A DNA stretch of 64,000 nucleotides. Origin: Planctomycetia bacterium. Lineage in GTDB: Bacteria; Planctomycetota; Planctomycetia; Pirellulales; PNKZ01. The notes beneath the pieces are model-generated. The model did no database searches. It was not told where the DNA came from and worked only from the letters and a program-made list of their open reading frames with translations. Position 1 is the first letter of the stretch. Every line of letters starts with the position of its first letter. The stretch covers positions 1 through 64,000 of the forward strand of contig JAIOPP010000008.1 of the NCBI GenBank assembly GCA_021413845.1. Direction: 5' to 3'. The translations under genes were made by a program, and so were the position numbers. Positions 1 to 64,000 of this stretch are shown here, one piece after another.

Positions 1-913
1 CCGGCGGTTCGTGTTCGTAGTCTTTCCACTTCATCGGCCGGCGGAACGGCTCGATGCGTAGCACGACTTCGCCATTTTGAAAGATACGAACAGTGCCGCT
101 CGATTCGCTCACGGCGACGGCCACGGCTTTGGTCGTGCGACTGATGGCGGCGGCCGCCCAGTGTCGGGCGCCTAAGCCTTTCGAGAGCATGATGTCGGCG
201 GCCGAGGCGTCGACGTATTGCGCGGCGGCTTCCACGGTGCCGTCGCCGGCGACGATGATCGCGCCGTCCATCTGGGCAATCTCTTTGATTCCTTCGCGGA
301 CGCGCGAGCTTTTCAAGTTGCGCTCTTTACGGCTGTAACCTTTCACGGGATCGAAGCCGGTGACGTGCGACATTTTGCGCACCTTCACGGAATCGCCGAC
401 GACGAAGAACGTGCCGACCGGCTTTCCTTCGCGCCCTTCACGGCCGATTTCCAATGCCAAGTTCACGACCGTTTGCAACGTATCGAGCGGGACGCGGGTG
501 CCGAGTTGTTGCAGGTCGCGCACCGTGAGCCGGCCGAGGTGGTCGTCGAGATCGATCACGCTCATCGAGTCGAGCGAGCCGGCCTCGAAGCCCGAGTAGA
601 GCGCGGCGACACGCGAGCCGGGCGGAACGTGCTCTTCCGAGATCGCCTTCAAAAGCGCTTGCGAGAGTTTGTCGTAGACCGGCATCTCGGTCATTTCGAC
701 GAAGACGCAGGTCATGCCGGCAGCCTCGGCCGCGACGATCGACGTCGCCGATTCCAGAGCGACGATCACTTTTTGGCCGTCGGCGACACGGCTGATCGGT
801 TCCCAATCGGCGTGGTCTTCCAAGAGGAGCATAACGGCATCGGCGCCGACCGACTTCGAGAGTCGGACGACTTCGCGGAACATCGTTAGAAACTCTTCGT
901 TGGAACGAACCAT
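1..913 (-). CDS. DacZ-like diadenylate cyclase (DisA_N domain), 3' end outside window
   Basis: The frame encodes a cytoplasmic protein that would make cyclic di-AMP from two ATP. The N-terminal part (about 120 residues) reads like a pyruvate-kinase C-type alpha/beta domain. The DisA_N catalytic domain follows, with the DGA motif in QMDGAIIVAGDGTVEA and, about 40 residues later, GLGARHWAAAAIS. That second motif has RHxAAA rather than the RHR of DisA and DacA, which as I recall is usual for the archaeal and planctomycete DacZ branch. The frame is still open at base 1, so the C-terminus is missing. I chose the ATG at 913, which has AGG about six bases upstream, but the frame stays open to another ATG at 1102. 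Function is inferred from motifs. No other c-di-AMP gene is visible in the window. Confidence 0.85.
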   Translation of the reverse strand, partial: MVRSNEEFLTMFREVVRLSKSVGADAVMLLLEDHADWEPISRVADGQKVIVALESATSIVAAEAAGMTCVFVEMTEMPVYDKLSQALLKAISEEHVPPGSRVAALYSGFEAGSLDSMSVIDLDDHLGRLTVRDLQQLGTRVPLDTLQTVVNLALEIGREGREGKPVGTFFVVGDSVKVRKMSHVTGFDPVKGYSRKERNLKSSRVREGIKEIAQMDGAIIVAGDGTVEAAAQYVDASAADIMLSKGLGARHWAAAAISRTTKAVAVAVSESSGTVRIFQNGEVVLRIEPFRRPMKWKDYEHEPP

Positions 914-1199
914 CGGCACCTGCCGCCGCGTGAGAAAGGGAACCGTATCGCAGGAGACCGGCGCGAAGGCCGGCAGCGAGAAGACGTCCGAATCGTAGAA
1001 GTTTTCACCCTCGTAGGCAACGGGGATTCGCGCTCGGCACGCGAATAAAAAACGGCACGACGGACGACCCGGCTGCGAGCTCCGCCGCGCTTTCGCTCGC
1101 ATGGCGGCAGGCCGTCAAACGCCGAAGCCGCTGCAGCGGCGGGAGTGCGGGCTCCCGGCGATGCGCGGCCTCGGCTCTTTCAAACGTCGGAAACCTGGC

Positions 1200-3338
1200 T
1201 TAACGCTCTTGCGTCGGGCGTTGGGCGGTCTTCAACGGACGTTTGGTAACGAGTCCTTCGAACGAGCGGAGCGGCCCGCCGAACACGCGTTCGTTGTAGA
1301 TCTGGAGCGCGTGCAAGGCGTGGCCGAGGTGTCCGATCTCCCATTCGCTGACATCTTCGTTCAGCAAGATATCGGTGACGTACTTCACGGCTTTCACCAT
1401 CCGCGGATCGCGAAGTTCTTCATCCGAGAGGGAGAACGCCAGCCATTCGAGCGTATGGCCGGTCGTCTGCAGCCGACGGTCGATGTCGCTGCGGGCTTCC
1501 TTGCGAACGAACCAAGCGGTGCTGAACGAGCCGTCGGGGTTCTGCAGGCTCCAAGTATATTTATGGTACTGATCGATATACTTTTGCGCTTCGAGATACA
1601 TGCCCGTGATCGGCTCTTCGCGTTGTTCGCGTTTGCGAACGGCATAGCTCAGGCCCATCAGGCGATGCGTGCCGCCGCAGGCCGCTCCGCGCACCGGTTG
1701 CACGATCTCTTCGCGAATCAAGCGATCGAGCGACCACTCTTGGCCTTGGAAGTTGGTCCACGTGGCATCGCTCGGCAAGTAGTGCATCAGGCTGATGAGC
1801 TTGAAGGTCAGCTCGGTTCCGGCCTCGCAGTCTTTCTTCTCGGCTTCGATCAGGTCTTCAAGCGTGAACTGCTGGCCGCCGACGTAGAGCGGGTAGTCGC
1901 GTTGCAGATACGATTGCGCGAGGATCGCGAGAAACTGACCGGAATGCCCCTGCACGCCCGGCCCTCGGAGCGCGTAGAGTTCTCCTTTGCGAATCGTGAG
2001 AATCGGTTGATTCTTGCAGATGCCGCTGAAGCAGAGATGCCCGATCGCAGTCATCGGCTCGCCCCCGGGACCTCCCTTGCGAATCCGCGTGTCGACACCG
2101 TAGGCGACGATCGCGTGCATGACTTCCCAAGGGCTTTGATCGCGCGTGTTCAACGTCCAGTTCTGATAATAGAGGGCGAGCGCGGATTGCGTTCGCTTCT
2201 TCAATTGCGCCAGTTCCGACGAAAGCGGCACGTCTTGCTGCGACTCGAAGAGCTCTCGCGAGTTGGCGTCGGCCGGCGTGCGACCGATGACCGATTTGTC
2301 TCCGGATTCTTCGTCGCTTTCGCGCAACGGAAGGAGTCGGCCCGGCTCGGAAGGATCGCTCGTGCGCACCGGCTTGGAACGTGGGTGGCCGTTGTCCGAA
2401 GCGACCGTCGACGGTCGGGTGTCGCGCGATTCGGCATTCTTGGTAACCGCTTTGTCTTTATTATCTTTATTCGGCGCAACCGCATTCGGTGTTACCACGG
2501 CCGGGGCGAGTTCTTTCGGCTTCACGACCTGCGGATCGGTCGGACTACGCAGCCCGGCCGCTGGAGCGAGCGGGTTGGAAGAACTCGACACGCTCGGACC
2601 TCGCAAGGCCGGCTCATGCCCCCCTTCGGCATCGCGTAGGGCGTTATGAAGCTGCGCCTTCTCAGCGGCCGACGATTCGGTCGTCGTCGATTTGTTCGAT
2701 GTCGAGTTACTCGATTTCGCCACCGGCGGAGTGAGCAGCGGCGTGGTCTTCGGCTCGGTCGAGGTCGGAGCGACTACGGTCGGCGATGCCAACGTGGGCG
2801 CGGCCAAGTCCGCAGGCGTTGCAGCCGGCGCCTTCTTTTCGGTCGACGGTTCCTTGCTCGACTGCGTCTTCGCGGAAGTTGAATCGGCGACGGTCGTCGT
2901 TGCCGTCGTCGTCGATTCCGCGGTCGTCGAGGCCGCGGTCGATTCGCTCGCCGCCGGCTTGTGCTTCGGCGGATAGGCCGGATGGACGATCTTGCCGTTC
3001 GTCGGCGCAGCGACCGCGGGCTTATGCGCTAAGAGTTCCGGCGCGAGCGTGCTCTTCGCCGGCGTCGCGGCGGTCGTGGACGAAGATTGACGGCGCGACG
3101 ACGACGGCGCACCGTCGGGCTCGGTCGTAACGATCGACGAGACGATCGGGTCGGCTTGGTCGCGCGGCGGTGATGTGTTCGGCGCGTCGTTTCGTTTTTC
3201 GTTGATCGGCTCTTCGGCGTTCACGACCGTGGCAGGGGCAACCTTAGTAATCGCACGTGACAAGCTGCCCGCTTGCGACGTCGTAGTAAGAAGCAGGGCA
3301 CACAAACTCAAAAAAAGTCTAAAACGGCTGATCTTCAT
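1200..3338 (-). CDS. Secreted planctomycete protein with low-complexity linker and toroid-like C-terminal domain
   Basis: This is a 712-residue protein starting at the ATG at 3338, which is preceded by AAGGCAGGG and followed by a clear signal peptide (MKISRFRLFLSLCALLL). The open frame continues upstream to 3590, but that extension has no signal-peptide character. Residues about 30-370 are Ser/Thr/Pro/Ala-rich and disordered-looking. The last 300 residues are well folded in appearance, with phrases such as WSLQNPDGSFSTAWF and HTLEWLAFSLSDEEL. These resemble the alpha-alpha toroid of terpenoid cyclase/prenyltransferase-like proteins. I recognise the type as common in planctomycetes but know no function. 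It is probably exported and acts in the cell envelope or periplasm. The enzymatic label is not supported. Confidence 0.75.
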   Translation of the reverse strand: MKISRFRLFLSLCALLLTTTSQAGSLSRAITKVAPATVVNAEEPINEKRNDAPNTSPPRDQADPIVSSIVTTEPDGAPSSSRRQSSSTTAATPAKSTLAPELLAHKPAVAAPTNGKIVHPAYPPKHKPAASESTAASTTAESTTTATTTVADSTSAKTQSSKEPSTEKKAPAATPADLAAPTLASPTVVAPTSTEPKTTPLLTPPVAKSSNSTSNKSTTTESSAAEKAQLHNALRDAEGGHEPALRGPSVSSSSNPLAPAAGLRSPTDPQVVKPKELAPAVVTPNAVAPNKDNKDKAVTKNAESRDTRPSTVASDNGHPRSKPVRTSDPSEPGRLLPLRESDEESGDKSVIGRTPADANSRELFESQQDVPLSSELAQLKKRTQSALALYYQNWTLNTRDQSPWEVMHAIVAYGVDTRIRKGGPGGEPMTAIGHLCFSGICKNQPILTIRKGELYALRGPGVQGHSGQFLAILAQSYLQRDYPLYVGGQQFTLEDLIEAEKKDCEAGTELTFKLISLMHYLPSDATWTNFQGQEWSLDRLIREEIVQPVRGAACGGTHRLMGLSYAVRKREQREEPITGMYLEAQKYIDQYHKYTWSLQNPDGSFSTAWFVRKEARSDIDRRLQTTGHTLEWLAFSLSDEELRDPRMVKAVKYVTDILLNEDVSEWEIGHLGHALHALQIYNERVFGGPLRSFEGLVTKRPLKTAQRPTQER

Positions 3339-3902
3339 GACCCTGCCTTTTCGCTGGTGAGCTATTCTCAAAGTCGTACGAACAGACTCGCCTGACGCGA
3401 AATCCGGTCGTTCGACGTTCGCGCGTCGTGCGCGTCGATGGAACGAGGAACCATTTGCCGGCACGAGGCTAGGGCGGCAGTTTCTTCCCAGCGACGACTT
3501 CGACAGTCGCCGAAAACGAAGAATCTCGATCGCCAAGTGCGTAGGAGAGGTATCGTCCCTTTCAGCCGGAATTTGCGTTAGGCTTGGCAAAAGCGGAAGC
3601 CTCTCGCTAAAGCACCTAACTTGCCCGCTGCCGGCAATGAAGCGTGCGCTTTATTACCGAGAAGTTACCGGAGAGACGGATTTATCGCTCATGTCGGGCC
3701 GGCGAACACGCCGCGTCTCCGACGAACGATGCAGAAAGATGACAAACGGCGCGCGAAGAAAGTGAGAGAAAAAAAGAAATCGTTTCGCTTGCCGCAAGCG
3801 TCGGCAACTTAGCGAAAAAAATGAACGGACTCTTCTAGTAAGGAGAGTCTAGCAACGAGAGTGCGAACGAAAAATTTCGCGCGAGTCATTCGCGCCGGCG
3901 AC
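3339..3902. other. Intergenic region, 564 bp
   Basis: This lies upstream of the secreted toroid-like protein and downstream of the HEAT lipoprotein. It should hold the promoter of the former. I see no convincing ORF, tRNA or terminator. A 63-codon plus-strand ORF here has no recognisable start signal or family. Confidence 0.5.
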
Positions 3903-4622
3903 TTAGAACAGGTCGAGCTTGGCCCGTTGCGTCACCGAGATTTCGGCCGGCTGGCCTCCCTTCGCGAATTCGCGCCAAGCATTCGCATCGTCGCCGAAAT
4001 CTTTGCCCGAGATGAGCCGCATCGATTGCACGGCCCGATACTGCAGCGCCGGATCGGGATCTTCCAATGCCGGCGCGAGAGCCGTGATGGCGTCTTGTCC
4101 ACCGACTTTGCCGAGACATCGAACGGCGGCGAGGCGTACATCGACGCTGGCGTCTTTACGGAGCGCTTCGCTGAGTTGCGGAATCGCTTGCGGCCCGCCG
4201 TGCTTGGCCCAGGCCTCGCAGCCGGCGATCCGCACATCGCGGCTCGCGTCCCCCATGCCGGCTTTGATCGTCTCCGCAGCCAGGGGCGATCCGCAAGTCG
4301 CGATCGCTTTCAGAATCTCGGCTCGAATCAGGGCGTCGGCTTCGTCGCGATAGGCGTTGGCGTAAATCTCGGCCTTGGCTTGTTGCTCGGCCGGAGGAAG
4401 AGTCGACATCACCAGCGCTTCGGCCCGCAGCGCTTCGACGCGCTCCGCCGGAATCTGCCCCTTGTAGGTCTTGTCGACTTCCTTCTTGTCCCAGAAAGTC
4501 ATGGTTTGCATCCACTCCGGACGGGCCCGCGTGGAGGAGCAACCGGAGTAGATAAGCATGGCACCGGCCGTAAGCGTGGCCGAGATCTTGCCGAGACGTG
4601 CGGAAAATTTGAACATAGCCAT
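3903..4622 (-). CDS. HEAT-repeat lipoprotein
   Basis: The 239-residue protein probably starts at the ATG at 4622 (a second ATG is two codons later). An N-terminal hydrophobic segment ends in a lipobox-like YSGC at about residues 25-28, so it is likely a lipoprotein anchored to a membrane facing the periplasm. From about residue 100 it carries HEAT/PBS-lyase-type repeats of about 30 residues, for example DVRIAGCEAWAKHGG and DVRLAAVRCLGKVGG. HEAT repeats form protein-binding solenoids, so a scaffolding role is the natural guess, but no partner is visible. The longer frame up to 4757 lacks signal-peptide features and was not used. No strong Shine-Dalgarno sequence precedes either start. Confidence 0.8.
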   Translation of the reverse strand: MAMFKFSARLGKISATLTAGAMLIYSGCSSTRARPEWMQTMTFWDKKEVDKTYKGQIPAERVEALRAEALVMSTLPPAEQQAKAEIYANAYRDEADALIRAEILKAIATCGSPLAAETIKAGMGDASRDVRIAGCEAWAKHGGPQAIPQLSEALRKDASVDVRLAAVRCLGKVGGQDAITALAPALEDPDPALQYRAVQSMRLISGKDFGDDANAWREFAKGGQPAEISVTQRAKLDLF

Positions 4623-4905
4623 CGTCGACGCTTGAGCAAGGAGTGGGATGAAGCGAGGGTCGACCGACGACGACGGCCGCGGAAATACATGGCGGCCGGT
4701 CGCAGGAAACGAGAGAAATGCGGCGCGGACTATATCAACGCTCGCTCGGCGGGCCAAGGCGAATCGCCGGCGCTCGAATTCAAAAGCCGAAATCGGCGTG
4801 TCGCCTGCCGACGACAGCGTCTAGTATGGAAGTTGCCGCCGTAGATGACGCTCACGCTGCCGATGCCGGCAAGCGATCGATCCACGCCTTGCAAAATATC
4901 GATCC

Positions 4906-6102
4906 ATGATGAGTTTGCCACGCGCACCCCAGCTTTCGCCACACCGCTTAGCGCCGGCAGCTTTTACGCTGCTGGGCCTCCTGCTGCTGGGACTCGTGCT
5001 GTCGTGTCTTGCGGCATCGCCGGCTGCGGCGATGGACCGGGTTCGTATGAAGCGCGAAGGGATCGAGCAGGAGCTCGTCGGCCGTGTGATCGAGAAAGCG
5101 GAAGACGGCGGGCTTCTGTTCGAAACGCGTGAAGGAACTCTTTGGACCGTGCCGCCGGAAGAGCAGCTCGGCACCTCGAACGATTCCGAACCGTTTGCGC
5201 CGTACCCTGCGGACAAGCTTGCCGAGTTGATGCTCAAGGAGCTTCCGCCGGGCTTCGAGACGTACCAGACCAAGCACTACCTGATCTGCTTCAACACCTC
5301 ACGCGCCTATGCGCAGTGGTGCGGAAGCTTGTTCGAGCGCCTCTATCAGGGCTTCGGCAACTATTGGAGCAACCGTGGTTTCGAGCCACGAGATTCCGAT
5401 CGGTTGTTGGTCGCGGTCGTGTTTGCCGATCGGACGTCGTATGCTCGTTATGCGCGGCGCGAGCTCGGCGACGGAGTCGATTCGATCATCGGCTACTACA
5501 GCCTCAAGACCGATCGAATGACGATGTACGACCTGACCGGCACGGCCGGCACGACGGGCGAGCGCGGTTCGGCGGCGCAGATCACGCAGACGCTGTCGCG
5601 GCCCGAGGCGTTTAAGACCGTCGCGACGATCGTCCACGAAGCGACGCATCAGATCGTGTTCAACTGCGGCATGCATCGCCGTTACGCGGACATACCGCTT
5701 TGGCTCAGCGAAGGGATGGCCGTGTACTTCGAGTCGCCCGACCTCGACGGCGGCAACAAAGGCTGGCGCACGATCGGGAAGGTCAACACGCCCCGGCTGC
5801 TCGCCTTTCGCCAATACCTTAGAACGCGCCCGAAAGATTCGTTGGCGTCGTTGTTGAAGGAAGACGCTCGGATGCGCAATCCGCAACTCGCGGGCAACGC
5901 CTACGCCGAAGCCTGGGCCTTGAACTACTTCCTCATCAACGTGAAAGCGAAGCAGTATCAAGAATACATGCAGGTGCTCGCCAAGAAGACACCGCTCGTC
6001 TGGGACACACCGGAAGCACGCCTAGCGCAGTTCGAGCAATCGTTCGGCAGTCTCGACGCGCTGGATAAAGAATTCGTGCGGTATATGCAGCGTTTGAAAT
6101 AG
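4906..6102 (+). CDS. DUF1570 domain protein, secreted gluzincin-like
   Basis: The 398-residue protein begins with a signal sequence or membrane anchor (hydrophobic stretch at about residues 16-42, ending AAA). The C-terminal two thirds match the planctomycete DUF1570 family. They contain VATIVHEATHQIVF, an HExxH zinc-peptidase signature, followed about 20 residues later by PLWLSEGMAVYFE, which supplies the usual third-ligand helix (W-x-x-E-G). It is therefore probably an extracytoplasmic metallopeptidase of gluzincin type. Substrate is unknown. Two ATGs in tandem (4906, 4909) are possible starts. The gene is transcribed alone, divergent from the HEAT gene. A cluster of palindromic repeats follows its stop. 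Confidence 0.85.
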   Translation: MMSLPRAPQLSPHRLAPAAFTLLGLLLLGLVLSCLAASPAAAMDRVRMKREGIEQELVGRVIEKAEDGGLLFETREGTLWTVPPEEQLGTSNDSEPFAPYPADKLAELMLKELPPGFETYQTKHYLICFNTSRAYAQWCGSLFERLYQGFGNYWSNRGFEPRDSDRLLVAVVFADRTSYARYARRELGDGVDSIIGYYSLKTDRMTMYDLTGTAGTTGERGSAAQITQTLSRPEAFKTVATIVHEATHQIVFNCGMHRRYADIPLWLSEGMAVYFESPDLDGGNKGWRTIGKVNTPRLLAFRQYLRTRPKDSLASLLKEDARMRNPQLAGNAYAEAWALNYFLINVKAKQYQEYMQVLAKKTPLVWDTPEARLAQFEQSFGSLDALDKEFVRYMQRLK

Positions 6103-6103
6103 G

Positions 6104-6131
6104 GGTCAGGGGGCGGAGGTCAGGGGGCAGT
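6104..6131. repeat. GGTCAG-type short direct repeats
   Basis: Two imperfect copies of GGTCAGGGGGC(A/G)G occur directly after the DUF1570 stop codon. Related GGTCAG/ACCGACC strings recur near 13148-13182, 34978-35034 and 56805-56832, always between genes. Confidence 0.6.
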
Positions 6132-6142
6132 TTAGGAAAGTA

Positions 6143-6167
6143 GTAGGCACGTTCCACGTGCCGTAAC
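6143..6167. repeat. REP-like palindrome, GGCACGT-TCC-ACGTGCC
   Basis: A perfect 7-bp stem (6146-6152 with 6156-6162) around a 3-base loop, inside the frame TAGGCAC...GTGCCGTA. The same 17-base core recurs exactly at 36473-36489, 30 kb away and also at gene ends. Confidence 0.75.
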
Positions 6168-6258
6168 CACGTGTCGTACGGAAGCGCCGCAAGAGATCGC
6201 ATCTCGCTCGTCAAGTACGCGAGATCGACGATCGGTCGTCATCGCGATGCCCATCGGC

Positions 6259-6310
6259 TACGGCACGCGGAGCGTGCCTGCAACGTTGTAGGCACGCTCC
6301 GCGTGCCGTA
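6259..6310. repeat. REP-like doublet in inverted orientation
   Basis: Two 25-base arms, 6259-6283 and 6286-6310, are inverted repeats of each other with one mismatch and only 2 bases between them. Each arm is itself palindromic (GGCACGC-GGA-GCGTGCC). The unit is the same family as 6143-6167 and 36607-36635. This arrangement resembles the paired REP units (BIME) of other bacteria. No REP-associated transposase is visible in the window. Confidence 0.75.
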
Positions 6311-6322
6311 ACTGACCACTGG

Positions 6323-7861
6323 TCACCGACCACCGGCCACTACTACCCCAGCAACGTCTGCTCGACGCGGCGGAGCGCTTCGTCGAAGCGGCATCTTCCG
6401 CCGACCGTGGGCAAGGCTTCGTCCGAGGCGAGCGGGGTGCCGTAAGGCCCCCGGTAACATCGAAGCGGCAACCCGCGGCGCGATGCGTGAAACGCTCGGC
6501 ATCCGCTGCGTCGGCTGAGGCTCTATCCCAGCAACGTCTGCTCGACGCGCCGTAGCGCTTCTTCGAAGGGCGAGTGCCCGATCGATCGGTTGGCGGAAGG
6601 CGTGCGCGGCGGCCAACAGTCGCTTGAGCGCGCCGTTCAACTCGCGGGCATGGCAGGAGAAGTTGGCGGCGATGAACTCGCGCACGTCGTCGGCAAGCGT
6701 CATCCCGAGCTTCGCGGCCATCCGGCCGGTGATGCCGAGCCGCGTTTGCATGTCGGGCGTTTCGATGCCGACGACCAGTCCGCCGGCGATGCGGTTGCGC
6801 AACTCAGGGCCGAGGAACCCGAGGTCGGCCGGCGGGCGATCTGCCGCGAACACGATCTGTCGCCCGTCGTGCTGGATGGCGTCGAACGTATGGACGAGCT
6901 CGACGAGCGTGGCCCGTTTGCCGGCGAGGAATTGCAGATCGTCGATGATCAACAGATGCAGACCGCGGAACTTACGGCGGAAGCTCGGCAGGCCGGTGCC
7001 GTGCAGCGAGTCGAGGAACGACGTCGTGAACTGTTCGGCGGAGAGTAGCGCGGTCTGGGCATCGGGATGGCGACGACGAACGTCCGCGATCATCGCTTCG
7101 AGCAGATGCGTCTTTCCGACACCCGTCGGTCCATGCACGACGAGCGGCGAAATGCTGCCGAGCCGTTCGGCACAACCGAGCGTCGAGGCATACGCCAACC
7201 GATTGGACGAGCCGACGACGAACTCGTCGAATTGTGCGAGGCGGCGCGGCGCGGTCGGACGTTGCGGCTTCGCAGGTGTAGCGATGTTCGCTACCGCGTG
7301 GTCGGTGCTGGGCGACGGCGGCACGGCCACCGCATCCTCGGCGATGTTGCGCATCAGTCGGGCAGCGGCCCGTTCCGCAAGATCGCCGATCGCCGTGCGA
7401 GCGAGGTCCGGATCGCGGCCGTCGATCGGGCGAGCGCCGCTCGTCGACGCAGCCGGGTTCCCTTCCGACAAGAAGCCGGTGAAGGAATGCTGTACGAACT
7501 TGGGGTGAGATTCTTCGGCCGGCTTCGCGGCATCGACGGGCTTCGCTGCCTTGCCGTGTTTGCCGGGCTTGGCCGTCGCGTCGCTCCGGCGGTTCGCCAA
7601 CTGCTTATCGACTTCGAACGCGACCGAGATTTGCGGCCCGATCGTTTCGCGAGCGGCCGCTTCGAGATGCGCTCGGAAATTGTTACGGAGCCAATCTTGG
7701 AGAAACGTATTCGCGGTCGACACGATGAGCCGGTCGCCGTCGATTCGGAAGCCGGTCGACGAAGCGAACCACATGTCGTACCGCTCGGCACCGACGCGCT
7801 CGGCGAGCGCATGGCGTAGTGCGGACACGATCTCCTTATCGTCGATGGTCACTTCCTGCAT
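6323..7861 (-). CDS. dnaA: DnaA-like replication initiator, domain IV missing and frame disturbed near the C-terminus
   Basis: DnaA binds ATP and the origin to start replication. Here the N-terminal domain I is present (VGAERYDMWFASSTGFRI), then a variable linker. The AAA+ domain III follows with Walker A GPTGVGKTHLLEA, Walker B LLIIDDLQFL, and the end-of-domain-III motif HARELNGALKRLLAAA. After HAFRQPI (about residue 425) the usual DNA-binding domain IV of about 90 residues is absent. The annotated frame continues as an unrelated arginine-rich tail. In the +1 frame, the same DNA instead reads HSPFEEALRRVEQTLLG and stops at 6523, which resembles the usual extreme C-terminus of planctomycete DnaA. 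A tandem ATCGATCG sits at the point of frame change. The gene is thus likely broken or misassembled. No second dnaA is in the window. Confidence 0.75.
   Translation of the reverse strand: MQEVTIDDKEIVSALRHALAERVGAERYDMWFASSTGFRIDGDRLIVSTANTFLQDWLRNNFRAHLEAAARETIGPQISVAFEVDKQLANRRSDATAKPGKHGKAAKPVDAAKPAEESHPKFVQHSFTGFLSEGNPAASTSGARPIDGRDPDLARTAIGDLAERAAARLMRNIAEDAVAVPPSPSTDHAVANIATPAKPQRPTAPRRLAQFDEFVVGSSNRLAYASTLGCAERLGSISPLVVHGPTGVGKTHLLEAMIADVRRRHPDAQTALLSAEQFTTSFLDSLHGTGLPSFRRKFRGLHLLIIDDLQFLAGKRATLVELVHTFDAIQHDGRQIVFAADRPPADLGFLGPELRNRIAGGLVVGIETPDMQTRLGITGRMAAKLGMTLADDVREFIAANFSCHARELNGALKRLLAAAHAFRQPIDRALALRRSATARRADVAGIEPQPTQRMPSVSRIAPRVAASMLPGALRHPARLGRSLAHGRRKMPLRRSAPPRRADVAGVVVAGGR
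6343..6391 (-). repeat. Second copy of the dnaA 3' end
   Basis: These bases, read on the minus strand, encode CRFDEALRRVEQTLLG followed by TAG. They are about 85-90 percent identical to 6523-6570, which encode FEEALRRVEQTLLG and TAG. The two stop codons are exactly 180 bases apart, so both tails lie in one frame, and that frame differs from the long dnaA ORF. Confidence 0.75.
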
Positions 7862-8497
7862 TCCCCTAGCGCCTCATGCTTGGAACGAATCCCAGTCGAA
7901 CCGGTTGCCCGAGGTCCGAAGCATCCGGCTCGTCGTACGAATCTTGCGTAGCGACGAACGGAGTCTTTCGGCTCGAGGCGGTGCTGCACGCTCTCCGCGC
8001 GCAGACCGACCTCCGGAATCGAACTTGGTTACCGCGTCTTGCTCCTCAAACCATCCGGCTCACGACCGCGGCAAACATCGTCCAACGAGGGCGTACGATA
8101 TCGGCTCGGCAGGGAGAGTGCGAAGCGTCTGCTTTCGAGACAGAGGCAGCTTCGAGGCATCACGCGCAAAACCGTTAAAGTCAATGCTTTGCGTAATGTT
8201 TTTCGAAGTCTTCGCTCGCACTTCGGTTGTCACCCGAGGAAGGGATTGTACGCCTGCCGGCACCGCTGTCAAAGCGCTAGACCCAGGCCGGCCGAGCGAT
8301 CGCGAGAACGAAAATATTCGGGCCCGTTTTTCCCGGCGGATCAAGCAACCCGTCGCGCAATCCGACGGAAAAATTTTCTTTCCATCAGCATCGACGACCG
8401 CGTGGAAAACGTGTCGGGTCGAAGCCTTGCGATTTCATCGTTCGCGCGGCGAGGAATTCGCAAAGGCTTAGCCCTCCGCGAGTTGCCGATTCACGAG
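7862..8497. other. Intergenic region upstream of dnaA-like gene, 636 bp
   Basis: This region lies between the minus-strand dnaA-like gene and the GNAT gene, so it should hold the dnaA promoter. I looked for TTATCCACA-type DnaA boxes and AT-rich unwinding tracts and found no consensus box, so I do not call an origin. No supported ORF was seen. Confidence 0.5.
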
Positions 8498-9481
8498 TCA
8501 GTTTTCGGTCGGGGTCGTGAGCGGCTTGATAAAAGCAGTGCGCTTTTCCCAAGGCAAAAACCCGACCCGCTCGTAGGCTTCGGCGGCGGGCAGATTCGTC
8601 GAATCGACGGCCAACACAACCCGCGCACGACCGATACTCGCGGCGATGCGTAAACTTTCTCGCGCGACGACGGCCCCCCAAGCTCGGCCGCGCGCCTCGG
8701 GCACTAAGCCCATGTACACCAACTCGACTTGGTCTTGCTCGGCATGCTCGGCCAAGATGAGGCAGCCGACGTCGCGGCCGTCGTTCACGACGAACCGCCA
8801 CAACCGCGAGCCGCCGACGCCGGCGACTTCATATTCGTCGAGCATCTCGCGGCCGGTGCGCAGACCGTTGAGGGCCGGGCAATCGAGCGTGTCGACGTAC
8901 GATCGCTCGACGATGCCGGCCATGCGTGTGCGCTCCGTCTCGTTGTCGACGAACGCTTCGAAAACGATCGGCGAATCGCTTTCGCCGGCGAGCGCTGGAT
9001 CGACGTCGATCGTCTCGCCGACTAAGTAGGTGAGTTCGGCGAGGTGCAGGAAGCCGGCCGCGCGGAGTGCTTCGGCCTCGCCGCAATCGCCGGAGATCAG
9101 CAAGCTCTGCGCAAGCGTACAGCCGCGCGCGGCGAGCGCTGCCGTCAGTTTATCGAGCAGCGCAATGGAAAGCTCCGGCGAGGTCGGAGTCGCCGTTGTG
9201 GAGACCTCGCCCGCGCTGCGCCATTGCGGCGGCCACACGAGCGCCGCGCCGCCGGGACGCAGCTGCCCCCAAGCCGCGCCGACGGTCGCGCCGGCGTCGT
9301 CGGCGACTCGCCACAACTCACCCCAGCCGGCCGGATCGGTTTCTGCTTCCAGTAGCGTAGCCGGCATCAGAACCTCGGCCGCGTCGTTCGGAAGTCCGCA
9401 TAAGACGAGCCCTAAAGCTTCTTTCAAGAGGCTCCGCTTCAGTTCCGGGCCGAGGCGCTCGATAGAATAAGATGGGTGCAT
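8498..9481 (-). CDS. GNAT family N-acetyltransferase, two-domain
   Basis: A 327-residue cytoplasmic protein. The second half (about residues 170-320) is a GNAT fold with the acetyl-CoA pyrophosphate-binding segment VYMGLVPEARGRAWGAVV, followed by LAVDSTNLPAAEAYERVGF, the usual beta5 and helix region. The first half (about residues 20-150) looks like a weaker, diverged GNAT repeat (AALAARGCTLAQSLL, EALRAAGF), an architecture seen in mycothiol-synthase-like proteins. Function beyond acyl transfer cannot be assigned. The gene is divergent from the PDZ gene, with 105 bases between starts. The start ATG at 9481 is the first in frame. Confidence 0.85.
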   Translation of the reverse strand: MHPSYSIERLGPELKRSLLKEALGLVLCGLPNDAAEVLMPATLLEAETDPAGWGELWRVADDAGATVGAAWGQLRPGGAALVWPPQWRSAGEVSTTATPTSPELSIALLDKLTAALAARGCTLAQSLLISGDCGEAEALRAAGFLHLAELTYLVGETIDVDPALAGESDSPIVFEAFVDNETERTRMAGIVERSYVDTLDCPALNGLRTGREMLDEYEVAGVGGSRLWRFVVNDGRDVGCLILAEHAEQDQVELVYMGLVPEARGRAWGAVVARESLRIAASIGRARVVLAVDSTNLPAAEAYERVGFLPWEKRTAFIKPLTTPTEN

Positions 9482-9586
9482 AACCGGCAGGATACGCGAT
9501 TTCTTCCCAGTCGTCAGGGTCGGTGCCTATAATCGGGTCGCTTCACGAGTTGTTTTAACACCGTCGCTCGTCTTCAAGAGGCAGTT

Positions 9587-11038
9587 ATGTCGCTGCGAAC
9601 TTTTTCGGGTCTGTTGCTGTTAGCCGTTGCCGGCACCACCGGCGTCGCCGACGCTCAGCAAGCGCTGGAGAATCTCGAAAAGCAACTCGCGCAACCTCCC
9701 GTGGAAACCGCAGCGGCGGAAGAGCCGGGCTACTTGGGGATCATCGCCGACGATCGTGAAACCCAAGGACGGGGTATCCGCTTAATCGATGTCTTAACTT
9801 CCGGCCCTGCCGCCAAGGCCGGTCTGCAGACAGGCGACACCATTACGAGCATCGACGGCGTGGCCGTGAAATCCCTCGACGACATGGCGAAGGTCATGGT
9901 CGGGCGGATCGTCGGCGAAGAAGTTTCGTTCGTAGCGACGCGCGGCATCGAGGCCGTGCGGGTCGATGTCGTGCTAACGCGACGTCCGCCTCCGGAAGAA
10001 CGCCGCTTCAACAACTTCGGGCGGATCGGCGATCCGACCACCGAGATCATCACGCCGAACGACATTCCGCCGACCGTCGTGAAAACCGCGCCGCAAGCCT
10101 CGCGCATCGTGCCGGGAGTGATGCCTGCCGTTCCGGCGCGAGGCATTCCCCATCCGAGTGCGCCGGGCGTACCTTCGGCCGATGCGCTTCCTCCGCCGGA
10201 AGTCATCTCCAACATTCCGCAAGCCCAACGCCCGAGCGTTGCGCCGCCGATCGCCGTGGCGAGCCGCCTCGGACATTCCGGCGCTCCGACCACGATTCAA
10301 GCCACGCCCGCCATCCCTCCGGCGAACACTTTGCGACCGGGGACGCCGCTCACGATCGATCCGAATTCTCCGGCTGCCGCGGCACTGCGAACCGGCTTGC
10401 TCGGCATCCGCACGACGCGCGTCACGCCTGAGTTGCAACTGGCGATGAACTTGCCCGAGCCGCGCGGTGCGCTGGTGATCGAAGTTCGTCCCGACTCACC
10501 GGCGAAGTTCGCCGGCATTCCGATCGACGCCGTGATCGTGGCTGCCGATGCGAAGCGGATCGACGGCCCGAACGATCTCTCGAATCTCGTTGCCGAGCGT
10601 GGCCCTGGAGCCGAAGTTCGGCTGTCGTACTATCGCTACGGGCAACTGTATGAGAAGACGGTGAAGTTGCTCGCGCCGCCGCCGGTCGTGGTGGCCGATG
10701 TCGTGGCCGGCGATCCGAGCTTAGCTCCGAAACTCGCTCCGAAAGCAGTCGAAGTTCCCGGCCCCGGGCCCGGCAGAATGGAGCCGTCGTTCGGCCTGCC
10801 GCCGACGACCGTTCCCACGGCCGTAGCGCCCCCTTCGACGAAGCCCTCGCCGACGACCCTTCCGCCGATCGCACCTTCGACGCCCGCAACGGGCCCGACG
10901 CTCGCGCCGGTGTCCGCACCGACGGTTGCCAAAGCACCGACCTCGGAATCGGAAGCGGCACAGATTCGCAAACAGATCCGTGATCTCGAAGCGCAGTTGA
11001 AGGCGCTCGAGAAACGCTTGCCGCCGGAAACGAAATAG
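9587..11038 (+). CDS. Secreted protein with two PDZ domains
   Basis: The 483-residue protein has a signal peptide (about residues 1-24, cleavage after ADA) and AGAGG six bases before the ATG. PDZ domain 1 spans about residues 45-130 (GYLGIIADD, AAKAGLQTGDTITSIDGVAV). PDZ domain 2 spans about residues 268-355 (LGIRTTRVTP, SPAKFAGIPIDAVIVAAD). Between and after them are proline-rich linkers, and the last 30 residues form a charged coiled-coil-like helix (IRKQIRDLEAQLKALEKRL). No protease domain is present, so it is not a DegP protease but a periplasmic adaptor-like protein. It is followed immediately by a small membrane protein gene, suggesting an operon. Confidence 0.85.
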   Translation: MSLRTFSGLLLLAVAGTTGVADAQQALENLEKQLAQPPVETAAAEEPGYLGIIADDRETQGRGIRLIDVLTSGPAAKAGLQTGDTITSIDGVAVKSLDDMAKVMVGRIVGEEVSFVATRGIEAVRVDVVLTRRPPPEERRFNNFGRIGDPTTEIITPNDIPPTVVKTAPQASRIVPGVMPAVPARGIPHPSAPGVPSADALPPPEVISNIPQAQRPSVAPPIAVASRLGHSGAPTTIQATPAIPPANTLRPGTPLTIDPNSPAAAALRTGLLGIRTTRVTPELQLAMNLPEPRGALVIEVRPDSPAKFAGIPIDAVIVAADAKRIDGPNDLSNLVAERGPGAEVRLSYYRYGQLYEKTVKLLAPPPVVVADVVAGDPSLAPKLAPKAVEVPGPGPGRMEPSFGLPPTTVPTAVAPPSTKPSPTTLPPIAPSTPATGPTLAPVSAPTVAKAPTSESEAAQIRKQIRDLEAQLKALEKRLPPETK

Positions 11039-11308
11039 TTGTCGGCAGGGATTCCACTAAGCGTGTTCGGCATTCTCCTGTTCGGCGAAGTCGCCGACGT
11101 CGACCCGCACGGCCTCAAGCTGTGGCTCGTGTTCATTGCCGTCTGGGTGACGTTCTGGGCCACGGTCGGCGGCATCGTTTGCCATAAGCTCAAGCGGCGC
11201 GGCCTGCAAGGAGCGCTCCTCGGCGCGGGGCTCGCCGTCATCGGGATCATGCTCGTGCTGTTGCAGGAAGATCCCCCGACCGATCCCCCGCAACAAGCCC
11301 CCACGTAA
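11039..11308 (+). CDS. Small membrane protein with two transmembrane segments
   Basis: The ORF directly follows the PDZ gene stop. It has two hydrophobic helices (LWLVFIAVWVTFWATVGGIV and ALLGAGLAVIGIMLVLL) separated by a basic HKLKRRG loop. The start is uncertain: a TTG at 11039 abuts the upstream stop, while a GTG at 11063 has GGCAGGG about 12 bases upstream. No family is recognised. Adjacency suggests cotranscription with the PDZ protein. Confidence 0.6.
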   Translation: MSAGIPLSVFGILLFGEVADVDPHGLKLWLVFIAVWVTFWATVGGIVCHKLKRRGLQGALLGAGLAVIGIMLVLLQEDPPTDPPQQAPT

Positions 11309-11489
11309 CTCGAAAAACGGGGCAAAATCAGGGGCGTTTTCGCTCGTTTCGCCCGATTCTCCGGCCTATCCGCGCGACGAAGACTAGTCGGCCGGCAGTC
11401 TCGCAGGCTACTATTGCAAGCTTACCGGAAGCTCGGCGGCGAAAGTCCGAGAGTTCGCCGACTTACGAAACGTTCCTGACGCGGTACGC

Positions 11490-12128
11490 ATGCTCGACGC
11501 GCTTACGAGAAAGACGGTGCAAGCCTCGGCCCGAGCGCTGCTCGTCGGCTTCGCTCGCCTCATCAGCGGCGCGAGCGTGCGATACATCAATTGCCAGCCC
11601 GACACGAACCAACGAATCTACTTTGCGAACCACACGAGCCATCTCGACGCGATCGTCATCTGGGCCCTGCTGCCGCCGCGCGTGCGCGTCCTTACGCGCC
11701 CGGTCGCCGCGCGCGATTATTGGGACAAAGGTCGGCTGCGGCGATACCTTGCCAACGAGGTGTTTCCCGCGCTGCTGATCGATCGACAGAATATCAAAGT
11801 TCATCAAAGCCCGGTCGATATGATGCTCCGCGAAATCGGCGATAAGTATTCTTTGATCGTTTTTCCCGAGGGACATCGCAACACCGGCTCCGAAATCGAC
11901 GAGTTCAAAAGCGGGCTCTACTACTTGGCGAAGAAGCGGCCCGACCTGGAACTGGTGCCGGTGCATATCGACAATCTGAATCGAGTGCTGCCGCGCGGCG
12001 AGTTTCTGCCGGTGCCGCTGTTGAGTTGCGTGACGTTCGGCGCGCCGATCTGGCTCGAAGCCGGCGAACCGAAGACGAAGTTTTTGCTGCGGGCTCGTGA
12101 GGCAGTGAGGAAGTTGAAGGAAGTGTAG
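11490..12128 (+). CDS. plsC: 1-acyl-sn-glycerol-3-phosphate acyltransferase (PlsC family)
   Basis: PlsC adds the second acyl chain to lysophosphatidic acid, giving phosphatidic acid at the inner membrane. The 212-residue protein has the catalytic HX4D box NHTSHLD at about residues 47-53. The substrate-binding FPEGHR is at about residues 125-130, with the expected spacing. The gene is followed 66 bases later by cdsA, which uses its product, so the pair forms a short phospholipid-synthesis operon. Length is typical of short family members. Substrate (acyl-ACP or acyl-CoA) is not determinable. Other acyltransferases share these motifs, but the cdsA neighbour supports this call. Confidence 0.88.
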   Translation: MLDALTRKTVQASARALLVGFARLISGASVRYINCQPDTNQRIYFANHTSHLDAIVIWALLPPRVRVLTRPVAARDYWDKGRLRRYLANEVFPALLIDRQNIKVHQSPVDMMLREIGDKYSLIVFPEGHRNTGSEIDEFKSGLYYLAKKRPDLELVPVHIDNLNRVLPRGEFLPVPLLSCVTFGAPIWLEAGEPKTKFLLRAREAVRKLKEV

Positions 12129-12194
12129 GGAACGCAGAAGTTAGAATGCTTGCGATTATGCGGAAGTTAGTTCAGCAGTTTGCACAGAGACCTT

Positions 12195-13145
12195 ATGACG
12201 ATCGACGGACCGGCTTTCTGGATCTTCACGACGCTGTTGATGGTGCTCACCGCCGCAACCGTGGTCGGCCAACTGCTGCGCCGGCAGAACGAGATCGGCG
12301 TCAATCCGGCCGTCGTCGAGCAACTCAACCTACGGGTCCGCTCTTGGTGGATGCTGACGGCGATGCTCGCCGTCGGCTTTCTGATCAGCGCCGATGCGAC
12401 CGTCGCGCTCTTCGGCTTGTTGTCGTTTTGGGCTCTGCGCGAATTCATCACGCTCACGCCGACGCGCATCGCCGATCATCGGACTTTGTTCTGGGTCTTC
12501 TTCGTCTTCACGCCGTTGCAGTTCTATCTCGTCGCCACGGACCAGTACGAGGTCTACAGCATTCTGATTCCGGTTTACGCGTTCCTCTTCATTCCGGCCC
12601 GCATCGCGTTGGCCGGCGATTTCAAACGCTATCTCGAACGCTGCACCACGATCCAAACCGGCTTGATGATCTGCGTCTACTGTTTGAGCTACGCTCCGGC
12701 GATGCTCAGCCTGAAGTTCGGCTCGGACTATAATCCGTTTTTGCTGTTGCTCTTCTTCTTCATCATCGTGGCCTTGAGCGATGCCTTTCACTACGTCTGC
12801 GAAAAGCTGATGGGGAAGCATCTCATCGCTCCGGCGATCAGCCAGAACAAGACTTGGGAAGGGTTCCTCGGCGGGCTCGGCTGCGCAAGCCTCGGGGGCA
12901 TGGCGCTCTATTGGGCCAGCCCGTTCCGCGCCCCGCAAGCGGCGATGATGGCCGCGCTGATCTCGGCGATGGGCTACTGCGGCGGCCTGACGATGTCGGC
13001 GATTAAGCGCGACCGGGGCGTGAAAGACTACGGCACGCTCCTCGTCGGCCACAGCGGCGTGCTCGACCGCATCGACTCGATCTGCTTCGCCGCCCCGGTG
13101 TTCTATCACGTCACGAAGTATCTCGTGACGCAGAACCTGACGTAG
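12195..13145 (+). CDS. cdsA: Phosphatidate cytidylyltransferase
   Basis: CdsA converts phosphatidic acid and CTP to CDP-diacylglycerol, the branch point for phospholipid head groups. The protein has about eight hydrophobic segments. The CdsA signature region is present: SQNKTWEGFLGG, then SAIKRDRGVKDYG and LVGHSGVLDRIDS near the C-terminus. The Asp and Lys residues of the metal- and CTP-binding site are kept. The ATG at 12195 is preferred over a TTG at 12180, giving 316 residues. It follows plsC closely on the same strand. The gene ends just before an intergenic repeat cluster. Confidence 0.92.
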   Translation: MTIDGPAFWIFTTLLMVLTAATVVGQLLRRQNEIGVNPAVVEQLNLRVRSWWMLTAMLAVGFLISADATVALFGLLSFWALREFITLTPTRIADHRTLFWVFFVFTPLQFYLVATDQYEVYSILIPVYAFLFIPARIALAGDFKRYLERCTTIQTGLMICVYCLSYAPAMLSLKFGSDYNPFLLLLFFFIIVALSDAFHYVCEKLMGKHLIAPAISQNKTWEGFLGGLGCASLGGMALYWASPFRAPQAAMMAALISAMGYCGGLTMSAIKRDRGVKDYGTLLVGHSGVLDRIDSICFAAPVFYHVTKYLVTQNLT

Positions 13146-13147
13146 CA

Positions 13148-13182
13148 GGAAGGGGTCGGGGGCCAGGATTCGGGGGTCAGCG
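13148..13182. repeat. GGTCGG/GGTCAG-type short repeats
   Basis: Imperfect copies of GGGGTC(G/A)GGGG occur directly after the cdsA stop codon. The same type recurs at several other gene ends in the window. Confidence 0.5.
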
Positions 13183-13191
13183 GATTCATTC

Positions 13192-13219
13192 AATAGCCCG
13201 GGGTGCATACCCCGGGGAG
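13192..13219. repeat. Palindromic repeat CAATAGCCCGGGGTGCATACC type
   Basis: An 8-bp perfect stem (13197-13204 with 13209-13216) with the loop GCAT. The reverse complement of 36525-36553 shares the flank CAATAGCCC and the TGCATA core, so this is a dispersed family with at least two members here. Confidence 0.7.
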
Positions 13220-13249
13220 TCTCAGCGCCGCGTCTATCCAGCACCGTCC

Positions 13250-14536
13250 CTATCGACGCATCACCCCGCTCGAGAGCCCGGCATCGAACAGCGGTGCCGC
13301 AGCGGGAACGCTTTGCGGCTGCGCGCCGCTGGAATAAGCCGAGACCGGTTGTTCGGCTCCCTTGGCCCATTGCAGGACGATCTGCTTCGGCGTCTCGGGC
13401 GATTGCGGTCGGCTCGCGCCTCCTTGGATCGGGCCGCTCGGAACCGTTGCCATAGCGTTGACGATCCCCGAGCTCGGCGTGACCGGCACCATGTGCCCCG
13501 CACTGACGACCGCTGAGTTCAAGGGTGCCGCCGGCTGTTTCGCCGCTTGTTGTATCGCGTCGGTGTCGTTCGCCAGAGCGATGCCGCTCGACGGCGCTAC
13601 CTGATGAACGAGGTTCGGTGTCGGGCGCTCACGCTTACGATTCGAAGCGGCGGTCGAGGTCCATTGAAACATCGGTGCCGGAGGCGCGGCTGGTGCGCTC
13701 GTCACCAAGTTCGCCGGAGCCGGGGCCGTCGGAATGATGTTCGCTTGCGCTACGAGCGCCGGTTGCGATGTTGCGACCGAAGCCGCGACCGAAGTTTGTT
13801 GCAGCGGCGGGCTGCCGGTGCGAACCCAATCGAGCCACGTGGTCTGCAGCGTGCGGAGATCGGCGAAGCCGTAATGGGCGTTGACGGTGCGGACCCAGTT
13901 TTCGTCCTGCAAGCCGTCGGCGACGAATTGTAAAAACTTCCGTTTGCCCCCTTGGGCGATGAAGTAGCTCGCGAGCGAATGGCCTTGCGCATACAGAGGC
14001 AAGACGTCGGCCGGATATTCCTTCATCGCAAACATCGAGCTGAACGAAATGCCGCGACCGGTCTTGAGAAACTGAATCAGCATTTGCTGCTGCTTGGTTC
14101 GCTCGGAAGAATGCTCGACCGTGGTACATGCCCCTTCGTCGGCCCAGCGCGGCAGCGGCTGACGGAAGTGCGTGGCGAAGATCGTGTGCGTGACTTCGTG
14201 CGGCAGCACCGAGTCGAGAATCCGTTCGAGCGAGCCTTGAATCGTCATTTGCCAACCGAAGACTTCGCCCCGATCGAAGACGAAGCTGGTCGCGCCGCCG
14301 GCGCCGAGCTTGTCGCCGACTTGCACCGTGATCGGGCAGGGTTGACCCCAACTCGGCAACTCTTCGCCGAGCCATTCCACGGCGATCTCGCTGCGAAAGC
14401 GTTCGGCCGAATCGCCGACTTGTTTCGCGACCGCTTGCGTCGGCGCGTTGACGATGAAGTTTTGCGTTCGGTAACTCGCGCCGAGAAAGATCGGCAGACA
14501 GGCGCAAAGCGCCCAGCGAATCGTACGAGCTTCCAT
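13250..14536 (-). CDS. Peptidase-MA-like (gluzincin) secreted protein with disordered C-terminal half
   Basis: The 428-residue protein probably starts at the ATG at 14536, just after GGAG and followed by a hydrophobic signal segment (WALCACLPIFLGA). The N-terminal half contains SVLPHEVTHTIFATHF, an HExxH zinc site, and about 20 residues later PRWADEGACTTVE, the helix carrying the third ligand. This is the arrangement of gluzincin or peptidase MA-type enzymes, often found in planctomycete exported proteins. The C-terminal half (from about residue 240) is Ala/Pro/Gln-rich with no clear fold. Substrate is unknown. It shares its design with the DUF1570 protein at 4906. Confidence 0.8.
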   Translation of the reverse strand: MEARTIRWALCACLPIFLGASYRTQNFIVNAPTQAVAKQVGDSAERFRSEIAVEWLGEELPSWGQPCPITVQVGDKLGAGGATSFVFDRGEVFGWQMTIQGSLERILDSVLPHEVTHTIFATHFRQPLPRWADEGACTTVEHSSERTKQQQMLIQFLKTGRGISFSSMFAMKEYPADVLPLYAQGHSLASYFIAQGGKRKFLQFVADGLQDENWVRTVNAHYGFADLRTLQTTWLDWVRTGSPPLQQTSVAASVATSQPALVAQANIIPTAPAPANLVTSAPAAPPAPMFQWTSTAASNRKRERPTPNLVHQVAPSSGIALANDTDAIQQAAKQPAAPLNSAVVSAGHMVPVTPSSGIVNAMATVPSGPIQGGASRPQSPETPKQIVLQWAKGAEQPVSAYSSGAQPQSVPAAAPLFDAGLSSGVMRR

Positions 14537-14963
14537 GCTCCATTCCCCGTGAGTTCGATGTCTCTGCGAGTGCCCGCGGCGAGGATCCTTCCTCGCATCC
14601 ATGCACTCGTTCGCAATCCGCTAAGCAAACTTCGGACCAAAAGACTTCTCGTGCGCTGCTTCGACCTTCACCCTGCGCGATTCGAAGTCATCGAAGATGG
14701 CTCCGAACTCGCCGAATAGGCCGCTTACGACTCTACGCGGCCCGAGGTTTTTCGGTTCGCATTTCATCCGGCCGCTTCCAAGCGACCGTTTGACTGCAGC
14801 CCCGATTTTGTAAGCCTTTCAAAAATACTCGACATTCCTTCACGAACCTAGACCGAAATGCCGACATGCCGTCGCAAGGAAGCGTGCCCAGCGACGACGA
14901 CGAAACGGATTCACTCGCGATCGCGTTGCCGCGTCGAAGTTTACGAAGACGCACTGCACGGCG
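14537..14963. other. Intergenic region, 427 bp
   Basis: This lies between the gluzincin gene start and the mutT stop, both on the minus strand. It probably holds the gluzincin promoter. I see no supported ORF, repeat or terminator. Confidence 0.4.
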
Positions 14964-15404
14964 CTATTGCGCCGGCTGCGGTAAACCATGTGCGGGAGAG
15001 CGCCGCGCTTCAGCATTGCCGGCAAGCAGCGTCAGCAAGCCGGCGTTGGCGGCAGGGAATTCGTAAGCGCCGAGCTCGCTGGGCGCGACCCAACGATAAC
15101 CGGCGGCAATCGCCGAGACGGCAGCCGGATCGGCGAGCGTGCAAGCGAAGAAGAACAGTCGCACGCGGTCGTGGTCGTATTGCTGCACGACCTCGGGATA
15201 CGCCGCGCCGACGCGAACGCGAACTCCCGTCTCTTCAAGGCATTCGCGCTCCGCCGCTGCGGCCGGCGATTCGCCCGCTTCGACCTTCCCGCCGGGGAAT
15301 TCCCACAAGCCGGCTAACGGCTTCCCCTCGGGCCGACGCCCGATGAGCAATTTCCCCTCGTGCTCGACCACGGCGATCGCAATCGGCACGGGGGAAATCG
15401 GCAT
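14964..15404 (-). CDS. mutT: Nudix hydrolase, MutT / 8-oxo-dGTP diphosphatase type
   Basis: MutT removes 8-oxo-dGTP from the nucleotide pool. The 146-residue protein starts at the ATG at 15404 with AAGGA eight bases upstream. It contains a complete Nudix box, Gx5Ex7REUxEExGU, with key pieces GKVEAGE and RECLEETGV. Ahead of it stand LLIGRRPEGKPLAGLWEFPG, the typical MutT beta strand and glycine-proline turn. The frame extends upstream to 15893 without any family similarity; that part is antisense to fabI and was left out. The exact substrate is inferred, since many Nudix enzymes share the box. fabI lies 158 bases upstream on the same strand. Confidence 0.88.
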   Translation of the reverse strand: MPISPVPIAIAVVEHEGKLLIGRRPEGKPLAGLWEFPGGKVEAGESPAAAAERECLEETGVRVRVGAAYPEVVQQYDHDRVRLFFFACTLADPAAVSAIAAGYRWVAPSELGAYEFPAANAGLLTLLAGNAEARRSPAHGLPQPAQ

Positions 15405-15562
15405 TGCGCTGTTTCCTTGCGAGGAAATCAAAGAATGTGACATCGTTGCGCGAGCGAGTGCCGTCGCCTCGCTTGCGGGTTCGCGAACGCGCGACGTCGG
15501 AGCTTCCGCGAAACCGCAAGCGGTGTTGCGGTCCCGCGACGGGAAGATCCGACGCGCGAGGG

Positions 15563-16399
15563 CTACTTCTTTTCGAGTTGCCCCTTGGCGGCATCGAGCA
15601 GCCGGCCGGGGGAGCCCATGATGTTGTAGCCGCCGTCGAGATGGAGGATTTCGCCGGTGATGCCGTTGGACATCTCGGAGAGGAGGAACGCTCCGGTCCG
15701 GCCGACTTCTTCGTGCGTGATGTTGCGTCCGAGCGGGGCCATCATCTTGTAGAGCGTTTGCATGTCGTCGACGCCGGCCGCGCTTCCGGCGAGCGTGCGC
15801 ACCGGGCCCGCACTCACGGCGTTGACCCGAATGCCGCGTGGGCCGAGATCGTAAGCGAGATACTTCACGATGCTGTCGAGCGCCGCCTTGCAAATGCCCA
15901 TCACGTTGTAACCCGGCACCGCTTTCTCGCCGCCGAAATACGTGAGCGTGACGATCGAAGCGTTGTCGTTGAGCACCGCGCGGGCTTCTCTGGCGACCGC
16001 GATCAAGCTGAACGCCGAGATTTCCATCGCGAGGTTGAAGCCGTCGCGGCTGGTCTCGATCGTATCTTTCTTGAGATCGTCGAGCTTGGCGAAGGCCACG
16101 GCGTGGACGAGGAAGTCGATCTTGCCGAACTCGGCGGCGGTCGTCTGCATCACCGCTTGAATCTGGTCGTCTTTCTGCACGTCGAGCGGGATCAAGAACT
16201 TCGCTTGAGCCGGATATTTGTCAGTGCATTTCGAGACGCGCAGCCGGTTCTTCTTCTTCTCGTCGTCGGGCCGATCGGGGAGGTGGGTGAAGCCGCAGGT
16301 GCCTCCTTCGGCCATGATGAACTCCGCGATGGCCCACGCAAGCGAGCGATCGTTGGCGACTCCGATGATCAGCCCCTTCTTACCGTCGAACAAACCCAT
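15563..16399 (-). CDS. fabI: Enoyl-[acyl-carrier-protein] reductase (NADH)
   Basis: FabI performs the last reduction of each fatty-acid elongation cycle. The 278-residue protein is an atypical short-chain dehydrogenase. It has the FabI nucleotide-binding segment GVANDRSLAWAIA (residues 13-25) and YFGGEKAVPGYNVMG with catalytic Tyr164 and Lys171 in the FabI spacing Y-x6-K. SAGPVRTLAG follows at about residue 200. Length and motif order are typical. It is the likely target of triclosan-type inhibitors in this organism, though no resistance substitution was evaluated. Confidence 0.93.
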   Translation of the reverse strand: MGLFDGKKGLIIGVANDRSLAWAIAEFIMAEGGTCGFTHLPDRPDDEKKKNRLRVSKCTDKYPAQAKFLIPLDVQKDDQIQAVMQTTAAEFGKIDFLVHAVAFAKLDDLKKDTIETSRDGFNLAMEISAFSLIAVAREARAVLNDNASIVTLTYFGGEKAVPGYNVMGICKAALDSIVKYLAYDLGPRGIRVNAVSAGPVRTLAGSAAGVDDMQTLYKMMAPLGRNITHEEVGRTGAFLLSEMSNGITGEILHLDGGYNIMGSPGRLLDAAKGQLEKK

Positions 16400-16554
16400 G
16401 ACCTCGGCCCTTTCATGCGTGCGAAAACCAAGACTCGGCGTCTCTTGCGAGAGCCCGCAAGATAACGGTTCGACGGCGTTCGATAAAGCCGGGCTGCAAA
16501 GAGAAGGGAGGAGTTTTCGGCGCGCGGAAGCGCCGAAAGGCCGCGAAAAGGGGG

Positions 16555-17316
16555 CTAGACCGCTTTATTCGCGGTGCGCACCATCTCGACGCAAATGCCG
16601 CCGGCTCGCAAGAGCTTGTGCATGCGCGTGAACCAAAGCTCGCGGTTCCAATGCAGCCCCATCTCTTCGCAAACTCGATGCAGATCGCGGCGATTGTAGG
16701 TGCGGCAGCACCAGAAGCGGCTCGTGAACGCACCGGAGAAGCTGTCTTCGGTCGCCAACAACAGCATCCTGCCCCCCGGCACCATCACGCGGGCCAGTTC
16801 GGCCAAGCCGGGCCTAGGGTCGGGAAGATGTTCGAGCACGTAGCCGCATGTGACGCAATCGAAGCTGCCGTCGGCAAACGGAAGATGCGTCAGATCGGCG
16901 ACGAGATTGCACGGGATCTCGCTCTTCAGCCGGTTGCGAGCGCGACGCAACATCTCGAACGAAATGTCGAAGCACGTGATCGAAGCGTCGGGATCGGCGT
17001 ACTTCAATAGATGCTTCGAGATCTGACCGGCACCGCTGCCGACATCGAGAATGCTTTTACAACCGGCGAGATCGAATTTGCGTTGCCGGAAAAGACGGTC
17101 GCCGAGCGCGAGATGGAGCGAAAGAAAACTTGCGGTCGTCAGCAACGCCCCTTGAGGTCCGTCGTACTTGCCGCGCACGGCATCGCGGTATTCCTTATAG
17201 CTGACTTTGTTCATCAGCTTATGCTCGACGAACTCGTTCAGAATCTTGGGCGTCTTCGGCCGCGACTTAACGCTGTAAGACGAATCCGGCGATAGAGGAC
17301 TCTTCTTCAGACTCAT
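16555..17316 (-). CDS. SAM-dependent class I methyltransferase
   Basis: The 253-residue protein starts at the ATG at 17316 (MSLKKSPLSPDSS). The Rossmann SAM-binding motif I is ILDVGSGAGQISKHLL at about residues 90-105, followed by motif II ITCFDISFEMLRRAR. The motif IV area is FDCVTCGYVLEHLPDP. This is the Methyltransf_11 or UbiE type, which gives no substrate. The ORF track extension to 17547 overlaps the VWA protein gene in another frame and was rejected. It lies downstream of the VWA and DUF58 genes on the same strand with a gap of about 97 bases, so cotranscription is possible. Confidence 0.85.
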   Translation of the reverse strand: MSLKKSPLSPDSSYSVKSRPKTPKILNEFVEHKLMNKVSYKEYRDAVRGKYDGPQGALLTTASFLSLHLALGDRLFRQRKFDLAGCKSILDVGSGAGQISKHLLKYADPDASITCFDISFEMLRRARNRLKSEIPCNLVADLTHLPFADGSFDCVTCGYVLEHLPDPRPGLAELARVMVPGGRMLLLATEDSFSGAFTSRFWCCRTYNRRDLHRVCEEMGLHWNRELWFTRMHKLLRAGGICVEMVRTANKAV

Positions 17317-17413
17317 GCTCGATACCCCACGACCGGACGTTTGCCCTCGCGCCGTTCTTAACGAATCTCCCCACGCGGTGCGGCGGCCTATCGAGCCGGC
17401 ATTCGGAGGAGCG

Positions 17414-19369
17414 TTACAAGCTTGCGCGTCTACCGTAGATATACCACTCCGCCAGAAGCAAAACCAGCGCGAGGAGGAGAAACGGCTTCCAACCTTCGAG
17501 CCGAGTTTCCTCCCAATCGGACTTTCCGACGATTTCTTCTTGCCCAACCCGCAATGTCGGCTGATCGGCGACGGAAATATTCGATTCTCGCGAGTCGAAC
17601 AAATTGACGGCGAAAGCCCGTCGCATCCGCTCGCCGTCGACGACGCGGTAGGGGCCGACCTGGTTCGTCGCGTAGAACGAAAAGTCTCCTTGCGGGCTTC
17701 GTTGCAGAGCGGTGCGGCTGCCGTCCGGGGCGACGATCGTCGCCTTGTCGAGCGCTTCGAGGCGGAACCGGAGCGTTTGCCCCGGCTTCGTCGACTCGGC
17801 CGCCGCTCCGCGCCGATCGCGGCCGAAGTATTGCACCGTGTTGAGCACGAACTGCTCGAAGCCGCCGCCGTCGACGAGCGGCCAATTCGTCAGCGGCGCG
17901 CCCTCGGCATTGAACATCGCGAAGCCGAGGACCGCATCTTCGTAGGCGTCGCGCGGCGCGACGACGGCCAGCGTCCCGCGGTCCGAGTCGATGAGCATCT
18001 GAGTGCCCGAGGGTCCGGTCGGCGGCGCACCTTCGGCAATCAGCACCTCGCCGAGCACGACGTTCTGCATCAACGGATGCGTCCGCGCGACATCGATCAC
18101 TTGCGGCAGATCGACCAGGGGAGCGGAGCGCCAAGCATCGCCCGGCGGAAGCGTGCCGAGATAGAGAGTCGAGCAAGGAGGCGCCGCGGCCGGCCGGCAA
18201 CGGTCGAAGACTACGAGGTCGATCGTTCCCGAATCGACGAGCGAGCGATAGTCGGGCGTTTCGAGAAACGCCGGCGGCTTCGTCACGGCCGTACACCATC
18301 GCAGAGCTTCCTCGGTAACGAGCGCCGCCTCGAGATACCGATTGCCCGGCGATACCAACAGCACTTGCGTTTTATGCGGCGGCGCGAGCACGCCCCAAGC
18401 CTTATCGTCGACGGCCAACTCATCGTCGACCAGCAAGCGCAATTCCCAGACGCCGTCCGCTGCTTGCGGGATCGTGAAGAGGACATCTTTCTGCGAGCTC
18501 GAGTTGATCGTGATCCGCTGCGCATCGACGAGCCGATCGGCCGTGCGTAGTTCGACATCGACGGTTCGTTCGCCGGCGTCGAAGTTCTTAAGCTTGGCGA
18601 GCGCTTGAGCGGAGTCGCTCTTCTCGGCGCTGCGCGTAATCACGAACTGGACGATGCCGATGTTTTTCGTCGTCGACAAGCCGATCGGAATGAAAACCGG
18701 TTCGAGATTCTCAAGCGACACGTTTTCGATCGGGGGAAAGTTTCCGTCGCTCGCGATGAAGACTTGCGTCCGTCGAGCATCGTCAGCGGGAGCGTCGCCG
18801 GCGCTCGGCGTAGGACCGGCTCGTCCGGCGCAAATGCGGAGTGCTTCGTCGAGCGACGTCGCTTGATTCGTCGGGCCGATTTCAGCGACCGCTCTACGCA
18901 ACCGTTCGCGGCTATCGGTAAACGCTTGCTCGACCCGCACGCCGTCGGCAAAGCTCACGACCATGCCCGTATCGCCGGAGTTCATGCGCTCGATCAAGCT
19001 CGTAATCCTGCGCTTCGCTTCGTCCAGCCGCGTCGGGCGGACGTCGTCGGCCGACATGCTCGCCGAATTATCGACGAGAAAGATATAACGTCCGCCGCGC
19101 AAGGCCGACCCCTGCCAGGTAGGACGAAGCAGCGCGAGCGCCGCGAGCGCGATCAGCAATAATTGCAGGAGCAACAACAGGCTCCGCCGCAACCGCTGCC
19201 ACAACGCGTTGACGCGATGATCTTCGACCGTGCGCCGCCAGAGATACGTGCTCGGCACGGAGACCGGCTTGCGGCGCATCTTCAAAAAGTAGAGCGCCAG
19301 AATCGCCGCGGCCGCCGCCGGCGGAATCGCCCATTGCCACCACGACAGGCCGGCGATTGCTCCTTCCAT
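17414..19369 (-). CDS. VWA domain membrane protein (BatA/BatB-like, aerotolerance type)
   Basis: The 651-residue protein has an N-terminal BatA region: a first membrane helix at about residues 12-29, then MRRKPVSVPSTYLWRR and a second helix at about 63-81. The VWA domain follows with an intact MIDAS motif DNSASMS (D100, S102, S104). The middle is beta-rich. A last membrane helix lies near the C-terminus (FLLLALVLLLAEWYI). Bat proteins sit in the inner membrane and usually work with a MoxR ATPase and a DUF58 protein. The start ATG at 19369 overlaps the stop of the DUF58 gene (TGATG), indicating translational coupling. Confidence 0.85.
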   Translation of the reverse strand: MEGAIAGLSWWQWAIPPAAAAAILALYFLKMRRKPVSVPSTYLWRRTVEDHRVNALWQRLRRSLLLLLQLLLIALAALALLRPTWQGSALRGGRYIFLVDNSASMSADDVRPTRLDEAKRRITSLIERMNSGDTGMVVSFADGVRVEQAFTDSRERLRRAVAEIGPTNQATSLDEALRICAGRAGPTPSAGDAPADDARRTQVFIASDGNFPPIENVSLENLEPVFIPIGLSTTKNIGIVQFVITRSAEKSDSAQALAKLKNFDAGERTVDVELRTADRLVDAQRITINSSSQKDVLFTIPQAADGVWELRLLVDDELAVDDKAWGVLAPPHKTQVLLVSPGNRYLEAALVTEEALRWCTAVTKPPAFLETPDYRSLVDSGTIDLVVFDRCRPAAAPPCSTLYLGTLPPGDAWRSAPLVDLPQVIDVARTHPLMQNVVLGEVLIAEGAPPTGPSGTQMLIDSDRGTLAVVAPRDAYEDAVLGFAMFNAEGAPLTNWPLVDGGGFEQFVLNTVQYFGRDRRGAAAESTKPGQTLRFRLEALDKATIVAPDGSRTALQRSPQGDFSFYATNQVGPYRVVDGERMRRAFAVNLFDSRESNISVADQPTLRVGQEEIVGKSDWEETRLEGWKPFLLLALVLLLAEWYIYGRRASL

Positions 19370-20277
19370 CAGCCCACCAATCCTTGGCGGCGAAGCGTTT
19401 CGGCGACGACCCGCTCGATCGGCGTTTCGTTGTCGATGAAGAGGTAGCCTAGCGCCCGCCGCGCGCAGAACTCGCGCACTTCGGCGAGGTAGGTTTGCAG
19501 CGTGCGATCGTAAGCCTTCAGCAGAGTTTCGCCGGCTGTGATCTCGGTCGCTTGCTCGTCTTCGCAATCGATCAAACGCAAATCGCCGACGACGTCGGGC
19601 CGGATCTCTTCCCGGCTCAAAATGTGAATGACGTAAGCATCCATGCGCCGCGCCGCCAAAAAGCGGAGCGCCGCTTCATAGCCCTGCTTGTCCATCAAGT
19701 CGGTCACGAGCAGCGCGATGCCTCGGCCCGTGTTGCGCAGGCCGAAATTCTTCACCCCTTCCAGGAGCGAGGTCTTTTCGTTGCCGGCGAGATCGTCGAG
19801 ATAGCGAAACATCCGCCAGGCGTTTTGCCTGCCGCGCCACACCGGGCCGGGACGACGCAGGCTTTGCCCCAGCGTTTCGATGCGCACGCGATGCGAGCGA
19901 ATGAGCCCGATGAAGGCGAGCGCCGCCGTGATTTGCTTGGCGACTCGGAGTTTCGTCGGATCGCCGAATTCCATCGACGGGCTGTTGTCGATCAAAGCGT
20001 AGAAGTGCAGGTCTTCTTCTTCGAGAAACAACTTGACGAAGAGTTTTTCCAGCCGTGCGAAGATGTTCCAATCGACGAACCGGAGATCGTCTCCTTGGGC
20101 ATAGTTGCGGAAATCGGCGAACTCGACGCTCCGCCCTTTGCGCGTGCTGCGGCGTTCTCCTTTCATCCGTCCTTGAAACACTTTCCGGCTCAAGAGGTCG
20201 AGCGTCTCCAATTTCGCCAACATTTCCGACGACAGAAGCGGTGCGGAAGCCGGCGTGGAAGGGGCGGTGCTCGACAT
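19369..20277 (-). CDS. DUF58 domain protein (MoxR/Bat system)
   Basis: The 302-residue protein carries the DUF58 signature near residues 45-70 (GRSVEFADFRNYAQGDDLRFVDW, key part YAQGDD and VDWN). A VWA-like fold follows with ALIDNSPSMEFG, in which D-x-S-x-S is kept. DUF58 proteins are cytoplasmic or membrane-associated partners of MoxR AAA+ ATPases and VWA membrane proteins. Here the VWA partner is translationally coupled downstream, but no moxR lies upstream within the window, which is unusual. The gene starts at the ATG at 20277, divergent from the small lysine-rich ORF at 20501. Confidence 0.88.
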   Translation of the reverse strand: MSSTAPSTPASAPLLSSEMLAKLETLDLLSRKVFQGRMKGERRSTRKGRSVEFADFRNYAQGDDLRFVDWNIFARLEKLFVKLFLEEEDLHFYALIDNSPSMEFGDPTKLRVAKQITAALAFIGLIRSHRVRIETLGQSLRRPGPVWRGRQNAWRMFRYLDDLAGNEKTSLLEGVKNFGLRNTGRGIALLVTDLMDKQGYEAALRFLAARRMDAYVIHILSREEIRPDVVGDLRLIDCEDEQATEITAGETLLKAYDRTLQTYLAEVREFCARRALGYLFIDNETPIERVVAETLRRQGLVG

Positions 20278-20500
20278 GGAAATCGGCGGTCGTGGTCACA
20301 GGGGTGCGGATCGGCATGAGCCGCGCACGGAAAGCTTCCCCTCGATTCTCAACCGCCGCTCGACCGCCGACAAGCCTCATCGCCGCAGAGTCGCGCTTTT
20401 TGAAATCGCGATTTTCCGCGACGTCTGCTATAACCGACTTCAGCGCATTCACGCTCCGATCGAGTTGTTCGATCGGCCCTCAAATCAAAAGGAGTTCGTC

Positions 20501-20593
20501 ATGGGTAAGGGAAACAACAGCCAGAAGAACGACAAGAAGTCGAAGAAGCCGAAGCAAGACAAGAAGGCCGCACCGAAGCCGGGCGGCAAGTAA
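20501..20593 (+). CDS. 30-residue lysine-rich small protein
   Basis: A short ORF (begins MGKGNNSQKNDKKSKK, ends KPGGK) with an excellent ribosome binding site, AAAAGGAG, six bases before the ATG. It is highly basic and probably unstructured. I recall similar tiny Lys-rich ORFs in planctomycete and other genomes, without known function. Nucleic-acid or ribosome binding is only a guess from charge. It stands alone, divergent from the DUF58 gene. Confidence 0.65.
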   Translation: MGKGNNSQKNDKKSKKPKQDKKAAPKPGGK

Positions 20594-20643
20594 ATCGGCC
20601 TCGATGCAAGCGAACTGCGACGCGGCTTTCGTGCGAAGTGTCG

Positions 20644-23091
20644 TTAGCGACCCGCCGATTGCCGCAGCAGTTCGTTTATTTGCGGATACTTCGTTCGCGC
20701 CGCCGGATCGACGGCGAGCAGCACTTCGAGAAAAGTGCGGGCCTGATCCATTTGGCCCGAGCGAACCGCACGCTCGGCATATTGCACGAGCAGCCCCGAG
20801 CTTTGCGGCGCGAGCTTGCAAAGGCGCGTGAGAGCTTCGGCCGCGGCGGTGAAGCGATTGAGCCCGAGCAGTGCGAACGCTTGATATTGCATCGCTTCGA
20901 CGTTGTTCGGATCGTTCTTAATGCAACTCTCGAAATGAGCGAGGGCCTCGCCTAGGCGCGTTCCTCGGGGGTCGCGGAGCAACAGCCAACCGAGCTCGTA
21001 ATCGGTGTCGGCGAGCAGTTGCTTGGTCTCTTGTTCCGGTTGGTCGAGCTTCGGGATCATGGCCAAGGCTTGCCGCAAAAGCTTTTCCGCGGCTTCGTCT
21101 TTGTTGATGAGATCTTGGAGAGCCGCATAGTTGCGAACTGCCGGCAAGTAAGCCGGATTCAGTCGCAGCGCTTTCTGAAACTCCGCTTCGGCGAGCTCGG
21201 CATACTTCATCTCTTCGGTCGACCTCAGCAAGTTGGTGTAAGCGGTGCCGATTCCGGTGTGCGGCTCCGCTCGATCGGCGGCCGCGGATTGGCCCGCGAT
21301 CCATTCTTGGAACACGTCTTGAAACTTCTCGCGAAGTTCCCGCGGCGAGTCGGCAACGGGAGGGGCTCGCGTCAAGACTTTTGCCGCTTCCGTGCGGACG
21401 TTCCGAATCGGATCGTCGAGGGTTCTTAAGAGCAGCGATCGGAACGGCCGTAGTTGCTGATCGCTCCGTTGCTCGATCGCATGGATCGCCGCGACACGCA
21501 CCAGCGGATCGCGGTCGGCCGCGGCTTTCTCGAGCGCTTGGCGTGCGGCGTCGTCGTCGTAGCCGGCCAACAGCGCGACGGCGCCGGCGCGCACGATCGG
21601 CCCGACGGCCGCGGCACGTTCCTCGGTCGTGAGGGTCGGCTTGGCTTTGGCTAAGTCGATCAAACCTGCCGCGGCATGCGGGTCGTGCCGCCGGCCGGCT
21701 TCCAAGGCCTCGCCGTAGTGCTTGCTCTCGCTGCGCTTCGGGCCGTACCATTCGACGACCTTCGCCATCAACCAGTCGACCGACTCTTCCGGTTTCTTAT
21801 GGCAGTTGCCGCAAGCGTTCGGAGTGCCGAGCTTCTTCGTCAGGTCCGGCCGAGGAATGCGAATGCTATGGTCGCGGCGCGGGTCGACCTCCATGTAGAT
21901 CGTTTCCGGCATGTGGCACTCGACGCATTTCGCGCCGGTCGAATCGAACTTGTGATGATGGTGCGTCGGCGTATCGTACTTCGCCGGGATGTGGCATTGC
22001 GTACAGAGCGCATTGCCCGGGAACTTGGGTTTCAGGCTGTGTGGATCGTGGCAGTTGGAGCACCGCACCCCTTCGCGAAACATCCGGCTCTGCAAGAACG
22101 AACCGTATTCGTAAAGCTCTTCCCGAATCTGACCGTCGGCATGATAGAGATTGCCGTCGAGCATCGAGGGCTCGTAATGGTCGTGGTAGTTGCGGCCGGG
22201 GCGGTAGTCGCCATGCACGATATGATGCCGCGCATGGCATTGCGCGCAGGTTTCGATTTCGGCGAGCGTGTCGGGAGATTTGAGATTGTTCAGCGCGTAG
22301 CTATGGAAATGGCGAGGGTCGTTGAAACCCAAGGTCGAGCCCGCACGGGCCACGTGTTCGCCGGCCGGGCCGTGGCAGGCCTCGCAACTGACGTCGATCT
22401 CGGCGAACGTCGTGTGGTAGGTGTTCGTCGCGAGATCGTATTTCCTTTGTAGATCGGTGCTGTGGCACTCGGCGCACATGTAGTTCCAGTTTTGGCCGCC
22501 GCCGGTCCAATGCAGCCAGTCGCCGGCTGGGAACTTGCGCGTCGGATAGAGATGAAACCAGCGGTGCTTCTGCGTGTCCCAAGCGATCGAAAGAACTTGC
22601 ACCCGATTGCCGGGCAGCTCGATCTCTTGTCCCTGCGGATTGCGAACCGTTTTCTTGTCGGGAAACTCGACCATGTACTGCTGCAAAGGATCGACACCGA
22701 AGACGTACTTCACTTCGAACGTCTCCAAGGCGCCGGTCGGGCCGTCGGTGGTGACGAAGAATTTCTCGCCGCGGCGAAAGAACTTCGAGGTGATCCCGTG
22801 CGCCGTGAATTCTTGATCGTCGAACGCTTTCGGGTCGACGACCGTCGCGCTCGTGGCGAGATCCATCGCGAGGTCGTGGTGCGAGCCGGTCCACTTCTGC
22901 GTTTCCGCCGAATGGCAAGCGGCGCAGGAATTGCGCCCGATGAACGAAGCGGTGTAGGTCTGCGAGCGCTCCGTGGCCTGGTATGACCAGGAGCCGAACC
23001 CAAGCGAGGCGCCGAGCAATGCGAACGCGAGGAAGATGCGGAACCAGCGGCGACGGCGAGTCGCGGCGGAGTTCAGGGGAATCGGCTTCAT
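20644..23091 (-). CDS. Eight-heme cytochrome c with HEAT and TPR repeats
   Basis: The 815-residue protein starts at the ATG at 23091. A membrane anchor (about residues 17-37) is followed by eight CxxCH heme-binding motifs: CAACH (residues 56-60), CAECH, CEACH, CAQCH, CSNCH, CTQCH, CVECH and CGNCH, within about the first 440 residues. After these come HEAT-like repeats (DRDPLVRVAAIHAIEQ, DDPIRNVRTEAAKVL) and then TPR-like repeats to the end (EFQKALRLNPAYLPAVRNYA). It is an extracytoplasmic electron-transfer protein with its own protein-binding scaffold. I recognise the multiheme-plus-TPR design from planctomycetes but cannot assign a donor or acceptor. A nitrite or hydroxylamine activity is not supported. 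The stop lies next to the fhcA relic's downstream side only by chance of position. Confidence 0.85.
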   Translation of the reverse strand: MKPIPLNSAATRRRRWFRIFLAFALLGASLGFGSWSYQATERSQTYTASFIGRNSCAACHSAETQKWTGSHHDLAMDLATSATVVDPKAFDDQEFTAHGITSKFFRRGEKFFVTTDGPTGALETFEVKYVFGVDPLQQYMVEFPDKKTVRNPQGQEIELPGNRVQVLSIAWDTQKHRWFHLYPTRKFPAGDWLHWTGGGQNWNYMCAECHSTDLQRKYDLATNTYHTTFAEIDVSCEACHGPAGEHVARAGSTLGFNDPRHFHSYALNNLKSPDTLAEIETCAQCHARHHIVHGDYRPGRNYHDHYEPSMLDGNLYHADGQIREELYEYGSFLQSRMFREGVRCSNCHDPHSLKPKFPGNALCTQCHIPAKYDTPTHHHHKFDSTGAKCVECHMPETIYMEVDPRRDHSIRIPRPDLTKKLGTPNACGNCHKKPEESVDWLMAKVVEWYGPKRSESKHYGEALEAGRRHDPHAAAGLIDLAKAKPTLTTEERAAAVGPIVRAGAVALLAGYDDDAARQALEKAAADRDPLVRVAAIHAIEQRSDQQLRPFRSLLLRTLDDPIRNVRTEAAKVLTRAPPVADSPRELREKFQDVFQEWIAGQSAAADRAEPHTGIGTAYTNLLRSTEEMKYAELAEAEFQKALRLNPAYLPAVRNYAALQDLINKDEAAEKLLRQALAMIPKLDQPEQETKQLLADTDYELGWLLLRDPRGTRLGEALAHFESCIKNDPNNVEAMQYQAFALLGLNRFTAAAEALTRLCKLAPQSSGLLVQYAERAVRSGQMDQARTFLEVLLAVDPAARTKYPQINELLRQSAGR

Positions 23092-23107
23092 ACGGCCGGC
23101 CGATCTA

Positions 23108-24603
23108 TTAACCGCATGCCACTTCCTCCGCCGCGTGCAGGTAGCTCGCGTCGACCGGATAGTTGGCGAAGCGGATCGAATAGCACTCTTCGAACCAGCG
23201 GGCGATATCGGTCGTGAGGCCGGGGTCGAAGCCGGGCGACACGTAGAGCGACTTGCCGAAGTGGTCTTCGCGCAGTTCCCCTTGTTCGACGAGCACGCGG
23301 CCCGCCTTGATGACGAACCGCGGCAGCTCGAACATCGTCTCCTTGTTGTCGTCGGGAGTGTAGATCGTGACGTCGGCATCGGCGCCGGGGCCGAGATGTC
23401 CTTTCCGTTTCAAGCCGAGAATCCGGGCCGGGCCGGCGCGCGTGATGATCGCGATCTCGTTCAGCGTATATTCGCGTTCGAGATCGGCCAACACGCTCCC
23501 CTTGGCGACGACTTCGTTCACGGTCTTGAGCACGTCGCGGCGATAGGTCCGATCCATCAGCAGGCGAATGATTTGCGGATAGGCCAGGAACGAGCCGCCG
23601 TTGGGATGGTCGGTGCTCATGACGACGCGCCATGGATCGTGGACTAAGAGATACCACTCGAGGCCGATGGCCCATTGCCAAGCGTGGACGAGGCTCTTGT
23701 TCTTGTACTCGATCGGGGCGATGCCGCAGCCGGCTTCTTGCTCGACATCGGCCGAGAACCACTTGGTTCGATAGATGCGGCTGAGGTAGTAACCCATCGG
23801 CCCGTCGCCGGTCATGCTGGTCGTCTTGCCGAACACGTCCAATTACCGGGCATGCCGAGGTTGTTGGCATGGATGTGAACGGCGTGCGGCAGCTTCAACT
23901 CGTCGGCCGCGTGGGCCACTTCGCGGATGATCGCGCGGGGCGTGACGTCGAACCCGGCGACGATGTCGTCGAGGCCATGCACGTTGCCGCCGGCTCTCGT
24001 TTTCCAGACTTCGACTCCCCCCGGGTTGACGAGCTTCACGCCGTAGCCCTTCGCTGCGGCGAGCAACCACGCGACGAAGCCGCGGAGTCGTTCCGATTCT
24101 CCGTCGGCGATGCTGCGCATCACGTAATGATTGTTCCCCATCAAGACGAAGAAGCCTTTGTCGAGGCAGGGGGTATCGGCGAATTCTTCGTGTGCGTGCC
24201 TTGCGGCAAGCGCCGGCACGGCGGCATCGAAGGCCGTCGTGTAGCCGAGGCCGGCGTATTTGTAGCCCGTGGCGAACGTGCTGGGGACGCTCCCCATCGT
24301 GCCGCTGCGGGTTTGGAAACCGCTGCTCGTGGTTGCGCGGCGCAGCGGCTCCGCTTGCCGCTTCTCGTCGGCTCTGAGCTTCCGGCCGATGTTTACTTTC
24401 GGGCCGGCGATATGGCAATGCATATCGACCCCGCCGGGCATGACGACTAGGCCCACGGCGTCGATCGTGCGATCGGCGCGCGTGCCGGAGTCAGTCGGCG
24501 CAGCGACGATCTGAGCGTCTTCGATCCAAATGTCGCGCACTTCGCCGTCGATCCCATTGGCCGGGTCGTAGACGGTGCCGCCGGTGATGCGAAGGAGCGA
24601 CAT
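23108..24603 (-). pseudogene. fhcA: Formylmethanofuran dehydrogenase subunit A, internally deleted and frameshifted
   Basis: FhcA is the amidohydrolase subunit of the formyltransferase/hydrolase complex in tetrahydromethanopterin-linked C1 metabolism. The N-terminal frame (24603 down to about 23840) has the amidohydrolase start GGVDMHCH and the family motifs VHGLDDIVAGFD and HIHANNLGMPGN. The C-terminal frame (about 23841 down to 23108) begins LDVFGKTTSMTGDGP and runs to the normal end. Between GMPGN and LDV the family normally has roughly 60 or more residues, including a conserved His-rich segment. Here that piece is absent and the frame changes. No single intact protein can be made from this DNA. 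Other fhc genes are not in the window. Confidence 0.85.
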
Positions 24604-24967
24604 GAGCGAAGTTGCGAAGCTGGATGAACGGACTTGTCGAAATGCTGTTCGAACGGCGAAACTTTTCGTCGGGAAAGCTTTTTCAGTTTAATCCAAGACC
24701 GGCCTTCGGTCTTGGGGCGATGTTAATATGTTTTGACTTCTGCTGAGGCTTTGCGGACGCGACTCGGTGCCCGACGCCGAGCGAACGAAATATCCGGCGG
24801 TCGGCGATCCTCGCCACGCTCGACCGAGTCTATGAAGCGGCTCTTCGCGAAACGTCGAGCTTGCCGGCACGCGACTGACGGTCTGCCGCGACGTGCTTTC
24901 CGCTGCGGACGGTTGGCGATATACTGTCGGGTCTCGTCGCCCCTTCGCCTTCCCGTCATGATCGCCG
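24604..24967. other. Divergent intergenic region, 364 bp, with hairpin
   Basis: This region lies between the fhcA relic and ricT and should contain both promoters. A perfect 9-bp stem, CCAAGACCG with CGGTCTTGG (24693-24701 and 24707-24715), has a 5-base loop. It lacks a T-run and stands upstream of both genes, so it is not an obvious terminator. It could be an operator or a remnant repeat. Confidence 0.5.
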
Positions 24968-25897
24968 ATGTCCAACCGTTACGTCGTCCGCTACGGTGTG
25001 ATGCGCACGCTCGGAGTGTTTACCACGAGTCGTGGTGAAACGCTTGCGCGCGGCAATCGGGTCGTCGCGCGCACCGAGCGCGGGCTCGAAGTCGGCGAAG
25101 TGCTGCTCGAAGCGACCGACGGCGTCGTCGAACGGATGACCGACCCTCGCCGCGGGCAAGTGCTCCGGCTGATGTCGACCGAAGACGAGCGCGAGTCGAA
25201 GCGATTGCTCGAGCGCCAGCAGCGCGAGTTCGAATCGTGCAAAGGACACATCGCGGCGTTGAAGCTGCCGATGGAGCTCGTCGACGTCGAGCAGATGTTC
25301 GGCGGCGAGCGGATCGTCGTCTATTATCTGTCGGAAAATCGGGTCGACTTTCGAGACTTGGTTAAGGTGCTCGCGAACGAGTTCCAGACGCGGATCGAAA
25401 TGCGGCAGATCGGCGTGCGCGATGAAGCGAAGCTATTGGCCGACTACGGCGATTGCGGCAAGCCGGTCTGTTGCAATACGCATCTCAATGAAATGCCGCC
25501 GGTGTCGATGAAGATGGCGAAGCTCCAGAAAGCGACGCTCGACCCGACGAAGATCTCGGGCCGCTGCGGTCGGCTGAAATGTTGCTTGCGCTACGAATAC
25601 GACACTTACGAGGATCTGCAAAAAGAAATGCCGCCGGTCGGGGCCGAGGCATTGACGCGCGACGGCAAGGTCAGGATCTTGGCGCAAGAGATCTTGGCCG
25701 GACAATTACTGGTCGAAACGGAAGATCGCCGGCGCGTGCTCATCAACGCTTCGGATGTGTTGAGCGTGGTGCCTGTCGGGCGGCGGCCGCAAGCGTCGGC
25801 AGCGCCGGACTCGGGAGCTTCCGCTTCGGAAACACGGACGTCGAAAGATCGTGTTCCGCCTGAAGATGGTCCACCGGGCGAGGTCGAGAAGTCGTAG
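24968..25897 (+). CDS. ricT: RicT / PSP1 domain protein
   Basis: The 309-residue cytoplasmic protein matches the PSP1 family, known in Bacillus as RicT (YaaT), part of the Y-complex that stimulates RNase Y and binds iron-sulfur clusters. The conserved core contains RIVVYYLSENRVDFRDLVK, RIEMRQIGVRDEAKLL, and two cysteine clusters: DYGDCGKPVCCNTH and GRCGRLKCCLRYEY. The last about 50 residues are low complexity. Whether RicA and RicF partners exist is not visible here. It is the first gene of a plus-strand run with the Minf_1886 gene 43 bases downstream. Confidence 0.9.
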   Translation: MSNRYVVRYGVMRTLGVFTTSRGETLARGNRVVARTERGLEVGEVLLEATDGVVERMTDPRRGQVLRLMSTEDERESKRLLERQQREFESCKGHIAALKLPMELVDVEQMFGGERIVVYYLSENRVDFRDLVKVLANEFQTRIEMRQIGVRDEAKLLADYGDCGKPVCCNTHLNEMPPVSMKMAKLQKATLDPTKISGRCGRLKCCLRYEYDTYEDLQKEMPPVGAEALTRDGKVRILAQEILAGQLLVETEDRRRVLINASDVLSVVPVGRRPQASAAPDSGASASETRTSKDRVPPEDGPPGEVEKS

Positions 25898-25939
25898 CCC
25901 GATCGTTTTTGGTTCGTTTGAATTCTTCTCAGATTCGCT

Positions 25940-26374
25940 ATGTCGAAACCGCAAACATTCGTCGAACTTCTCGAAGCCGACAAACGCTATAAGCGTGAAG
26001 CGTACGGTTTCGTGTTCGAGGCGCTGCGCTATGCCCATGATACGTTGGGCCTAGGGACCGAAACGCCGACGGAAACGATCGACACGCCGGAAGGAGCCGA
26101 GGCTGCGGAGGGACAGCGGCATTTAACCGGCGGCGAACTCTCGGATGCGATTCGCCGCTTCGCGATCGAGCAATACGGCTATATGGCGAAGACGGTGCTT
26201 GAGAGTTGGGGAATTCGCAAAACGGGCGATTTCGGAAACATCGTGTTCAATCTGATCGAGATCGGCGAGATGAGCAAAACGAAGCACGATCGCCGCGAAG
26301 ACTTCGACGATATCTATGATTTCGAGAACGCCTTCCGTCGCGACTTCGTCATCGAGCTCCCGCCGAAAGCTTGA
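25940..26374 (+). CDS. Minf_1886 family protein
   Basis: A 144-residue soluble protein of a conserved but uncharacterised family. Characteristic phrases are KRYKREAYGFVFEALRYA near the N-terminus, HLTGGELSDAIRRFAIEQYG in the middle, and VFNLIEIGEMSKT near the end. No catalytic motif is evident. It follows ricT on the same strand with a 43-base gap, and the small membrane ORF follows, so an operon is likely. Confidence 0.85.
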   Translation: MSKPQTFVELLEADKRYKREAYGFVFEALRYAHDTLGLGTETPTETIDTPEGAEAAEGQRHLTGGELSDAIRRFAIEQYGYMAKTVLESWGIRKTGDFGNIVFNLIEIGEMSKTKHDRREDFDDIYDFENAFRRDFVIELPPKA

Positions 26375-26394
26375 ATCCCGAAAGGGTCGTCGCC

Positions 26395-26490
26395 ATGGAT
26401 CGCAGCCGTGCTTGGATGCTGTTTATCGCTGCCGCAGCGGCGATGGTCGTATGGCTCGTGTTTCTCGCCGTCACGGCCTATCGCTACTGA
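26395..26490 (+). CDS. 31-residue single-pass membrane peptide
   Basis: The ORF starts at an ATG with AAAGGG nine bases upstream. It reads MDRSRAWML, then a hydrophobic helix (FIAAAAAMVVWLVFLAV), then TAYRY. It lies 20 bases after the Minf_1886 stop and 34 bases before the lipoyl-like ORF, so it is probably cotranscribed. Too short for family assignment. Confidence 0.55.
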   Translation: MDRSRAWMLFIAAAAAMVVWLVFLAVTAYRY

Positions 26491-26524
26491 TGGTGGCGGG
26501 CGGAACCTCTAATCGGATTTGCCG

Positions 26525-26770
26525 ATGACCGTCGACTTCGTCATGCCCGACCTTGGGTTGAATGCCGAGCCGGTCTCGGTGAGCCTGTGGTTGGTTGATG
26601 TCGGCTCCGTGGTGCTGCGCGGCGACCGGTTGCTCGAAGTCGCGGCCGACGGAATCACGATCGATATCCCGGCGCCGACGGCAGGAACGTTGCGTAACGT
26701 TTACGTCTACGAAGACGATCGCGTAGTGCCCGGTATGCGGCTCGGCACGATCGAGACGAGCGAACCGTAG
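26525..26770 (+). CDS. Lipoyl/biotinyl-like domain protein lacking the modified lysine
   Basis: An 81-residue single-domain protein with the flattened beta-barrel pattern of E2 lipoyl domains: VMPDLGL at the start, VVLRGDRLLEVAADGITIDIPAP in the middle (key turn AADGI), and VPGMRLGTIE at the end. In a true lipoyl domain the turn reads D-K. Here position 43 is Gly after Asp42, so it cannot be lipoylated at the normal site. Degenerate single lipoyl-like proteins of this kind do occur in planctomycetes, function unknown. ATG at 26525 chosen over an upstream TTG. Confidence 0.75.
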   Translation: MTVDFVMPDLGLNAEPVSVSLWLVDVGSVVLRGDRLLEVAADGITIDIPAPTAGTLRNVYVYEDDRVVPGMRLGTIETSEP

Positions 26771-26810
26771 GCGCGATCACGATATCGAACGGACTTTTCG
26801 GCGAATCGGT

Positions 26811-27197
26811 CTACCAACCGAGTGCGGTCGATGCCAGCCGGCCGAGAATCGCGAGGCCGAGAGCCGCCGCACCGAGCGAAGCGAGCAGCACGGCTCCTCC
26901 GGCGATGTCGAGCGCGTCGCGAAGATGCGGATTGAAATTTCGATCGACGGCTTTGGCGAGATGTTCGATCGACGAGTTGAACATCTCGGCCGTGAATACG
27001 GTCGTGATGCAGAGACCGAGCAAGCACCATTCGTAGCGATCGGCATCGAAAGCCCCCGCCGCGACGACGACGGCCGCGGCGGCGAAGACGTGAACGAAGA
27101 AACTGCTTTCGCCCCGCATGCCGCGCTTCAGCCCGCGAAAGGCGCAATGAAATTTTCGCCGCCAAGAGCGATCGAGCATGATTTCTTCATCGGGCAT
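26811..27197 (-). CDS. dgkA: Diacylglycerol kinase family protein (DgkA type)
   Basis: A 128-residue integral membrane protein with three predicted helices. The family signature is present as AEMFNSSIEHLAKAVDR, corresponding to ExxNTAIExxxD, and the N-terminal amphipathic part WRRKFHCAFRGLKRGMRGE is typical. DgkA-type enzymes phosphorylate diacylglycerol or undecaprenol at the inner membrane. Which lipid is used cannot be decided. The gene lies upstream of the C-terminal side of lptD on the same strand, 38 bases downstream in transcription order would place lptD first, so it follows the lptD reading direction as a possible last gene. Confidence 0.85.
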   Translation of the reverse strand: MPDEEIMLDRSWRRKFHCAFRGLKRGMRGESSFFVHVFAAAAVVVAAGAFDADRYEWCLLGLCITTVFTAEMFNSSIEHLAKAVDRNFNPHLRDALDIAGGAVLLASLGAAALGLAILGRLASTALGW

Positions 27198-27234
27198 AAT
27201 AGGCTCGCACCGTCTCTGCGGATTCCGAGTTCGA

Positions 27235-30200
27235 TTATTCTAAGCCGTAAGCTCCGACCGGCGGCAGCGAGGCGCCTTGCATGGCGCTACGCGTGAGGCC
27301 GGACAAGAAGCGAGGTTCGATCACGAGAGTGCCCATCACGTTGTTCTTATAAGCATCGTAGGCGAAGTTGAAGCCGACCAAGAACGATTCGCCGACTCGC
27401 AACAAGGAGAAGGAATTACCGACGGTTCCGTTTTGAGTAAAGTTATAGCTCAGCGAAGCATTGCCGAGCCATTTCGGGCTCAAGCGGTAGCTGGCCGAAG
27501 CCATTAAGACTTGAGCTTGGAACGGTCCATCGAGCGAGCGATATCCGAAGTAGATATTACCGTTCGTGGGGCGCGTAAGCATGACGCCGGCGGAAATGGT
27601 CGATTGACCCTGATTGAAGAAGTCGAACCCTCCGTCGGACAGGATGGACAATCGCTCTCCGAGATACCAGCGGAAATCGTACTTCGCCAAGCCGAAGTTC
27701 TGGCCGAAGTTGTCGCGATCGGCGCGCGGAAAGTAAACGGCTTCGGTGTCGAGCGTAATCCAATCGACGATCCGTTGTTTATTCATCGGACCGCGTTTGG
27801 TTTGCCAACGTTGCCGCAAACCCATGCGAACCGCGGCCATGTCGTCCGCGATTTCCGCGGAAGCGGCGGTGACGTTGCTTGCCATTCCGCTACGCAAGGC
27901 ATAATACCGTTCGTCGAAACGGATCGGCGTCGTGCCGCCGAAGGTGTTGTCCGCGAACCGGCGTCGGAATGCTTCTTGCGAGTCGTCGTCGAGATTGTCG
28001 TAGAGCGGGAAGTTCGACAAATCGCGATTTGCGCCCGCGACGCTGGCGTCGACGTCCAACGTCACCTTATGTGCAATGCCGTTGATGTTCAGCAGTTCGC
28101 TCTTGATTTCGGGATTCACCGACCAGAACGGCAGAGCCGCGCGGATGCCCATTTGTCCGTAGAGACGTTGTGTGCCGTTGCCGTCGATAACTTGACCCCA
28201 ATCTCCCGCTTGTCCCAGTGCGTAAGGAACGACCTTGCCGAGACCTAACGAGAACGGCAGATCGATTTCTTGCGCCGTGACGAGCCGTTCACCCGACGAC
28301 GTCACTTCCCAAGGCATAAGTTGAAACTTCGCCAAGTCGGCCGGATCGCGCGGATAGGAAGCGATGCGCAGCTGTGCATACTCGGCCGAAGAATGCTCGT
28401 ACCAAGTCAGCGAGTCGCCGAGCAGGTTTTGTCCGAGCAAGAAATGATCGAAGCGTGGCAGTTGATTCGTCTGCGTGAAGAACATGTTGAGGCGAAAATC
28501 GGCCGATAACGCATACGACTGATTGTCGACGATGCGCTTCAACTCCACGCCCGTGTTCTGATCTTTGAACGTGTCCCATTCGAGCTCGTAGTATTGCTCG
28601 AGGAAGTTGCGATCGCTGATCCAGCCGAATTCGCCGGTCAGTTGGAACCCGTCGGGAAGTTGTTGACGGTGACGTTCGAGAATCCGATGCCGAAATTCAT
28701 GCTCGGGTTGTAAATGCGAGCGATCGCTACCGAGATTGTCGAAGCCGGTATCGTTGATCGCCCACGCATCGAAGAAGCCGCGGTAGCGTCCGGGCGTGCC
28801 GAGGAAGTCTTGGCCGGCATAGAGGTAAGTAGTACCTCCGGCAGGTCCGCGACTGCTCAGGTAGTCGAGGCTCAAGATCCAGTCGTGTCCGCTCGGCTTG
28901 TTCTTAATGCCCAGAATTTGAAACATGTCGAGATCCGTTTTGATCGTTTGTCCGAAGATTCGATCGGTCGTGAAACGGATATTGCGGACGAAAAAATTCG
29001 ACGACTCGAGATCGGACGAGAAGCGAGGCCAATAGAAGACCGGCACCGGTCCGATGAAGACGGTGTTGTTCGTGCTCGAGGCTAAGCGATCGTGTTCGAC
29101 GATCTCTTCGCCCGTAACCGGGTTGATCGCAGGTTGGCCCGTGAGCGGATCGACGACGGGACGCTGATTATCTTCAAAGAACAGTTCGCTCGTCTGAAGT
29201 CGATAGCGCGGATTCGACATCCGGCTCGTCGTCATTTTCACGTTGTTCGCGACGAAGCGATTCTCGCCGAGTTGCCGAATCGCGTCGGCCTTGAGTCGGG
29301 CCATCGAGTCCGGAGTTCGGCCGGGGGTGAGAATTTCCGCGTTGAGGATCGTACCGACGTGGTTGTTGACGTCGTAGAACATCCGATCGGCGAAGATCAC
29401 GCGCGTCCCTTCTCGGAAGACGACGTTTCCTTCCAAGTACAGCTGGAGCGGGCGATCGGTGCCGTCCGCACGTTCGCCGGAAAGGTCCGGTTCGTTGGTG
29501 CCTGTCGTCCAGACGACCATGCGATCGGTCGAGATGTCGAGTTGTCCGGAGCCGGCTAGTCCGTCGATGATGAGGTTGACGCCGGGAGAAATGACGCCGA
29601 CCCATTCCTGCGGATTGTTCGGATTCGGAATCCACTTCACTTGCACTTTGACGCTGCTGCGCGAGAACGCTCGCAATCGCCGTCCTGGCGGAGGCGCCGG
29701 AGTCGCAGCGATACCGATGTTCGGTTGTGCGACGACGCCGGGCTGTACGACCAAGCCCGGCTGTGCATTGATCGTCGGCTGCGCGACGTTATTCGGCTGC
29801 GAAGTGTAGCTCGGCGTCGTCGTCGTGCCGGATTGCCCATACGGCAAGGCTTGCGCGACGACCGCTGCCGGAGCCGATTGCGCCGTTGCAACCGGTGGAG
29901 CGCCGACCGGAGGCACGTTGGAGACGATCGGAGCGGCGTAAGGATTTTGTGTAGACGTGAATTGAGCCTGCCGAATCGGTTGCAGCAACAGGTCGCGGCG
30001 CGCCTGGGCGTTGACGAAGACTTGCGGCAACACATCCGGTGCAGGCTTCGGTTGCGGCGTGCGCACTTGCAGCGGGGCATTCGAGGCAAACTCGCCGAGC
30101 CACGCACGATCGCGCACTTCGTAGCCGGTCGTGTTGCGGCTATCGACGATCCGCACGTCTCCTTCGAGATACGCGATGATCGACGTTTCTTCGCGATCGT

Positions 30201-30552
30201 CGTTCTTCGTGCGCTTGACCCAGAGGACGGCCTCTTGCGCTTCGGTCGCCATCGGGCCTTGCTGCACGTAGCAGCGGCCGCGCAAGACCCAAACTTCGAA
30301 CAGCCCTTTCGTCCAACACGTCGCTTCGTCGCCGCCGAAAAGAATCGGTTGCCGAGCTTCGACTTCCGGAAACGAGATCTCCGATTCCGCGCGCACCGAA
30401 CCGGGATTCGCAACGCCGAGTGCGCACGACAAGATCACGCACGACAACCAGAAACAGCGAGCGAAGAATCGTCGACCGAGCGCGCAGCCGCGCACGGTTC
30501 GCGGCGCAGCGAATCCGGAGAGCAGTCGATGCTCGCTGGAGACGATCGGCAA
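27235..30552 (-). CDS. lptD: LptD / OstA-like outer-membrane protein
   Basis: LptD forms the outer-membrane barrel that inserts lipopolysaccharide. The 1105-residue protein has a signal region (FWLSCVILSCALGVA) and an OstA-like jelly-roll part at about 100-160. A long Ala/Gln/Pro linker with NAQPGLVVQPGVVAQP-type repeats follows, and then a second OstA section (LYLEGNVVFREGTRVIFADRMFYD, key part YLEGNVVF). A large beta-barrel-like domain of about 600 residues runs to the C-terminus. Start is uncertain: the TTG at 30552 has AGGA upstream, and no ATG precedes the signal region. A GTG within the first 25 codons is an alternative. Presence suggests a classical outer membrane. Confidence 0.82.
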   Translation of the reverse strand: MPIVSSEHRLLSGFAAPRTVRGCALGRRFFARCFWLSCVILSCALGVANPGSVRAESEISFPEVEARQPILFGGDEATCWTKGLFEVWVLRGRCYVQQGPMATEAQEAVLWVKRTKNDDREETSIIAYLEGDVRIVDSRNTTGYEVRDRAWLGEFASNAPLQVRTPQPKPAPDVLPQVFVNAQARRDLLLQPIRQAQFTSTQNPYAAPIVSNVPPVGAPPVATAQSAPAAVVAQALPYGQSGTTTTPSYTSQPNNVAQPTINAQPGLVVQPGVVAQPNIGIAATPAPPPGRRLRAFSRSSVKVQVKWIPNPNNPQEWVGVISPGVNLIIDGLAGSGQLDISTDRMVVWTTGTNEPDLSGERADGTDRPLQLYLEGNVVFREGTRVIFADRMFYDVNNHVGTILNAEILTPGRTPDSMARLKADAIRQLGENRFVANNVKMTTSRMSNPRYRLQTSELFFEDNQRPVVDPLTGQPAINPVTGEEIVEHDRLASSTNNTVFIGPVPVFYWPRFSSDLESSNFFVRNIRFTTDRIFGQTIKTDLDMFQILGIKNKPSGHDWILSLDYLSSRGPAGGTTYLYAGQDFLGTPGRYRGFFDAWAINDTGFDNLGSDRSHLQPEHEFRHRILERHRQQLPDGFQLTGEFGWISDRNFLEQYYELEWDTFKDQNTGVELKRIVDNQSYALSADFRLNMFFTQTNQLPRFDHFLLGQNLLGDSLTWYEHSSAEYAQLRIASYPRDPADLAKFQLMPWEVTSSGERLVTAQEIDLPFSLGLGKVVPYALGQAGDWGQVIDGNGTQRLYGQMGIRAALPFWSVNPEIKSELLNINGIAHKVTLDVDASVAGANRDLSNFPLYDNLDDDSQEAFRRRFADNTFGGTTPIRFDERYYALRSGMASNVTAASAEIADDMAAVRMGLRQRWQTKRGPMNKQRIVDWITLDTEAVYFPRADRDNFGQNFGLAKYDFRWYLGERLSILSDGGFDFFNQGQSTISAGVMLTRPTNGNIYFGYRSLDGPFQAQVLMASASYRLSPKWLGNASLSYNFTQNGTVGNSFSLLRVGESFLVGFNFAYDAYKNNVMGTLVIEPRFLSGLTRSAMQGASLPPVGAYGLE

Positions 30553-30571
30553 GAAGTTGTTCCTGGACGGA

Positions 30572-30600
30572 GCGCACCTCAGGCAGGATGCGAGGTGCGC
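30572..30600 (-). promoter_or_regulatory. Hairpin in the lptD leader
   Basis: A perfect 9-bp inverted repeat, GCGCACCTC (30572-30580) with GAGGTGCGC (30592-30600), has an 11-base loop. It lies 20 bases upstream of the TTG start of lptD. In the mRNA this would form a stable stem close to the ribosome binding site, so it could affect translation. A repeat remnant is the alternative. Confidence 0.45.
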
Positions 30601-30876
30601 TAGGTCGCTCTAAAACGAAGTGAGATAGATGCTTATGAGAAATGCTGCCGCCTGGAAAACGGCGGCGGATTATAGGTAGGGTTGCGCCGCGGGGTCAAGG
30701 CAGCTTAAGAAAGTGGTTGCGAGGCGCAAACCGCACGATATGCACGACTTAAGAAAACGCCGGCGAACGATGCCGGCGTCGGTGAGACGCGAGCAGCGGC
30801 ATCGCGAGACGGAAAACATCGGCTTGTGCGAGCGCGATGCCGCCTCGACTTACATCGTGGAAAGCTCTCGCGGAAC

Positions 30877-32403
30877 TTATCCCGCGAGCTTGTCCCACGC
30901 GGTCCAGACCGCGAAGAAGCCGAAGAACAGAACCGACCACGCCAGCATCAGAGCGCGCGGAACCGACAACCGGATGGGAGCCGGGAGGCGACGGTAGTTC
31001 ATATAGAGGAGCAGGCCCGAGTAGAGAAACATGACCGCTCCGTTGAGCGAAGCGGTGAGCTTGAAGAACGACAACGTATTCTCGACACGACTTGCGCCTA
31101 ACAAGACGATGCCGGAAGCGAGCGAGATCGTGCCCCAGAGGAATGCGAAGTAGAGCCGGCCTTCGCTCCACCGTTTGTTGTTCAGCAGCCAATTCACTTT
31201 CACGATGTCGGTCGAGATTCGGCTGGCGGCGTCGAGCACGCCGATCTCGGTGGTGAATAGAATCGCGATTCCCATGATCAGAAAGGCTACCCGAAACGGA
31301 AGGCCGAGCGTCTGCTCGATGGCGCCGGCTTCTCCGAATAGGAATGCCATGTCTTTGGTGTAGCGTTCGGTATCGGCGCGAGGCGTGCCGTCGGCCGTGT
31401 AGTAGATGCTGTAGCTGATGAGCGCCATCAGGAACAAGCAGATGACGCACGTGCAGAAGAACGACAGGAAATGTTCGAGGTTCGCCGCGCGCCACCAGAC
31501 GCGCCATCGGGCAAGATTTTCCGATGTCGTCGGAAAGGAGTAGCCGGTCTCCGAGATCGCTTCGTCTTTGCCGGTAATAGGACTCATCATCCGGCCGATG
31601 TAAGCCCCCATGCCGTACCCTTTTTCCTTCACGTAGTTGCTTTGGCAGAGGTTCATCGTTCCGCCGGCTCCGGCGAAGGCGATGGCTCCGAGCAACATCG
31701 TGGCATCGAGATTCGCAGAGGCGGGCGGAACTCGGAAATGGATTAATCCTTCGAGGAGCGCGAGCCAAGCATCGCCGCGGATCAAGAGAAAGCCGAGCGC
31801 TACGGCGACGAGCATGATGAACGACACGAGAAACAACTGGATCTTCTCGACCGTGTTGTAGACGACCGGTCCGGCCGTCAGCGCGATACCGCAAAAAATC
31901 AAGCTCACGATCGCGAGCGGCGCAATATGCGGCGAAGCGATGTTACCGCCGGCGTCCATCTCGGCCCCGAACGCGAGCCAGCTGAAAAGCGTCGCTCCTC
32001 CCATGGCCCAAGCGGGAATCATCCAGGGAACGATATTGAGAAAGAGAAAGATCCCGGCCCAATGCTTGCTCAAACGCGCGAAGCCGGTTACCACGCTCTC
32101 GCCCGTCGCCAGGGCCCAACGGGTGATCTCCATATTGACGAAGAACTGCGTCACGACGCCGAGGACGCAGGCCCAAAAGAACGTGAAGCCGGACTTATAG
32201 GTAATGTAAGGCCAGAGAATGAACTCGCCGCTGCCGAGCGCCAAGCCGGCGAGCATGATGCTCGGCCCGATCATCTTCCGCAGCGGAACGGGCGGCGGAA
32301 GCTCGCGTGAGCGGAGCGGCGGCAACATTCCACGCGGCAAGCCGTCGGTCGAGGCTAGGGCATCGGCGGACGCAAGACGATCGTCGTCGGCGAGGTCGGT
32401 CAT
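30877..32403 (-). CDS. Nramp-like divalent metal transporter, divergent motifs
   Basis: A roughly 508-residue inner-membrane protein with about 11 hydrophobic segments in the LeuT-fold Nramp pattern. The first helix aligns as GPSIMLAGLALGSGEFI, where the canonical DPGN metal site reads GSGE. The sixth helix has GAGGTMNLCQSNYV in place of the canonical MPH motif. It is therefore a distant Nramp homologue of unproven substrate. The ATG at 32403 (MTDLADDDRLAS) was chosen; the frame runs on to 32475 but that part contains a tandem repeat. It is transcribed on the minus strand from the side of the FecR-like gene. Confidence 0.8.
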   Translation of the reverse strand: MTDLADDDRLASADALASTDGLPRGMLPPLRSRELPPPVPLRKMIGPSIMLAGLALGSGEFILWPYITYKSGFTFFWACVLGVVTQFFVNMEITRWALATGESVVTGFARLSKHWAGIFLFLNIVPWMIPAWAMGGATLFSWLAFGAEMDAGGNIASPHIAPLAIVSLIFCGIALTAGPVVYNTVEKIQLFLVSFIMLVAVALGFLLIRGDAWLALLEGLIHFRVPPASANLDATMLLGAIAFAGAGGTMNLCQSNYVKEKGYGMGAYIGRMMSPITGKDEAISETGYSFPTTSENLARWRVWWRAANLEHFLSFFCTCVICLFLMALISYSIYYTADGTPRADTERYTKDMAFLFGEAGAIEQTLGLPFRVAFLIMGIAILFTTEIGVLDAASRISTDIVKVNWLLNNKRWSEGRLYFAFLWGTISLASGIVLLGASRVENTLSFFKLTASLNGAVMFLYSGLLLYMNYRRLPAPIRLSVPRALMLAWSVLFFGFFAVWTAWDKLAG

Positions 32404-32428
32404 CGGGGGATATCGTCTTGGGGGGAGG

Positions 32429-32476
32429 GCGAGCGAGGGACAGCGCGAACAAGGGACAGTGCGAGCAAGGGACATC
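32429..32476. repeat. Three tandem 16-bp repeats upstream of the Nramp-like gene
   Basis: Three consecutive units (32429-32444, 32445-32460, 32461-32476) of consensus GCGA(G/A)CAAGGGACAGT with one to three differences each. They lie 26-73 bases before the ATG, where a leader or promoter should be. They could be protein-binding sites or simple slippage products. Confidence 0.7.
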
Positions 32477-32529
32477 GCGACGATCAGTGTGCCGTGAACT
32501 CGGCGAGTTGCAAGCTCGGGTCTCGAAGC

Positions 32530-34827
32530 TTAACTCTTCTTATGCACGATTTGTCCGGCGTCGAGCTTTTGTTGCCATTTCACGATCGAGGTCTTGCGCT
32601 TCAGCGGAGGGTCTTGCGGAGCGTAGGAGAGGGCCGCAAAGCCGGTGATGCGCAGCAAGTTCCAATAAGCCAAGACGCGGAAGTCGAGATCGTCGTGATC
32701 GAGCGTCTCGACCAGCGCCTTAGCCGTTCCTTGCTTGAGTTGCTCGTCGTTGAAGCCCCAGAGCAGACGATAGAGGTCGGCACCTTTCGTCGGTCCATGC
32801 TGCTTGATGAACGCATCGCGAATGCGCTCGGCATGATAGGGCCCGTAGTCCAAAGCGAGGGAGAGGAGTTCGAGATCCTTTTCCCAGGTCGACCAGCGTT
32901 GCGTCGGATCGCGCAAGAGAGGCGTGAAGTCGTTGAAGTCGCCGAGTTGCGTGAGGCAGCGCAGGGCCAGTTGTTGGTTCTCGATGCGTCGATCGTCGAC
33001 GATCTCTTCCAACGCCACGTTCACCGCCTTATCTTCGCGCAAGGCTTGTTCGACGAAATCGGCCGCTTGTTTTTCCAGTAAGTCCCGTTCGTCGCTCGAA
33101 ATCCAGAGGGGCAAGTTCGCCGCCGCCAGCGGTTCGAGCGGGGAAGCCCCGGTAATTAGCCAACTACCCGGCGACTTCAGCGTCGAGCCCGCTCCGGCCG
33201 GATCGACGATCGCCGCTTCTCCGCTTTTCACATGCAACGTCAACGACCAGGGGAGCGGTCCGGCGGCCGGGTCGATTCCGCGCGGGCGATGGAACTGGTG
33301 CTCCAGCGCCAATTCCGCGGCACTCAATGCCAGATTCAGCCGCCGATTGCCGTCTTCCAAAACCACCTTCGCTTGCGGTGCGCCGGAAGTGAACATCATC
33401 AGCCGACCGTGCAACAAGCGGACGCCGGGCACGCCGTTCGGATCGAGCGGCAGCAACTCGATCGCGGTGCCGCCGAGCAGATCGATCATCAGACCGCCGG
33501 CGAGCGAAATCTGCGGACGAAAGGCCGGTAGCGAAAGCAACCGATCGCCCACCATCAACGCATCGCGTCCTTGCAGCCTGACCCAACCGGCACGAGGATC
33601 GAATCGTAAGATCACTTGCGACACGTCGGAGCTCACGCGACCGACCGCTTCGATCTTCGCTGGCTGCGAAACGCTCGTCGCAGGAGGAGTACCCGTTGCG
33701 GCAGGAAGCGTCGTCGTCGTCACGATGCCGACGCTCGGCACCGCGACGGTAGTTCCCGTCGCAGGCATCGCGGTTCCCGTCCCCTTAGGAACGGGAATCG
33801 TCGTGGTCGTGCCGGCCGTGCCGAGGGGCGTGGCTACGGTCGTATTGATCGTGATCGCCGTGGCGGCCGGTGCGGGCATCGTTCCCGATGCTACGGCTCC
33901 CGGCGTCGGAATCGGGGGGAGCGGCGCAACCACCGTCGTCGTCGGGGCAGGGCCCGCGGCCGGAATGATGGCCGATTCCGGTTGCCGCAGGCCCAAGGTC
34001 GATAGGCCGGTCGGAGATGCGGAAGCGAGCGGAAGCGGGACGACCTGCGTGCCGCTCGGCGTGGCCGTGGGAGAAGCGTTGTGCGTCGCATGGATCAGTC
34101 GATGATCTTCCGGTTCGACTTCGGCGAGCAGCGATCGGTTGCCGAACAGCGCGACGGCCATCGGTTGCATGAAGCCGGGCAGGTCGTCGTGCGGCACGAA
34201 TTTGAGTGCGGCGGCACCGCCGATGAGCGTGAGCGCCAACAAGATCGCCGCTGCCAAAGCGAGGCGGCCTCCCAGGCGTCCGGAACGGTCTTCTCCTTGC
34301 AGAAGATACGAGGGAACCTCGGCCTTGCGGCGCGGTTCGACGGGGGCCGATGTCGGAGCGGCGGCCGCACGTTGCGCTGCGGAAGGAACCGGGATGGCGA
34401 CCGGCACCGCGACCGGCTCGGCCGTCATCGGCGCAGGCATCGGCTCGTTCAGCAAGTTGTACATCCGTTGCCGCGAAGCAGGATCGATCTCCGCCGGCTT
34501 CACCAATACGAGCGACAAGATTTCATGGCAGGCGGCCACTTCCGCCATGTGAACGTCGCTCGACATGCAGACGTTTTCGAAGTCGCGCACCGCATCGTCG
34601 GACAAGCCGTAATCGAGATACTCGGCGACCGTGTTCGGATCGAGACCGAGCCCCTTGCCGAGCACCTCGGGTGCCGGGATGCGGACTCGTTTCGAGATCT
34701 CGCGGATATGGTGAACCAGCGTCGAAACGGTCTCGCTTTCGGCGATCTTCGCTTCGACCGCCTGTGCGTCGGCCGGTTCGAGAATGTTGTCGAGATAGGC
34801 GAGCAGCACGCGAAGAGTAAGGCGCAT
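32530..34827 (-). CDS. FecR-like single-pass membrane protein, unknown role
   Basis: The 765-residue protein has an N-terminal cytoplasmic part (residues 1-185) with an anti-sigma-like look (DVHMAEVAACHEILSLVL at about 91-108) but no classical HxxxCxxC zinc site. One membrane helix spans about residues 188-208. Then comes a long Thr/Pro/Val-rich linker (to about 400) and an extracytoplasmic domain at about 400-540 resembling FecR (SLAGGLMIDLLGGTAIELL, SPGSWLITG). The C-terminal about 200 residues are helical. This layout is familiar from planctomycetes with no known function; signalling or envelope sensing is inferred only. No sigma factor gene is adjacent. Confidence 0.7.
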   Translation of the reverse strand: MRLTLRVLLAYLDNILEPADAQAVEAKIAESETVSTLVHHIREISKRVRIPAPEVLGKGLGLDPNTVAEYLDYGLSDDAVRDFENVCMSSDVHMAEVAACHEILSLVLVKPAEIDPASRQRMYNLLNEPMPAPMTAEPVAVPVAIPVPSAAQRAAAAPTSAPVEPRRKAEVPSYLLQGEDRSGRLGGRLALAAAILLALTLIGGAAALKFVPHDDLPGFMQPMAVALFGNRSLLAEVEPEDHRLIHATHNASPTATPSGTQVVPLPLASASPTGLSTLGLRQPESAIIPAAGPAPTTTVVAPLPPIPTPGAVASGTMPAPAATAITINTTVATPLGTAGTTTTIPVPKGTGTAMPATGTTVAVPSVGIVTTTTLPAATGTPPATSVSQPAKIEAVGRVSSDVSQVILRFDPRAGWVRLQGRDALMVGDRLLSLPAFRPQISLAGGLMIDLLGGTAIELLPLDPNGVPGVRLLHGRLMMFTSGAPQAKVVLEDGNRRLNLALSAAELALEHQFHRPRGIDPAAGPLPWSLTLHVKSGEAAIVDPAGAGSTLKSPGSWLITGASPLEPLAAANLPLWISSDERDLLEKQAADFVEQALREDKAVNVALEEIVDDRRIENQQLALRCLTQLGDFNDFTPLLRDPTQRWSTWEKDLELLSLALDYGPYHAERIRDAFIKQHGPTKGADLYRLLWGFNDEQLKQGTAKALVETLDHDDLDFRVLAYWNLLRITGFAALSYAPQDPPLKRKTSIVKWQQKLDAGQIVHKKS

Positions 34828-34913
34828 CGGAGTGGTTCCGTCGGCGGAAAAGAAATCGAAATCGGCCCGTCACCCTTAATAGTGCGGAGGGCCGAACACC
34901 GCCGTACAAAATT

Positions 34914-34940
34914 CCGTGGAATTCTTGGCCGAATTCACGG
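34914..34940 (-). terminator. Possible terminator of the PQQ-propeller gene
   Basis: On the minus strand, CCGTGAATTC and GAATTCCACGG pair (one bulged base) around a 6-base loop, followed by AATTTTG. It lies about 105 bases after the PQQ-propeller stop and about 90 bases before the FecR-like start. The T-run is short, so this is tentative. Confidence 0.4.
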
Positions 34941-34977
34941 GAAGGCCGATTTAAGGGGAAAAGGGGATGCCGATCGA

Positions 34978-35034
34978 GGACAGAGGTCGAAAGTCAGACA
35001 GCCTCCGACCCCCGACCCCTGACCTCCGACCCCG
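34978..35034. repeat. GACCTCCGACC-type short repeats
   Basis: Repeated copies of (C)CTCCGACCCC and CCCTGACC fill the stretch right after the PQQ-propeller stop codon. It is the same family as the GGTCAG strings at 6104-6131 and 13148-13182. Confidence 0.6.
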
Positions 35035-35044
35035 CTTCCGGCCG

Positions 35045-36370
35045 TTACTTCGCCGTTGCGATCTTGTACAGAAACCCGAAGGTCCGCAGATACAACGCCC
35101 CTCCGGCGATCGCCGGCGACGACCGCATGCCGTCGCCGAGTTCGTTGATGGCGACTTCGGTGAATTCGGAGCCCGCGCGGACGACGATCGTCTTTCCTTT
35201 CTCGTCGCAGAAGTAGATGAGGTTACCCGCCACGGCCGGCGAGGCGCAGAAGCTCCCGCCGACGCGCTTGCTCCAAACCTCTTCGCCGCTCTTACCGTCG
35301 ACGCAGTAGATCACTCCTTGATTCGTAACGTGATAGACCTTCCCGTCGACCAAGACGGGAGACGAAAGGGCGGAGTTCCCTTTCTTGCGATGCCAGTTGA
35401 AGTGCGACTTCGTGACGTTGCCTTGCGTGGTTTCGTCGAGGCGGAGCCCGATCAGGTTAGCCCCTTCCGATCCGGTATTGATGATCGCTAAGCCGGGCAG
35501 AAAGAGTGCCCGCGGTGCGGCGTTGAAATTCGGGTGCTCGAACATCCAGATTTCGCGGCCCGTCCGTGGGTCGTAGCCGAAGGCGGCGCGCGAAGCGACC
35601 GAGACGAGTTGCGGCTTCCCGGCGACCATCGTCAACGTCGGCGTGTTATAAGCCTTGCGCAAGTCTCCTTCGCCGCGCGGTTCTCCCTTTTCGTTCAGGT
35701 CTTGGTAATCGTGCGAGCGCTTCGTTTCCCAAATCGTTTTGCCGGTTTGTTTGTCGAGCGCCGTGATGTATTGCCGATCGACGCCGTCGAACGTGAGGAT
35801 CAGCAAGTTCTCGAACACGAACGGCGAAGAGCCGGGCCCGCGATAGTGGCGCGCCGGCATGTCGCGCCGTTGCCATACGACTTCGGCCGTGGTCGGGTCG
35901 AGCTTCGCCGTGCCGTAGCTGCCGAAATGGACGTAGAGCGCATCGTGCTCCAACACGCACGACGGCGACGCGTAGGTGTTCACCGCATTGTTGAGCGGCT
36001 CCGGCTTCTCGTTCTCGAACAGCAATTTATGGTGCAGCACCTTGCCCGTCGCGGGATCGACGCAATAGACGAACTGTTTCTTGCCGTCGTGCGAGGCCGC
36101 GGTGAACCAAATCCGGCCGTCGCCGATGACGGGGACCGAATGCCCTTCGTCTTCGAGCGGGATCTTCCAAGCGATGTTCTTCGTCTCGCTCCACTCGGTC
36201 GGCAGCCCGACGATATCGGCCGCCGCGGCCCGGCCATCGCAAGTCGGCCCACTCTTCTCCGGCCAAGACAATTCCGCCGCAGCCGGCGATGCGGGGGCAC
36301 CGAGCACGACGCCGAGTGTTAGTGCGACGACGGCAAGACGACACGACGAATACGATAAGAATCGCAGCAT
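35045..36370 (-). CDS. Secreted PQQ-like beta-propeller protein
   Basis: The 441-residue protein starts at the ATG at 36370 with a signal peptide (LAVVALTLGVVLGAPASPAAA). It contains repeated propeller blades with the PQQ-repeat ending, for example YCVDPATGKVLHH, TALDKQTGKTIWETK, YDPRTGREIWMFEH and YCVDGKSGEEVWSKR. The repeats form a beta-propeller; no quinoprotein dehydrogenase active-site residues are evident, so it is more likely structural, binding or BamB-like than a PQQ enzyme. Such proteins are numerous in planctomycetes and often linked to degradation of complex carbon. It stands alone, with repeats on both sides. Confidence 0.85.
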   Translation of the reverse strand: MLRFLSYSSCRLAVVALTLGVVLGAPASPAAAELSWPEKSGPTCDGRAAAADIVGLPTEWSETKNIAWKIPLEDEGHSVPVIGDGRIWFTAASHDGKKQFVYCVDPATGKVLHHKLLFENEKPEPLNNAVNTYASPSCVLEHDALYVHFGSYGTAKLDPTTAEVVWQRRDMPARHYRGPGSSPFVFENLLILTFDGVDRQYITALDKQTGKTIWETKRSHDYQDLNEKGEPRGEGDLRKAYNTPTLTMVAGKPQLVSVASRAAFGYDPRTGREIWMFEHPNFNAAPRALFLPGLAIINTGSEGANLIGLRLDETTQGNVTKSHFNWHRKKGNSALSSPVLVDGKVYHVTNQGVIYCVDGKSGEEVWSKRVGGSFCASPAVAGNLIYFCDEKGKTIVVRAGSEFTEVAINELGDGMRSSPAIAGGALYLRTFGFLYKIATAK

Positions 36371-36467
36371 CAAAACGGTTCCGGGGCAGGTCGAAGGCAG
36401 GCGGGACGGCAAAGGAAGGAACCCTTATTACAATCCAAGCCGGGCGCCGGGTAAAGTGCCTATCAAG

Positions 36468-36492
36468 TAGCAGGCACGTTCCACGTGCCGTC
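36468..36492. repeat. REP-like palindrome, same core as 6143-6167
   Basis: The 17-base core GGCACGT-TCC-ACGTGCC at 36473-36489 is identical to that at 6146-6162. Confidence 0.75.
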
Positions 36493-36524
36493 CGCCACGA
36501 AAGATAGGGAACGATCGTCACGGT

Positions 36525-36555
36525 GCGGCCCCGGATATGCATCCGGGGCTATTGA
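36525..36555. repeat. Palindromic repeat of the CAATAGCCC-TGCAT family
   Basis: Stem GCCCCGGA (36528-36535) with TCCGGGGC (36542-36549) around TATGCA. Reverse-complemented, it shares CAATAGCCC and the TGCATA core with 13192-13219. Confidence 0.7.
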
Positions 36556-36606
36556 ACGGAGGCTACGTGCGTCGCGATGACCTGCAACGCTCCCGACTCG
36601 CACGCG

Positions 36607-36635
36607 GCTACGGCACGTGGAACGTCCCTGCAACG
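36607..36635. repeat. REP-like unit, inverted relative to 36468-36492
   Basis: CTACGGCACGTGGAACGTCC and the following CTGCAACG match the left arm at 6256-6285 with a few substitutions. Together with 36468-36492 it forms a second, more widely spaced inverted pair. The two are separated by the TGCAT-type palindrome. Confidence 0.7.
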
Positions 36636-36640
36636 ATTCG

Positions 36641-37438
36641 TTACCCGTAGCGTTGCATGATGCGATTGATCAATCGCGGCGCGAGTCGGTTCGCGAGCAC
36701 CATCAGCGCCCCGGAGACGCTCGGAATGATTTCCGTTTTGTTTCGTTCGATCGCGTCGGCAGTCCGCTGCGCAACATACTCCGGCGTGACCCCTCCGCCC
36801 GTTTGCTTCCGCCACGGAAGCTCGACGTCCATCTTGAGCACGTTGTTGAAGAAGCGGGTCTTCGTCGTGCCGGGGCTGACCAAGAGTACGTCGATGCCGA
36901 GCTTGTGCAGCTCCGGTCGGAGCGCTTCGCTGAAGCCGCGCATCGCAAACTTCGCGGCGCAGTATTCCGTGCCGTAAGGGATGCCCCGGTGCCCTAAGAT
37001 CGAGGCGATGTTCACGACCATCGGCTTCACTCCCGCGCGCAGTTGCGGTAAAGCCGTGCGAGTGAGTTCGACCGTGGAGAAGAAGTCTACCTCCATGACG
37101 CGCCGCAGTCGTTCGGCGTCGGAGTCGGCGAATCGCCCGAACGTGCCGATGCCGGCGTTGTTCACGAGAATATCGAGGCCGCCGAAGCGCTCGCCGGCCT
37201 GCACCAGTAGCCTTTCGCGCACAGCCGAGTCGGTGATATCGCCGGCGACGATCTCGACCTCGGCTTCTTGCGCCTTTAATCGTCCGGCGATCTCCTGCAG
37301 CACCTCCTCGCGCCGCGCATTGAGCACCAGCTTCGCGCCGCGTCGGGCCAACTCTTCGGCGATGGCAAGGCCGATGCCGCCGGATGCCCCGGTGACAACG
37401 ATGCGCGAGCCGTGGATGCGCCGATGCCGAAACAGCAT
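36641..37438 (-). CDS. Short-chain dehydrogenase/reductase (SDR)
   Basis: The 265-residue protein starts at the ATG at 37438. It has the classical cofactor motif TGASGGIGLAIAEELA (residues about 16-31), the NNAG motif (ILVNNAGIG), the catalytic Ser in NIASILGHRG and YGTEYCAAK with Tyr and Lys in Y-x3-K spacing. It is a classical SDR with unknown substrate; an NADP preference is suggested by the basic NARREEV segment after beta strand 2. Its start overlaps the stop of hflX by one base (TAATG), indicating translational coupling, which the hflX frameshift would disturb. Confidence 0.9.
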   Translation of the reverse strand: MLFRHRRIHGSRIVVTGASGGIGLAIAEELARRGAKLVLNARREEVLQEIAGRLKAQEAEVEIVAGDITDSAVRERLLVQAGERFGGLDILVNNAGIGTFGRFADSDAERLRRVMEVDFFSTVELTRTALPQLRAGVKPMVVNIASILGHRGIPYGTEYCAAKFAMRGFSEALRPELHKLGIDVLLVSPGTTKTRFFNNVLKMDVELPWRKQTGGGVTPEYVAQRTADAIERNKTEIIPSVSGALMVLANRLAPRLINRIMQRYG

Positions 37439-38681
37439 TACAAGTCGGTCCGCAGCGGTGCGCCGGCCTCTTCCGGAATCGCCCCGCCGCTCAATATCGA
37501 ACCATCGAGCAGCGAGTCGTCGAGTAGCGAGCCATCGAGCAGCGGAACCATCGCATGTCCGTTCGTGGTAAACGGCCGGACGATGATGCCGACGTCGTGC
37601 TCGATCGGGCCTAAGTGCTCCGGCGCGATCCGGCAATGAATCACGACGCGCTCGTCGTGATATTGCCGCGAAACGATTTCGCCGTGCGCAGCCAGATAGG
37701 CCATGATCCGACCGTTGCCCACGCCCGTCTCGATCTCGACGTCGCGGAAGCCGCGACTGAGCGCATCGCTTACCGCTTTCGCGAGCTCTTGCAAACCCGT
37801 TCCGCGACGCGCACTGATGGGCACGGCGTTCGGGTAGCGATCAAGCAGTCGGTCGAGCGTCCCTCGCTCCGGCAATCGGTCCGGGACGGAGTCGACTTTA
37901 TTGAGAACAAGCAGCGTGTCTTTTTCATGGATGCCTAACTCCTCCAGAACTTTGTAGACGGCTGTAATTTGTTCCTGCGCGTGCGGGTTGCTCGCATCGG
38001 CGACATGCAACAACAGATCGGCTTGGCGCGTCTCGGCGAGCGTCGCCTTGAAGCCCGCGACCAACTGGTGAGGCAAGTCTCGAATGAACCCTACCGTATC
38101 GCTCAACAGCACCGGTCCCCAACCGGGCAATTGCCAGCGCCTGGTGCGTGTGTCGAGCGTGGCGAAAAGTTGATCTTTCGCATACTCGTCGGCACGCCGG
38201 GACCACGCATGCCGATCCCCATCTTGATACGCGACAAGTGGGTCCACATCCGCTTCAACCGCGGCAGCGAGTATTCCAGCTGCGCCAGTTCCACGGCCAG
38301 GCGTGCTTCATGGGTTCGAGCCCGGCTCGCGAAGATGTCGAGAATCAATTCCGTCCGGTCGAGCACCTTGACCTTGATCACTTGCTCGAGGTTGCGAATC
38401 TGCGCCGGGCTCAGGTTGTTGTCGAAAGCGACGACGTCGGCCTCTTCGCACTCGACCAGCATGCGCAGTTCTTCGACTTTCCCCTTGCCGAGGTAGGTCG
38501 TCTTGTCCGGGGTCACACGGCGCTGCGTCAATCGTCCGACGACTTCCGCTCCCGCCGACTTAGCCAACTCGGCCAATTCTTCGAGAGGATCGTTTTGGTA
38601 ACTTCCCTGTTCGTCGGTTAAGACGCTCACCAACACGGCCCGTTCACCGGCCGTACCGCCTGTGCGATTTAGTTCCTTCAC
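37438..38681 (-). pseudogene. hflX: HflX GTPase with the Walker A segment deleted and frame shifted
   Basis: HflX is a ribosome-associated GTPase that splits stalled or hibernating ribosomes. The N-terminal frame (GTG start at 38681, MKELNRTGGTAGERAVLVS) carries the HflX N-domain up to RIKMGIGMRGPG. Normally about 65 residues follow, including the P-loop GYTNAGKST. Here they are missing, and the sequence resumes in another frame at YAKDQLFATLDTRTRR, then LLSDTVGFIRDLPH (G3) and LVLNKVDSV (G4). Without the P-loop and in two frames, no working GTPase can be made. The C-terminus is also odd, with a run of LLDGS-like repeats encoded by about 15-bp tandem units near 37494-37545. The SDR gene is coupled downstream. 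Confidence 0.85.
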
Positions 38682-38973
38682 GCGGAGAATACCCCAGGGA
38701 CTCGGAAGAGGTCGAACACTCGGGCGGGCTCGTCGAAATGGATCGTCGCCTGCCCGCTCGGCGTCTACTGCATTATAGTTATCCGGCCTCGCCGAGGGAA
38801 ACGGCAAGCGCCGTTTCGCCGTGAGGTCGCTATTCTTTAAGACGTCCGACTTGCGAAAAGGTTCTCGGGGCCTTCATCTCGCGCTCATCGTTTCGTAATT
38901 ACTTTTCTTACTTTCCGGCTATCCTGCTTCCGTCGGAAGGGGACCGCCGCTCCTTTCCACTCGTGAGTTTTGC

Positions 38974-40470
38974 ATGTCTTCCGGTTCGTCGAATTCGGTG
39001 CCGGAGCGCATTCCCGCAGGTTCCGCTATTCCGCAGCGTCGCCTGTCGCTCGTCGATTGCACTTCGATCATCGTCGGCATCATCATCGGCTCGGGCATCT
39101 ACGAGTCGACGCCGCTCGTGGCCGGTTCGCTCACGGCCGATTGGCAGTTGCCGGCCATCTGGATTCTCGGCGGCTTGTTTGCGCTCGTCGGTTCGCTTTG
39201 CTACGCCGAGCTCGCCACCCGTTCGCCGGTCGAAGGGGGAGACTACGCTTATCTCAGCGAAGCGTTCGGCCGGCCGGTCGGGTTTCTCTTCGCATGGACG
39301 CAGCTCTGGGTGATTCGTCCCGGCTCGATCGGCGCGATGGCGTGCGTGTTCGCTTCGTATGCCGGAATGCTGTTCGCCCCCGATGCGTTGCCGGGCAGCG
39401 TCACGCCGCCTCAGGGAACCACGTCGTTTCTGCTCTATAGCTGCGGATCGGTCTTCGTGCTGACGTCGATCAATGCGCTCGGCGTCCGGCTCGGCGCAAC
39501 GACGCAAAACATCCTCACCGCCGCAAAGGTGCTCGGGCTCGCGGCGGTGATTCTAGCCGGATCGCTCTCGCCCGCATTCGCTCCGGCAACCGATATCGCG
39601 GCGCAACAAGCAACCGCTCCAGAGCTTGCGGGTTCGCAAACACCAAGCTGGAGCGCCACGCTCAACTCCTGGTCGTTCGCGATGATCTTCGTCCTCTTCG
39701 CCTACAGCGGTTGGAACGAGATGGGCTGCGTGGCCGCGGAGGTGCGCGAGCCGCGAAAGAATATCTTGCGTGCGCTGTTGCTGGGGGCGGCGGTCGTCAC
39801 CGTGATCTATGTCGGCATCAACATGGCCTGTGCGCATGTCCTCGGCTTGGCAGGGATGGCGCAAAGCGATGCCGTGGCGGCGAAAACCGTGGCGCCGCTA
39901 CTGGGTGCGTGGGGAGGCCGGGCGATCAGCTTGCTCATCTGCATCTCGGCCTTGGGGTCCATCAACGGCATGATCTTCACCGGCGCGCGCATCTACTACG
40001 CAATGGGAAGTCGACACCGAGGGCTCGGCTGCTTGGCGCATTGGCATGCCCGCTTCGGCACGCCCGTCTCGTCGCTCGCAGTGCAGATGCTCATCACGCT
40101 CGCACTCGTCGCGGCGTGCGGAGCGACGGCGGAGGAAGGTTCCGGTCGTGCAGCGTTTCAACGTTTGGTCATGTTCATGACGCCGCCGTTTTATCTCTTC
40201 CTGATGCTCAGCTCAGTCGCCGTCATCGTCTTGCGCCGGCGCGCGGAACGAGAGGGCAGCGCTGCCGCCGATCCTGCGGCGGCGTTTCGCATGCCGCTGT
40301 TTCCTTGGCCGGCGATCGGGCTCGCCGCCGCTTCGGCGTTCATGCTCTACAAAGGGGCGATGTACGTCGCCGGCCAGTACGGCGACGCGACTCGTTGGGG
40401 AGCCTGGTGGGTCGGCGCGACGCTGGCGAGCGGATTGGCTTACGTCGCGGTCGAGCGAGTGCGAAGATAA
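38974..40470 (+). CDS. APC family amino acid permease
   Basis: A 498-residue inner-membrane protein with about 12 hydrophobic helices. The first helix contains the APC-type substrate-binding break IVGIIIGSGIYES (residues about 33-45), and the segment GGDYAYLSEAFGRPVGFLFAWTQLW (key part GGDYAYLSEAFG) is typical of LAT/YfnA-like amino acid transporters. YSGWNEMGCVAAEVREPRKN matches the conserved loop after helix 6. Substrate is unknown; amino acid/proton symport or exchange is inferred. It is transcribed alone. Confidence 0.88.
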   Translation: MSSGSSNSVPERIPAGSAIPQRRLSLVDCTSIIVGIIIGSGIYESTPLVAGSLTADWQLPAIWILGGLFALVGSLCYAELATRSPVEGGDYAYLSEAFGRPVGFLFAWTQLWVIRPGSIGAMACVFASYAGMLFAPDALPGSVTPPQGTTSFLLYSCGSVFVLTSINALGVRLGATTQNILTAAKVLGLAAVILAGSLSPAFAPATDIAAQQATAPELAGSQTPSWSATLNSWSFAMIFVLFAYSGWNEMGCVAAEVREPRKNILRALLLGAAVVTVIYVGINMACAHVLGLAGMAQSDAVAAKTVAPLLGAWGGRAISLLICISALGSINGMIFTGARIYYAMGSRHRGLGCLAHWHARFGTPVSSLAVQMLITLALVAACGATAEEGSGRAAFQRLVMFMTPPFYLFLMLSSVAVIVLRRRAEREGSAAADPAAAFRMPLFPWPAIGLAAASAFMLYKGAMYVAGQYGDATRWGAWWVGATLASGLAYVAVERVRR

Positions 40471-40509
40471 TCGTGTCGATTACTTGAGCACCGTTACTTG
40501 CGTAACTGG

Positions 40510-41220
40510 CTACTTGCGCAATTGGCCGATCAAATCCCCGACGCCCCCGTGCGTGTCGGCCGTGGCCCGAATGACCAGCGCATCGCCGACGGCGAAGTAG
40601 CGAATCACCGCCGTCCCGCCGTTGATGTCCCAACTCTCGGGCTTGATGTTCGAGGTGATGATGTCCATCAACTCTTCGGCCGAGGCTTGAAGGGCGCTTC
40701 TCGGTCCGTTCGCCCCGCCGTTGCCGCCGGCTTGCCCGAAAGCGCCGATCGGAAATTGCTGAGCCAACGTCGTCGCAGCCGGTGGTTGCACCGTTTTCGG
40801 TTGCGCTCGAACGCCGTCGGTCTTTTTCAAGTCGACCACCTTCTTGGCAGCCAACTCTTTAACTGCCTGCCGCTTCAAGACATCGGCCGCTTGTACGAGT
40901 CGAACTCGAACCAGAGCCCGCAGCCGTTCCCGTTCGCTCGGGGCTAAGGTGCGGTCGTCGCGCAGCAGGTCGCCGGCCGTGAGCAATGTGCGAAATGCCG
41001 GCTCTTCCGCCGGTTCGACCGATCGCGACTCCAAGGCCAGCGCCGTTTGCCGCAGCAGCGCGACGACCTGGGCATCGAGCTTCGGTGCCGATTTCGTCGG
41101 CGGAGCTTGTTCGGGTGCGGAGGTTTCCGCGACTGTCGCAGGCGGCGGTTCCGCACTCTGAGCGCCCGCACCGAACGCCAACGCTAGCACGATCGACGAC
41201 ATAAGAAAACGGCGATGCAT
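40510..41220 (-). CDS. Secreted protein with a planctomycete SWD/GG motif domain
   Basis: The 236-residue protein has a signal peptide (MHRRFLMSSIVLALAFGAGAQSA). A disordered Ala/Pro/Thr stretch and a helical middle follow. The last 55 residues read IITSNIKPESWDINGGTAVIRYF then VIRATADTHGGVGDLIGQLR. That combination (I-x-P-x-SW-x-x-x-GG, then a His-x6-LxxLR end) is a recurring exported module in planctomycetes, loosely like secretin N-domains. Function is unknown. Confidence 0.7.
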   Translation of the reverse strand: MHRRFLMSSIVLALAFGAGAQSAEPPPATVAETSAPEQAPPTKSAPKLDAQVVALLRQTALALESRSVEPAEEPAFRTLLTAGDLLRDDRTLAPSERERLRALVRVRLVQAADVLKRQAVKELAAKKVVDLKKTDGVRAQPKTVQPPAATTLAQQFPIGAFGQAGGNGGANGPRSALQASAEELMDIITSNIKPESWDINGGTAVIRYFAVGDALVIRATADTHGGVGDLIGQLRK

Positions 41221-41351
41221 CGTCAGACTCCTTCCGCTCGGCGGCCCGTCGCGAGGACGGTTCGGCGCCGCATGAGGTGGCTCGCGAAAACAGCTCCGTA
41301 GTTCCTATGGCCGCGAGCTCGCCGAAGCGAAACCGCGATCGTTCGCCGACC

Positions 41352-42125
41352 TTATTTATTAAACGACCCTTCGACGATCACGCCGATTCGGCCGAGGTTG
41401 TCTTCGGGATCGCTATCGTAGATCCGCAAGTAGAGCTTGCCCGACTTCGTCGCATCGAACGTCTTATCGGCTCCGATAAAGAACGGCTTCGCGTCCTTGT
41501 CATCAACCGAGTCGCCGATGAGCCCGATCAGCGCCCCGAGCGGGAAGTCGCGCAGCTCCTTCGGAATCTCCAGCCCGTCGGCTTGAAGATTGTAGGTCAT
41601 CTTCAACGTCCATTGACCGTTGGAGCGGAGCGAGATCGGCCGGCCGGCGATCACTTGAATACCGGAATCTTGCCAGCCCTTGTTGGCGTAGACATCGACG
41701 AGCTTCTTCTCGGCCGTCAGTTCCTTCTCTTTGATCTTCGCCAGCTTCTCTGCGGCAGGCGTATAGGTCGGCACGAGCCGTAAGATTTCGGAATAGCACG
41801 AACGCGCTTTGTCGTGCTGATTCGTTCGTTCGTAATCGCCGGCGAGTTTCTCGGCTGCGAGCACGAAATTCTTGTGCAACTCGAGCAGCTTCGGATCGTC
41901 GGGAAGTTCGACCGTGGGGCGACGATTATTCCCTCCTTGGCCGTTGTTTTGTCCGTTGCCTTGCCCGTTGTTATTCCCTTGTCCGGTGTTGTTGCGCTGA
42001 CGGGGCTGTTGTGGCTGCTGTTGTTGTGCGGCGAGTTGACGCATCGTCGCTTCTCCGACCATGATCCCGACGACGACCATCGCCGCTGCTCGTACGATCG
42101 CGTGATTCCAAGTTGCTCGTTGCAT
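41352..42125 (-). CDS. Secreted protein with LecA-like (PA-IL) C-terminal domain
   Basis: The 257-residue protein starts at the ATG at 42125, with AGGA upstream. A hydrophobic signal region is followed by a Gln/Asn/Gly-rich stretch (about residues 33-65), then a helical TPR-like part (NQHDKARSCYSEILRLVPTY, key part ARSCYSEILRLVP). The C-terminal 120 residues match a LecA-like jelly-roll: FPLGALIGLIGD, PFFIGADKTF, KLYLRIYDSDPEDNLGRIGV (key part RIYDSDPEDNLG). In LecA this end binds calcium and galactose; sugar binding here is inferred. The open frame extends to 42614 over the ferredoxin gene and was cut. Confidence 0.75.
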   Translation of the reverse strand: MQRATWNHAIVRAAAMVVVGIMVGEATMRQLAAQQQQPQQPRQRNNTGQGNNNGQGNGQNNGQGGNNRRPTVELPDDPKLLELHKNFVLAAEKLAGDYERTNQHDKARSCYSEILRLVPTYTPAAEKLAKIKEKELTAEKKLVDVYANKGWQDSGIQVIAGRPISLRSNGQWTLKMTYNLQADGLEIPKELRDFPLGALIGLIGDSVDDKDAKPFFIGADKTFDATKSGKLYLRIYDSDPEDNLGRIGVIVEGSFNK

Positions 42126-42265
42126 TTGCCGAAGTCCTTCCGAAGAAAGCAAAACTTTTCTATTGCGCCCGCCATTAGAAGTTGCCGGCGCACGAGATTC
42201 AAGCAGATACCCCAGCCGATAAGTAGGCCCGATCAGCAGGGCCGAAGACCATCCGCCGCCCGTCA

Positions 42266-42628
42266 TCATCCCAGCCCGCGGTTCCACGGGATCTTTCCCT
42301 TGGAATTCAAGCATTCGTCGGGAATTTGCAGCTCCGGAATGACCCGACCTGCGACCAGCGTTTCGTCGACGATCCGCGGGATATCGGCCGGCGTGAGGTT
42401 GCCGTACCAGATCTGCTGCGGGTAGATGACGAGCGTCGGGCCGAACTCGCATTGATCGAGGCAGCCGGCTTCGTTGACGCGCACCGTCGGGCCGAGCCCT
42501 CGCTTCTTCATCTCGGCCTTCAACGCGTTCCGCAGCGCTCCGTTTCCGTCCGGGTCGCAACATCCGCGCGCGTGCCCGGGCTCGCGCCGATTGCAGCAGA
42601 CGAACAGATGGCAAGTGAACGGCGGCAT
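42266..42628 (-). CDS. Thioredoxin-like [2Fe-2S] ferredoxin
   Basis: A 120-residue protein of the (2Fe-2S) thioredoxin-like ferredoxin family. The four cluster cysteines fit C11 or C12, C23 or C24, then C56 and C60 in NEAGCLDQCEFGP. The CHLFVCC start and the final conserved loop are family-typical. It is probably a cytoplasmic electron carrier. The gene starts four bases after the stop of the upstream permuted-papain-like gene, so the two are one transcript, although a functional link is not obvious. Confidence 0.9.
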   Translation of the reverse strand: MPPFTCHLFVCCNRREPGHARGCCDPDGNGALRNALKAEMKKRGLGPTVRVNEAGCLDQCEFGPTLVIYPQQIWYGNLTPADIPRIVDETLVAGRVIPELQIPDECLNSKGKIPWNRGLG

Positions 42629-42632
42629 AAGA

Positions 42633-44642
42633 TCAACGGCCCGAGGTGCCGGCCGCGGGAGATTGAAAAAATTTGCGATCGATGTCGGCGCGTCCCACGG
42701 CGATGTAATAGCGCACGAGCGCCAGCCGTACGTCGCGCGGAGCCATTCGGCCCGACTGCTGTGCGGCGATCAAGTCGGCATGACGGCGACGTGCCGCGGC
42801 GCGGTGTTGCGCTTCCTCGTTCGTTGCGGCAGGGGCGGCGTTGTTGCGCACGGCATCGCGTGCGGCTTGGAAGTTCTCACCCGCCGCGACCGCGGTCTCA
42901 TCGAGCGTTTCCACAATGGCCGCCGCTTTCGCCGCTGCGGCGAGATCCGTATCGGCGCCGACTCCGGCCGCCGTGGCTAAAGCTTTCGCCAAGAGCGGGT
43001 TCGTCGTCGAGGCTTCGGCCACACGCTGCCGCAGCGCCTGATACCAATTCCCCTCAGGCGTCATCTGCTTCACCACGAGCGCACTCGCAAAGTAATCGTA
43101 CACCGCTTCTTCGACTTCGCGGCGCGGGTCGTACATCGGCTCGCGCCGGCCGACGATCTCCATTCGGGGCGAGAAGAGGGCTCCGCTCGGCGACAAGAAT
43201 CCTTCCCCGAGCGATAGGCCCATCTTCGCGACGTTCTCGACCGTGTAGCCCGCCGCTTGTCGTTCGGTCAGCGGAAAGTATTCGCTCCGGTTCACATCGG
43301 TTTGCAGAGCGGCAAGCAGTAGCAGCCCGGCGCAATAAGTGTGGATCTTCACATCCTTAAGCGGCTTCTTCGCGAGCGAGTAAACTCGATCGCTGCGGAA
43401 ATTCAAATCGAACTGAGCCGGATTGCCGATTACGTCTGCGGCGGCTCCGGCCATCTGTGCCGCCGACTTGGCATCCTGATCTCGTAAGAAGAAGTAATGC
43501 AGCGTTCGTTCGAGATAGATTTCGACGTTCACCGCCGGCACGCGCTCGCCGCGCTCCGGCACATCGACGATCACGAAGCGCCGCACGCCGTCGGCTCCCG
43601 TCTCCGCCGCGACCATGCCGACATGCGTGAACAAACCCGGCGACAGGTCCGTGAACAAATTGTACGGCGACGGATTGCGCATCAAGAGCCAATCGCCGGG
43701 CCGGACCTCGTAGGAGCCGATTCGATAGCTATCGCCGACGATGCCGCGCTTGCGTCGTTCTTCGAGCCAATCGAGCAGCGCTTGGCGGCGCGCTAAGCCA
43801 TCGGTGTCGAGATCGCCGTCGCTCAGCGAGGCCACGAGCTCATGCAGCCGCTCCGGCACGATCGCCGGTTCGGGAAGCTCTTCCGGCGGATTGGGTCGCG
43901 GAGGTTGCGGCAAGCCCATCGTCCGAATCACCTCGGCGGCGAACATGCGCATCGCGGTGGGTTGCGTCGTGTCTTCGACATACCGCACCACGATCGGCAA
44001 CAGCGAGGTTTGGCCCGAGGTGCCGATGAGGCGCAGCAGCTTTTCGTGGTAGCGCGTCCGGCCGGGAAACGTGAAGAGGTCGTCGGCGCATTGCGTCGCG
44101 CCGACGGTGCTTCGATAACGTAAGAACAAGTCGGCGAGTTGCTCGCGCGCGCCGACGTCGGCGGCCCGAGAGCGGGCGTTGCGGACGACATCGTTCTGCA
44201 AGTAGCGGAGCCTGCCGGAGAGGTCGATCAGGGTCGTTGCCGCGCGGAGGAAGCCGCGAGCCGCAGCGCGCCGCCGGCCGTCGTCGTCGGCCTGCGGGTC
44301 GATGGCGATGATCTCGGTGCGCAGAGCGAGCACGCGGTCGAGCAATTCATCGACGCGGCGCTTCGTTTCCAGCGCCCCTTGGACGACCGCGAGCGGCGAC
44401 GGTACGTTGCGGTTCGGACGCCTCGCTGCCGGTTCCGGACCGAACGAGGAATTGGCGACGGCACTATCGTCGACCAAGCGGGCCGCCGCTTGAAACGCCT
44501 GACCGTCGAGCGTAAGGAAACCGGCGGCGTCGGTCGGCACGAGTGCGCCGAGTTGATCGATCGGAGCCGCTTCCGCTTGCGAGCCGAGGAAGCACAACGC
44601 CAAGCCTAAGCACGCCTCGGCGACGGCTAAGCGGTGATTCAT
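42633..44642 (-). CDS. Secreted protein with YiiX-like permuted papain (cysteine peptidase) domain
   Basis: The protein of about 669 residues begins with a signal segment after MNHRLAVAEA (ATG at 44642; a GTG 13 codons upstream is also possible). The N-terminal 300 residues are helical. The middle contains PGDWLLMRNPSP, SPGLFTHVGMVA with a likely catalytic His, a conserved beta section, and VKIHTYCAGLLLLA with a likely catalytic Cys. This order (His before Cys) is that of the circularly permuted NlpC/P60 enzymes of the YiiX type, which act on lipids or amide bonds. The C-terminal part is helical and disordered. Substrate is unknown. Confidence 0.72.
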   Translation of the reverse strand: MNHRLAVAEACLGLALCFLGSQAEAAPIDQLGALVPTDAAGFLTLDGQAFQAAARLVDDSAVANSSFGPEPAARRPNRNVPSPLAVVQGALETKRRVDELLDRVLALRTEIIAIDPQADDDGRRRAAARGFLRAATTLIDLSGRLRYLQNDVVRNARSRAADVGAREQLADLFLRYRSTVGATQCADDLFTFPGRTRYHEKLLRLIGTSGQTSLLPIVVRYVEDTTQPTAMRMFAAEVIRTMGLPQPPRPNPPEELPEPAIVPERLHELVASLSDGDLDTDGLARRQALLDWLEERRKRGIVGDSYRIGSYEVRPGDWLLMRNPSPYNLFTDLSPGLFTHVGMVAAETGADGVRRFVIVDVPERGERVPAVNVEIYLERTLHYFFLRDQDAKSAAQMAGAAADVIGNPAQFDLNFRSDRVYSLAKKPLKDVKIHTYCAGLLLLAALQTDVNRSEYFPLTERQAAGYTVENVAKMGLSLGEGFLSPSGALFSPRMEIVGRREPMYDPRREVEEAVYDYFASALVVKQMTPEGNWYQALRQRVAEASTTNPLLAKALATAAGVGADTDLAAAAKAAAIVETLDETAVAAGENFQAARDAVRNNAAPAATNEEAQHRAAARRRHADLIAAQQSGRMAPRDVRLALVRYYIAVGRADIDRKFFQSPAAGTSGR

Positions 44643-44685
44643 GAAGCGTGGGAAAGTCGGAGCGCTGAGCGGCATCTTCACGACA

Positions 44686-44865
44686 CTACGATGCTAACCA
44701 AGAAACGAACCAGAGGATCGCGAAGATCACGACCATGAAGCCGATGATCCATTTGGCCGAGTGGAACGAGCCGAGCAGGATATCTTCCGGCCGTTCGTAA
44801 CGGGTGCCGGAATAGACGAGGCTGATCACGACGATCAGCGGCAGCGCATACCAAAGTTCGTTCAT
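44686..44865 (-). CDS. Small two-helix membrane protein
   Basis: A 59-residue protein reading MNELWYALPLIVVISLVYSG at its start, a basic loop (TRYERPEDILLGS), then a second helix (KWIIGFMVVIFAILWFVSW). I recognise the MN-LWYALPLI opening as planctomycete-typical. A TTG at 44937 would add 24 residues. It lies between the DUF6677-like and permuted-papain-like genes on the same strand and is probably cotranscribed. Confidence 0.65.
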   Translation of the reverse strand: MNELWYALPLIVVISLVYSGTRYERPEDILLGSFHSAKWIIGFMVVIFAILWFVSWLAS

Positions 44866-44967
44866 TCGCATCGCGAACAACGGAACCATCCCGTTCAAGA
44901 TCGACGACAAGTACATGAGGCTCTGTCCGAGAAGCAAGGAAGCGATCTTCAGCTATTGCGAGGCCAC

Positions 44968-45672
44968 TCAACCGCTCGGCGCCGCGGCCGGCTTCGAGGT
45001 TTCTTTTTCGTCGTCGTTCGAGTCGCGACCCAGCGCGCGACGCGCCATGCTCACGCCATAGGCCGGGCCGCCGAGCGCATCGAAGATCACCAGCACGTTC
45101 AGCAATCCGGCGACCATCGTGTAGATCGTGCCGAGCTCGAAGCGGCGGTTGAGCGTGTAATTCAGATAGTCGAGTTCGTCGATTTCACGGCCGGTGGGGA
45201 GCCGTATCTTGAGCAACGGCGGGGCCATGAACCATTCGCCGAAGGAGCGTTCCCCTTGCCGTTCTTTCGCCTGCATACTCTTGAGATAAGCGTCGTTCTT
45301 ATAGCGTTGGGCCTGCACCATCGCCGGCAAGGCGACGAAGCCGGTGCCGAGCTGACAGACGTACGGCAGCCGTTTCTCGTCGGTCGTCGGCCCCCAAGAG
45401 GCATACACGACCCGCCCGCTGCCGAGCCAAAGCCCGTAGAAGAACGTGCCGAGGATGCAGGTAAAGAACAGCACGGCTTTCGTCCGCCGTCCTTGATACC
45501 AATGACCCGCGCCGGGAATCGCCCAAGCCAGAATGCCGGCAATCGTAGGATCGCGCAGCGCAACGGGAACGTCCGCCGATGCCGTCGCGTCGGCCGTTTC
45601 GCCGATGGCGGTCGCAGCAATCGAAGAACCGGCGGACGACTTAGCCACGAACAACTCTCCGGACGAGGACAA
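44968..45672 (-). CDS. DUF6677-like polytopic membrane protein
   Basis: The 234-residue protein has a disordered N-terminus and then TM2-like segment ILAWAIPGAGHWYQGRRTKAV, followed by about three further hydrophobic helices, the last near YTMVAGLLNVLVIFDALGG. The GAGHWYQGR turn resembles TM2-domain proteins. I believe it belongs to a planctomycete family called DUF6677, though that name is from memory. Function unknown. It heads the run of minus-strand genes down to 41352. Confidence 0.7.
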   Translation of the reverse strand: MSSSGELFVAKSSAGSSIAATAIGETADATASADVPVALRDPTIAGILAWAIPGAGHWYQGRRTKAVLFFTCILGTFFYGLWLGSGRVVYASWGPTTDEKRLPYVCQLGTGFVALPAMVQAQRYKNDAYLKSMQAKERQGERSFGEWFMAPPLLKIRLPTGREIDELDYLNYTLNRRFELGTIYTMVAGLLNVLVIFDALGGPAYGVSMARRALGRDSNDDEKETSKPAAAPSG

Positions 45673-45806
45673 GACCGAGCGAATAGAGCCCGGTTATTGT
45701 ACTCAGCCCTCGCCGGGCCGCTAGATCAGCCGCCGGTCGGTGGAAGTCGGAGAATGCCCAAGTTTCGGCCTTCTCGCACGTAGCAAGGCCGCGCGGCGCA
45801 GGGCAG

Positions 45807-46604
45807 CTAGCTCGCCGCCGCGTGCAGGCTCAGCTCGTCGTAGACACCTTCGACCGTTTCCGCATCGACCGTGTCGCCGCCGTCGGCGGCCGCTGCCAGG
45901 CGCGCGAGATCGGCCAGCCGCACGATCATTCGCGGCATCCCTCCTGAGAGCCGGTGCAAGCGTTCCATCGCGGTCGTCGAAAAGCGCACCGCTCGGCCGG
46001 TGCCCGCAGTCGCCTCGACCAAGGCTCGCGCCTCCGCCACGCTCCAGGCCGGCAACTCGATCTTCAAATCGACGAGTTCCAGCAGATGCCGGCCGATGCG
46101 CGGTAGCGCAGCGCGCGTCGTGCCGAGAATAATCGACAGGCGGGCCTCGCTCGCCGGCTCGCTTTGCGCCAGGCGATAGATCTGCATCAACACGTCGGTC
46201 GAGGCTAGGCCCGCATCATCGACGAGCACGACGGCTTGCTCGCGCAGAAAGCGTAGTTCCGTGAACCGATCGTTCAAGGCCCGCCAAAGTTGAAACAGGT
46301 TCCATTCCTTTTCGACCGGCGTGCGCAGCTTCACGGCGATCGACCAGAGCAGCTCTTGCGCTTCGAGTCCTGCGACGTTGACGACGGCCGTCAGGCAGCC
46401 CGCACCGCGCAGCTCTTCGTGAAAGCTTTCGAGCAACGTCGTCTTGCCGCTGCCCGATTCTCCCAACAACAAGCCCAGTCGCGAACCATGCTCGACGACG
46501 AATTGCAACCGCGCGGAAGCTTCTTCGTGCGAAGGGGTACGAACCAAGCAGCGCGGAGCGAGCGTGGCAGGGGAAGTCTTGCGATTCAAGGTGCCGGCAG
46601 GCAT
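45807..46604 (-). CDS. ExeA/GspA-like AAA ATPase
   Basis: The 265-residue protein has a P-loop LLLGESGSGKTTLLESF (residues about 43-59) and Walker B AVVLVDDAG, followed by the AAA_22 pattern with LSIILGTTR and SVAEARALVEA. The last part (LSGGMPRMIVRLADLA) matches the lid region of ExeA-type ATPases, which supply energy for secretin assembly or phage-type transposition. No peptidoglycan-binding domain and no secretion gene are adjacent, so its role is open. No transposase is nearby either. Confidence 0.82.
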   Translation of the reverse strand: MPAGTLNRKTSPATLAPRCLVRTPSHEEASARLQFVVEHGSRLGLLLGESGSGKTTLLESFHEELRGAGCLTAVVNVAGLEAQELLWSIAVKLRTPVEKEWNLFQLWRALNDRFTELRFLREQAVVLVDDAGLASTDVLMQIYRLAQSEPASEARLSIILGTTRAALPRIGRHLLELVDLKIELPAWSVAEARALVEATAGTGRAVRFSTTAMERLHRLSGGMPRMIVRLADLARLAAAADGGDTVDAETVEGVYDELSLHAAAS

Positions 46605-46880
46605 GAGCGACGGTCCTGAGGAGCGAGGGGCTGAGTCAACGGATAGATAGTCAACGGATAGGGGGCAGTCGCGGTTGCGCCACAGCCGGCCGTTCTTGCC
46701 GGCCGGCGACTTCCGACCACTATCCTAATCCTTTACTTGTTCGGTAAACTCACGCTGCTGCATGAGACTCTTTGCCGTAGCGAGGGGTCGAGCCGCTTCG
46801 GTTGCGGGAAACGACTCCCTACAGCACTCCATCATTGCCGGCTCTGCCCGTAGCTCCGTTTCCGTAACCATCACGCATCC
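46605..46880. other. Divergent intergenic region with short repeats
   Basis: It lies between the ExeA-like gene and rsmE and should hold both promoters. A 13-base direct repeat AGTCAACGGATAG occurs twice near 46634-46661, and GCCGGC...GCCGGC pairs near 46685-46703. No gene is seen. Confidence 0.45.
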
Positions 46881-47603
46881 ATGACCCAGCGCTACTACGT
46901 CGAAACGCCGATCACCGGCGACGAGGCTTCCGTCGTCGATGCCGAAGCGCATCATTTGGCGCACGTGATGCGCGTGAAGGTCGGAGCCGAAGTGACGTTG
47001 TTCGATGGTTCCGGCTTCGAGTTTCTGGCAGAAGTGACGAAAGTCGGCCGGAGCGAAGTGCGGCTTGCGATTCGCTCGCGCGCCGTGGTCGATCGCGAAT
47101 TGCGGCGCGAGATCACGCTCGCCTCGGCGTTGCCGCGCGGCGATCGCCAGAAGTGGCTGATCGAAAAGGGAACCGAGCTCGGCGTCCGCCGCTTCGTGCC
47201 GCTGCGCACGCAGCGGGCTGTCGTGCAGCCCGATGACGGAGCTTGTACGCGTCTGCGCCGGGCCGTCGTCGAGGCCAGCAAACAATGCCGGCGCAACGTA
47301 TTGATGGAGATCGCGCCGGCGGCCGACGTCGCAACGTTCGTGACCGCGGCCGATCGGTCGGCTCTCCGCGTGCTCGGCAAGCCGGAATCGGCACGCTCGT
47401 TGACGGAACTCGCCCGCGCGCCGCTCTCGGTATCGACGAAGATCGTGTTGCTCGTCGGCCCGGAAGGGGGCTTTACGGAGGAAGAAGAAGCTGCGGCGCT
47501 CTCCGCCGGCTGGGAAGGGATCAACCTCGGTCCTCGTATTCTTCGCATCGAAACGGCCGCGGCGCTCCTCTGCGGTTGGGCCGCGTTGACGGAGCCGTCG
47601 TAG
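46881..47603 (+). CDS. rsmE: 16S rRNA (uracil-1498-N3)-methyltransferase
   Basis: RsmE methylates U1498 of 16S rRNA and is a SPOUT-class enzyme with a C-terminal knot. The 240-residue protein shows the N-terminal PUA-like part (HHLAHVMRVKVGAEVTLFDG, key part HLAHVMRVKVG) and the SPOUT signature near the end: VGPEGGFTEEEEAA then INLGPRILRIETAA. Both are diagnostic. The gene is followed closely by a SpoU-type RNA methyltransferase on the same strand, forming a small RNA-modification pair. Confidence 0.92.
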   Translation: MTQRYYVETPITGDEASVVDAEAHHLAHVMRVKVGAEVTLFDGSGFEFLAEVTKVGRSEVRLAIRSRAVVDRELRREITLASALPRGDRQKWLIEKGTELGVRRFVPLRTQRAVVQPDDGACTRLRRAVVEASKQCRRNVLMEIAPAADVATFVTAADRSALRVLGKPESARSLTELARAPLSVSTKIVLLVGPEGGFTEEEEAAALSAGWEGINLGPRILRIETAAALLCGWAALTEPS

Positions 47604-47620
47604 CTCGGGCCGTGGTGTTT

Positions 47621-48433
47621 ATGCCGCTCATTCGCATCGCCGAACTCGACGCCGATCGCCGACTTGACCCGTATCGCGCATTGAAGCAGACCAACGACAC
47701 GGCACGTCGCGGGCTGTTCATCGCCGAAGGAGATAAGCTCGTTCGTCGGCTGCTCGGGAGTTCGCTCCGGACGGAATCGGTCTTGTTGAGCGAAGCCTAC
47801 GTTGCGGAGCTGTCGTCGATCCTGCCCGAGCGCTTGCCGGCGTTCGTCGTGCCGGACGATGCGCTGCGAGCGCTCGTCGGCTACGACTTTCACCGCGGGA
47901 TCTTAGCCTGCGGCGTTCGGCCTGCGCCGCTCGAACTCGACACGCTCGTTTCGTCTTGGAACATCGACGACCGGCGGCGCACGCTTGTCGTCTGCCCCGA
48001 CGTGCAAGACCCTGAAAACCTCGGCTCGATCGTTCGCATCGCGGCCGGATTCGGTATCGATGGCATCCTCCTCGGGCCGCGCTCGGCCGATCCCTTTTCG
48101 CGCCGCGTGCAACGCGTGTCGATGGGGAACGTCTATGGGATGCCGATCACGCAACTCGACGATATCGCCGGCGCGATCGTGCGCTTGCGCAGGGCGTATG
48201 GAGTGGAGTCGTGGGCCACGGTGCTGGATGCCGAAGCGGAGACCTTGGGGACGCGTGCGCGGCCTACGCGGCTGGCAATCGTCTTCGGCAGCGAAGGGCA
48301 TGGTATCCCGGCCGACGTCGTGGCGGCTTGCGATCGCAAGGTGATCGTGCCGATGCAGGCCGGAGTCGATTCGCTCAACGTGGCGGTGGCCGCCGGGATC
48401 TTTTTGTATGAGCTCTCGAAGCCGGCGGCGTAG
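47621..48433 (+). CDS. SpoU/TrmH family RNA methyltransferase
   Basis: The 270-residue protein has an N-terminal substrate-binding region (RRGLFIAEGDKLVRRLL, key part FIAEGDKLVRRLL) and a C-terminal SPOUT domain with the three SpoU motifs: VQDPENLGSIVRIAAG, IVFGSEGHGI and VPMQAGVDSLNVAVAAGI. It would methylate a ribose 2'-hydroxyl in tRNA or rRNA; the site cannot be assigned. The ATG at 47621, 18 bases after rsmE, was chosen. The frame is open far upstream inside rsmE, but that part has no family similarity. Confidence 0.9.
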   Translation: MPLIRIAELDADRRLDPYRALKQTNDTARRGLFIAEGDKLVRRLLGSSLRTESVLLSEAYVAELSSILPERLPAFVVPDDALRALVGYDFHRGILACGVRPAPLELDTLVSSWNIDDRRRTLVVCPDVQDPENLGSIVRIAAGFGIDGILLGPRSADPFSRRVQRVSMGNVYGMPITQLDDIAGAIVRLRRAYGVESWATVLDAEAETLGTRARPTRLAIVFGSEGHGIPADVVAACDRKVIVPMQAGVDSLNVAVAAGIFLYELSKPAA

Positions 48434-48452
48434 CGTTTGCCGCCGGCGAGCG

Positions 48453-49886
48453 CTAGGCGATGATGTCGTGCAGCACTCGGCCGTGGACATCCGTCAGGCG
48501 ATAGTCGCGGCCGCCGAAGCGGTAGGTGAGCGCTTCGTGGTCGACGCCCATCAGATGCAGCACGGTCGCCCAGAGGTCGTAGACGGTCGTCGGATTTTCG
48601 ACCGCGTGATAGCCGAGCTCATCGGTTGCGCCGTAGACGGTGCCCCCTTTCGCCCCCCCGCCGGCCAGCCAGATGCTATAGCCGTAGGGGTTGTGGTCGC
48701 GGCCGTCGGAACCTTGCGAGAACGGAGTTCGCCCGAACTCGCCGGCCCAGACGATCAGCGTTTCCGCCAAGAGGCCCCGTTGCTTGAGGTCGCGCAAGAG
48801 CGCAGCGATCGGCTGATCGACCGAGAAGGCCATTGCGCCGTGCCCTTCTTTGATCTTGCCGTGCTGGTCCCAAGGGTTGGCGGCGTTTCCGGCGCCGATG
48901 CTTTTGTTGCAGCAGCTCAGCTCGATGAACCGTACGCCGCGCTCGACGAGCCGGCGCGCCGTAAGGCATTGCCGCGCGTAGGCGGCTTTCTCGGCGTCGG
49001 GCGAGTCGAGGCCGTAGGCGGTGCGCGTGGCAGCCGTTTCGCCCGAGATGTCGCACAGTTCCGGTACGGCCGACTGCATGCGATACGCGGTTTCATAGTT
49101 GCGCACGGCCGCCTCGACCGCGGCATCGGCCTTCGTGTCGGCGGAGAAACGCTGATCGGCCGAGCGAATGAACGCGAGCCGCTTGCGCTGTAGGTCGTCC
49201 GGCTCGCGCGGCGTGACGTTGCGAAGCGCTTCGCCGGCGTCGGCCTTGAAGATCGAAGCTTGATGCTGCGCCGGCAGGAAGCCGGAACTGAAGTTCGCGA
49301 CCCCTCCGTGCGGCGTCGTGCAATTGCCGCTTTGCAAGACGACGTAGCCCGGCAGATCTCGGTTTTCGGAACCGAGGCCGTAGGTCGTCCAAGCTCCTGC
49401 GCTGGGGTAGCCGGCGAGACCGAAGCCGGAGTGCGTGAAGTAGTTCGCCTGCGCATGTTCGCTGAATTTCGACGTCATCGAGCGGACGACTGCGAGGTCG
49501 TCGGCGCATTCGGCGATGTACGGAAAGAGCTCGCTCACTTCCAGGCCGCTCTTGCCGCGCTGCTTAAACTTCCACTGCGCCGGCATGATGTTGCCGTTGT
49601 TGTTGAACATCGTCCGATGAACCGGCACCGGCATCGGCTTCCCCGCGTCGCGCTCGAGCCGGGGTTTGTGGTCGAACGAGTCGAGATGCGAAACCCCGCC
49701 CGACATGAAGCAGAAGATCACATGCTTCGCGCGCGTCTGCGGAGCGGCGACGTCTGCGGCAGCGTGTACGGTCTTGGCATCTTGTGCGAGCAGGCCCGCG
49801 AGCGCCGTGAGCCCGAAGCCGGTCGACGAGCGCGCGAGAAGCTCGCGCCGCGAAAATCGCATGTTGGCGGATTCTTTAGCGGACAT
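48453..49886 (-). CDS. DUF1501 family secreted protein
   Basis: A 477-residue protein with a Tat-like signal ([13 protein letters not shown], then hydrophobic residues). DUF1501 is a sulfatase-fold family: [18 protein letters not shown] near the N-terminus, [15 protein letters not shown] in the middle, and [23 protein letters not shown] (key part GEFGRTP) near the end are diagnostic. Members are paired with PSD1 cytochrome-like proteins in planctomycetes; their substrate is unknown though polysaccharide processing is often suggested. Its start overlaps the PSD1 gene stop by 11 bases, so the two are translationally coupled. Confidence 0.92.
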
Positions 49887-52800
49887 AGATAAACTCCTTC
49901 ATGTTGAAGAGAGCATGCGCGAAGTCTTGCCAAATCTTTTCGCTGCGGAGGCGATCTTCCGGCCTAACCTGATGGAGCACGGCCAACTCTGCGAGAAACC
50001 CTTTCGCCGCCGCGAGCTCGGCGGCAGTCGGCTCGCGCGAGAAAGCGGCGACGTACATGCGGCGCACGCGCGCCGGTTCGTCGTCGCTTGGATATTTCGT
50101 CTCGAGTAGCGACGTCGCCCAGAACTTCGCGAGCTCGATCACGAGCGTGTCGTTGAGCATCGTCAGGGCTTGGCTCGGAGTATTCGTGACGTCTCGCGCG
50201 CCGAGCGTGGTAAAGGGCTTCGGCGCGTCGAAGGTTTCGAGAAACGGCGGCAAGCTGTTGCGACGAATCGCGATGAAGACGCTGCGCCGCGTTTGCTTGG
50301 GCGGCGGATCGCCGGGTGCGAAACTCGGCCCTTCGGCTTCGTCGTGCTTCAGCCGGCCCGCGGTCATGATGAGCGCATCGCGAATCGCTTCCGCATCGAG
50401 CCGTCTCACGCGGGCATGCGAGAGCAGCAGGTTCGTCGGATCGTGTTTCTTCGCGGCCTCGCTCGGCGCGCTCGCCAGCCGGAAGGTCCGCGACAGAACG
50501 AGATAGCGCAGCGAGCGCTTGAGCGACCAACCCTCGTCGACGAGCTTCGTCGCCAAGTGATCGAGCAGTTCCGGATGTGTCGGCGGAGTGCCTAGCGCGC
50601 CGAAGTTATCGACCGTCGCCACGATGCCCCGGCCGAAAACATAGTGCCAGAGCCGATTCACGGCGACGCGCGCCGTCAATGGATTCTGCGGCGAAGAGAG
50701 TTGCTCGGCGAGTTGCAGCCGGCCGCTTCCCGCGCTTTTCAAGGAAGGGCCGCCGAGTCCTTCCAGGTAGCGCCGCGGTATCGTTTCGGCAAGCTTGCGA
50801 TGGTCGCCGCGCGTCATGAGCGGTTGATCGAAGCCGGCGCTCTCGACGACTCCAGGCGCGCGCGTCGCTTTAGGGATCTCCGCTTCGAGTTTGCGATACT
50901 CGGCCACAAGGGCCATGGCCTCGGGCCCCAGCGACATCGGGCCGGAGGGAGCTTCCGAGTTGGGCAATAGCTCGGCTTGCAATAAGACGTTGAGCAACTC
51001 CGCTTGCTCGTCCGAGGCCTGGCCGCTGCGCCATGCTTCGATCGCCGCGCGGGTCGCCGCTTGATAACGCTTGGCTAGTTCATCGGCCGATTGCGCCGGC
51101 GGGTCGACGACGATCGCTGCCGAAGCGATGCGCGGGTCGAGCACTTCGGTGAACCCTCGCGAGCGACGTTCGACGATGTCGGTGATGCCGATGAACGACC
51201 GGCCGTCGGAGGGGCGCTGCGCATCTTTCGGGGCGCCGCCTGAGATGATCGTGGCATCGTCGAACGTTTCGAGCTCGACGTAGGCCTCGAAGCCCTTCCA
51301 GTAAGTCGTATCCCAATGAACCCATTGCGGTGCTTCGGTGTGGGGCAGGGCGGTTTGCCCATAAATGCCGCCGCGCGAAAGAGGATAGTTCTCGACGACC
51401 AGCCGCACCTGCGCGAACCGGCCTCCGACGACCCGCACGCCGAGCGCTTCTCCTTCGAGCTTAAACTTCGGCGACGAGAGGATCGCGCCGTGCTTCATCG
51501 AGAGCTCGTGCGTATAGACGCCGGCGGGATAGACACCTTGAATCAGCGCCGAACCTGCCGGAGCGACGGCGAACATTCCGGCTGCGAACGGTGCGACGGG
51601 GGCGCCGGCTCCCGTCTTCGACCAACCGGCGTACTCACGCTCGTCGAGGCGCATCGCGCGGACCGTTTCGGTGTCGCGTTGGTTCACGCGATGCTTGAGT
51701 TCGGTGCCGATCTTATACGCGACTTGCTTCCAAGAGGCTTGCCAAGCCTGGGCGTCGTCGGCTGTTTGGGCTCGCAATTGAATCCAGGGATTCAGCACGT
51801 GATCGAATCGCTTGGCCGCCTCGTCGACGACCTTCTGCGACGGCGCTACCGGAGGCGAAGGCGCTACCGGAGGCGAAGGCGCTACCGGCGGCGCCGGCGG
51901 AACCGCGACGCCTGGTTGCTTTTTCGATTCCGCAGGGGTCGGCTCCGGCAGCGCGGCCATTCTCGCGGGCAGCCCGTCGAGCGAGGCGAGCCACGCTTCG
52001 GCGACGACGGCGCGCAGCTTGGTTTTGAGTGCGCGCAGTGCGGCATCGTGCCGATGCAGGCGTTCCGGGAGATCGAGCTGCACCTGTGCCGGCCGCGAAG
52101 CCGTGAACAATGGATACAGGGCATAGAAGTCGGCTTGCGAGATCGCGTCGAACTTATGGTCGTGGCAACGGGCACAAGTCACCGTCAGCGCTTGGAACGT
52201 CTTCATCACGACATCGATCTGGTTGTCGGTCAGCTTCACTAAGTCGTCGCTCGGGTCGACCGGTTGGAAGCCGTGTTCGACCATCCGCAGCTGGGCCGTG
52301 CCGAGCGTCGATTCGTTCATGCCGCGCTGGGCATCGACGCGCGGCGGCGAGAGCAAGTCGCCGGCGAGATGTTCGCGCACGAGTTGGTCGTACGGCACAT
52401 CGGCATTGAGCGCGCGAATCAGATAATCGCGATAGCGCCAAGCCTCGGGAATGACGGGATCCCCTTCGCTACCGTGCGTTTCGCAGTACCGAACCCAATC
52501 CATCCAATGCCGCGCCCAATGTTCGCCGAATCGCGGAGACGCGAGGAGCCGATCGACGAGCGCAACATAAGCCGCTTCCGGCTTGTCGGTCGAACATGCG
52601 CGCACGAACGCTTCCGTTTCCTCAGGAGTCGGCGGTAAGCCGGTGAGGACGAAGCTCACGCGGCGAATGAGCGTCGACGGATCGGCATCCGAGGCGGGCT
52701 CGAGCCCGGCCGCTTCCCAACGCTTCGCCAGAAACCGATCGACCCCGTGCGACGACCAATCACCGTGCTTGACGTTCGGCACCGGCGGGTTCGCCACCGG

Positions 52801-53136
52801 CTTGAACCCCCAGAAGTCGCGAGCCCGATCGGCGATCGACTTCGGCGCGGCGGCGAGATCGGCGGCGTTCATCGGCCATGGCGCGCCGAGCTTGATCCAT
52901 TTTTCGAGCGCGGCGATCTGCGGCCCGCTCAGTTTTGCGGCGGGCTCCGGCGGCATCTCGTAGCTTTCATGCTTCACGGCCGCGATGAGCAAGCTCTTCT
53001 CGGGATGGCCCGGCACGATCGCCGGTCCGTCGTCTCCTCCTTGAATCATCCGTGCGCGCGAGTCGAGCCGGAGGCCGTTGTGTTCCTTCTTCGGTCCGTG
53101 GCATTCGAAGCAATGCTTCGCCAACAAAGGCCGCAC
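49876..53136 (-). CDS. PSD1/PSCyt1 protein (DUF1549 and DUF1553) with cytochrome-c-like heme motif
   Basis: A 1086-residue protein from the GTG at 53136. PSCyt1 domain: [20 protein letters not shown] contains CxxCH. DUF1549 (about residues 125-340) has [14 protein letters not shown] and a second motif [13 protein letters not shown]1553 spans about residues 780-1030 ([24 protein letters not shown]). Between them is a Pro-rich run of 18-bp DNA repeats near 51842-51895. Upstream of the GTG the frame continues, with signal-peptide-like RWWLAAYVCAQLGLLSL, back to a stop at 53332-53334, but has no ATG, GTG or TTG there. An ATT at 53304 with GAGGGGG upstream is a possible rare start. Partner of the DUF1501 gene. 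Confidence 0.88.
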
Positions 53137-53620
53137 TTGCGTCTCGAAAAACTCCAGCGACTCGGCGGACGCCGTGGGCTTGGTCGTCGGCTCGGCAGCT
53201 TCCGCAGCCTGCTTGTCGAGCGACAGCAGGCCGAGCTGCGCACAGACGTATGCGGCGAGCCACCAGCGGCTTCGTCGGTCGGTAACTTGCGAAAATCGTA
53301 AAATGCTTGCACCCCCTCGAACGGATTTCAGCTACGAAAATCCTAGGTGCGACGACCGTAAGACGCAAGGAACTTCCCCCGCAACGGAGTGCGCCGCGAG
53401 AGGCGAATCGCGCAGTGCGGGCAGGCTCGCGACCTCGCGAAACTTGCTTCGCGACCCGGCGTCTATTCTAATGACCGAGTTCATTAGGCTCGATCTTGGC
53501 GGCTTCGCGCAAGTCGTCGTTCGCGCGATGATTCGCCGGCCCTCTTCGGGCGTCGGCAACTTCCACCGTATCTTCTTTTTCATCATCTACTCTCGCGAAT
53601 CTTTTCCAGGAGCTTCGGTT
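53137..53620. other. Region between PSD1 and DUF3500 genes
   Basis: The first 170 bases (53137-53304) very likely encode the PSD1 signal peptide from a non-canonical start. The remainder holds divergent promoters. No other gene is supported; a plus-strand frame open here is the extension of DUF3500 and lacks a signal-like start. Confidence 0.5.
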
Positions 53621-54664
53621 ATGGACCGCAAAACGCCCGCAGGGGTGCCTCGCCGCGACTTTCTTTCCACCGCCGCCGGGGGCGCCGCTGCCGTCGCAGG
53701 GCTCGGGCCGTTGTGGGCCATCGCGAAAGATACCGTCGCCGAAACCGCGACGAAGAAGGTCGTTGCGGCACCCGAGTCGCTGGTGAAGACCCTCTTCGAG
53801 ACCCTCACCGAAAAGCAAAAGAAAGAAATTTGCTTCGCGTGGGACCATCAAGACTCGAAGCGCGGCTTGCTGCGCACGTTCGTCGCCAACAACTGGCAAA
53901 TCACTCGGCCGTTCTTGATCGACCATAAGGAAACGTTTTACACCGATGACCAACGAGCGCTGGTGCGCAGCATCTTCGAGGGCTTGATTACGCCCGAATG
54001 GCAACCGAAGATCGACAAGCAATTGGAAGACGATGCCGGCGGCTTCGGCCATGAGCAGAGCATCGCCATCTTCGGCACGCCGGGCGAAGGAAAGTACGAG
54101 TTCGTGATGACCGGCCGGCACATGACGTTGCGTTGCGACGGCAACTCGTCCGACCACGTCGCGTTCGGCGGCCCGATCTTCTACGGCCACGCGGCGGAAG
54201 ACTTCAACGAAAGCGCCGCGCACACGGGGAACGTCTTCTGGCCTCAAGCCTTGGCGGCGAACAAGCTCTATCAGATGCTCGACGGCAAGCAACAAAAGAC
54301 GGCGCTCTTGCCGAAGGTTCCGCGCGAGCAGTCGGTCGGCTTCCGCGGACCTTCCGAGTTGCCCGGTCTGCGCGTGGAAGACATGTCGCCCGACCAAAAG
54401 GAGCACATGCAGAAGGTGCTCGCGCTCTTAGTGGAACCGTACCGCACGAGCGATAAGGACGAAGCCCTTGCGGCGCTCAAGGCCCAAGGGGGCTTGGATA
54501 AATGCACGCTGTCGTTCTACCAAGAAGGGGACCTCGGCAACGACAAGGTCTGGGACAACTGGCGCTTGGAAGGCCCCGCCTTCGTCTGGCACTTCCGCGG
54601 TACCCCGCACGTGCACGTGTGGGTGAACGTGGCCGACGATCCGAGCGTGAAGCTGAACGCGTAG
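53621..54664 (+). CDS. DUF3500 domain secreted protein
   Basis: The 347-residue protein begins at the ATG at 53621 with CCAGGAG eight bases upstream. A Tat signal is clear (PRRDFLSTAAGGAAAVAGLG). The mature part is a DUF3500 protein: EQSIAIFGTPGEGKYEFVMTGRHMTLRCDG (key part FVMTGRHMTLRCDG), FGGPIFYGH and GPAFVWHFRGTPHVHVWV. The His-rich ends (TGRHMT, HVHVW) suggest metal binding. Family function is unknown. It ends before an intrinsic terminator. Confidence 0.88.
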   Translation: MDRKTPAGVPRRDFLSTAAGGAAAVAGLGPLWAIAKDTVAETATKKVVAAPESLVKTLFETLTEKQKKEICFAWDHQDSKRGLLRTFVANNWQITRPFLIDHKETFYTDDQRALVRSIFEGLITPEWQPKIDKQLEDDAGGFGHEQSIAIFGTPGEGKYEFVMTGRHMTLRCDGNSSDHVAFGGPIFYGHAAEDFNESAAHTGNVFWPQALAANKLYQMLDGKQQKTALLPKVPREQSVGFRGPSELPGLRVEDMSPDQKEHMQKVLALLVEPYRTSDKDEALAALKAQGGLDKCTLSFYQEGDLGNDKVWDNWRLEGPAFVWHFRGTPHVHVWVNVADDPSVKLNA

Positions 54665-54758
54665 GGTATTATTCGTTAAGAACGGTGCGACTCTACCGAC
54701 CGCCGGCCTCCGGTCTCGATCGTCGTCAGCCGATCCGAGACTCATAAGCGCAAAAAGA

Positions 54759-54800
54759 AAAGAAGCCGCCCCGGGGATTGGGACGGCTTCTTTCTTTTTA
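54759..54800 (+). terminator. Intrinsic terminator after DUF3500
   Basis: A 10-bp perfect stem AAAGAAGCCG (54759-54768) with CGGCTTCTTT (54784-54793) encloses a GC-rich loop and is followed by CTTTTTA. It lies about 95 bases after the DUF3500 stop. As the A-run on the other side is also strong, it could act for both directions. Confidence 0.85.
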
Positions 54801-54940
54801 AACCGCGGTCGTTTAGGTCTCACGCTAAACGAGCACGGTTGCTTCCGTTGTATTCAACTTGAGCGAGTGGAAGAGGTCGGAGCGATTCTCTTTCACCGGT
54901 GGATCGGTGGTTGCCGATCCTGCTCGATTCGGGGCGGAGC

Positions 54941-55348
54941 TTACCAACCCTTGCCGCCGCCATGGCCGCCACCGTGACCACCACCATGTCCGCCGCCGCC
55001 ACCACCGCCGGTTCCTTCGCCGATGACTTGCGGGCCGCTGCAGATCGTGATGCACTTCGAGTTGCCGGCGTCGGACAAGCTGTCGGGCGTGTCGCAGAAG
55101 TCGGCTTGGTCGTTGAAGGCTCCGCCGGCCGTGAACGCATGGTGGCCCGTCACGCCGCTATAGGAATACGATTGATTGATGTTGGCGAGGGCTTGGGCGA
55201 CGTCGGCGAGCTCGGTCACGATCGAGTCGCGAAGACTCTTCAAGCCGACGATAACGCCGATGATCAAGATCGAGGCGATGAGGATGATTTCGGCCGAGAT
55301 GATTGCGCCCGATTGATCGTTCCACAAACGAAGCAAAGTTACTTTCAT
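54941..55348 (-). CDS. Planctomycete pilin-like protein with Gly/His tail
   Basis: A 135-residue protein with a Flp-pilin-like N-terminus: a short basic leader (MKVTLLRLWNDQSGAI), then ISAEIILIASILIIGVIVG, a hydrophobic helix. The Glu at position 20 is reminiscent of type IV pilins. The middle part NQSYSYSGVTGHHAFTAGG is recurring in planctomycetes. The C-terminal 25 residues are Gly-rich with three GGGH repeats, which may bind metals or mediate adhesion. No pilus assembly gene lies nearby. Confidence 0.7.
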   Translation of the reverse strand: MKVTLLRLWNDQSGAIISAEIILIASILIIGVIVGLKSLRDSIVTELADVAQALANINQSYSYSGVTGHHAFTAGGAFNDQADFCDTPDSLSDAGNSKCITICSGPQVIGEGTGGGGGGGHGGGHGGGHGGGKGW

Positions 55349-55743
55349 GCATGCACCTGTGAGAGAGGGGACAACGAGCGATATGATTCCCGACGCGATC
55401 GGCTTTCGGCCGGCGGCGGGGTACTAAGACGTGATCACGGACGAGGAGAAAAGGGCGCCGTTCGATGGTCGTCGCACTTGAGTGGAGCGACCTGAGCGGT
55501 GCAGTTTTTGTCCTCGAAGCAGTCACACGACAGCCGCACTTGCAACCGTCTATTCCCTTGTAATTACGGAGGGTCGATCGGCAATTTAGATTGCTTGTTA
55601 TCCGCTGAGAAAATGCGTAATCTCCGCGCAAGATATCGACCTTAACGGTCGTAGCGAAACGCTTCGATTTCGGCGCGCAGAGCGCGCACGATTATGCCGA
55701 AAATGCGGTTCGTCGATCGCTCGTTCGGCGATCGTCACCGACG
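55349..55743. other. Intergenic region, 395 bp
   Basis: It lies between the cysteine hydrolase and the pilin-like gene, so it should hold the pilin promoter. It is more AT-rich than its surroundings near 55555-55625. No ORF, RNA gene or terminator could be supported. Confidence 0.45.
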
Positions 55744-56286
55744 TTACAATCGCGCCAACCAATCCTTGGTCGAGACGACCTCGCTCAAGAGCATTTGCTG
55801 CGCGCAAAGAATCGCACGTTGCAGCTCTTCGGCCGTGACGCTGCCTGCCGAATTCGAGAGCGGCAGCGTGCCCGTCGCGTCGCTCAGAAACTCGACGTTG
55901 AAGCCCCGATGCACGGCTTCGCGCGCCGTGGTGTCGCAGCACATGTGCGTCATGTAGCCGGCGATCGCGACGGTGTCGATCGCGCGCTTGCGCAACCAGG
56001 CTTCCAGCTCGGTGCCCGTGAAACTGCCGGGCATCGTCTTCTCGACGAGCACGTCGTGCGGGCGCGACTTCACTTCGTCATGCAACTCCCAACCGTGGGT
56101 GCCGCGAATGAAGAAGGGCTTGTCGTTGCCGGCAAAATGATGCTGGATGACGACCGTCGGCAACTTCCCGGCAGCGCCATCCATGACGCGTAAAATCTGC
56201 CCCAAATGCCCGACCGGATGCGTGATCGGCAAGGCCCCGGTGAAGTATTCGTTTTGAACGTCGATTACGAGTAATGCACGCTTCAT
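55744..56286 (-). CDS. Isochorismatase-family cysteine hydrolase
   Basis: The 180-residue protein carries the catalytic triad of this family: Asp9 in [10 protein letters not shown], Lys83 in [10 protein letters not shown] and Cys116 in [14 protein letters not shown]. Family members hydrolyse isochorismate, nicotinamide, N-carbamoyl compounds or peroxyureidoacrylate; the substrate here cannot be told. Length is typical. The gene has no functional neighbour. The start is the first ATG (MKRALLVID). Confidence 0.9.
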
Positions 56287-56334
56287 GGCATGGCTTCCGA
56301 TTCAAAAAATTTATATGTCCGTGCAGCGTGCGAC

Positions 56335-56787
56335 TCAGCCTCTCAACGCAAGCGGCAGACTTTGCTTGTCGTGTCTCATCGGCTCTTGTCGAAGCTGCAA
56401 CGTGAAGCCGTATGCACCGAAAGAAAACTGAGCGTCGTTTGGCGAGAACGAAAAAGACCAACGCCAATAAGGTCGATCCAGAAAGACCAGTTGCGGCACG
56501 ACCGGCTTGCGCGTCAGACCTGCGATCGATTGGCCGTCGCGGCAGCACTGATAAGTTGGGTCTTGCCAATCGATCGAAAGCTTCAGACCGGTCAGGCCGT
56601 GAAACGTGAGATCGGCGGCGGCCACGAAAAATTCGCCGAGTTTGAGATCCGGAGTTCGTCGGCAAAGGTAGTCGATGTCGAGAACCAGGTCGGACCCTGT
56701 CTCGAAATCAGCGTGGATCGCAACACCGCGCAACAGACAGTCTTCGAATTTCACCGTGTCGAAGTCTTGTTCCGTGAACTTCAACAT
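56335..56787 (-). CDS. Unknown conserved-looking protein
   Basis: The 150-residue protein starts at the ATG at 56787 (MLKFTEQDFDTVKFEDCLLRG). The 15 upstream codons of the open frame derive from an intergenic repeat (ACCGACCACCGACC) and were excluded. The sequence is a mix of beta strands rich in Phe and Trp (WRWSFSFSPNDAQFSFGAYGF, key part FSFSPNDAQFSFG) with no recognised motif. It might be a lipocalin- or immunity-like small beta protein; this is a guess. Codon usage looks similar to neighbours. Confidence 0.5.
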   Translation of the reverse strand: MLKFTEQDFDTVKFEDCLLRGVAIHADFETGSDLVLDIDYLCRRTPDLKLGEFFVAAADLTFHGLTGLKLSIDWQDPTYQCCRDGQSIAGLTRKPVVPQLVFLDRPYWRWSFSFSPNDAQFSFGAYGFTLQLRQEPMRHDKQSLPLALRG

Positions 56788-56804
56788 GGCCTTGGCTTCG
56801 CTTG

Positions 56805-56832
56805 TTGCAACTGACCACCGACCACCGACCAC
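56805..56832. repeat. ACCGACC short tandem repeat
   Basis: Three copies of ACCACCG/ACCGACC lie between the unknown protein and the PD40 propeller gene. The same type occurs at 6312-6345 next to the dnaA end. Confidence 0.6.
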
Positions 56833-56842
56833 TTTCCTCTCC

Positions 56843-57904
56843 CTACTCCGGCAGCTTGAAATCGCCGATCCACAATTGGCTCGAATGATCGGCCGTGCGC
56901 GTGCTCGTCCACATCAGCTTCTTGCCGTCGGGCGAGAAGACCGGCAGCACGTCGCCGCCCGGCGCGTCGGTGATCCGCCAGCGCTTGCCCGGCTTGAACT
57001 CATCGCCGACGACTTCGTATTTCATCAACCACAGATCGTAATTCGGGCGGGCCTTAGGGTCGGAGTGATCCGCACCGGTCCAGATTATGTAAGGCTCGGT
57101 CGGATGCCAATAGGGGGCCCAATACACCGAGTTCGGGTCGTCGGTGAGGGCGGTGTCGTGCTTGCCGTCGATGCCGATCACATGGATTTGCAGATGCTCT
57201 TTGCTCTTGCGGTCGGTGCGGAAGACGACCCATTTGCCGTCGGGCGATTGGAACGGTCCGCCGTCGTAGCCGTCGACGTTGGTGAGCTGACGCACGTTCG
57301 AGCCGTCGGCGTTCATCGCGTAGAGGTCGGGATCGCCGTCGCGCGTGCTGGCGAAGACGATCGTCTTCCCATCCTTCGAGTAAGCCCCTTCGGCGTCGTA
57401 GCCCGGCGCTTCGGTGATGCGGTGCAAGGGTCCGCCCCCGACGCCGACTTCGAAGATGTCGGTCGCGGGATCGAACGGCCATTCATAGCGGCGGCGCTTA
57501 CCGGTCTTCGCGTCTTCGGCGATCTGTTTTCGCTCGGCATCTTCGAGCGTGCCGATGTTCGGATCGAGATGGCTCGAAGCGAAGAGGATCTTCTTACCGT
57601 CGGGCGAGAAGTAGGCGCAGGTCGTGCGACCCCGGCCCGTGCTGATGAGCTTCGGCGCGACGGGCTCGGCAGAGGGAGCGTCGAGCGGCTGTGTGTAGAT
57701 CTGATAGAAGGGATAGTCTTTCGTCACCGCTTGGTAGACGATCTGCTTGCCGTCCGGGGAGAAATAGCCTTCGCCGGCGCGCACCATGCCGCTGGTGACT
57801 TGGCGCACGTTGGAAAGATATTTCCCTTCGATCGACTCTTCGCCCTGTGCGACGGCGACCAAGTTCATGACGACGAGAGCAAGAGTAGTACGCAGTAGCG
57901 ACAT
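56843..57904 (-). CDS. TolB-like PD40 beta-propeller protein, secreted
   Basis: A 353-residue protein with a signal peptide (TLALVVMNLVAVAQG) and repeated WD40-like PD40 blades ending in the SPDGK box: YFSPDGKQIVYQ, YFSPDGKKILFAS, YSKDGKTIVFAS, QSPDGKWVVFR and FSPDGKKLMWTS. This is the TolB C-terminal propeller type, without a TolB N-domain. It is probably a periplasmic binding or scaffold protein. No Tol-Pal genes are nearby, so it is not TolB itself. Confidence 0.85.
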   Translation of the reverse strand: MSLLRTTLALVVMNLVAVAQGEESIEGKYLSNVRQVTSGMVRAGEGYFSPDGKQIVYQAVTKDYPFYQIYTQPLDAPSAEPVAPKLISTGRGRTTCAYFSPDGKKILFASSHLDPNIGTLEDAERKQIAEDAKTGKRRRYEWPFDPATDIFEVGVGGGPLHRITEAPGYDAEGAYSKDGKTIVFASTRDGDPDLYAMNADGSNVRQLTNVDGYDGGPFQSPDGKWVVFRTDRKSKEHLQIHVIGIDGKHDTALTDDPNSVYWAPYWHPTEPYIIWTGADHSDPKARPNYDLWLMKYEVVGDEFKPGKRWRITDAPGGDVLPVFSPDGKKLMWTSTRTADHSSQLWIGDFKLPE

Positions 57905-58027
57905 CGAAGAGGTCTCCGCAAGCCGGACGAGAAATGTTCACCGGCCGGTTAGTATAGGGGCCGGCCAAGGGGGTGCGATAGAGTTTCCTTCGCACCGAAA
58001 AGCGGAATACCGAACTGCGAACGGGAG

Positions 58028-59665
58028 CTATCGCGTAGGCTGCGCTCCGTTGCCTTGCGGGGCAAGATCGACCGGCTCGGCGGTGTGGCCGTCGTGGACG
58101 AACGTGCAATCGCGGCCCGACGCTTTCGCCGCGGCGAGCGCTACGCCGGCATGCATCACGACCGAGACCGAGCGATCGTGCGGGCCGACTTCGGCGACGC
58201 CGCAACTGACCGTCGCGTCGACATGCTTGAAGCCCCGCTCCAGCGACGACTCGTGCATGACGGCGCGAATGTGCTCCGCCGTACGGGCACCGTCGACGGC
58301 CGTGGCGTCGTTCAGCAACAGCGCGAACTGGCCGTGGTGGTAGCGAGCGAGATAATCGCGCTCGCGACAGATGCTGCGCAACACGTCGGCCGTGCGGCGA
58401 AGAACGAGATCGCCGCCGTCGCGTCCGACACCGGCGTTGATCGCAGTCAGGCGATCGACGTCGATCAGAATCAAGGCCGACGAACGATGCTCGAGTCGCG
58501 AGCGATGGATGCGGCGACGAAGTTCGTGGGAGAACGTGCCGGCCGTCGGCAGGTTGGTGAGCGCATCGTCGGGCTCCGCAGCGCGCTTGCCCGCGCGAGC
58601 GATCTTCTCGGACTCGTTACGCGCCGCGGCGACGAGAGACTCCGCCTTTTGCAGCGAGTCGGTCGTGCAATCGGCCGAAGCTTTCGCAACCGGGTCGATA
58701 GCCCGGGCGCCGGTCGCATCGAAGGACTCGAACTCCATCGCCTGATCGAGCAAGCGCGGAGAATCGAGCGAGAGAAAGTCGGCCCCGGTGTGGAAGTGGC
58801 CGCAATTGCGACCGGCGGCTTTCGACAGATACAAGGCTTCATCGGCCCGACGGACGAGCGAGGCCGCGTCGTCGTCGGGTTGCATTTCGGCGAGGCCGAG
58901 GCTGATCGTGACCGTGACTTGTTCGTGGTCGTATTCGAAGGTGTGCTTCGCGACCGATTCCAAAGCACGCTGCGCCGCGCGGCGGGCTTCGCGGAGCGTC
59001 GTCGAAGGGAGGACGACGGCCAATTCATCGTCGCCGTAGCGGGCGACGAAATCCATTTCGCGCATCGTCGCTTCGAGCACCCGTGCCACATCGCGCAACA
59101 CGGCATCGCCGATCGGTGCGCCGCGGCGATCGTTGATTTGCTTCAAGCGATCGATGTCGATGAGAATCACGGATAACGGGGCCGGGCGGCGGCGGCGTTC
59201 GGCCAAGCGGCGTTCGAGCTCTTCGTCGAAGGCCCGACGGTCGGCGATGCCCGTGAGCAGGTCCAATCGCGACTCGGAAAGTTGCGTTTCGATTTGCCGC
59301 GATTGTTCTTCAAGCTTCGTTTCGGCTTCGTGAAGTTGCGTTTGCAGGTGCGTATTCGCCGTGACGATCTCGGTCATGCCGTCGACGAGCGCTTGGTGAA
59401 GTTCTTCGACGTCGTCTTCGGCGACGGTATCGAGCCGCCGGCCGACGGCTTCGACTTGCTCGGCATGATGGAACGCGCCGTGGCCCATGTCGTCGGCGAT
59501 GTTTTGTAGCTTGCCGAGCGCTTCGGTAAGACGTCGCGAAAGCACTTCGGAGGTGTTCGTTCTGGTGCGTCGCGCGGAGCGGAGCCACCAACCGACGCAC
59601 AAGCCGATCGTGACTTGAAACGCCGAGATGCCGCAGAGCAATAAGATCGTGGAAGTCGACAACAT
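58028..59665 (-). CDS. Membrane protein with tandem degenerate GGDEF domains
   Basis: The 545-residue protein starts at the ATG at 59665. One membrane helix (residues about 5-28) is followed by a coiled-coil region (40-130). GGDEF domain 1 (about 133-295) has LDLLTGIADRRAF and RYGDDELAVVL, where the active-site GGDEF reads GDDEL. GGDEF domain 2 (about 365-540) keeps the fold (ALTNLPTAGTF, ILIDVDRLTAIN) but has HHGQF at the site. Domain 1 might retain weak diguanylate cyclase activity; domain 2 should be catalytically dead and could serve regulation or GTP binding. No EAL domain. Confidence 0.82.
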   Translation of the reverse strand: MLSTSTILLLCGISAFQVTIGLCVGWWLRSARRTRTNTSEVLSRRLTEALGKLQNIADDMGHGAFHHAEQVEAVGRRLDTVAEDDVEELHQALVDGMTEIVTANTHLQTQLHEAETKLEEQSRQIETQLSESRLDLLTGIADRRAFDEELERRLAERRRRPAPLSVILIDIDRLKQINDRRGAPIGDAVLRDVARVLEATMREMDFVARYGDDELAVVLPSTTLREARRAAQRALESVAKHTFEYDHEQVTVTISLGLAEMQPDDDAASLVRRADEALYLSKAAGRNCGHFHTGADFLSLDSPRLLDQAMEFESFDATGARAIDPVAKASADCTTDSLQKAESLVAAARNESEKIARAGKRAAEPDDALTNLPTAGTFSHELRRRIHRSRLEHRSSALILIDVDRLTAINAGVGRDGGDLVLRRTADVLRSICRERDYLARYHHGQFALLLNDATAVDGARTAEHIRAVMHESSLERGFKHVDATVSCGVAEVGPHDRSVSVVMHAGVALAAAKASGRDCTFVHDGHTAEPVDLAPQGNGAQPTR

Positions 59666-59843
59666 ACGCGGACGCTCACGGAGAGAGGATCGCGAAAATC
59701 GAACCGGGAGCATGTGCGCAATGGATGCGCGCGACACGGCCCGTCATGGCAAACCTAGGTCGAAAAGAACGCGATCGAGCGTGGAAAACCGACCCCGCAA
59801 GATTTAGGGGGTCGACCTATGACGGTCGGAGCGCTTGCGCCGG

Positions 59844-61244
59844 TTAAAGCCGCGCCGAACGGGCCGCCGAGCCGCGGAGCATGTAGAAGTAGACCGGCAC
59901 GCCGGCCGCGATGAGGAGCGATCCCCGAGCCGATTCCTCCGGCGCTCCCATCAGCAGCGACACCAGCGCCGCCGCGAAGGCCGTGAGATACAGAGCCGGC
60001 GTAAACGGATAGCCCCAGGTCCGATAAGGACGAGGCAGCTCGGGCTTCTTATACCTAAGCACGAACACCGCGCCGACCGCCAGTGCGTAGAAGAACGAGC
60101 CGCCGAAGATCACGAAATTCGTCAAGTCGTCGAACGTCTTGAGAGGATCTCCTTTTTGCAAAAACACGTAGGTCGTCAAGAGCGACGTCCAGATGCATTG
60201 CACGAGAATGGCGTTCGCCGGGGTTTCGAAGCGGCCGTGGATGCGTTGTACGACATGCGGCAACAGGCCGTCGCGGGCCATCGCGAAATAGATTCGCGGG
60301 CCCGTGAGCATGTTGGAATTCGCAGCGCCGAACGTCGAGCACATCACGCCGAACGCCACGATCTTCGCCGCAGCGCCACCGGCCAACACGCTGAAAGTCG
60401 AGGCCGCCACGCTGCTGCTGGCCGCGACCGTCGGCATGTTCAGCACTAAATGAAACGCGCAATTTACGGTCACATAGACGAACATCACCAACAGCATTCC
60501 GCTCAGCAGCGCGAGCGGCACGTTGCGCTGCGGGTTGCGAATCTCTTCGGTGATCGGGCCGATATTGATCCAGCCGTCGTAGGCCCAAAGCACCGCGATC
60601 ATCGCCGCGGCGAATCCGCTCCAGAGAGTCGCGTCGGTGCGCTCGGGCCAGATCGGCTGCAAGTTGTCGACGTTCGTCTTGCCGAAACAGAAAGGCAAGA
60701 TGATGATCGCCGCGAGGAAGGCGACTTTCGCGATCGACGTGAGGTTTTGCACGTGCGCCGACCAACGCGTGCTCACGTAATTGATCGCCGAAAGGAAACA
60801 GACGATCGCGAGCGTCACGGCCAGTTGGCCGTAATGATCGAGGCGACCATTGCACAGGACGTTGATGTTGATCGCCGTGCCGGTCGAAAGGGCCGCGATG
60901 GAGCCGGTGCGGATAATCCAAAACTCGGTCCAGCCCCAGAGAAACGCCGGCAGTCGACCGTAGGCTTCGCGAAGATACACGTAGGGACCGCCGGATTGCG
61001 GCAGCATTGCGCCGAGCTCGGCTAAGGCCAAGCAGCCGCACAGCGTCACGAGCCCGACGACGATCCAGACGCCGATGATCGGGCCGAAGTAAGGGAGCGC
61101 GGTCGCGATCGTTGCGGGTTTCAAAAACACGCCGCTCCCGATCACCGAACCGACGACGACCATGCACGCATCGAACGGCCCGAGAACGCGCGGCAGCGAC
61201 ACGGGCAACGGCGCTGGAGCGGAGCGAGGTTCTGCGGAGTCCAT
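59844..61244 (-). CDS. APC family amino acid permease
   Basis: A 466-residue inner-membrane protein with about 12 hydrophobic helices. Helix 1 has VVGSVIGSGVFLKPATIA, and then SGGPYVYLREAYGRLPAFLWGWTEFW (key part GGPYVYLREAYG), typical of LAT-like transporters. YDGWINIGPITEEIRNPQRN matches the loop after helix 6. It resembles the permease at 38974, about 30 percent by eye, so they are paralogues. Amino acid exchange is the likely role. It follows cysNC downstream on the same strand with a gap of 62 bases. Confidence 0.88.
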   Translation of the reverse strand: MDSAEPRSAPAPLPVSLPRVLGPFDACMVVVGSVIGSGVFLKPATIATALPYFGPIIGVWIVVGLVTLCGCLALAELGAMLPQSGGPYVYLREAYGRLPAFLWGWTEFWIIRTGSIAALSTGTAININVLCNGRLDHYGQLAVTLAIVCFLSAINYVSTRWSAHVQNLTSIAKVAFLAAIIILPFCFGKTNVDNLQPIWPERTDATLWSGFAAAMIAVLWAYDGWINIGPITEEIRNPQRNVPLALLSGMLLVMFVYVTVNCAFHLVLNMPTVAASSSVAASTFSVLAGGAAAKIVAFGVMCSTFGAANSNMLTGPRIYFAMARDGLLPHVVQRIHGRFETPANAILVQCIWTSLLTTYVFLQKGDPLKTFDDLTNFVIFGGSFFYALAVGAVFVLRYKKPELPRPYRTWGYPFTPALYLTAFAAALVSLLMGAPEESARGSLLIAAGVPVYFYMLRGSAARSARL

Positions 61245-61306
61245 CGATGGGTTCTCGGTGGCACGTTTTCGGAGCGAGCGACTCGCGGCAGAACTTCAAC
61301 GCGCGA

Positions 61307-63247
61307 TCAAATAAACTTCCGACGTTCGAGCAGGGCCATGATTCGATCGACGCAATGCGCGACGGTGAGGCTATCGGTTTCGAGAGTCAGGTCGGGCTGC
61401 TTCGGTTCGTCGTACGGAGCGGAAACGCCCGGAAACTCGGCGATCTCGCCGCTGTCGGCCTTGGCATACATGCCGGCCGTGTCGCGCTTGCGCAACACTT
61501 CGAGAGGGGCCTTGAGATAAATCTCGAGGAAGCGCGCCTTGCCGACAACGTCGCGAGCTTTCGCGCGGATCGTTTCGTCGGGAGCTAAGAACGCGCAGAT
61601 GCAGATCAGGCCGGCGTCGTTCACCACCTTCGCGACTTCGATCGACCGGCGAAGATTCTCCGAGCGTTCCCAACCGGAAAAGCCGAGCCCCTTCGAGATG
61701 CCTTGCCGCATCGTTTCGCCGTCGAGCACGTAGGCCGCTTTGTGGGCGTCGAACAGCCGACGTTCCAGCGCATAGGCGATGCTCGTCTTTCCGGCACCCG
61801 TCAGACCTGTCAGAAGCACGGTGACGGGCTCGACCCCGGTGCGCGCTTTGCGTTCGTCATGCGAGACCGAGTCGACGCCGATGTGCTTCCGCTCTTCGGC
61901 ATCGACGACGTCCCACAAGTCGGCTCCGAAGCCGCCGATGGAGCCGTCGCGATCGACGATCATGCCCGCGCCGACGGTGTTGTTCGTCATCCGATCGATG
62001 AAGATGAACGCGCCGGTGCTGTGGTTCTTGCGATAAGGATCGAAGGCGATCGGCGAGCTGAGCGTGATCTTGCAACGCCCGACTTCGTTCATCTTCAGCT
62101 CGGCGGCATCTTGGCGATGCAGCGAGTTGACATCGACGCGATAGCGGAGCACGGCGCAAGTCCCCGCGGTCGATTTCGTCGCGTGCTTGATGGAGTATTG
62201 CTTGCCCGGCGTCAGGGCTTGGTCGTTCATCCAAACGACCATCGCTTCGAACGAGCGATCGACGCGCGGCTGGTTGTTCGGGTGAACGAGCATGTCGCCG
62301 CGGCTCACGTCGACTTCGCTCGTGAGCGTCAGCGTGACGGATTGCGGTGCGAACGCTTCCTCGCGATCGCCGTCGTAGGTGACGATCCGCGCGACCTTGC
62401 TTTTGCGGCCCGACGGAAGCGTCATGATTTCGTCGCCGACCCGGACGATGCCGGAGGCGATGGTGCCGCAGAAGCCGCGATAGTCGAGATTCGGGCGGTT
62501 CACGTATTGGACCGGCATCCGAAAGTCGATCAGGTTCCGATCGCTCGCGATGTGAATCGTTTCGAGGTAGTGCATCAAAGTGCCGCCGTGGTACCACGGC
62601 ATGTTCACGCTCGCGTCGACGACGTTGTCGCCGCGCAGGGCCGACATCGGAATGAACGTGAGATCCCCCATTTCAAGCTTCGTGACGAACCGGCTGTACT
62701 CACGTTTGATCTCTTCGAACTTCTCTTCCGAGAAATCGACGAGATCCATTTTGTTGATCGCCACGACGACGTGCTTGATGCCCAACAGCGAGACGATGAA
62801 GCTATGGCGGCGCGTCTGCTGCATGACGCCGTGACGAGCGTCGATCAAGATGATCGCGAGGTTGCAAGTGCTCGCGCCGGTCGCCATGTTGCGCGTGTAT
62901 TGTTCGTGGCCGGGACAGTCGGCGATGATGAACTTGCGTCGCGCGGTGGAGAAATAGCGATAAGCGACGTCGATCGTGATTCCCTGCTCGCGCTCGGCCT
63001 TGAGCCCATCGACGAGCAGCGACAAGTCGACTTCGCCGCCGGCGGAGCTTTTCTTCGCGCTATCGCGCGTGACCGCGGCCATCTGATCTTCGTAGACCTG
63101 CTTCGAGTCGTGCAACAGCCGGCCGATGAGAGTGCTCTTCCCGTCGTCGACGCTCCCGCACGTGAGCAGCCGCATGAGCTCCTTGCGTTCATGCTGAGCG
63201 AGGTAGGCTTCGATGTCTTTTTCGATTAGTTCTTGTTCGGTGAACAT
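61307..63247 (-). CDS. cysNC: Bifunctional sulfate adenylyltransferase large subunit / adenylylsulfate kinase
   Basis: CysNC is the GTPase of ATP sulfurylase fused to APS kinase, giving PAPS for assimilation. The 646-residue protein has CysN motifs: P-loop GSVDDGKST (31-39), DCPGH (110-114), NKMD (165-168). The CysC domain starts at about residue 470 with P-loop GLTGAGKTS (481-489), followed by [10 protein letters not shown] and [11 protein letters not shown]. It is full length. Its partner cysD lies upstream, but a four-helix-bundle gene and two repeat blocks stand between them, so coupling is probably altered. Confidence 0.93.
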
Positions 63248-63255
63248 GGGCGGCG

Positions 63256-63297
63256 ATGACTAATGACTAATGACTAATGACTAATGACTAATGACTA
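63256..63297. repeat. Six tandem ATGACTA 7-mers
   Basis: Six perfect consecutive copies of ATGACTA lie between the cysNC start and the four-helix-bundle stop. The last copy supplies the stop codon of the four-helix-bundle gene (CTA at 63295-63297 is TAG on the minus strand). Confidence 0.9.
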
Positions 63298-63681
63298 ATC
63301 GGATTTTGGGTTCTTTGGCGGGTTTTTGCGGTAGATCGCTACGAAGATCAGATGTAGTTCTTTGGCTTCGCTCCATAATTCGCGGCAATCTTCTTTGTGT
63401 TCCGGTTCCGCCGTGGCGAGCATTCGGAGCCAGTATTTCGTTTCTCGTGCTTCTCTCTTGCAGACGCTGATGCGATATCTGAATTCCTTGTTCGAGCCTG
63501 CGTCGTCCGCCTCGCAATAATTTGCTCCGATACTCGTTGCACATCGGACAAGCTGGCGGATCAGCGGATCTGTAATCGAATGAAACGGTAAGCGGCGCAA
63601 AAATCGAATGACCGCCTTACCGAATTTCGCGGTTCGTTCTTCGAGATCGAATCGTTTCGATTCCGCATCCAAAGGAACCAC
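63295..63681 (-). CDS. Four helix bundle protein (bIVSP / S23 family)
   Basis: A 128-residue all-helical protein starting at a GTG at 63681. Family-typical segments are FGKAVIRFLRRLPFHSITDPLIRQLVRCATSIGANYCEAD (key parts QLVRCATSIGANYCEA) and FRYRISVCKREARETKYWL (key part KREARETKYWL). This family includes proteins encoded in rRNA intervening sequences, and it is related to Avd of diversity-generating retroelements. It binds nucleic acids in some members; role here unknown. It lies between cysD and cysNC and is bounded by ATGACTA-like repeats, which suggests an inserted unit. Confidence 0.88.
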   Translation of the reverse strand: MVPLDAESKRFDLEERTAKFGKAVIRFLRRLPFHSITDPLIRQLVRCATSIGANYCEADDAGSNKEFRYRISVCKREARETKYWLRMLATAEPEHKEDCRELWSEAKELHLIFVAIYRKNPPKNPKSD

Positions 63682-63691
63682 CGCGAAAAAA

Positions 63692-63726
63692 GTTTAGTCA
63701 TTAGACATTGGTCATTAGCCATTCAA
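63692..63726. repeat. Degenerate copies of the ATGACTA repeat
   Basis: TTAGTCATTAGACATTGGTC and the following ATTAGCCATT are imperfect copies, in inverted orientation, of the 7-mer at 63256-63297. They flank the other side of the four-helix-bundle gene, just after the cysD stop. Confidence 0.7.
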
Positions 63727-63729
63727 GTT

Positions 63730-64000
63730 TTAGAAGTACCCCTGTCGTTTCTTCTCTTCCATCGAGCCTTGCTCGTCGTGATCGATCATGCGGCCTTTCC
63801 TCTCCGAGGTCTTGGCAAGCAGCATCTCTTGGATGATTTCCGGTAACGTCGTCGATTGCGATTCGACGGCACCGGAGAGCGGATAGCAGCCGAGCGTGCG
63901 GAAGCGGACCATCTTGATCATCGGGACCTCGCCTTTGTTCAGCGGTAGGCGTTCGTCGTCGACCATGATGAGGTTGCCTTCGCGCACGACGACCGGCCGC
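63730..64000 (-). CDS. cysD: Sulfate adenylyltransferase small subunit, C-terminal part
   Basis: CysD is the PAPS-reductase-like subunit that forms APS from ATP and sulfate. Only the end is inside the window; the gene continues past base 64000. The visible frame contains [37 protein letters not shown] and the conserved end [12 protein letters not shown], which are diagnostic for CysD. The start is not visible. It is on the same strand as cysNC, with the four-helix-bundle unit in between. Confidence 0.92.

Follow-up and report, generated by a model that had tools for sequence, protein, structure and literature searches.

In excerpts of PMC5448010, Hda is described as a protein composed of a clamp-binding motif and an AAA+ domain. 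Excerpts of PMC7198777 report that dnaA is absent or not essential in some cyanobacteria and that free-living bacteria can manage without dnaA. The dnaA gene analysed here resembles Hda/HdaA in that its product has a DnaA-type AAA+ domain without domain IV. In the titles and abstract openings of the open-licence papers listed on planctomycete, dual and domain-IV-less DnaA and on chlamydial DnaA paralogs, we did not find the arrangement of this locus.

The gene lies in a 64,000-nucleotide stretch of DNA from a Planctomycetia bacterium, which was analysed as a whole and is called the window below. Its genome (G000) was compared within a set of 117 genomes of the same order, one per species. If the contig is right, the locus is a natural deletion of domain IV that disabled the long, widely kept member of two DnaA paralogs, and the other, adjacent to dnaN and gyrB, stays.

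Domain content of the window gene

The minus-strand ORF 7861-6323(-) encodes 512 aa with DnaA domains I and III and without domain IV. In Pfam searches with the window protein, DnaA_N (domain I) scored 36.7 bits and Bac_DnaA (AAA+ domain III) 139.1 bits, above their cut-offs of 24.6 and 23, respectively. Bac_DnaA_C (domain IV, which binds DnaA boxes) was not one of the 19 families that reached E<=1. This domain content agrees with an earlier note on this DNA, made from the letters alone. The NCBIfam model TIGR00362 (DnaA, chromosomal replication initiator) gave 246.4 bits, under its whole-protein cut-off of 343.9. The features of the locus are as follows:

4906..6102, plus strand: DUF1570 gene, convergent neighbour, conserved and intact
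6137..6315, no strand assigned: further palindromic repeats in an enlarged downstream intergenic region, including 6137-6167 and 6254-6315
6323..6568, minus strand: out-of-frame end of the long ORF, 81 residues rich in arginine, without a coding-like profile
6343..6432, minus strand: end of the native linker and tail copy 2 (ending in SDEALPTVGGRCRFDEALRRVEQTLLG and a stop codon), the original 3' end; its first codons overlap the right end of the repeat
6421..6469, minus strand: dispersed REP-like repeat, here ACCGGGGGCCTTACGGCACCCCGCTCGCCTCGGA; its right end abuts the surviving native linker
6470..6522, minus strand: 53-nt segment after the stop of tail copy 1, matches inside at chance level (own-genome DNA search)
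6523..6568, minus strand: tail copy 1 (FEEALRRVEQTLLG and a stop codon), fused out of frame to domain III at 6569/6568
6569..7861, minus strand: collinear coding part of the long DnaA paralog with domain I, variable domain II and AAA+ domain III, ending in ...QPIDRALA
6581..6588, minus strand: tandem ATCGATCG, in frame within collinear domain III, P-I-D codons, 12 nt before the break
6770..7234, minus strand: Bac_DnaA AAA+ core with Walker A (GPTGVGKT) and Walker B (IIDD), read by eye
7649..7816, minus strand: DnaA_N (domain I), the sole DnaA_N match in G000
8498..9481, minus strand: GNAT acetyltransferase gene, upstream neighbour, conserved and intact

The orthologs of three genomes of the same genus, L005 (G003), L006 (G001) and L007 (G002), matched the window in tblastn searches from 7861/7867 to 6569 with 55-57% identity; in domain III their identity to the window protein was 72, 72 and 71%. 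The remainder of the long ORF was read in the earlier note as arginine-rich nonsense, and its codon composition bears this out: GC by codon position was.78/.68/.56 in the last 81 residues versus.69/.49/.80 in the first 1293 nt, a profile that is not coding-like. The open frame of this 81-residue end is weak evidence, because 34% of random 81-codon frames in the window were open (n=20,000).

Position of the break and extent of the missing segment

The break lies at 6569/6568; here domain III runs into a copy of the gene's own tail that is out of frame. From 6568 on the sequence reads CTTCGAAGAAGCG..., with which the conserved tail starts, shifted by one frame. The two sides of the domain III/tail junction share the sequence GCC (3 nt). 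In L005 the Hda_lid match, which is just under the Pfam cut-off, ends at residue 389, and the collinear part of the window protein ends at the equivalent of residue 386. The loss begins right at the end of the AAA+ lid and covers domain IV completely. About 308 nt are missing in L007 coordinates; this number is 2 mod 3 and the frame therefore changes. Thus a joined deletion, one of two routes put forward in the earlier note, explains the absence of domain IV.

The other route, slippage at the tandem ATCGATCG in an otherwise normal DnaA, has a practically negligible probability. The motif lies only 12 nt before the break, which speaks for slippage, but the frame does not switch at the motif, as had been claimed; the motif lies within collinear domain III and supplies its P-I-D codons. 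The same codons read CCGATCGATC in L007, CCGATCGAT in L006 and CCGCTCGATC in L008 of the same family. Two of the three same-genus orthologs (L006, L007) carry ATCGAT in frame at this site in intact genes, L005 being outside the searched pattern. Moreover, a 4-nt change is unable to remove about 308 nt. Programmed frameshifting was provisionally rejected as a candidate, since no slippery heptamer was seen by eye at the join.

Tail copies, linker and repeats

A normal DnaA tail in another frame, as noted before, was found, and it occurs twice, at 6523-6568 and 6343-6388. The two copies are 46 nt each and 91% identical. The linker before tail copy 2 is native-looking, with SDEALPTVGGRCRF where L007 has SDEAIPTAGGRCRF, and linker and tail copy 2 share 66% identity with the G003 ortholog over 29 residues. 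Tail copy 2 (6343-6388) is the original gene end, about 180 nt beyond the interval 6523-6600 of the earlier note. Read in the tail frame, all four differences between the tail copies are third-position changes (probability 0.011 for random placement), as if both copies had evolved as coding tails, a pattern that a simple recent duplication would not predict.

A search of the own genome with 6390-6600 gave 44 matches at E<=10, of which 29 lay on the repeat (assigned by eye), 16 of these with E<0.001. Apart from the window and one partial row, the 18 repeat rows examined come from 12 different contexts. The exact repeat core ACGGGGGCCTnACGGCACCCCGCTCGCC was present in 6 of the 12 contexts, the other 6 vary in the stem, and the window differs by one base. 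Within the 53-nt segment 6470-6522 the best internal match of the own-genome DNA search had an E of 0.029, which is chance level; one repeat match (E 2e-4) extends 13 nt into this segment. The right end of the repeat meets the linker exactly where native coding sequence restarts. Read most simply, this arrangement reflects a rearrangement associated with the repeat and involving two or more junctions.

Between the window dnaA and the DUF1570 gene lie 240 nt, compared with 87-89 nt in G001-G003. Palindromic repeats (6137-6167, 6254-6315 and 6421-6469) are clustered downstream of the window dnaA. At 63256-63299 the window also holds a perfect tandem array of ATGACTA with 6.3 copies.

State of the remaining domains

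At near-invariant positions of domain III the window protein showed 2 departures, compared with 0-4 in 29 orthologs and 1, 0 and 0 in the three orthologs of the same genus. The path from the common fork, summed by hand, was 0.19 for the window versus about 0.20 for L007, 0.16 for L005 and 0.18 for L006; in this branch comparison the SHORT_G002 row was set aside and SHORT_G077 was left out. The grouping of the short paralogs was not used, because their branches are very long. Neither the near-invariant positions nor the branch paths clearly revealed decay of domain III. The absence of clear decay means a recent event, a truncated protein in use or a wrong contig. By themselves, the intact motifs may fit a truncated protein in use as well as a recent loss.

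Distribution among relatives

Matches with the window protein were obtained in 116 of the 117 genomes, among the matches listed and with at most 14 candidates scored per genome. Long-type domain IV was searched for with 130 residues of the G003 ortholog (lid end, domain IV and tail), counting matches with E<=2.3e-16 that reached residue 122 or beyond. Such a match was present in 110 genomes, on the contig of the long domain III, among the matches listed. The two weakest, G112 and G116, come from frames of 633 and 675 aa and were for this reason assigned to the long type.

Seven genomes had no long-type domain IV: G000, G068, G032, G035, G041, G067 and G102. G068 was rejected as a second truncated case, since its 8956-nt contig ends inside the long dnaA gene. 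The remaining five (G032, G035, G041, G067, G102) had short-type or no matches with the window protein, among the matches listed. Three of them (G035, G041, G067) reach only 73-83% completeness, and a second Bac_DnaA match of G035 is outside the matches listed. For G102 and G032 completeness is rated at 93% and 97%, so that their lack of a detected long DnaA paralog may reflect natural loss.

The long paralog was judged present in 112 of 117 genomes and had kept domain IV in 110 of these 112, among the matches listed, with G000 and G068 as exceptions. Its presence in 112 of 117 genomes implies that its loss should be costly, which counts against the reading favoured below. Within this set of one genome per species the truncation appears private to G000; a family of relatives with the same truncated product, for which the earlier note had left room, was not found in the set, the gene of G068 being cut by the contig end. 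G001-G003 share the gene order around the long dnaA over about 11 kb, each neighbour being intact in a single frame, and the synteny comparison proposed in the earlier note thus placed the window gene at the true ortholog position. A scan of other genome contigs, from which same-genome records may be omitted, gave 5 loci with a best segment of 49% identity and no second assembly of the same species.

Bac_DnaA_C occurs two or more times in 98 of the 117 genomes. DnaA_N matches occurred in 79 of 117 genomes; 78 of these have a single match and G002 has two, the additional one on contig C258. Apart from G109, where the match is on a different contig, DnaA_N shares its contig with the long paralog.

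The short DnaA paralog and the origin

G000 has two Bac_DnaA matches and one Bac_DnaA_C match, the latter on contig C146, in a second dnaA gene:

contig C146 (L123), 5008-6198: short DnaA with AAA+ domain and domain IV, no DnaA_N match

It is followed by dnaN (6545-7660) and gyrB (8152-10764), both confirmed with Pfam in G000. A search for a full-length dnaA elsewhere, which the earlier note had proposed, thus recovered another DnaA with domain IV, on C146, and no full-length copy in the assembly. Nor did the genome search find that domain IV had moved elsewhere in G000; a weak match on C149 had an E of 0.199. With TIGR00362 the short DnaA of G000 scored 236.7 bits, under the cut-off of 343.9. 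The long ortholog of G003 reached it with 348 bits and that of G002 was just under it with 339.4. By this score the long paralog looks like standard DnaA, which counts against its reading as an accessory gene.

Near the short DnaA of several relatives, starts of gyrB-like and partly of dnaN-like sequences were seen by eye (L127 in G003, L059 in G077, L083 in G080, L122/L103 in G022). In each genome inspected in detail, DnaA_N gave no match in the DnaA at the likely origin, and the sole DnaA carrying domain I is encoded elsewhere.

The short paralogs of G000, G002, G003 and G022 carry RDHTT as their domain IV signature; a signature of this type was not found by pattern in the short paralogs of G077 and G080. 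The 29 long orthologs (L005-L033) have RSHST (21), RSHTT (4) or other signatures (4), with no D there as read by eye. RSHST/RSHTT in 25 of 29 long orthologs versus RDHTT in four short paralogs suggests that the DNA target may have changed.

GC skew was sampled in 20 stretches of each of three one-contig genomes (G077, G022, G080), with placements of the origin at 50-kb steps. Placing the origin at the short paralog gave a skew contrast of 0.0442 for G077 and 0.0441 for G022, the highest value among the placements tried, versus -0.0327 and -0.0311 with the long paralog as origin. The contrast of G080 was weak (short 0.0094 versus long 0.0020), with the best value of 0.0161 about 0.2 Mb away. 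In the one-contig relatives sampled, the long paralog is located apart from the origin. A record start at the short paralog proves nothing by itself, because authors may rotate a chromosome record to dnaA, as an excerpt of PMC13315336 indicates. Taken from the skew of the relatives and the dnaN/gyrB context, the short paralog is likely the origin initiator.

Discussion

In our view this locus is probably explained by a real rearrangement in which an accessory DnaA paralog lost its full function. The other dnaA, at the likely origin, keeps domain IV, and the window gene is therefore more probably a damaged accessory copy than a novel type of regulator. The loss of full function was probably recent. 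The starting gene was the long DnaA paralog of the order, with domains I-II-III-IV and the conserved tail. A local rearrangement, possibly by recombination, would have removed the AAA+ lid end and domain IV and joined domain III via the 3 nt GCC to an out-of-frame copy of its own tail. The dispersed REP-like repeat now occupies the site of the former domain IV end and borders immediately on the native linker and tail. The predicted product has domain I and the ATPase core, no DNA binding through domain IV, and 81 meaningless end residues. The cell may tolerate this loss because the short DnaA beside dnaN/gyrB can act as origin initiator.

An assembly or amplification artefact, in which the contig is chimeric or strain-mixed and the organism has the full-length gene, is less probable but has to be taken seriously. 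The assembly is a draft of 167 contigs and lacks a full-length copy of a gene whose domain IV is kept by 110 of 112 holders (among the matches listed), a dispersed repeat lies between the tail copies, and the two 91% identical tails with four of four differences at third codon positions are as expected for two strains. On the other hand, the roughly 3 nt shared at the domain III/tail junction would be too little for an assembler word overlap, the missing domain IV is on no other contig, the sole Bac_DnaA_C lying in the other paralog, and the neighbouring genes are intact.

The ATPase-only DnaA regulator of the earlier note, a functional truncated protein acting on the other DnaA as partner or regulator via AAA+ contacts and domain I, seems unlikely to us. 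Its domain I and ATPase motifs are present without clear decay, and it holds the genome's only DnaA_N match; but no second genome in the set has the truncation, collinearity breaks off at the lid end, which is lost, the C-terminal residues are read out of frame and lack a coding-like profile, and the Hda model TIGR03420 scored 90.7 bits, under its cut-off of 194.8. We regard as more doubtful still a split initiator, in which one polypeptide with domain I and AAA+ (helicase/partner contacts) and another with AAA+ and domain IV (origin binding) would form one mixed AAA+ filament.

Compared with the long paralog of the order, represented by the G003 ortholog L005, the window gene has the same locus, neighbours, domain I, AAA+ core and C-terminal tail. 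However, L005 has domain IV (signature FFGGRSHSTVISA) and a single in-frame tail, and the window gene has neither. The short DnaA of C146 has a related AAA+ core with 34% identity to the window protein over the matched part; it has domain IV (signature FFGGRDHTTILHS) and no DnaA_N match, whereas the window protein shows the reverse. Hda differs from the window protein, which has domain I and lacks the lid end. An Hda-type N-terminus would place a clamp-binding motif directly before the AAA+ domain, without domain I, but the N-terminus of the window protein is domain I, and no clamp-type motif was seen by eye in its first 20 residues. In contrast to the cyanobacteria in which dnaA was lost or is unneeded, G000 retains a second DnaA with domain IV.
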